From positions 1-20,216 of IMG/VR virus record IMGVR_UViG_3300031841_002513: a stretch of DNA of 20,216 nt. One strand, given 5' to 3'. Positions 1 to 20,216 of the stretch are shown piece after piece (the stretch's first letter is position 1; every line of letters begins with the position of its first letter). A model generated the notes under the pieces. The model made no database searches. It saw only the letters and a program-made list of their open reading frames with translations, and was not told the DNA's origin. Made by a program: the position numbers and the translations under genes. The stretch is from a virus.

Positions 1-1657
1 GGTTTACAACTGAATCGATCTGCCTTTTGTTGAAGGCATAGTTCAACATACAAGCTGCTTTATACTTCGTCCAATTAAAGCTGAACGCATTTACTTCAAA
101 GCCGTTTCTATTCAAATGCTCCATTTGCTTTGGTGTAACAGGTTGATTGAGCCAGCGCTTTGATTTATTGGCCGCTGTGCTGTCTTCTACCTCACGCAGA
201 AAATCATCGGCTGCCGCAATGGCTTGTGAACGAGTTCCGATGCTAACAAGCCTCGCACGGCCATTCTTGCGTTTCACAATGCCCATAGAAAAGTCATTAG
301 TATCTACCACCATTGCAAAGCCCTCAAAGCCGGATGCGGCCAATACCTTGCCAGTCCCGAACAAATCAATCCATCGGAACGGCGATTTGTCTATCAATTC
401 AACTTCCATCATCACAAATGACTGGAGCGGTTCTGCATCCTGCCCTTCAAAAATGTGATCGCAGAAGGGACATTCACGAACAGACAACGGAACTTCAGCT
501 TTACAATTTGGGCATTCTTTTGTTGGCGCTTCGTTTTCTTCGTTCGGATCAGCCTGACTTCCATCAAGATTAACGCTGTCATCCAGTGACCCATGCGTTA
601 AAACAGATGTGCCGAAGTCCATAACAATGCAGTCTGTTTTTACAACGCCCGGAAACTCTTCTGGATTGATTGTGCGTAAACCACGGCCAATCATCTGCAC
701 CATTGTAGCCTTGTATGAGCAGGGCCGCGTCAGGACCACGCAAGACACGGGAGGCGCGTCAAAGCCCTCTGTCAGCACAGCAACATTCACAACAACCTGA
801 ATGTCTCCATGTGAAAGACCGTCCAGAATTTCTTCCCGATCATCTTTTGGAGTATCGCCAGTAACAGTTTCTGCTGAAACTCCTGCTAGTTTAAATTCTT
901 CACAAAGGTCTTGTGCGTGTTGAATGGTTGAGCAAAAAACAATGGTTTTTCTGTCGCCAGCTTTTTCCATCCATTCTTCTACCACTCGCTTGTTAACAGC
1001 GCGGCGGTTCATGATGCCTTCAACTTCCGTCATATCAAAGTCGGTTATTGTTTTTCTGACTGTGCGAAGATCGTCCTGCACGCCAACATCAACAACAAAA
1101 GTCCGGGGCTGCACCAAGAATCCCTCACGGATCAATGTGCCGATTTCAATTTGATGTGAACAATTTGTGAAAATATCACGCAGGCCTTTTTTGTCACCCC
1201 TGTTGGGAGTGGCAGTAAAGCCAACGACTTCTATCTTTTGGTTTGCTTTTTTTGCTGCATTAATAATGCGCTGATAAGTGTCAGCGATTACATGATGGGC
1301 CTCATCGACCACGATCATGTCAAGCTTTGGCATATCGGACAGATTGTTTTCACGAGATAGCGTTTGAACCATTGCAAACGAAACCTTGCCATTCCAGTCC
1401 TTTCTGGCAGCATTTACCACACTGGTAGAAATGTTCGGGTTAACAAGAGCAAACTTGCCCATGTTTTGTGAAACCAGTTCATCTCTGTGTTGCAGCACCA
1501 ATATTGATTGGTTCTTCTCGCTGCGCTTGCCCACAAGGGCAGACAACATAATTGTCTTGCCTGCCCCTGTCGGTGCAACAACTAGCGTGTTGTTGTGTTT
1601 ATCAAGCGCATCAGAAGCATCTTTAATGGCTGCCTCTTGATACGGGCGGAGAATCAT
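1..1657 (-). CDS. SF2 DEAH-box DNA/RNA helicase (3' end outside window)
   Basis: This is an ATP-driven superfamily 2 helicase, probably used in phage DNA replication or recombination. The ATG at 1657-1655 directly follows the TAA of the upstream gene. About 552 residues are visible and the frame stays open to the left edge, so the C-terminus is missing. Motifs seen in order: motif I APTGAGKT (28-35), motif II DEAH (118-121), motif III-like FTATP (147-151), motif V-like TEGFDAP (296-302) and motif VI QMIGRGLR (321-328). After the helicase core come two CPxC pairs (C382/C385 and C396/C399) that look like a small zinc-binding knuckle. Helicases of this RAD25/UvsW-like layout are common in phages. 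It is the last visible gene of the leftward early block, downstream of the Sak4-like ATPase and putative SSB, which fits a role in strand exchange or branch migration. The exact substrate cannot be told from sequence. Confidence 0.93.
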   Translation of the reverse strand, partial: MILRPYQEAAIKDASDALDKHNNTLVVAPTGAGKTIMLSALVGKRSEKNQSILVLQHRDELVSQNMGKFALVNPNISTSVVNAARKDWNGKVSFAMVQTLSRENNLSDMPKLDMIVVDEAHHVIADTYQRIINAAKKANQKIEVVGFTATPNRGDKKGLRDIFTNCSHQIEIGTLIREGFLVQPRTFVVDVGVQDDLRTVRKTITDFDMTEVEGIMNRRAVNKRVVEEWMEKAGDRKTIVFCSTIQHAQDLCEEFKLAGVSAETVTGDTPKDDREEILDGLSHGDIQVVVNVAVLTEGFDAPPVSCVVLTRPCSYKATMVQMIGRGLRTINPEEFPGVVKTDCIVMDFGTSVLTHGSLDDSVNLDGSQADPNEENEAPTKECPNCKAEVPLSVRECPFCDHIFEGQDAEPLQSFVMMEVELIDKSPFRWIDLFGTGKVLAASGFEGFAMVVDTNDFSMGIVKRKNGRARLVSIGTRSQAIAAADDFLREVEDSTAANKSKRWLNQPVTPKQMEHLNRNGFEVNAFSFNWTKYKAACMLNYAFNKRQIDSVVN

Positions 1658-2176
1658 TTATGCCGCCACGAAATACTTATGAGCTTTTACTTTCTTGTCG
1701 TATGTCTTTTGGACATCAACACCAGCTTTGCGAAGCTGTGAAAACTCATAGGTCAATGTGCTTTCTTTTTTACCCAACTGCTTGGAAAGCTGCGCCAGTG
1801 TTTTTTTGCCAGTGGACAGCTTCTTGTGCGTAGGCGCAAGAAACGCAGCATAGGGTTTTGCGTTTTCGGTTTTGTCATCTTCAACCAAGTTGTCGATTGA
1901 AACCGCGATGTCACGCAGTTGATTAGCCAACTGCTTCAGCTTTTTGTGGTTCATGTCAGTTAATCCTCCGAGATCAATCTGTTTATACAAAGCGGCAATA
2001 GCCGCCATATCGTTGGAATTAGTGGCGGGTTTTTTGGCTCCAGCACCCGCCCGGCTGGAATTAGAAGGGACATGGAGTAGCCCTTCTAATGACTTTTTTA
2101 GCTTATCCTTTTGAGTAGGCTTGGAAGGGCCGAACAGCCCCTCCAGTGCCTTTTTTAATCCGATTAACGCCCCCAT
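1658..2176 (-). CDS. Hypothetical protein with winged-helix-like C-terminus
   Basis: A 172-residue basic protein with no family I recognise. The N-terminus carries two copies of a short motif, LKKALEGL (7-14) and LKKSLEGL (26-33), each followed by a Pro-Ser, then a flexible Ala/Ser/Lys linker (about 38-56). The middle is helical. The C-terminal stretch, about 122-172, has the look of a helix-turn-helix or winged helix (TLAQLSKQLGKKESTLTYEF), so DNA binding is likely but inferred. The ATG at 2176 lies 13 bases inside the end of the upstream putative SSB gene, which suggests translational coupling; its Shine-Dalgarno is poor. A later start at Met57 (2008) is possible but has no ribosome-binding site. 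The two N-terminal repeats form hairpins at RNA level (see the repeat entries). Position between the SSB and helicase genes suggests a role in DNA replication or helicase loading, but this is only context. Confidence 0.72.
   Translation of the reverse strand: MGALIGLKKALEGLFGPSKPTQKDKLKKSLEGLLHVPSNSSRAGAGAKKPATNSNDMAAIAALYKQIDLGGLTDMNHKKLKQLANQLRDIAVSIDNLVEDDKTENAKPYAAFLAPTHKKLSTGKKTLAQLSKQLGKKESTLTYEFSQLRKAGVDVQKTYDKKVKAHKYFVAA
2024..2051 (-). repeat. 6-bp GC-rich inverted repeat (third hairpin)
   Basis: GGCGGG (2024-2029) and CCCGCC (2046-2051) with a 16-base loop, next to the two hairpins of the LEGL repeats. It codes for the Ala/Gly/Lys linker of gene 1658-2176. Alone it could be chance; it is listed because it adds to a structured 120-base region. 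Confidence 0.35.
2060..2090 (-). repeat. Perfect 10-bp inverted repeat with 11-base loop (hairpin 2)
   Basis: ATTAGAAGGG (2060-2069) and CCCTTCTAAT (2081-2090) are exact reverse complements. The hairpin lies in the second LEGL repeat of gene 1658-2176. On the plus strand a run of six T follows at 2094-2099, three bases after the stem, so it could stop rightward transcription; on the sense (minus) strand no U-run follows. Confidence 0.7.
2122..2145 (-). repeat. 9-bp inverted repeat, one G-U pair in sense RNA (hairpin 1)
   Basis: In minus-strand RNA, UGGAGGGGC pairs with GCCCUUCCA around the hexaloop UGUUCG; the one irregular pair is G-U in the sense RNA but an A-C mismatch in antisense RNA. 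It sits in the first LEGL repeat of gene 1658-2176. Six T follow on the plus strand at 2151-2156. Confidence 0.55.
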
Positions 2177-2787
2177 TGCGGAACCACCCCAGCTGTTGCT
2201 GTCGGCATTGTTTGTGCCTGCTGCATAGGCTGTTGTTGCATTGGTTGCTGTTGAACGGGCTGTTGTCCGCCTGCAATGTAGCCATTTTGATCAGCGGTCA
2301 AGAACGCCTTTACTTTGTTCTTGTCAGAGTAGCCGTTGCTGCCCTTCTCGATGCCCACACGAATGCAGACTTCAAGACCTTGCAACTGACTTACACCGCT
2401 AAGGTTTCTGGCTTGCTGCGCTTGCGGATTATCATCTTTTGATGACAGTCCAAATGCGCTATCGATGATGGAACGCAGTGTCCGCATACCGATCTCTTTA
2501 GCAACCGGAACGCCGCGATCTGACAACTTGTTGCCATCAACAAACAGGTTCTGCCAGATTTTGCGCTTATCAAATTGACCGCCTACGATTGTCAGCTCCA
2601 TTGGAAGCCATTTGGCATTTGTGCTTTGGGATTGCTTGAAGAAAGCCCCATCACCAAATTCTGGCAGTTGAATGTCGCCACCAGAAAGCTTGATGATCGC
2701 ACGAGCCGTTGTGTTATCGGGGATCAGTTCAAACTCACGCTGTTGATTGGAATTATCATCAGCTGGAACATTGTTAAGATTGAGCAT
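2164..2787 (-). CDS. DUF669-like protein, putative phage ssDNA-binding protein
   Basis: A 207-residue protein that resembles the DUF669 family, phage proteins usually found next to AAA_24/Sak4-like ATPases and thought to act as single-stranded DNA-binding proteins. What can be seen: a beta-rich N-terminal part with the family-like segment GGQFDKRKIWQNLFVDG (69-85), a helical segment around 92-115, a second beta-rich part, and a Gln/Pro/Met-rich tail (174-193) ending in a short hydrophobic segment with a Trp. Such disordered tails are typical of SSBs, although this one lacks the usual acidic tip. The ATG at 2787 has GGAG nine bases upstream and overlaps the end of the ATPase gene by 14 bases, so the two are probably translated together. 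By analogy with Sak4 systems, in which a cognate SSB stimulates annealing, it is probably the partner of the upstream ATPase. Family assignment is from memory of the pattern. Confidence 0.78.
   Translation of the reverse strand: MLNLNNVPADDNSNQQREFELIPDNTTARAIIKLSGGDIQLPEFGDGAFFKQSQSTNAKWLPMELTIVGGQFDKRKIWQNLFVDGNKLSDRGVPVAKEIGMRTLRSIIDSAFGLSSKDDNPQAQQARNLSGVSQLQGLEVCIRVGIEKGSNGYSDKNKVKAFLTADQNGYIAGGQQPVQQQPMQQQPMQQAQTMPTATAGVVPQWGR
2209..2268 (-). repeat. Gln/Pro/Met-rich low-complexity tail of the putative SSB
   Basis: Residues 174-193 of the DUF669-like protein repeat QQP(V/M)QQ units, encoded by a CAA/CAG-rich stretch. It probably forms a flexible tail. Confidence 0.7.
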
Positions 2788-3652
2788 TGTTGGTATCTCC
2801 TTTTTCGCTCGTATCGTTTGGATTTACGAAGTCCATTGGGCGTTCTGCTTGTGATGGGCCACCGCTCATCTTTTCCATCAGCTTACCCAAATGCGGCTCT
2901 TCGAGGACATCCAGCCTACCGCTTCTGTCTTTTGCTGGATAGCCCCATTGATTAAGTGTTTGGCACACAAAAGCTCTGTATGAGCCAACACTTTCATCAC
3001 CAGTCATCACGGCCATGGTAATAACCTCGTCCACGATTCCCGGCAGTTCACGGCCAGTCTTCGAGCCTTCAATCTGAAGGTCATATGTAGCCCGACCATA
3101 ATCATCAGTCTTTGTGTCTAGGATGCCCACAAAGATGACATTCTTTTCGCGGATGTGCTGAAGCTGTGTCAGCCAAGCCATCATCTCGCGGCCCTGCATT
3201 CCATAACAGGCGCGTGTATCCAGCTTGCCAGTCCGGTCAGAACGGTTCTCTGGCTGGTTTTGGCAATACTGGAAACACAACCGCCCAGCCACTGTGATGC
3301 TGTCTACAAAAATGGTGTCATACTTTTCCATGACAGGAGCAGGATCACCATATGTAGCACACACATACTCATAATGCGTTGTGCTGTATGTAGCATCTTC
3401 TGACAGGGCTGGGTTTGGACCCCCAAGGAAGCAGGCGAAATCTTGGCAATCTTGCCAAGTGCGAGGCCTGATGACATCAACAGGCCACCCTTCAATCGCA
3501 GCATCGCCTGCTTCCAAGTCCATGAACAAAGTTGTGTCAGCTGGCAATGTCCTTACCAGACTTGTCTTCCCCACACCGCTTTGTCCACAGATTACCATCT
3601 TATGGCCACGCTTTTCAGCCAGCCGCTCTTCTGCTGTAATGATTTTAAGCAT
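2774..3652 (-). CDS. AAA_24 / Sak4-like RecA-type ATPase (recombination)
   Basis: A 292-residue P-loop NTPase of the AAA_24 type, a group that includes Sak4, the RecA-core single-strand annealing proteins of phages. Walker A is GQSGVGKT (23-30); FMDLEAGD follows at 43-50 as is usual for the family; the Walker B strand is DTIFVDS (112-118); a further hydrophobic strand NVIFVGILDTK lies at 171-181. The C-terminal 30 residues are polar and probably disordered. I chose the ATG at 3652, not an in-frame upstream codon at 3685, because it overlaps the TAA of the zinc-ribbon gene (TAATG) and has AAAGGAG eight bases upstream. Directly downstream is the DUF669-like putative SSB and further on a DEAH helicase, a typical phage homologous recombination cassette. 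Some AAA_24 proteins are annotated simply as nucleotide-binding proteins, so annealing activity is inferred. Confidence 0.86.
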   Translation of the reverse strand: MLKIITAEERLAEKRGHKMVICGQSGVGKTSLVRTLPADTTLFMDLEAGDAAIEGWPVDVIRPRTWQDCQDFACFLGGPNPALSEDATYSTTHYEYVCATYGDPAPVMEKYDTIFVDSITVAGRLCFQYCQNQPENRSDRTGKLDTRACYGMQGREMMAWLTQLQHIREKNVIFVGILDTKTDDYGRATYDLQIEGSKTGRELPGIVDEVITMAVMTGDESVGSYRAFVCQTLNQWGYPAKDRSGRLDVLEEPHLGKLMEKMSGGPSQAERPMDFVNPNDTSEKGDTNNAQS

Positions 3653-3849
3653 TACGCAATCTCCTTTTCTTCGATGACCAGCCACCCTTTTCTCAGGTGA
3701 TACCAGCCAACTGATTTACACTTTGGGCATTCACGAAAGCTAAACGCTTTGATTTTTTTGTAAGGCCCTGCGGCAGTCCATTTGATGTGCGATGTAACTG
3801 TCCCGCACTTCTGGCAACTACAGCTATGGTCTTGAACAAATTTAGCCAT
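3652..3849 (-). CDS. Small zinc-ribbon protein
   Basis: A 65-residue protein with two CxxC knuckles, C12-x2-C15 and C41-x2-C44 (extra Cys at 10), about 26 residues apart, which is the pattern of a zinc ribbon. The rest is basic and aromatic. Such small ribbons bind nucleic acids or act as adaptors to polymerases, but nothing here points to one role. Start and stop both overlap their neighbours in TAATG junctions (at 3849 and 3652), and GAGGA lies nine bases before the ATG, so it is a true member of the leftward early operon between the coiled-coil protein and the Sak4-like ATPase. Confidence 0.8.
   Translation of the reverse strand: MAKFVQDHSCSCQKCGTVTSHIKWTAAGPYKKIKAFSFRECPKCKSVGWYHLRKGWLVIEEKEIA
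3661..3667 (-). promoter_or_regulatory. Shine-Dalgarno that sets the start of the Sak4-like ATPase
   Basis: AAAGGAG, eight bases before the ATG at 3652, inside the end of the zinc-ribbon gene. It argues against initiation at the in-frame upstream codon at 3685. Confidence 0.65.
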
Positions 3850-4277
3850 TATTCAGATTCCTCAATGTCAACTGAAATGCCTGACAGCATAACTGTGCGA
3901 CACTCTGACAGAACCGCTTTAATATCTGGCGGAGCCGCCTGATACTTTGTCTCTGCAACAGTGTATTTTGTAGTCGCGTAATGACGCGCTGTTTCAATGT
4001 CCATCTGGTCAAGCACACGAGCAAGCTGTTCCTGATCCCACTCAACCTTTTTGCGATGATTGATGGTGATCTTGTGATCGCTTGCAAAGATTGACACTTG
4101 GCCAAAGTCGTTGCCCTTTGCGGCAAGTGTAGACCGCGCCTCATCGTCAAACATTTCAATGAGCGTGTTGTCGATGACCTTCAGCTCACTGCGAAGCTCA
4201 TCAATTTTTGACTTGATTTCGTTGCGGCGATTATTCAGCAACGAAAGATCGTTATAGATAGGTGTCGTAGAATCCAT
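3849..4277 (-). CDS. Hypothetical early protein with N-terminal coiled coil
   Basis: A 142-residue acidic protein of unknown function. Residues about 10-42 form a clear heptad-rich coiled coil rich in Lys, Glu and Leu. The middle has a beta-like stretch and a segment beginning with EWDQEQLARVLDQM, and the C-terminal part contains KYTVAETKYQAAPPDIKAVL followed by hydrophobic strands. I have the impression that similar proteins accompany Sak4-like genes in other phages, but I cannot name a family. The ATG at 4277 is well supported by GGAGGAG eight bases upstream (4286-4292). It is preceded by a 64-base gap with a candidate promoter, so it may begin its own transcript in addition to read-through from the nuclease gene. 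Confidence 0.75.
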   Translation of the reverse strand: MDSTTPIYNDLSLLNNRRNEIKSKIDELRSELKVIDNTLIEMFDDEARSTLAAKGNDFGQVSIFASDHKITINHRKKVEWDQEQLARVLDQMDIETARHYATTKYTVAETKYQAAPPDIKAVLSECRTVMLSGISVDIEESE

Positions 4278-4285
4278 GACGGAAT

Positions 4286-4292
4286 CTCCTCC
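4286..4292 (-). promoter_or_regulatory. Strong Shine-Dalgarno for gene 3849-4277
   Basis: GGAGGAG on the minus strand, eight bases before the ATG at 4277. It is the best ribosome-binding site in the early block and marks this gene as an independent translation entry point, unlike the downstream overlapping genes. Confidence 0.7.
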
Positions 4293-4316
4293 TGCATAAT
4301 CATTGAACCCAAAATC

Positions 4317-4345
4317 AAGGTAAGCAGCAGAAGAAAATATGTCAA
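4317..4345 (-). promoter_or_regulatory. Candidate sigma70-like promoter for gene 3849-4277
   Basis: On the minus strand a perfect -35 box TTGACA (4345-4340) is followed after exactly 17 bases by TACCTT (4322-4317), a poor -10 box with 3 of 6 consensus bases. The predicted start would leave a leader of about 30 bases before the ATG at 4277. The -35 box contains the TGA stop of the upstream nuclease gene. The location in the largest gap of the early block supports it; the weak -10 lowers confidence. Confidence 0.4.
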
Positions 4346-4701
4346 TGCTTTTTTCTCGATAAAAATATTTCTATATCAAAAACAGCTTTCATGAGTTTCT
4401 TTTTTAGTTTAAAATCAGCGGTTTCCACGCCTTTTGCGTCCTCAACAATTTTTTTAGAGGAGCCATCTTCTGATATGTTCTCATAAACAAAGTCGGCAAT
4501 GTAGCGGCATATCTTGTGGTCATTCACCACTATTTCGTATTTAACCTGACGCTCCAGATTGCGAACAACGCCAGCTCTTTCCATCGCTACAAGCTGGCCA
4601 TATCTTTCGGCCTCCCACTTGGAATCAAACTTGATCCCCATGAAGACTGTTTTCTTTGCGCCGTATTTATTCTTGCGTCTGCGGGTATATGTGGGTAACA
4701 T
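4342..4701 (-). CDS. DUF1064 family protein, putative PD-(D/E)XK nuclease
   Basis: A 119-residue basic protein matching the DUF1064 pattern found in many phages. Visible signature: NKYGAKKT near the N-terminus (11-18), FDSKWEAERY (25-34) with a conserved Glu30, D70 in YIADFVY (67-73), and VEDAKG (86-91), which together give the D...(E/D)xK layout of a restriction-endonuclease-like fold. Family members are thought to act as endonucleases, possibly Holliday-junction resolvases, and commonly sit in replication/recombination blocks, as here. The ATG at 4701 has AAGGA seven bases upstream. It is the first gene of the leftward early block and is divergent from the RHH regulator; a strong candidate promoter and a GGGTA repeat array lie immediately upstream and overlap its first codons. 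Cleavage activity is inferred, not shown. Confidence 0.85.
   Translation of the reverse strand: MLPTYTRRRKNKYGAKKTVFMGIKFDSKWEAERYGQLVAMERAGVVRNLERQVKYEIVVNDHKICRYIADFVYENISEDGSSKKIVEDAKGVETADFKLKKKLMKAVFDIEIFLSRKKH
4673..4701 (+). promoter_or_regulatory. Weak candidate promoter for the plus-strand mini-operon
   Basis: TTGCGT (4673-4678) and TAACAT (4696-4701) with a 17-base spacer are the best plus-strand boxes upstream of the RHH gene, but each matches the consensus only moderately. They overlap the GGGTA array. Some promoter must exist here or just upstream, since these are the only rightward genes in the window. Confidence 0.25.
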
Positions 4702-4728
4702 TGGGTATCCTTACGGTATTTATGGGAA
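4683..4728. repeat. Decamer-spaced GGGTA array, putative RHH operator
   Basis: GGGTA occurs at 4683, 4693 and 4703, exactly 10 bp apart. Degenerate copies follow at 4714 (cGGTAT) and 4724 (GGGAAT). The boxes therefore face the same side of the helix over about 46 bp. Because the period is 10 and not a multiple of 3, the repeat is not a by-product of protein repeats, although the first boxes lie inside the start of the nuclease gene. The array sits between the leftward -10 box and the nuclease coding region and would cover the transcription start. RHH repressors often bind short direct repeats in this manner. The regulator encoded at 4737 is the natural candidate ligand; that link is inference. 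Confidence 0.5.
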
Positions 4729-4730
4729 TG

Positions 4731-4759
4731 ATTGTAATGACTGATCCAAAAAAGTTCAA
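4731..4759 (-). promoter_or_regulatory. Candidate sigma70-like promoter of the leftward early block
   Basis: On the minus strand TTGAAC (4759-4754), a 17-base spacer, then TACAAT (4736-4731), which is 5 of 6 to the -10 consensus. Transcription would begin near 4724, giving a leader of about 22 bases to the nuclease ATG at 4701. The spacer contains the start codon of the plus-strand RHH gene, so regulator gene and early promoter are physically interlocked. Confidence 0.55.
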
Positions 4760-4925
4760 GAGCATAGGGCTAGATATAGACACATACACCAAACTACTCC
4801 GCATATGTGATGACGAAGATCGCAATATGCGTCAGCAGCTTTCACGAATGGTGAAAGACGATTATAATCGTAGGTATGGTGAGGCCCCTGTTCCGAAAAT
4901 AAGCGGCATAGCAGTAGCAAAATGA
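4737..4925 (+). CDS. Predicted ribbon-helix-helix transcription regulator
   Basis: A 62-residue protein whose pattern fits a ribbon-helix-helix (Arc/CopG-like) DNA-binding domain: a short basic beta strand (KKFKSIGLD, 5-13), helix A (about 14-24, DTYTKLLRIC), an acidic turn (DDEDRN, 25-30) and helix B (about 30-47). RHH repressors work as dimers that insert the beta ribbon into the major groove. I chose the ATG at 4737; in-frame ATGs at 4722 and 4728 would add three to five residues and have no better ribosome-binding site. It is the first gene of the only rightward operon and overlaps the next gene by ATGA. It is divergent from the early block, its first codons lie within the early promoter, and an array of GGGTA boxes lies beside it, so autoregulation and control of early genes are likely but untested. 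Confidence 0.7.
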   Translation: MTDPKKFKSIGLDIDTYTKLLRICDDEDRNMRQQLSRMVKDDYNRRYGEAPVPKISGIAVAK

Positions 4926-5116
4926 AGCATTTAGGACCGATGCAGCAGAAGATAGAAGACGGTATGTGCATAGCGTGTCATGGAGTTATGGACTACAGCC
5001 AAAAAGTCGCTAAATGCAAAATATGTGGACTGGAGGTGCGTAATGAAGACGCTAGACAAAATAAGGATGATGGCAATAATGGCCTTTTGGGGCCTGCTGA
5101 TCGCCTTTCTGATTAA
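4922..5116 (+). CDS. Small zinc-ribbon-like protein
   Basis: A 64-residue protein with C16-x2-C19 and C32-x2-C35, a compact zinc ribbon or knuckle. Its ATG overlaps the TGA of the RHH gene (ATGA at 4922-4925), with no own ribosome-binding site, so it is probably translated by coupling. After the second CxxC the tail (about residue 40 onward) is polar and lacks hydrophobic order; this part is encoded by DNA shared with the next gene in another frame, which may explain its character. It could assist the RHH protein or bind nucleic acid; no family was recognised. Confidence 0.65.
   Translation: MKHLGPMQQKIEDGMCIACHGVMDYSQKVAKCKICGLEVRNEDARQNKDDGNNGLLGPADRLSD
5032..5037 (+). promoter_or_regulatory. 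Shine-Dalgarno that sets the start of the 42-residue membrane protein
   Basis: GGAGGT, five bases before the ATG at 5043 on the plus strand and located inside the zinc-ribbon coding sequence. It argues for initiation at 5043 and not at the in-frame ATG at 4980, which has no such signal. Confidence 0.65.
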
Positions 5117-5171
5117 GCTTTATATGTCTTTAAGTCTTGCCGAAAAGGCTATGCAGTTGCTGTTTAGCTAG
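5043..5171 (+). CDS. Small single-pass membrane protein
   Basis: A 42-residue protein with a short basic N-terminus (MKTLDKIR), one hydrophobic segment at about 9-28 and an amphipathic Leu/Ala/Met tail. The start at 5043 is supported by GGAGGT five bases upstream. It overlaps the last 74 bases of the zinc-ribbon gene in a different frame and ends with a TAG that shares the CTAG palindrome with the stop of the lysozyme gene on the other strand. Small one-helix proteins beside lysis genes can be pinholins or antiholins, but this gene is on the opposite strand and in the regulator operon, so that role is only a guess. A leader-peptide-like or spurious ORF is possible. Confidence 0.55.
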   Translation: MKTLDKIRMMAIMAFWGLLIAFLIKLYMSLSLAEKAMQLLFS

Positions 5172-5620
5172 TCCTGATCTGACAGCTGACGCATTCTGGC
5201 AACCAAGCGCCTTGCGCGATTCGGGACCTGTCGATACCACTTCGAGTCGACCATCTCATCTGCTGCACGATGCCAATCTCTGGCATCCACGCCAGCCTTC
5301 ATGCCTTTGAAAGCAGACAGCCTTGGGTAGCCAAGGTTAAACATCATATTGGCTATGATCAGCTGGCACTCTTCTGGCAGATCATCAAAGTCTGAATAGA
5401 GCCTGTGACAGTCTTCTATCGTCACTCGTATGTCCAGATTGAATGCTGCCTGCACACGCTCTTGACTGACAGTGGTTCCGACTTCCTGCCCATGTTCTGG
5501 GTCGCCTTCACGAATTAAGTGACCAATTCCGAATGTGGGCAGGCCCAAATGGTCAAGATACACTTCATATTTGCAGCCCTCGTCATCAGCGAGTTGCTGC
5601 CGCAGCAAATCTAAATTCAT
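5168..5620 (-). CDS. T4-type lysozyme (glycoside hydrolase 24), endolysin
   Basis: A 150-residue muramidase that cleaves the MurNAc-GlcNAc bond of peptidoglycan to release progeny. The catalytic triad of T4 lysozyme (Glu11, Asp20, Thr26) is matched with the same spacing by E14 (in DDEG), D23 and T29, followed by the family signature FGIGH (30-34). The C-terminal helical lobe contains the usual NMMFNLG segment (about 91-97) and a Trp-Tyr plus Arg-rich end. There is no signal peptide, so export needs a holin; a two-helix membrane protein is encoded directly upstream. The ATG at 5620 has AGGA seven bases upstream. It is the last gene of the leftward late operon, and its TAG overlaps the stop of the rightward mini-operon. 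No Rz-like spanin pair is visible in the window. Confidence 0.95.
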   Translation of the reverse strand: MNLDLLRQQLADDEGCKYEVYLDHLGLPTFGIGHLIREGDPEHGQEVGTTVSQERVQAAFNLDIRVTIEDCHRLYSDFDDLPEECQLIIANMMFNLGYPRLSAFKGMKAGVDARDWHRAADEMVDSKWYRQVPNRARRLVARMRQLSDQD

Positions 5621-5622
5621 GA

Positions 5623-5949
5623 TTATTTCCTACTCATCCAAGCAGTTGTCCCCATGTAAGCGCCTACAACGCCTGCCTGCGCTATGTAAAATAGGCCTAG
5701 CAAATCAGCCAGTGCGGAGACACGCGAATCAGATACAATAGGCAGAAACAGAAAAATGCTAAAAATAATCATGCTGCCCATAGCGATCCAAGCCATACGC
5801 TTTTGAGCTTCGGACTTTTCTTCACGAAGCTCAAGCTCAATCATTTCTTTTTCACGAGCTATTTCCTCATCTGTCACGATGCCATCGCCATCCAGATCAT
5901 ACTTTTCGTATAAGCTGTCTTTCTCAAGCGATTTTTTGCCGGGTGTCAT
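5623..5949 (-). CDS. EF-hand membrane protein, putative holin
   Basis: A 108-residue protein with a canonical EF-hand loop near the N-terminus: D18, D20, D22, G23, V25 and E29 occupy loop positions 1, 3, 5, 6, 8 and 12, so calcium binding is expected. A charged helix rich in Glu and Lys (about 27-51) follows, then two membrane segments (about 53-72 and 83-105) and a short basic end. Size, two helices and position right before the lysozyme suggest a class II-like holin that opens the inner membrane for the endolysin. The EF-hand is not a standard part of holins. Its ATG overlaps the TGA of the large upstream gene (ATGA) and its TAA is two bases from the lysozyme ATG, a tight lysis cassette. 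An alternative is a virion or signalling protein unrelated to lysis. Confidence 0.75.
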   Translation of the reverse strand: MTPGKKSLEKDSLYEKYDLDGDGIVTDEEIAREKEMIELELREEKSEAQKRMAWIAMGSMIIFSIFLFLPIVSDSRVSALADLLGLFYIAQAGVVGAYMGTTAWMSRK

Positions 5950-8930
5950 TGGGCTACCCCAAATGCCTGCCTAAGCTCTTCTTCTGGCAGCAAATCAGAT
6001 GTAGCGCCCAAAATACCCAATGAGCGGGCTACAGACGGACTAGCAGCTGCTCTTTGGCGAATCGTGGGCTGCTGTGGGGTTGCGGCAGGCTGTTGGGGTG
6101 CAACAGGGGCAACAGGAGCCGCCACAGGGGTCTGTGAAAGAGATGAGGCTATCGCAGGGCCAGACGGCAGCTGCTGCTGTAACTGGGACAATTGTTCGGT
6201 TAAGCCGCTGTTTTCAAGGACGGCTGTGAGCTGCGCTTCAGCGGATTGAACGCCCTCATCAATTGTCTGGCCCGGAATTTGTGACAGCGTGTCTCTGATG
6301 GCTTGACCAAGTGCAACAGCTCTTTGTTTTGCCGTAGTTTCTCCAGAAATCTTCTGTGCATACTGCCTCAACACTTGGTCATAATATGGGGCAGAGCGCA
6401 AAAACTGTCCCACAACGGTAAATCTTGCAATCTTCCCGATGTTTTGCAGCGGACTTGCAGCAATGTTGGCAGCAACAAGATCGCCGCCCTGTGCAGTTCT
6501 GGAAACAGTTTCAAGAACACGGCCAAATTTTTCCATGTTCTTGCCCATTTCATCGCCATAGATGATGCGAAGTTTGCCGCCTTCAGCTGCGCTGTTAAGC
6601 CTAGCAGCAAACTTTTTCAAATTTTCTGCATTAACAAAAATGTCTCCGCCAAAGTCTTCCGTCATTTCACTCAAGTAATAAGACTGAATTTTTGAAATGG
6701 CCTCATCATCCCCAGACTTTCTGAAGTATGACATGACTTGGCTTATTTCATTTGGCGAAGCTTTTTTTGCCGATATTAGCTCTGCGGCGTTTACAGCGTC
6801 CAAGTCACCGCTTGCTATTTTTCTAAACACAGAGTTCTTTGTGGTTAGAGAAATTTCATCTTGAAGCTTCACAACATTACGCAGAGCGTTACCCAAACCC
6901 TTTTCCGCACCTTCTGCAAAGGCTGCTTGAATTGCCTCTGGGGTAACATTCGGAGTTGCTGTTTGCCTTATCTGCTTGGCCAAAGATCTGATTTGGTTCG
7001 CCTGTGCGCCAAACAGTTCATCAAGGGTAGAGCCAAGACCATCTATTTCTTCAGCAAACCGAACACCTTTGAACTTCAGTGGGTCTGCTGGGTCGATTGC
7101 TTTTTGCGCTGCCCCACGAAGCCACTGTCCTGCAAGCTGGGAGCGTAACTGCTCGGCTGCGGCATCGCCATCCCTGTGAAGCTCTTTAACGGTCTTCAGG
7201 GTTCTTTTAAGGGCTTCTGGCTTGCCGGGCTTTATGATGTTGGACAAAAAGTTAACATTTGCTGGTATTTGATTTTGTTGAGCCGCTTCTGCAATGCCTT
7301 TAATTGCAGTTGCATCCTCAAACGAGTCAAGGAGCTGAGTTCCTTTTTTGTAAAATCCACGGGCTTCAGCCAAGTCATTGCCAGCTGTTTTAAGAGCCTG
7401 CATAGCATCATCAGTTATGGCCTTGCCAGCGTTTGCAATAGCAAACTGCTCAAGCGATTCGGGGGTCATCAAGGAATCTATGGCGTTGATTGCATCGTCA
7501 AGTATTTGCCTGCCAGATCCAGAACGAGAAATTGTCTTCTGCTGGTTTAATGCTTTTCTGGCGTTGTAGAGCTGTGTAAACCCAGCGTTGTCACCCAAAG
7601 CATTAAGAGAGTTTATTACTGTTCGTGCAGAAAAGGCCTCTTCTCCGGGCAGCGCAGCTGGTATGGCTGCTGCGTATCTGTCTTCAAGAGTTTTGGCCAA
7701 CCCCTTCAGGTTAGCGGTAGGAACAATTTTTACATCGCCCAGAGTGTCTTTCAGAACAGCATCAATGCCCGCAAACTTTGATGTTCCAAGTGCGTCAAAG
7801 TTGTCTATTGTAGACTTCAGCAGGCCAAAGACCTCATCATTCAGTGACAAGTTCTTTTCAGCCGCCGCACCAAATTGGTTAACTGCTGATTCAAAAGTAT
7901 CAATTACAGACTGTCTTGCTGCCTTTTCGGCTGCCTTTAAGGTGGCATCTTCAGCAACCAATTTCCCAATCAACAGATTGCCAGCCTCATCAGCCCTTAC
8001 TGGAGCGTTTTGCCCAATAGCTGTTCTGTATGATTCCAGCTCTTTTATCATGTTTTCATAGTTGTTTTTAAGCCTAGAAGATGTTCCAAAAACCTTTTCA
8101 ACAATCTTTGCCTGACGAGCCACAAGAGATGGAGCGCCAACAGTCGAAAGTTCTGGCAGGATGTTCATATCAATGGCTTCTTTTAAGCGAATAAGCTCAT
8201 CTTCTGGCAAATCTTTAGCTGACAAAAGCTTTTTGCCTCCACGAAAAGCAAGGCCAGCCGTGCCAAATGTCAGGTCGCCTAAAAACCCTATTGTCGCTTC
8301 TCTAGCAATATCGCCAGCTATATCGCCAGCCGTTTGCTCTGAAACACCAGCCAAACCCTCAACGGCTTCTTCAACAGCTGCGCCGCCTCCAGCACCAAGG
8401 CCAGCGCCAACAGCACCACCAAACAATGTTCCAAGCGGACCAAAAGCAGAGCCAACAGCAGCGCCTTTTAGCGCACCGCCAACACCGCCAACAATTTCGG
8501 GAACTATGCCAGCCAGATCGGCAGTTAGGTCATAGCGGCTGAACCCTTCTTCATCAATCAGGGTGTTTTTGTCCAGAGATATGCCAAGCTTCTCGCCGCC
8601 GGACGGCGTAAGCGCAAGACGGCCACGATTGTCACGAAGGAAATCACCTTCACCAAGTCCGTAGCCCTTCAGGTAGTTTTCTTCTTCGGCAGCGTTTTCT
8701 GCTGTAGAAAGCTTGGCCCGCAGCGCAGCATTGGCAATACCGGACTTTGTGTCGAACAATTGTTCTCTTTGAACCGCTGCACGAGACTGTGTTGTTTCTG
8801 GCGAAGACGCGTCTTGTCGTGATTTAATTAGCTCTGCTATACGAAGCTGCTCTTTTACTGTTGGCTCTTCGCCAGCTATTTCAACAAAAAAGCTTTCATT
8901 TGGCAGATCTATTCTGATTCTTTTTGCCAT
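5946..8930 (-). CDS. Large putative internal virion / DNA-ejection protein
   Basis: A 994-residue protein with no domain I can name. It begins with a short basic-beta segment, then polar helices, then a striking Gly/Ala-rich hydrophobic stretch (about 135-190, with GG and GxG patterns) that could insert in membranes, followed by about 650 residues of predicted alpha helix. The last 100 residues contain an Ala/Pro/Gln-rich linker and a short conserved-looking helical end. Large helical proteins with a membrane-active glycine segment, encoded late next to other virion genes, are typical of the internal core or ejection proteins of short-tailed phages (compare T7 gp14-gp16 in role, not in sequence). 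I saw no lytic transglycosylase motif. The ATG at 8930 overlaps the TGA of the upstream gene (TGATG); a TTG three bases earlier is less likely. Confidence 0.82.
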   Translation of the reverse strand: MAKRIRIDLPNESFFVEIAGEEPTVKEQLRIAELIKSRQDASSPETTQSRAAVQREQLFDTKSGIANAALRAKLSTAENAAEEENYLKGYGLGEGDFLRDNRGRLALTPSGGEKLGISLDKNTLIDEEGFSRYDLTADLAGIVPEIVGGVGGALKGAAVGSAFGPLGTLFGGAVGAGLGAGGGAAVEEAVEGLAGVSEQTAGDIAGDIAREATIGFLGDLTFGTAGLAFRGGKKLLSAKDLPEDELIRLKEAIDMNILPELSTVGAPSLVARQAKIVEKVFGTSSRLKNNYENMIKELESYRTAIGQNAPVRADEAGNLLIGKLVAEDATLKAAEKAARQSVIDTFESAVNQFGAAAEKNLSLNDEVFGLLKSTIDNFDALGTSKFAGIDAVLKDTLGDVKIVPTANLKGLAKTLEDRYAAAIPAALPGEEAFSARTVINSLNALGDNAGFTQLYNARKALNQQKTISRSGSGRQILDDAINAIDSLMTPESLEQFAIANAGKAITDDAMQALKTAGNDLAEARGFYKKGTQLLDSFEDATAIKGIAEAAQQNQIPANVNFLSNIIKPGKPEALKRTLKTVKELHRDGDAAAEQLRSQLAGQWLRGAAQKAIDPADPLKFKGVRFAEEIDGLGSTLDELFGAQANQIRSLAKQIRQTATPNVTPEAIQAAFAEGAEKGLGNALRNVVKLQDEISLTTKNSVFRKIASGDLDAVNAAELISAKKASPNEISQVMSYFRKSGDDEAISKIQSYYLSEMTEDFGGDIFVNAENLKKFAARLNSAAEGGKLRIIYGDEMGKNMEKFGRVLETVSRTAQGGDLVAANIAASPLQNIGKIARFTVVGQFLRSAPYYDQVLRQYAQKISGETTAKQRAVALGQAIRDTLSQIPGQTIDEGVQSAEAQLTAVLENSGLTEQLSQLQQQLPSGPAIASSLSQTPVAAPVAPVAPQQPAATPQQPTIRQRAAASPSVARSLGILGATSDLLPEEELRQAFGVAQ

Positions 8931-10894
8931 CAATCACTTACCTTGAACACTGAAAGGCCGGTAGCTTCGTCTTCAATTATGGGAACGCCAAAGTCATAAC
9001 CATAAGATTGCTTTATTTTTTCGTTTATCGCTTGCCTTGTATCTAGATACTCTTGTTCATTTAAATATCTTGTTTCGTCCCCGAAGTCAGAAAGAAGACT
9101 ACCCAGCTTTTGTTTTTTGCTTTTAAATATCTCTTCAACCTGTTTTATGGCTGCCAGCGATTCTCGCGGGTCTGTCAAAAAGTTAACTTTCCCTAAAAGC
9201 TCTTCCACTCTTTGAACATCAACATTTGAAATGCCGTTGCCCGTTTCTTGAGTAAGAAAGCGCTTATATTGATTTATCAAGCGATTTTGAAGCGTTTTAA
9301 GAGTCGTTAAAGGAGAAGCTTTTGTTTTAACCCCGATATAATTTCCATTTTTATCAAATTCAGCTTCTTGTTCAATGTTGCCGCCAAAAGATGCAATAAG
9401 ACCACCAATAATTTTTTTGCCTTGTGCAAAATTAATGCCTCCGGGTTCATTCATTATCCGCTCAATAATGGATGTCATTTTAGCTGTTGTGTTTAATGCC
9501 TCTTGCGTATCAGCATAATGAGTGCCTATGATACCAGCCTGTTGTGCGGGATACCTATATACAGCTCTGCCATCAGATTCCCTGATAGCCATAGTTACTT
9601 TTATGTCTTTCAGACCTGGATCTGTTAAGTCTTTTGTATCAGTTGTCTTAAACTTCCCTTCTCTCATTTTTTGCAGGGCATCTGCTTCAAGTTGAGCAGT
9701 TTTTAATGCCCAGTCGTATTCAAACTTAATTGCCTGCTTGTTACGCTCAATTTGAGCCAGAGCATCGCGGTCCTCAATTTTTTCAGCTCGTTTAACTTCT
9801 GCTGCCAGTATTGCATCTCTCCTGTCGCGCAGATATTTCATCTGGTCAACAACAAATCCCTGACGCGCTTTTATGTCTGCATCACGCTGACCAAGAGCAA
9901 ACTTGCCAGCTGCAATCTGCCCCTGACGAGCTTCCTGACGCGCCCTTTCCATAACAGGTAGCGCTTTTTCACCAGCAGCCCCAACATCGCTCAAGATGTT
10001 TGCTACATTAAATCCCTTGCCAGCTTTGTTTTGCATAAGAGCTGTGCCAAAGGCAATTAAGGCTGCGCGATTGTCAGGCTCACCGCTGATGTCAATTCCA
10101 GTGGCCTCTGAAAATTCTTTTTTGTATTCATCAATTGTTTTTGCGCCAGACGGAGCGAGGCCCATCATATCGTTGTATGAATTGATTGATTCCTGCAAAA
10201 GCTGCTGATACGGAGACACAGTTTCCGTTGTTGCAGATGTCTCTGTCTTTTCTTCATCCAGCTTAAACTCATCAGATACATCGCCCAAATCTTCTGGAGC
10301 TTTTTGCGCCTGTCTTTCTGTCTGCTGTTTAACTTCCCCATCAACAAGGGCATCTCCACCAAGAGCAGATGGATCTGTAATAGATGGAAACGCACTAAAT
10401 ATATCTTCTGTTACTCCGCCTGCACCAGCGCCGCCCAGAGCAGATGGGTCCCTTATCACAACATCTTTTTGAGCTGCTCTTAAAATTTCATCTGGATAAA
10501 AGGTGGATTTTCTTGCCGCCCTCAATATTTCATCATCATACGGGCGGTTTGCTGGGTCTTGCCTAATAGCTTCTTGACGCGCAGCAATCTGGCGAGGAGT
10601 TCCGCTGGAAATTATTTCGCTAAAAATATTGCCCGTTGGGTCTGTTAAAGCACCAATCCCAACGCCAGCAAGTCTAGCTGCTTCAAGGGGCGTTCTGCCA
10701 ACATCATAAGCAAATCGGCCAATATTACCAAGCTCTTCAGTAAAGCTGGCATCTTTTACATAAGGGCCAAAAATGTCTTCAGCCGCTGATATTCTGGGGA
10801 GGCCTTCTCTTTCAAATCTGCGAACAACGCCTATTGCTCTATCCAGATCAGATACGCCGCCAATGCCAGAACCCGCTATTCCTTTAACAGCCAT
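8930..10894 (-). CDS. Putative structural / internal virion protein
   Basis: A 654-residue protein, unrecognised. The N-terminal 190 residues carry small repeated modules: DEILRAA at 121-127 and again at 136-142, DPSALGG at 149-155 and 174-180, and EDIF at 39-42 and 163-166. An acidic, Thr/Glu-rich linker follows (about 190-220). The middle has a conserved-looking hydrophobic helix (about 280-320, RAALIAFGTALMQ) and a long charged coiled coil (about 330-420); the rest is mixed helix. Its place among late genes, between a 309-residue and a 994-residue probable ejection protein, suggests it is part of the virion interior. The ATG at 10894 has GAGGT five bases upstream. The next gene overlaps its stop, so they are translated together. 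Confidence 0.8.
   Translation of the reverse strand: MAVKGIAGSGIGGVSDLDRAIGVVRRFEREGLPRISAAEDIFGPYVKDASFTEELGNIGRFAYDVGRTPLEAARLAGVGIGALTDPTGNIFSEIISSGTPRQIAARQEAIRQDPANRPYDDEILRAARKSTFYPDEILRAAQKDVVIRDPSALGGAGAGGVTEDIFSAFPSITDPSALGGDALVDGEVKQQTERQAQKAPEDLGDVSDEFKLDEEKTETSATTETVSPYQQLLQESINSYNDMMGLAPSGAKTIDEYKKEFSEATGIDISGEPDNRAALIAFGTALMQNKAGKGFNVANILSDVGAAGEKALPVMERARQEARQGQIAAGKFALGQRDADIKARQGFVVDQMKYLRDRRDAILAAEVKRAEKIEDRDALAQIERNKQAIKFEYDWALKTAQLEADALQKMREGKFKTTDTKDLTDPGLKDIKVTMAIRESDGRAVYRYPAQQAGIIGTHYADTQEALNTTAKMTSIIERIMNEPGGINFAQGKKIIGGLIASFGGNIEQEAEFDKNGNYIGVKTKASPLTTLKTLQNRLINQYKRFLTQETGNGISNVDVQRVEELLGKVNFLTDPRESLAAIKQVEEIFKSKKQKLGSLLSDFGDETRYLNEQEYLDTRQAINEKIKQSYGYDFGVPIIEDEATGLSVFKVSD
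10355..10537 (-). repeat. Short peptide repeats in the 654-residue virion protein
   Basis: Residues 120-180 contain two DEILRAA(R/Q)K modules 15 residues apart, then two DPSALGG modules 25 residues apart. The order is A-A-B-B and not A-B-A-B, so each was duplicated separately. They lie in a segment with little predicted fold and may be docking motifs to another virion protein. Confidence 0.55.
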
Positions 10895-10902
10895 GATTTA
10901 CC

Positions 10903-11832
10903 TCAAGCAGCAGTTGCCCCACCAGTAGGCTTGATGCCCTGCATTGCAGTGTATGCGCCAATACCAGCCAAGAATGGGTTTGTGTCAGGTGTAGTTGTAG
11001 ACTTGAATGTGGAAGAAAGGCTGCCACTTGGAATGCCCTTCAGAAGCTGTTGACCAATCTGCAAGCGAGTGAATGGCTCTTGCGCCTGCTGCAACAGATT
11101 TTGCCGTTGTGCCTCCAGAATGCGCTGCTGTTGCTGTTGGCCAATACCGCCCAGCTGTGTAAGCATACCGATGTCCGCTTGGCCAAGCTGTGACTGAACA
11201 CGCCCAATATCTGCCGTAGTGCCTGCCAGAGAGCCAAAGGCTTGTCCAAGGCCGCCAAGCAGCTGTGCGCCTGTCTGTGCGCCACGCAAAGCCGTTCCAA
11301 AGCCTTGCTCACGCAACTGCGCGGCAGTTCTGGCCTGCTGTTGTAAAATATTACGACCAAGCTCTGATTCGGCAATTGCTTGTCTTGCTCCACCAAATGC
11401 GCCACGGCCAACGGCGGCTGCGCCTAATTTTTGTCTTTCTACATCGCCAGCCCTAGCAATGTCTGCCATGGTCTGGTCAATAACGCCCTGTGTGTAGGGC
11501 GACATATACATCTGAATTGAGCGTGAAGGATCAGCAAGCATACCAAGGCCAGCGGCTAATGCGGCTTGACCGCCCATTGTTTGCTGTGCTGCGCCTTGTG
11601 TAAACGGCGCATAAGAACCAACCAGACCCGGAGCATAAGCAAAGGCAGCCTCTTGAAGCGGGTCAAAACCGGCAACCTGATAGCCCGGAAGGCCAAGTGG
11701 ACGATCAAGCAAGCCGGGGCTTACTTGTGTTTCACCATCAAATGTGCCGAATGCTGTGCCAAGAAGGCGTTGTTCCAGACCCTCAAGATAGGGCGCGAGG
11801 CGCTGGACCTGTTCTACTGTTTGGACTGCCAT
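10903..11832 (-). CDS. Putative virion protein, Ala/Gly/Gln-rich
   Basis: A 309-residue protein rich in Ala, Gly and Gln. It opens with a helical segment and a Pro-Gly-rich stretch (about 38-60), followed by a long amphipathic helical region with many Gln and Ala (about 75-250, including QQQQQ near 235) and a Ser/Thr-rich C-terminus. It has no enzyme motif. The composition, with small residues and Gln in long helices, matches phage internal or ejection proteins, and the neighbours on both sides are of the same kind. I recall related sequences in marine phage genomes but not a named family. The ATG at 11832 overlaps the TAA of the upstream gene (TAATG); the downstream gene begins nine bases after its stop. 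Confidence 0.78.
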   Translation of the reverse strand: MAVQTVEQVQRLAPYLEGLEQRLLGTAFGTFDGETQVSPGLLDRPLGLPGYQVAGFDPLQEAAFAYAPGLVGSYAPFTQGAAQQTMGGQAALAAGLGMLADPSRSIQMYMSPYTQGVIDQTMADIARAGDVERQKLGAAAVGRGAFGGARQAIAESELGRNILQQQARTAAQLREQGFGTALRGAQTGAQLLGGLGQAFGSLAGTTADIGRVQSQLGQADIGMLTQLGGIGQQQQQRILEAQRQNLLQQAQEPFTRLQIGQQLLKGIPSGSLSSTFKSTTTPDTNPFLAGIGAYTAMQGIKPTGGATAA

Positions 11833-12653
11833 TACGCCATCCTCTCGAAGCTATCCATCATATTATACATTTTATTGATGCCTTTCCGCAAATCACCATT
11901 GCCAGCGCCCTTCACGGCATCACGGGTCATTACGAACTCTCCAGCCATCAACATAGCGGGAACATCATCTTTACGCCCAGAGCCTAAAGACGGGTCAATG
12001 CCGCCAGTGCGGCGCGGAAAACTCATTGGGTCTGAAGGACCGCCATCAGCTCTGTATTGAATGCCGCCAAGCTGACCACCGGGACCGCCAGCCCCATAAG
12101 GACGGCGCTCAAACGAGCCTCTTGTATCTTCTTCTTCAGAAAACAGCGCATCAAGCGCTTGCGCCCCAAGACCGTAGGCAAGGCCTTCGCCAAGCCTAGT
12201 GTTCAGTATATTAAACAACAGATTTCTTTCTTCTGGGCTTCCGGCAATATTTATAGCTTCAAGAAGCTTTGCAGCATCTGTTTCTGCTTTTACAGGCTCT
12301 GTTCCGCTAATAACAGATTCCATGGGTCTGTTGGTTATGCCGCCCCTTGACGCAGCTTCTTCAACAGCCTTTTGCCTTGCAGTTTCCGCAGCTGCCTGTT
12401 CGGCGGCGCGAGTATCCATAAACTGAGATCCAGCTCCACCAAGGCCGCCAAGAAGTGCAGCGCGAATATTTTCGCGGCCAGAGCCACCCAAAACAGCGCT
12501 ACCAAGACCTGATGTCAGTGCGCCACCAAGTATTTTTTGAATTGCAGGATTGGTTATGCCAACGCTTCCCAACAAGCCGCCAGCGGCTGGGCCAAGAAAA
12601 TAACCAGCTACAGCAGGGGCTGCGGTCTTTATGATGTCTTTAAGTATGCTCAT
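11832..12653 (-). CDS. Gly/Ala-rich membrane-active virion protein with GEFVMTRDAV motif
   Basis: A 273-residue protein. The first 70 residues alternate Gly/Ala-rich hydrophobic helices (APAVAGYFLGPAAGGLLG and a second block near 40-60) that could insert into a membrane. A charged helix (about 75-105) and a flexible Gly-rich region follow. The C-terminal 50 residues hold DDVPAMLMAGEFVMTRDAVKG, a pattern I associate with a motif recurrent in phage tail and ejection proteins, and end in a short amphipathic helix. This suggests a DNA-ejection or tail-tube-associated protein that acts at the host envelope. The ATG at 12653 has GAGG close upstream. It is not long enough to be a classic tape measure. 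Confidence 0.75.
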   Translation of the reverse strand: MSILKDIIKTAAPAVAGYFLGPAAGGLLGSVGITNPAIQKILGGALTSGLGSAVLGGSGRENIRAALLGGLGGAGSQFMDTRAAEQAAAETARQKAVEEAASRGGITNRPMESVISGTEPVKAETDAAKLLEAINIAGSPEERNLLFNILNTRLGEGLAYGLGAQALDALFSEEEDTRGSFERRPYGAGGPGGQLGGIQYRADGGPSDPMSFPRRTGGIDPSLGSGRKDDVPAMLMAGEFVMTRDAVKGAGNGDLRKGINKMYNMMDSFERMA

Positions 12654-12660
12654 CTGCGCC

Positions 12661-12963
12661 TCACGATGTAGTCACTGAAACCGATCCAACAGAAACAGTA
12701 GCCGTAGCTGCGTCTGGAACTGCGGTATCCAGTAAAGAAATCTTAACATCATTGCCAATTCTATACAAGCTTCCAGCTTCCAAGCCAGAATCACTGGTAG
12801 GCAAGTCAGTTAAGGTCATTTTTGTAGCTCTTTGCTCACCCGGATTGCGTTCTTGCTCAATAAACACCTCAAGAGCGCGTATCAAATCACTCATGTAAAC
12901 ATCAGTGATACCATCTGCCGGAGGAGAAGGCAGTCTGGGTGGAGCAACCTGACGGACAGACAA
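12661..12963 (-). CDS. Small late protein, unknown function (TTG start)
   Basis: A 100-residue protein that begins with a Pro-rich arm (PPRLPSPP, 8-15), continues with an amphipathic helix (about 19-38, DVYMSDLIRALEVFIEQ) and ends with a beta-like region containing SGLEAGSLYRIG and a Val/Ser-rich strand. I cannot name a family. The start is TTG at 12963, directly after the TAA of the nozzle-like gene, with GGGAG seven bases upstream; the next in-frame ATG (Met24) would cut off the Pro-rich arm and has no such site. Its position suggests a small virion or assembly protein. Confidence 0.7.
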   Translation of the reverse strand: MSVRQVAPPRLPSPPADGITDVYMSDLIRALEVFIEQERNPGEQRATKMTLTDLPTSDSGLEAGSLYRIGNDVKISLLDTAVPDAATATVSVGSVSVTTS

Positions 12964-14856
12964 TTATCTTCTCCCGTCTTGCCGAATATCTACACGAGGC
13001 GCTCCCAGCCTCCAACGAACCCCTAAACCATCTGAATCCACTTTGATAGCGAAGGAACGCCCACGCAAACGCATATTCAACTGATTGGTAAATTGTTCAA
13101 CGGGGCTGGTCGCAGTTCTGGAAACAGACTTGGTAGAGTCCTGAAGATAATTTCCGCCGGGGTAGTTTCTTGATTTCAAGGTAAAGTTTGCAACTGGAGT
13201 AGAATTGGTTGAGCCATCAAAGGTAAGATCGGGTATAAGCCTGCGGATAAGGGTGAATTGCTCACCATCACCGATGTCCATTTGACTTGACTCGATATAT
13301 GATGACATAGCTGTGCCATCATCATCATCACCAAGCTCATGATTATAAAGATAATTATTGGCCGCACCAATCGGGTATGTTTTAATACCACGATCAATCC
13401 AAGCTGTTCTTCCCATCAAGCCATAATACCAAACTTTTTCTATGTAGTTGTAAACAACATATTTATCGTTTTCGCCCGTGCCGCCATTTTCTATTGAGTT
13501 TTCTTGTGACGGATAGAACCAAAAAACTTCACCCCATTGAGAATTAACACCAGCTACGACTTTAGCTCGTTGCTCGTTATCAAGGTCTAAAAATACTTTG
13601 TCTCTTACAGTGCAGGGTATCGCCTGAGTTCCCCCACTGTAGATGTAGAAGTTGTCTATTCCCATCCAAAACACAGATTCTTCTACAGCAACGGCCGCCT
13701 GCGGTGATGCTATGCTAATATTTGATGCAAGCTGTTGGATGCCAAAAGTAAACGGAGGGCCGATAAATCGCAAAGAATGAAGGCTTTTGTCTGTAAATAT
13801 GACAACCTCTCGTTTAGTCTCAACCGCCTGAACAAAAGTAGAGCCACTACCGATACGCAAATCACCAGCCGTGTTTGTAGCAGTAGCGGCCCAATCTGTA
13901 AGGGATTCTTGACTAGAAAACCTAATTAAAAGTGGGTCTTGATCACTGACGCTGCTCGTGCCTTGAGGGTTACAGCCAAAAGCCAATATGTGCCTGTCTT
14001 GATCAGAAACCAATACCTGTTTTGCGACAACAGGAACTTCATTAGCCCCAGAAAGAGATGTTAGATCAACAGCTCTTGAGCTTAGCGTCCCCGTCTTATC
14101 CCAATAATAAATTCCCCCATCACGAACATTTATAAGCAGATCCTCGCCAAAATTGTCATTTGACCAAAGACGAAGCTCTGTTGTCACGCTTATAACAGAA
14201 GAATCTCCCCAACCTGTGTCAGAGCCACCAGTAACAACGCCGCCATATGTGCCAGCGCCCCAGCCAGTTCCACCTACAGCGGAATTAAGACCAGCGTTAA
14301 TTTGATATGCGCCAACAACAGATGAACCACCATTGCCGGTGTCGGAAGAATTTGCAGCAACAGATGCTTCTACTGTATAGCTGCCGCTGTTTATGACAGA
14401 TGTTATTTGATATTCTTGGTTAAGTATTTCGGCAGTAATGTTACCGCCCAATGTTACTGCGTCAGAGAAAGTTACAAAATCCCCCTCTGCCGCACCATGA
14501 CCAGCATCAGAAACAGTAAGTGTTGCATCTCCGTCTGTGGCAGAAAATGTAACATCACCAGCAGCTGTGGTTGATCTTATTGGAGTAATATCGTTATACG
14601 CACCACCTTCTTCAATGTAATATTTAAGATGCGTTCCAACACCTAGATAGTTTGAGCCGTCAAGAGCTATCCAGTTGTGCATACGCCTAGCTGTGCCAAG
14701 ATAGGTGCTGCTAGAATATTTTTCCCAGCCACCAAGCTTTTCAGGGTATCCAAGATGAAATCTTACTTTATCACAATCAAACCAACCACCTTCATTAGCA
14801 TATGATGTGGTTTCACGATTTATACCGGGTCTGAATTGTAGTTTAGTAAGGGGCAT
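12964..14856 (-). CDS. Putative tail nozzle / tail-accessory beta-propeller-like protein
   Basis: A 630-residue beta-rich protein. The N-terminus (LQFRPGINRETT, then a WFDCDKVRFHLGYPEKLGGW segment) resembles the beginning of phage tail-nozzle or DNA-stabilisation proteins of the T7 gp12 / P22 gp10 kind, which often start with a Pro-Gly-Ile/Val-Asn motif followed by a Lys/Arg-Gly-Gly-Trp segment. An Ig-like insertion with many Thr, Gly and Ser (about 95-200) follows, then repeated strand segments with Trp and Asp-Arg-His, and a C-terminal part with WFYPSQ, RTAWIDRG and YLYNHELGDDDDG, consistent with blades of a propeller. The ATG at 14856 has AGAGGG four bases upstream. Context between collar-type fibre genes and ejection proteins supports a tail role. 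The family link is by general pattern, so the function is a moderate guess. Confidence 0.7.
   Translation of the reverse strand: MPLTKLQFRPGINRETTSYANEGGWFDCDKVRFHLGYPEKLGGWEKYSSSTYLGTARRMHNWIALDGSNYLGVGTHLKYYIEEGGAYNDITPIRSTTAAGDVTFSATDGDATLTVSDAGHGAAEGDFVTFSDAVTLGGNITAEILNQEYQITSVINSGSYTVEASVAANSSDTGNGGSSVVGAYQINAGLNSAVGGTGWGAGTYGGVVTGGSDTGWGDSSVISVTTELRLWSNDNFGEDLLINVRDGGIYYWDKTGTLSSRAVDLTSLSGANEVPVVAKQVLVSDQDRHILAFGCNPQGTSSVSDQDPLLIRFSSQESLTDWAATATNTAGDLRIGSGSTFVQAVETKREVVIFTDKSLHSLRFIGPPFTFGIQQLASNISIASPQAAVAVEESVFWMGIDNFYIYSGGTQAIPCTVRDKVFLDLDNEQRAKVVAGVNSQWGEVFWFYPSQENSIENGGTGENDKYVVYNYIEKVWYYGLMGRTAWIDRGIKTYPIGAANNYLYNHELGDDDDGTAMSSYIESSQMDIGDGEQFTLIRRLIPDLTFDGSTNSTPVANFTLKSRNYPGGNYLQDSTKSVSRTATSPVEQFTNQLNMRLRGRSFAIKVDSDGLGVRWRLGAPRVDIRQDGRR
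12971..12975 (-). promoter_or_regulatory. Shine-Dalgarno that supports a TTG start at 12963
   Basis: GGGAG on the minus strand, seven bases before TTG. It overlaps the last codons of the upstream gene, so ribosomes ending there could restart at once on the adjacent TTG. Confidence 0.6.
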
Positions 14857-14865
14857 CAGACCCTC

Positions 14866-16086
14866 TTAGGTTTTGATGATGTAGTTCAGAATGATGGTCG
14901 GCTGCACATTGTTATGAGCAGAGCCGGAGCCAGTATTCGCAAGGCTGGCAGTATGGGCGGTAGATGTGCCTTGGGTTGTTGCGTGTTCCGTTATTGTCTC
15001 AACATTTGTTGGCGTTGCGAAAGAAAGCCCAGAAGCACTCTGTCCATTGCTTCCGGTTCCTGATATTCCATAAACAGTAACACTGTTAACTGTGTGCGTA
15101 TGTGCCGCAAGTTCCGCTTCTGTCAGCGTATGCGTTTCGTTGCCTCCAGTGCCGCCCAGCGTGTCACCATTAACACCACCACTTTGGCCAGTAAGCCTAT
15201 TAGCAGAAGACCCACCCATATCGTCTTGACCCGCGACAGCACGGCCACGCAAATCCGGCAGATTAAAGGTGGTGCTGCCATCGCCCGTGCCATATGTTGT
15301 GCCAATCGCTGAAAACAAAGAAGCATAAGTTGTTCTGCTAACTTCTTGTCCATAACATAGCAAAAATCCAGAAGGCGCAGAGGTTCCCGCATACGGAACA
15401 AGTGCGCCTGTGGGCATTGCTGTTGAAGTAACATTATCTATCTGTGTTTGAATGTTGCTTGTTACACCATCGACATAATTAAGCTCTGCTGTGGTGGCTG
15501 TAAGGCCATCCAAAATATTTATCTCTGCCGTATTCGCAGTAACACCATCCAAAATGTTTATTTCTGCTGTATCAGCAGTAACGCCATCAAGAATGTTTAA
15601 CTCTGCTGCTGTAGATGTGACTTCAGTTCCATCTATGCTAAATGTCGTTGCGTTAACAACGCCAGCAATGTCTATGATATTGGTAAAATCTGTTACTTTT
15701 GCCGTAGCTCCAGCCCCGTCAGCATAGATAACTTTTGTTGTTCCTGTGCTAACAGTTACATTTCCACCGCTTCCTTGAGTAAATGTAAGGCTATATCCAG
15801 AAGCATTATGAACAAAATAAAGCTTGTCTGCTGTATTTGGAGATATGGTTATTGTGCAGGCCTCAGAGGCGCTTGTGTAATGCAGAACTTTGTATTGACC
15901 ATCAGACAAAGCTCCGTCTGTAGTCGTCAATGTTGCTGTGGCCCCTGACACAGTAAGCGCACCGACACCATTGCTGGCGCGGTCAACAATATCCATGTTT
16001 GTGTTAACTGTTGTTCCCCAAGTGCCTGCCTGATCGCCGCTACCGGGTTTTTCAACGCCAAGATTGCTTGTGTAGGTGCTTGCCAT
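14866..16086 (-). CDS. Tail fibre / collar protein with Phage_Collar domain
   Basis: A 406-residue tail protein. The N-terminus (MASTYTSNLG, 1-10) and the GTWGTTVNTNMDIVD segment (21-35) are typical of phage fibre proteins that attach to the particle. Residues 159-210 hold four 13-residue repeats around NILDGVT. The collar domain spans about 224-300, with MPTGALVPY, GFLLCYGQEVSR and the hallmark FNLPDLRGR (284-292). The C-terminal part has HTHT (about 339-342) and several other His, and ends in NNVQPTIILNYIIKT. Such proteins form trimeric fibres whose tip can bind metal and contact the host receptor. I chose ATG 16086 (TAATG overlap with the upstream gene) over an earlier in-frame codon at 16107. 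Confidence 0.88.
   Translation of the reverse strand: MASTYTSNLGVEKPGSGDQAGTWGTTVNTNMDIVDRASNGVGALTVSGATATLTTTDGALSDGQYKVLHYTSASEACTITISPNTADKLYFVHNASGYSLTFTQGSGGNVTVSTGTTKVIYADGAGATAKVTDFTNIIDIAGVVNATTFSIDGTEVTSTAAELNILDGVTADTAEINILDGVTANTAEINILDGLTATTAELNYVDGVTSNIQTQIDNVTSTAMPTGALVPYAGTSAPSGFLLCYGQEVSRTTYASLFSAIGTTYGTGDGSTTFNLPDLRGRAVAGQDDMGGSSANRLTGQSGGVNGDTLGGTGGNETHTLTEAELAAHTHTVNSVTVYGISGTGSNGQSASGLSFATPTNVETITEHATTQGTSTAHTASLANTGSGSAHNNVQPTIILNYIIKT
15457..15612 (-). repeat. Four 13-residue (39 bp) ILDGVT repeats in the tail fibre
   Basis: The units begin near residues 160, 173, 186 and 199, with the pattern TAE-L/I-N-I-L-D-G-V/L-T-A. They are imperfect at DNA level. Repeats of this kind are known in phage tail fibres and probably form a triple-stranded beta shaft in the trimer. 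They are protein repeats and not a DNA element. Confidence 0.8.
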
Positions 16087-16778
16087 TATGCTGCTATCTC
16101 CGACCATCCGGGTGATTGATTAGGATCAATTTCGCCCCAGACATTTTCTACACCAATATTACCCGTTCCAACAACTCCAGTCAATTCAACGGACTCGTCA
16201 ATCCGGGCAATGGCAGTCCCTAGGCTTCCTATTGAAATAAGACCAGAAACATCCACAGGTGTAATAAGCTCTATTGTAACGCTACCCAATGCGGAAGTTG
16301 CAGCGTTTCCTGTTGCTGAAATTAGAGAGCTGGCTTCTATAGAAACACTTCCCAAAGAAGATGTTGCGGAAACACCAGTAACGCTTACATTAGCCGTTCC
16401 CACAACAGATTCTTCACCAAGCGCACTTGTTCCAGCTGTCGCTGATACACCCACAACAGCGGCGCCACTTGTTAATACGCTACCCTCATTTGCATATACA
16501 GTTTGTCCAGTAACAATTATGATAAATTGAGCAAAAGCTTCAGCAGTTCCCAACTCACCTGTTGCGCTATTACCCGTTGCAGAAGTCCCGGCTCCAGCAG
16601 TAATAGTGGCCGATCCTAACGCAGAAGTTCCAGAAAGACCCGTTAAGATTGCGGCAGCTGGCGCAGTTACACTGCCTACCGCAGATGTGCCAGAAAGACC
16701 TGTTGCGGAGACTATAGCAAACTCAAGCCCGCTTCCGGCAAATGTATCAGATGAAAAAGCAGACTGAGCAAAAGACAT
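16086..16778 (-). CDS. Repetitive Ser/Thr/Gly/Ala-rich late protein
   Basis: A 230-residue protein built mostly from degenerate repeats of the form (T/V)-G-x-S-(G/A)-T-S-A-L-G-S-(V/A)-T, about eight or nine copies between residues 26 and 210 and spaced 17-27 residues apart. There are no Cys, few charged residues and many beta-branched residues, as in beta-solenoid or extended fibre proteins. The C-terminus (EIDPNQSPGWSEIAA) carries Pro-Trp features seen at the end of some tail proteins. It lies directly upstream of the collar fibre gene with a TAATG overlap and follows the four-Cys gene with another TAATG, and GGAG stands seven bases before its ATG. It may be a decoration or fibre-associated protein; no enzyme motif is visible. 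Confidence 0.75.
   Translation of the reverse strand: MSFAQSAFSSDTFAGSGLEFAIVSATGLSGTSAVGSVTAPAAAILTGLSGTSALGSATITAGAGTSATGNSATGELGTAEAFAQFIIIVTGQTVYANEGSVLTSGAAVVGVSATAGTSALGEESVVGTANVSVTGVSATSSLGSVSIEASSLISATGNAATSALGSVTIELITPVDVSGLISIGSLGTAIARIDESVELTGVVGTGNIGVENVWGEIDPNQSPGWSEIAA
16148..16703 (-). repeat. Degenerate TSALGS repeats
   Basis: Peptide repeats centred on G-x-(S/A)-x-T-S-A-L-G-S at roughly residues 26, 46, 65, 110, 137, 158 and beyond, with diverged DNA. Copies such as TGLSGTSAVGS and TGLSGTSALGS, both near the N-terminus, are the most alike. Confidence 0.65.
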
Positions 16779-17083
16779 TAACCATCTCCTAAAACAAGTA
16801 TATTATTATCTTTGTTTATGGTTTTAAGCAACACTTCCCTATTAATGTCATTTGATTTGACCATTTCATTGCGGAAGCTCTCTACAGCAGCACCAGTGCT
16901 TCGAGACTGTTGAGCGTTTTCAATTAAAAGAACAGGAAGCCAAGCCACAGCGCAGCCGTAATCCTCTATGTCTTTGCCAGTATTTGGATCAGTGCCAGCA
17001 ATTTTAGTGAACCAAGCACAGTCAAGTTGTTTGCAAGGCTCAAAATTATTTAACGGGCAGTTGTCTTTTACTTCTAGTTTCAT
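16778..17083 (-). CDS. Small four-cysteine late protein, unknown function
   Basis: A 101-residue protein with four Cys in its first 44 residues, C9-x7-C17-x4-C22-x21-C44, in the context NCPLNNFEPC, QLDCAWF and YGCAVAWLP. The spacing could hold a zinc ion or an iron-sulfur cluster, but this is inferred. The second half is a polar amphipathic helix (about 52-90). I believe similar proteins occur in other marine phages, with unknown role. It sits in the late operon between the 94-residue protein and the repeat protein. The ATG at 17083 comes three bases after the upstream TAA and has only a weak GAG as ribosome-binding site; its own TAA overlaps the next ATG. Confidence 0.75.
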   Translation of the reverse strand: MKLEVKDNCPLNNFEPCKQLDCAWFTKIAGTDPNTGKDIEDYGCAVAWLPVLLIENAQQSRSTGAAVESFRNEMVKSNDINREVLLKTINKDNNILVLGDG

Positions 17084-17086
17084 AGC

Positions 17087-17371
17087 TTACTCAGGGTCTG
17101 GAGGGAACTCAGCATCATAAGCAGCTTGCCAAGTTGTTTCTACACTTGCCCACCAAGACAAGGTGCTTGTTGCTACATTTGATTCATTTGTAGAACGCTC
17201 ACCAGTCGCTGGGTCTCCATACTCTATCTGGCAAGTAACGCCATCAGATGACTGAACAGCGCAAACATTTGCTGGCAGAAAAGAAAGGTCTAAATGGCTA
17301 TAAAAATGCCCATCTTTGCCAATTTGTTCTGCATCTGCACTACCGCCATTTACGATTGTCCATTTGGCCAT
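17087..17371 (-). CDS. Small late protein, unknown function
   Basis: A 94-residue protein with a beta-rich first half (WTIVNGG, then a YSHLDLSFLP segment and a VTCQIEYGDPATG segment) and an acidic, Trp-rich C-terminus ending in FPPDPE. No family is recognised; a small virion or chaperone-like protein is possible. I place the start at the ATG at 17371 and not the ATG at 17377, because the AGGAG at 17378-17382 touches the first ATG but lies six bases before the second. The AGGAG overlaps the stop codon of the oxygenase gene. Confidence 0.7.
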   Translation of the reverse strand: MAKWTIVNGGSADAEQIGKDGHFYSHLDLSFLPANVCAVQSSDGVTCQIEYGDPATGERSTNESNVATSTLSWWASVETTWQAAYDAEFPPDPE

Positions 17372-17377
17372 TGCCAT

Positions 17378-17382
17378 CTCCT
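17378..17382 (-). promoter_or_regulatory. Shine-Dalgarno that decides the start of gene 17087-17371
   Basis: AGGAG directly abuts the ATG at 17377, which leaves no spacer, and is six bases from the ATG at 17371, a normal distance. It also overlaps the TAG of the upstream oxygenase gene. Confidence 0.6.
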
Positions 17383-17959
17383 ACACTAAATAATACCAAC
17401 CAGTTGCTATGTATTTGTCACAGCTATACACAGGGTTGCCTCTGTGTGTGTGCGTCCAAGACGCAGGAAAAAAACATAGCAAACCTTTTTTGGGCTGTTG
17501 CTTTATGCCATATTCCAAAAATTCTGTTTCGCCTTCGCCTTCTGGCACATCATTCAAATACAAAGTCCAGACTAAGTTTCTCCAACTTGAGCTTTCATTC
17601 CTGCTATGCTCACAATGCCAAGTATGAAATCCGCCCCGGGGTGGAGTTTTTTGAACTTTCATGTGTTCTGACATACATCCCTGCATACCAAAGGCACTAT
17701 ATTCTTCAGAATATTTTGGAATATATGTCCTTAATATGTCGTGCATTTCAGCAACAAGAGGGTCTCTTAAAGCATTAAAACTAAAAGAATAATCTCGCCT
17801 ATTAGATTCTCCGTGATTTGTATTTGAACCACTCATATAATGCCTTGCAAGTTCAGGGTCGTCTTTGCTTGCTATATATTCCTCTAGCTTCTTAATTGTC
17901 CTTTCACAAAAGTCAAAAGCATCTGTCTGGTATGTTTCAATGAATGTAGGCGTTTGCAT
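17381..17959 (-). CDS. 2OG-Fe(II) oxygenase, putative tail-associated hydroxylase
   Basis: A 192-residue protein of the 2-oxoglutarate/Fe(II)-dependent dioxygenase superfamily. Such enzymes hydroxylate proteins or small molecules with O2 and 2OG. The iron ligands expected on the double-stranded beta helix can be placed: H115-x-E117 in WHCEH, and a distal His at 172 (HTHRG; H170 is an alternative). The family's usual Arg that binds 2OG is replaced by or near K182 in DKYIATGW, so cofactor binding needs a check. The WTLYLNDV strand (131-138) and EGEGETEF (140-147) are typical. The ATG at 17959 lies one base after the TAA of the tail-fibre gene with AAGGA five bases upstream; a TTG at 17977 is less likely. 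Tight coupling to the fibre gene suggests a role in tail or fibre maturation. Related enzymes are common in cyanophages. Confidence 0.87.
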   Translation of the reverse strand: MQTPTFIETYQTDAFDFCERTIKKLEEYIASKDDPELARHYMSGSNTNHGESNRRDYSFSFNALRDPLVAEMHDILRTYIPKYSEEYSAFGMQGCMSEHMKVQKTPPRGGFHTWHCEHSRNESSSWRNLVWTLYLNDVPEGEGETEFLEYGIKQQPKKGLLCFFPASWTHTHRGNPVYSCDKYIATGWYYLV

Positions 17960-17960
17960 T

Positions 17961-19886
17961 TTAGTCCTTAGAAGCAATAATCAAATCAACATACTGAACA
18001 TTAATGCCAGCAGTTGCGCTTGACAAGCTACCAGACATATTATGACCGTGGTTGTGAGCACCGCCGCCACCAGTGTTTGCTGTATTTATATTGCCGTTGT
18101 CATTTGGACCATTATGGGTGTGGTTTCCACCAGTCGCATTGTTGTCATGTTTATTATAAGAGTGCGAGTGTGATGGAATTTGATTAACAGACAGCGTGGT
18201 ATTGCTGATGTTACCAGAAATTGAAACAGAGCCGCTAACAGTTGGCGTTCCCAAAGCAGTGCTAAATGCAGATGAACCGCCAGAACCAGCAGTTCCGCTA
18301 ACCACACGCAGTGCCTTGTCATTATGTGTTGTCTGCTTTGTCCAGCCAGTAGGTGCGGCTGTCTGTTGGAACAGCATCAATGTGCCAGAAGTAAAACCGC
18401 CGCCAGCATCTTGCCAAGTAGCTGTTGTGCCGTTTGATGTAAGCACCTGACCATTTGATCCAAAGCCGCTGCCAGCATAGATGCCGCTAGACAGGTAGAG
18501 GTCTTTGAAGCGTTCCGTTGATTGCCCAAAGTCAATTTGACCATCACTTAATGCGCCATCACGCAAAGGAAGCAATTTGTCTATGGCAAAACGCAATCCG
18601 CTGTGATTTGTTGCAGAGGACGCAATGGTTAAATCAGAAGATGTTGTCCCAATCGACCCCACCACGCTGCCGTCTTTGCGGAACTCCGCAATCGTGCCAT
18701 CCGAAGCCAGCTTATTGAAAATTGCATTTGTGCCAGTAGCCGCAGTTTCAATCCAGCCGCTAGGTGCAACATGAAATCCTGTGCCTGTCGTGCTATTGTT
18801 ATATAAGGCTGTGTCAGTCGTCCCCACCAGCAAATTGCGGGCGCTGTCTATGCGGGCGGATTCGCTGCCACCATTTGTAAAAGCAATAGTGTTTGCAGAC
18901 GGACGGAAGATGCCCAAGTCGGTGTCGTTTAGAAACCGGATGCCGGGATTAGATGACCCACCATCTTTGAAATACACGGTTCCACTGCTGTCAATCTTCA
19001 TTACTTCTGCGGAGTTTGTAAAGAAGCGCAAAGCATCATTGGTGTGGTCATAACCGACTACGCCGTAGGAACCGCCAGTGCCATCCGAAAACAGGATGTC
19101 TGTGTTTGCCGAGGTCGTGCTGCCCATTATTTCAAAATACACATCACCGCTAGGCATCTTGAACAGGTGGCCAGTAGCCGCACCGCCCCGGCCAGAGGTG
19201 GCACCTACCTGTAAATTGCCAGCCGATGTGATGCGGAGGCGTTCACTTTCACTAGTGCCAGAAGCGTCTGTGCCGCCAGTGAAAAATGTGATGTTGTTGT
19301 TGCCGCTGTTTCCTCTAGTGGCAAATTTTAGATTGTTTGACTGTGCTGCCCCGCTGACATTGTAAATAGTGGCGTGTTCAACATTCATATAACGATTTGA
19401 ATCGTAGGCAATCTTTGCTTGCGGCGTTGAAGTGTCCAAAATATGCAAGGCTGCGCTAGGCGAAGTAGTCTTAATGCCAACCCGGTTATTCGTGCTGTCC
19501 ACATACAGAGTGTTGGTGTCCACAGTCAGGTCGCCTACAACGACAAGATCATTTGGGGCATTAAGATTTCCAGAAGCGTCCAAATATGCGGCTTTTTCAG
19601 AAGGCTGCGTTACAAAAATATCTTTGTTACCAGCCCCCCAATTTACAGCCGCATCAGAATTAGAAGACTGCAATATTGTGGTTCTCGCAAGCGTTGTTCC
19701 TGAAGCAGTATATGTTCCAAGACCAACCTCCCAATTTGTTCCATCCGTGCAGGCGTAATATGTTGTGTTGCCATCACCAACCGCACTAAATGCTTCGTAG
19801 CCAGTTACAGCACCGCCAAGAGTATATGTGCCAGTTCCAGTAGTGGAAGTGGTTTCTCTAACTCGATCTCTTAAAACAAGTGCCAT
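17961..19886 (-). CDS. Tail fibre protein with His-rich receptor-tip domain
   Basis: A 641-residue tail fibre. The N-terminal 100 residues (LRDRVRETTSTTGTGTYTLGG..., VGDGNTTYY, TNWEVGLGTYTASGTTLART) match a fibre attachment domain that I have seen in many phages of Proteobacteria. The middle is a long beta-rich region with repeated strand-turn motifs such as NRVGIKTTSPSAALH and RLRITSAGNLQVG, as in trimeric beta-helical fibres. From about 500 comes a collar-like tip (GTLMLFQQTAAPTGWTKQTT, ALRVVSG) with an extreme His-rich loop (SHSHSYNKH, NHTHNG, AHNHGHN) and a conserved end NVQYVDLIIASKD. HxH pairs of this kind hold iron in the tip of T4 fibre gp37. The ATG at 19886 has GGAG six bases upstream. 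It is the first complete gene of the late block here and probably defines host binding. Confidence 0.87.
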   Translation of the reverse strand: MALVLRDRVRETTSTTGTGTYTLGGAVTGYEAFSAVGDGNTTYYACTDGTNWEVGLGTYTASGTTLARTTILQSSNSDAAVNWGAGNKDIFVTQPSEKAAYLDASGNLNAPNDLVVVGDLTVDTNTLYVDSTNNRVGIKTTSPSAALHILDTSTPQAKIAYDSNRYMNVEHATIYNVSGAAQSNNLKFATRGNSGNNNITFFTGGTDASGTSESERLRITSAGNLQVGATSGRGGAATGHLFKMPSGDVYFEIMGSTTSANTDILFSDGTGGSYGVVGYDHTNDALRFFTNSAEVMKIDSSGTVYFKDGGSSNPGIRFLNDTDLGIFRPSANTIAFTNGGSESARIDSARNLLVGTTDTALYNNSTTGTGFHVAPSGWIETAATGTNAIFNKLASDGTIAEFRKDGSVVGSIGTTSSDLTIASSATNHSGLRFAIDKLLPLRDGALSDGQIDFGQSTERFKDLYLSSGIYAGSGFGSNGQVLTSNGTTATWQDAGGGFTSGTLMLFQQTAAPTGWTKQTTHNDKALRVVSGTAGSGGSSAFSTALGTPTVSGSVSISGNISNTTLSVNQIPSHSHSYNKHDNNATGGNHTHNGPNDNGNINTANTGGGGAHNHGHNMSGSLSSATAGINVQYVDLIIASKD

Positions 19887-19897
19887 AATTTACTCCG

Positions 19898-20216
19898 TTA
19901 CCAAGAAGCTGGAACCTTACCTACAATCGGAGGATTAACCAGATTGTTCATCTGCTCGTCCAACATTGTTTGAAGTTCAGCTTCAGTCTTTTCCAGACCA
20001 GCTAGCACCAGTGCTTTGCACCAGTCCTGCGTCAAGCTGTCAAAGGCCGTGAAGTCATCCGGGTCAGCATCGCCAGCCCCGGTCGTGCCGTAAGCTGAAA
20101 CAGACAGCGGTGCGCCTTCTGCATTGGTCTCTGTGTCACTGGTAGCAGTGAACCGCCAGTGAATGGTCTTGACCACATCGGTCAAGCTGCCCTCTGTCGG
20201 GGCCGTATCAAGTTGC
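19898..20216 (-). CDS. Small late protein, 5' end outside the window
   Basis: The frame is open to the right edge without an ATG, so the start lies outside; at least 105 residues are visible. A TTG at 20185 can be read as a start but is probably internal, since the codons before it continue a plausible sequence (QLDTAPTEGSL...). The visible part has a V-x-x-I-H-W-R-F strand, an acidic Gly/Asp/Ala loop, a helix (DSLTQDWCKALVLAGLEKTEAELQ) and a short VNPP end. This resembles small phage proteins that lie beside capsid and tail genes (the DUF7936-like type), but I am not certain of the family. The stop is eleven bases before the tail-fibre ATG. Confidence 0.72.
   Translation of the reverse strand, partial: QLDTAPTEGSLTDVVKTIHWRFTATSDTETNAEGAPLSVSAYGTTGAGDADPDDFTAFDSLTQDWCKALVLAGLEKTEAELQTMLDEQMNNLVNPPIVGKVPASW

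Follow-up and report, generated by a model that had tools for sequence, protein, structure and literature searches.

The window analysed in this work, i.e., the whole 20,216-base virus record IMGVR_UViG_3300031841_002513, derives from a marine phage and carries podovirus-like late genes, including those encoding a 630-aa protein matching phage stabilisation proteins and a Sak4-like annealing protein. On the minus strand, a tail-fibre gene is followed after one base by a gene encoding a predicted 2OG-Fe(II) oxygenase (hereinafter OX), a 96-aa protein and a 101-aa protein (hereinafter C2). The features of this region are the following:

17961..19886, minus strand: tail fibre of 641 aa, whose C-terminal tip bears HxH clusters and ends in INVQYVDLIIASKD; residues 1-106 are 69% identical to a "putative tail fiber protein" of Roseobacter phage CRP-6, and the same tip type lies upstream of OX in relatives
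18210..18212, minus strand: codon of fibre Asn559 (SGNI, covarying site 2)
18039..18041, minus strand: codon of fibre Asn616 (HNHGHNMSG, covarying site 1, right after the last HxH cluster)
17965..17969, minus strand: AAGGA, Shine-Dalgarno-like, inside the last fibre codons
17381..17959, minus strand: OX, 2OG-Fe(II) oxygenase of 192 aa with a predicted prolyl-hydroxylase-like fold
17615..17617, minus strand: codon of H115, proposed Fe ligand
17609..17611, minus strand: codon of E117, proposed Fe ligand (HxE)
17444..17446, minus strand: codon of H172, proposed distal Fe ligand
17414..17416, minus strand: codon of K182, proposed 2OG-binding Lys (distal His +10)
17087..17377, minus strand: 96-aa protein related to the N-terminal part of tail assembly chaperones (APC)
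16778..17083, minus strand: C2, 101-aa protein with four invariant Cys and an ESFRNEMV motif, a regular companion of the fibre tip

Elsewhere in the window there is a second fibre-like pair (16086-16778 and 14866-16107), composed of a 230-aa LSGTSALGS-repeat protein overlapping a 413-aa tail-collar (PF07484) protein. Moreover, a 108-aa ORF (5623-5949) with an EF-hand-like DLDGDGIVTDEE stretch and hydrophobic segments lies next to a lysozyme-like ORF (5168-5620); from reading of the sequence only, the two look like a lysis pair.

A preliminary description of the locus had reported an oxygenase ATG one base after the fibre stop, a ribosome-binding site inside the last fibre codons, the Fe ligands H115, E117 and His172, and a Lys182 in place of the usual 2OG-binding Arg; these observations were confirmed by our analysis. 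The junction reads TCT AAG GAC TAA, a single A and then the ATG of OX, with AAGGA 5 nt before the ATG. However, the AAGGA embedded in the KD codons is not a clearly conserved device, since 76 of 153 distinct fibre ends in KD use AAG, against 590 of 1438 Lys codons elsewhere in the same genes; the idea of a conserved ribosome-binding site at this position was rejected for lack of a clear codon bias.

OX is a real gene: its sequence matches PF13640 at 44.6 bits (curated cut-off 27) and PHROG 61 ("2OG-Fe(II) oxygenase") at 9.8e-39, whereas a scan of NCBIfam gave no meaningful hit. A search of viral contigs retrieved 463 relatives among 492 candidate stretches, of which the best 80 loci (labelled L hereinafter, together with those from the later scans) were kept; a scan of genome contigs retrieved at least 18 further distant relatives (29-52% identity). 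In 44 representatives at 90% identity (from 87 sequences: the 80 loci, the window and six cyanophage proteins), H112, H115, E117, H170, H172 and K182 never vary, and H112, H115, E117, H172 and K182 are also invariant in 40 of 40 rows reaching down to 38% identity. The sequence profile matched a Bacillus prolyl 4-hydroxylase (P4H; 5hv0/3itq) at 1.8e-11, with K182 facing its Lys ten residues after the distal His, a Lys that binds 2OG in collagen-type enzymes. Hence, Lys in place of Arg is normal for this branch, and the possibility that Lys182 marks a defective enzyme was rejected. The unusual ligand is rather Glu117, since prolyl hydroxylases have Asp (HxD) at this position. The HxE...H triad was assigned on the basis of motif and conservation, because the profile alignment does not place the Bacillus HxD on H115/E117.

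The AlphaFold model of OX has a pLDDT of 93.8, and its best structural matches are prolyl hydroxylases: PHD2 (8z35, Z 19.1, 16% identity), P. putida P4H (4j25_E, Z 18.8, 14%) and the viral collagen prolyl hydroxylase vCPH of Paramecium bursaria Chlorella virus 1 (PBCV-1; 5c5t_A, Z 18.5, 22%), the latter being the best Foldseek hit (E 2.5e-10). Thus, the predicted fold and the Lys agree with the collagen/PHD type of prolyl 4-hydroxylases, but Glu replaces the Asp of HxD in 44 of 44 representatives, and for this reason OX was not assigned to that family; a solved PHD2 D315E variant with Mn(II) (4uwd) is present in the hit list. OX also differs from these enzymes in being encoded in a tail-fibre cassette and in a covariation (see below) that points to Asn rather than Pro. 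The asparaginyl hydroxylases FIH and AspH, which share with OX the proposed target residue (Asn) and belong to other families, were not among the 50 rows shown by the fold search, which does not exclude them.

We then checked whether the oxygenase lies at random places in related genomes, which was not borne out. Of the 38 OX representatives from the 80 loci and the window, 37 have at least 600 bases upstream; among these, a fibre tip passes the profile threshold within 930 bp upstream in 34 (9 within 50 bp, 22 within 700 bp and 3 at 840-927 bp), 33 of them clearly and one (L081) only borderline, with another ending (profile score 61.9, threshold 60), whereas 3 have none. Two-gene downstream contexts are varied (29 different among 38, a number inflated by truncated contigs). 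In 13 OX+ records of 21-53 kb, all 14 PF13640 matches lie inside cassette genes (13 OX and one other); a chance location was therefore rejected. Reverse scans with the tip and with C2 (80 loci each of 217 and 260 relatives, respectively) showed that the regular unit is represented by tip, C2 and chaperone-like protein. Of 118 tips dereplicated at 80%, 33 have the order TIP-C2-OX-APC and 11 the order TIP-OX-APC-C2; hence, the direct fibre-oxygenase adjacency of the window is the less common of the two layouts. OX is facultative: out of 87 complete cassettes, 49 harbor OX, four only another 2OG oxygenase and 34 none, although one of these 34 (L164) was later found to carry another PF13640 gene after C2 and is still counted as OX- in the composition, discovery and tree analyses below. 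Since C2 follows the tip also without OX, a specific OX-C2 partnership was rejected and C2 was considered part of the cassette.

Concerning the 96-aa protein, it has no Pfam hit itself and a tblastn search of isolates with it gave no match at E 0.01; it falls in the same similarity cluster as the L027 and L081 proteins and by eye resembles gp41 of Roseobacter phage CRP-361, all three of which are longer relatives that hit PF16778 (Phage_tail_APC), whereas L074 does not. CRP-361 (gp39-41) has a fibre with the same tip end, C2 and chaperone in a row, but neither OX nor any PF13640 match in its 39 kb record, so that OX is dispensable. In 20 records with OX-free cassettes (one, L160, with another 2OG oxygenase), four have any PF13640 match and two match the OX profile, one of them strongly but about 10 kb from the cassette; this is a divergent OX homologue (L450, 10481-11071, reverse strand) outside a fibre cassette, with no second fibre tip in the stretch read. 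Other 2OG subfamilies (PF13640, PF13759) occur in the same cassettes; of nine such candidates compared with Pfam, eight hit a 2OG-Fe(II) family and one (L127, 7077-7622) hit nothing.

Related layouts were found in cyanophages. The PHROG 61 oxygenases of S-PM2 (p225), S-CAM4 (034) and S-SCSM1 (249) belong to the same family (34-46% identity). Those of S-PM2 and S-CAM4 directly follow the short tail fibre gene, although these fibres end in another tip type, while that of S-SCSM1 lies in a cluster of tail fibres, a C2 homologue and seven annotated 2OG oxygenases; the S-SCSM1 short tail fibre (L083, 4614-5879) has a long Arg/Pro-rich repeat segment in the tip between the HxH clusters. In P-SSM2 (L084, 5315-8470), a collagen-like (GPP-rich) tail fibre is followed by C2, a chaperone-like protein and PiuC, a different 2OG hydroxylase, i.e., a similar cassette with a classical prolyl-hydroxylase-type substrate sequence. 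However, in three of the six cyanophages whose oxygenase region was inspected (S-CAM9, S-PRM1 and S-SSM5) the gene is not directly behind an annotated fibre.

The comparison of OX+ and OX- cassettes revealed that the enzyme and the tip covary. The Asn content of the tip is 11.45% in 49 OX+ against 5.88% in 34 OX- cassettes, while that of the rest of the fibre is 6.45% against 6.46%, which ruled out a genome-wide composition as the cause of Asn richness; the Pro content of the tips is alike (3.19% against 2.96%). By inspecting the sequences, two motifs were defined, which occur in 50 of 55 and 41 of 55 OX+ tips, respectively, and in 0 of 34 OX- tips of this discovery set. A criterion fixed in advance (HN motif in over 80% of OX+) was then applied to 74 new tips sharing less than 80% identity with all discovery tips (47 OX-, 13 OX+, six with other 2OG oxygenases and eight undecided). 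The HN motif was found in 0 of 47, 6 of 13, 0 of 6 and 0 of 8 of them, respectively, and the second motif in 5 of 13 OX+ and in none of the rest; therefore, the pooled criterion failed. The six positives are all the held-out loci with OX between C2 and chaperone (canonical layout, 6 of 6), whereas the seven negatives have OX after C2 and the chaperone, six of them behind other 2OG oxygenases; it must be underlined that this split was made after seeing the result.

In the pooled set of 192 tips (60 canonical OX, 15 distal OX, 10 other 2OG, 73 none and 34 undecided), the residue after the last HxH cluster is Asn in 55 of 60 canonical OX+ tips (the exceptions to the HN motif being L002, L020, L026, L137 and L179) and in 0 of 73 OX- tips (Ser 35, Thr 17, Gly 8, Pro 2, unassigned 11); in the distal layout it is Pro in 9 and Asn in 3 of 15. 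GN[ILVMPT] occurs in 59 of 60 canonical OX+ against 17 of 73 OX- tips. The 34 undecided tips, with under 3 kb downstream and no oxygenase seen, were excluded from the counts; two of them (L111 and L123) carry the HN motif and end close behind tip or C2. Two OX- motif hits, both in L205, were judged pattern-matching artefacts because the match is at the first HxH.

To control for descent, we used a tree of C2, which is not the tip, embedding 147 of 174 distinct cassettes (cassettes with other 2OG oxygenases or distal OX and rows without an assignable site were left out). On this tree OX changes state only seven times, and the seven independent OX+/OX- contrasts gave five concordant, two ties and no discordant cases (one-sided p 0.031); the discovery set alone had given nine contrasts, six concordant and three ties for the HN motif. 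Two of the seven OX- partners carry another 2OG oxygenase farther on (L164 after C2, and L156 at 2.9 kb). In the three closest contrasts (L418/L424, L023/L164 and L002/L103), the framework Asn of the OX+ tip is kept at 2 of 9, 2 of 4 and 3 of 7 places (7 of 20), against 102 of 117, 52 of 64 and 77 of 87 (231 of 268) for other residues (Fisher 0.00006, 0.19 and 0.009, significant in two of the three pairs taken singly); the 13 lost Asn became Ser (7), Thr (5) or Gly (1). L023 and L164 are 95% identical over 4.6 kb downstream, yet L164 lacks OX, has Ser at both Asn sites and has a different PF13640 protein after C2.

The preliminary description had also proposed that a hydroxylase made with a fibre modifies the fibre or neighbouring late proteins; our data support this interpretation only in part. 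The covariation points to the fibre tip rather than to neighbouring late proteins in general, but direct adjacency is not the prevailing layout, the Lys is not an oddity, some cyanophage relatives are not next to fibres, and the evidence for a hydroxylated residue is solely indirect. In our opinion, OX is an Fe(II)/2-oxoglutarate protein hydroxylase with a prolyl-hydroxylase-like fold, carried as a facultative enzyme inside a mobile tail-fibre-tip cassette; in this view it is made with the fibre and most likely hydroxylates residues of the tip during assembly, next to the HxH cluster that in T4-type tips holds metal. The likeliest targets would be Asn in G-N-hydrophobic motifs and the Asn after the last HxH cluster (Asn559 and Asn616 here), Asn at these places being useful only with the enzyme. 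The gene, its predicted fold, the conserved ligands, the cassette and the covariation are documented computationally, whereas the 2OG- and Fe-dependent activity, the protein nature of the substrate, the tip as target, Asn as the modified residue and any effect on tip folding or receptor binding are inferences; we consider this explanation as a whole moderately likely. A bolder possibility, which remains tentative, is that OX is a prolyl-hydroxylase-fold asparagine hydroxylase dedicated to a phage receptor-binding tip, writing a beta-hydroxyl on Asn in G-N-hydrophobic turns and on the Asn abutting the HxH cluster. Viruses lacking it would put Ser or Thr, which carry a beta-hydroxyl already, at the same spots, other cassettes would swap in different 2OG oxygenases with other tip residues such as Pro, and phages would thus exchange tip and tip-modifying enzyme as one unit.

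Other explanations appear less likely, but they cannot be discarded. OX might modify the tip at Pro, His or another residue, with Asn being only part of the tip type or of the recognition site. Asn as a target would be unusual for this fold, whose solved members at the head of the hit list are named prolyl hydroxylases, including that of PBCV-1, and the Pro found after the HxH cluster in 9 of 15 cassettes with OX after C2 and APC or behind other 2OG oxygenases, as well as the P-SSM2 cassette, are in agreement with this idea. Furthermore, TPQ[IMLV]P occurs in 10 of 192 tips, nine with a 2OG oxygenase within 3.5 kb and one in the first of two tandem fibre genes of such a locus (L285), and the cassettes with two to four 2OG oxygenases in a row (OX included) behind fibre, C2 and chaperone (L277, L278, L279, L285, L286, L287 and L289) have tips carrying TPQIP and HPFSF instead of the Asn motifs. 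On the other hand, the Pro content is alike in OX+ and OX- tips, and it is Asn that changes in close pairs; we regard this alternative as unlikely. It is also unlikely, in our view, that tip variant and OX are simply inherited and exchanged as one block with no enzyme-substrate relation. The few independent changes on the C2 tree mean that linked inheritance explains much of the raw count, and a tail fibre and its chaperone are reported as shared between distantly related Alteromonas phages (PMC10579305); nevertheless, tip and OX covary across C2 lineages even though C2 lies between them in the common layout, OX lies on either side of C2, and other 2OG oxygenases occur in the same cassettes.

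Lastly, OX might be an auxiliary metabolic gene acting on host 2-oxoglutarate/nitrogen signalling, iron metabolism or a host protein, placed by the fibre by chance or for late expression. This is how phage 2OG oxygenases have been read, i.e., in terms of NtcA/nitrogen and DNA repair (PMC3037559), host reprogramming (PMC9602691) and PiuC/iron (PMC13184970); overall, the papers considered treat them as metabolic, as DNA repair or as unknown (see also PMC9599517, PMC11561400, PMC9004378, PMC10436341 and PMC10665884). A virion proteome of S-SCSM1 is reported in PMC9602691. Moreover, P. putida P4H has a solved complex with EF-Tu (4iw3), and some cyanophage relatives sit by CP12/cpeT or glutaredoxin genes (S-SSM5, S-CAM9). 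The regular place in the fibre cassette with varied neighbours and the covariation with tip residues argue against this possibility, which seems to us improbable. Literature searches, limited to open-licence PMC papers, listed no report that we recognised as describing this cassette or hydroxylated phage fibres; one paper notes that collagen can be part of viral tail fibres and calls the viral use of prolyl 4-hydroxylase cryptic (PMC9301287). 2OG oxygenases are frequent auxiliary metabolic genes of marine phages; a dedicated fibre-tip hydroxylase would move part of them to virion morphogenesis, add an enzymatic layer to host recognition, and link tip chemistry to oxygen, iron and 2-oxoglutarate supply, and the covariation names the residues to look at.

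As for C2 (16778-17083) and its relatives, which follow fibre tips and are present also in cyanophages, no Pfam hit was found and the AlphaFold model was poor (pLDDT 57.5), so that no inference was drawn from it. The alignment revealed four Cys (C9, C17, C22 and C44) invariant in 21 of 21 sequences; C2 is a regular, unnamed member of fibre cassettes, possibly metal- or Fe-S-binding.
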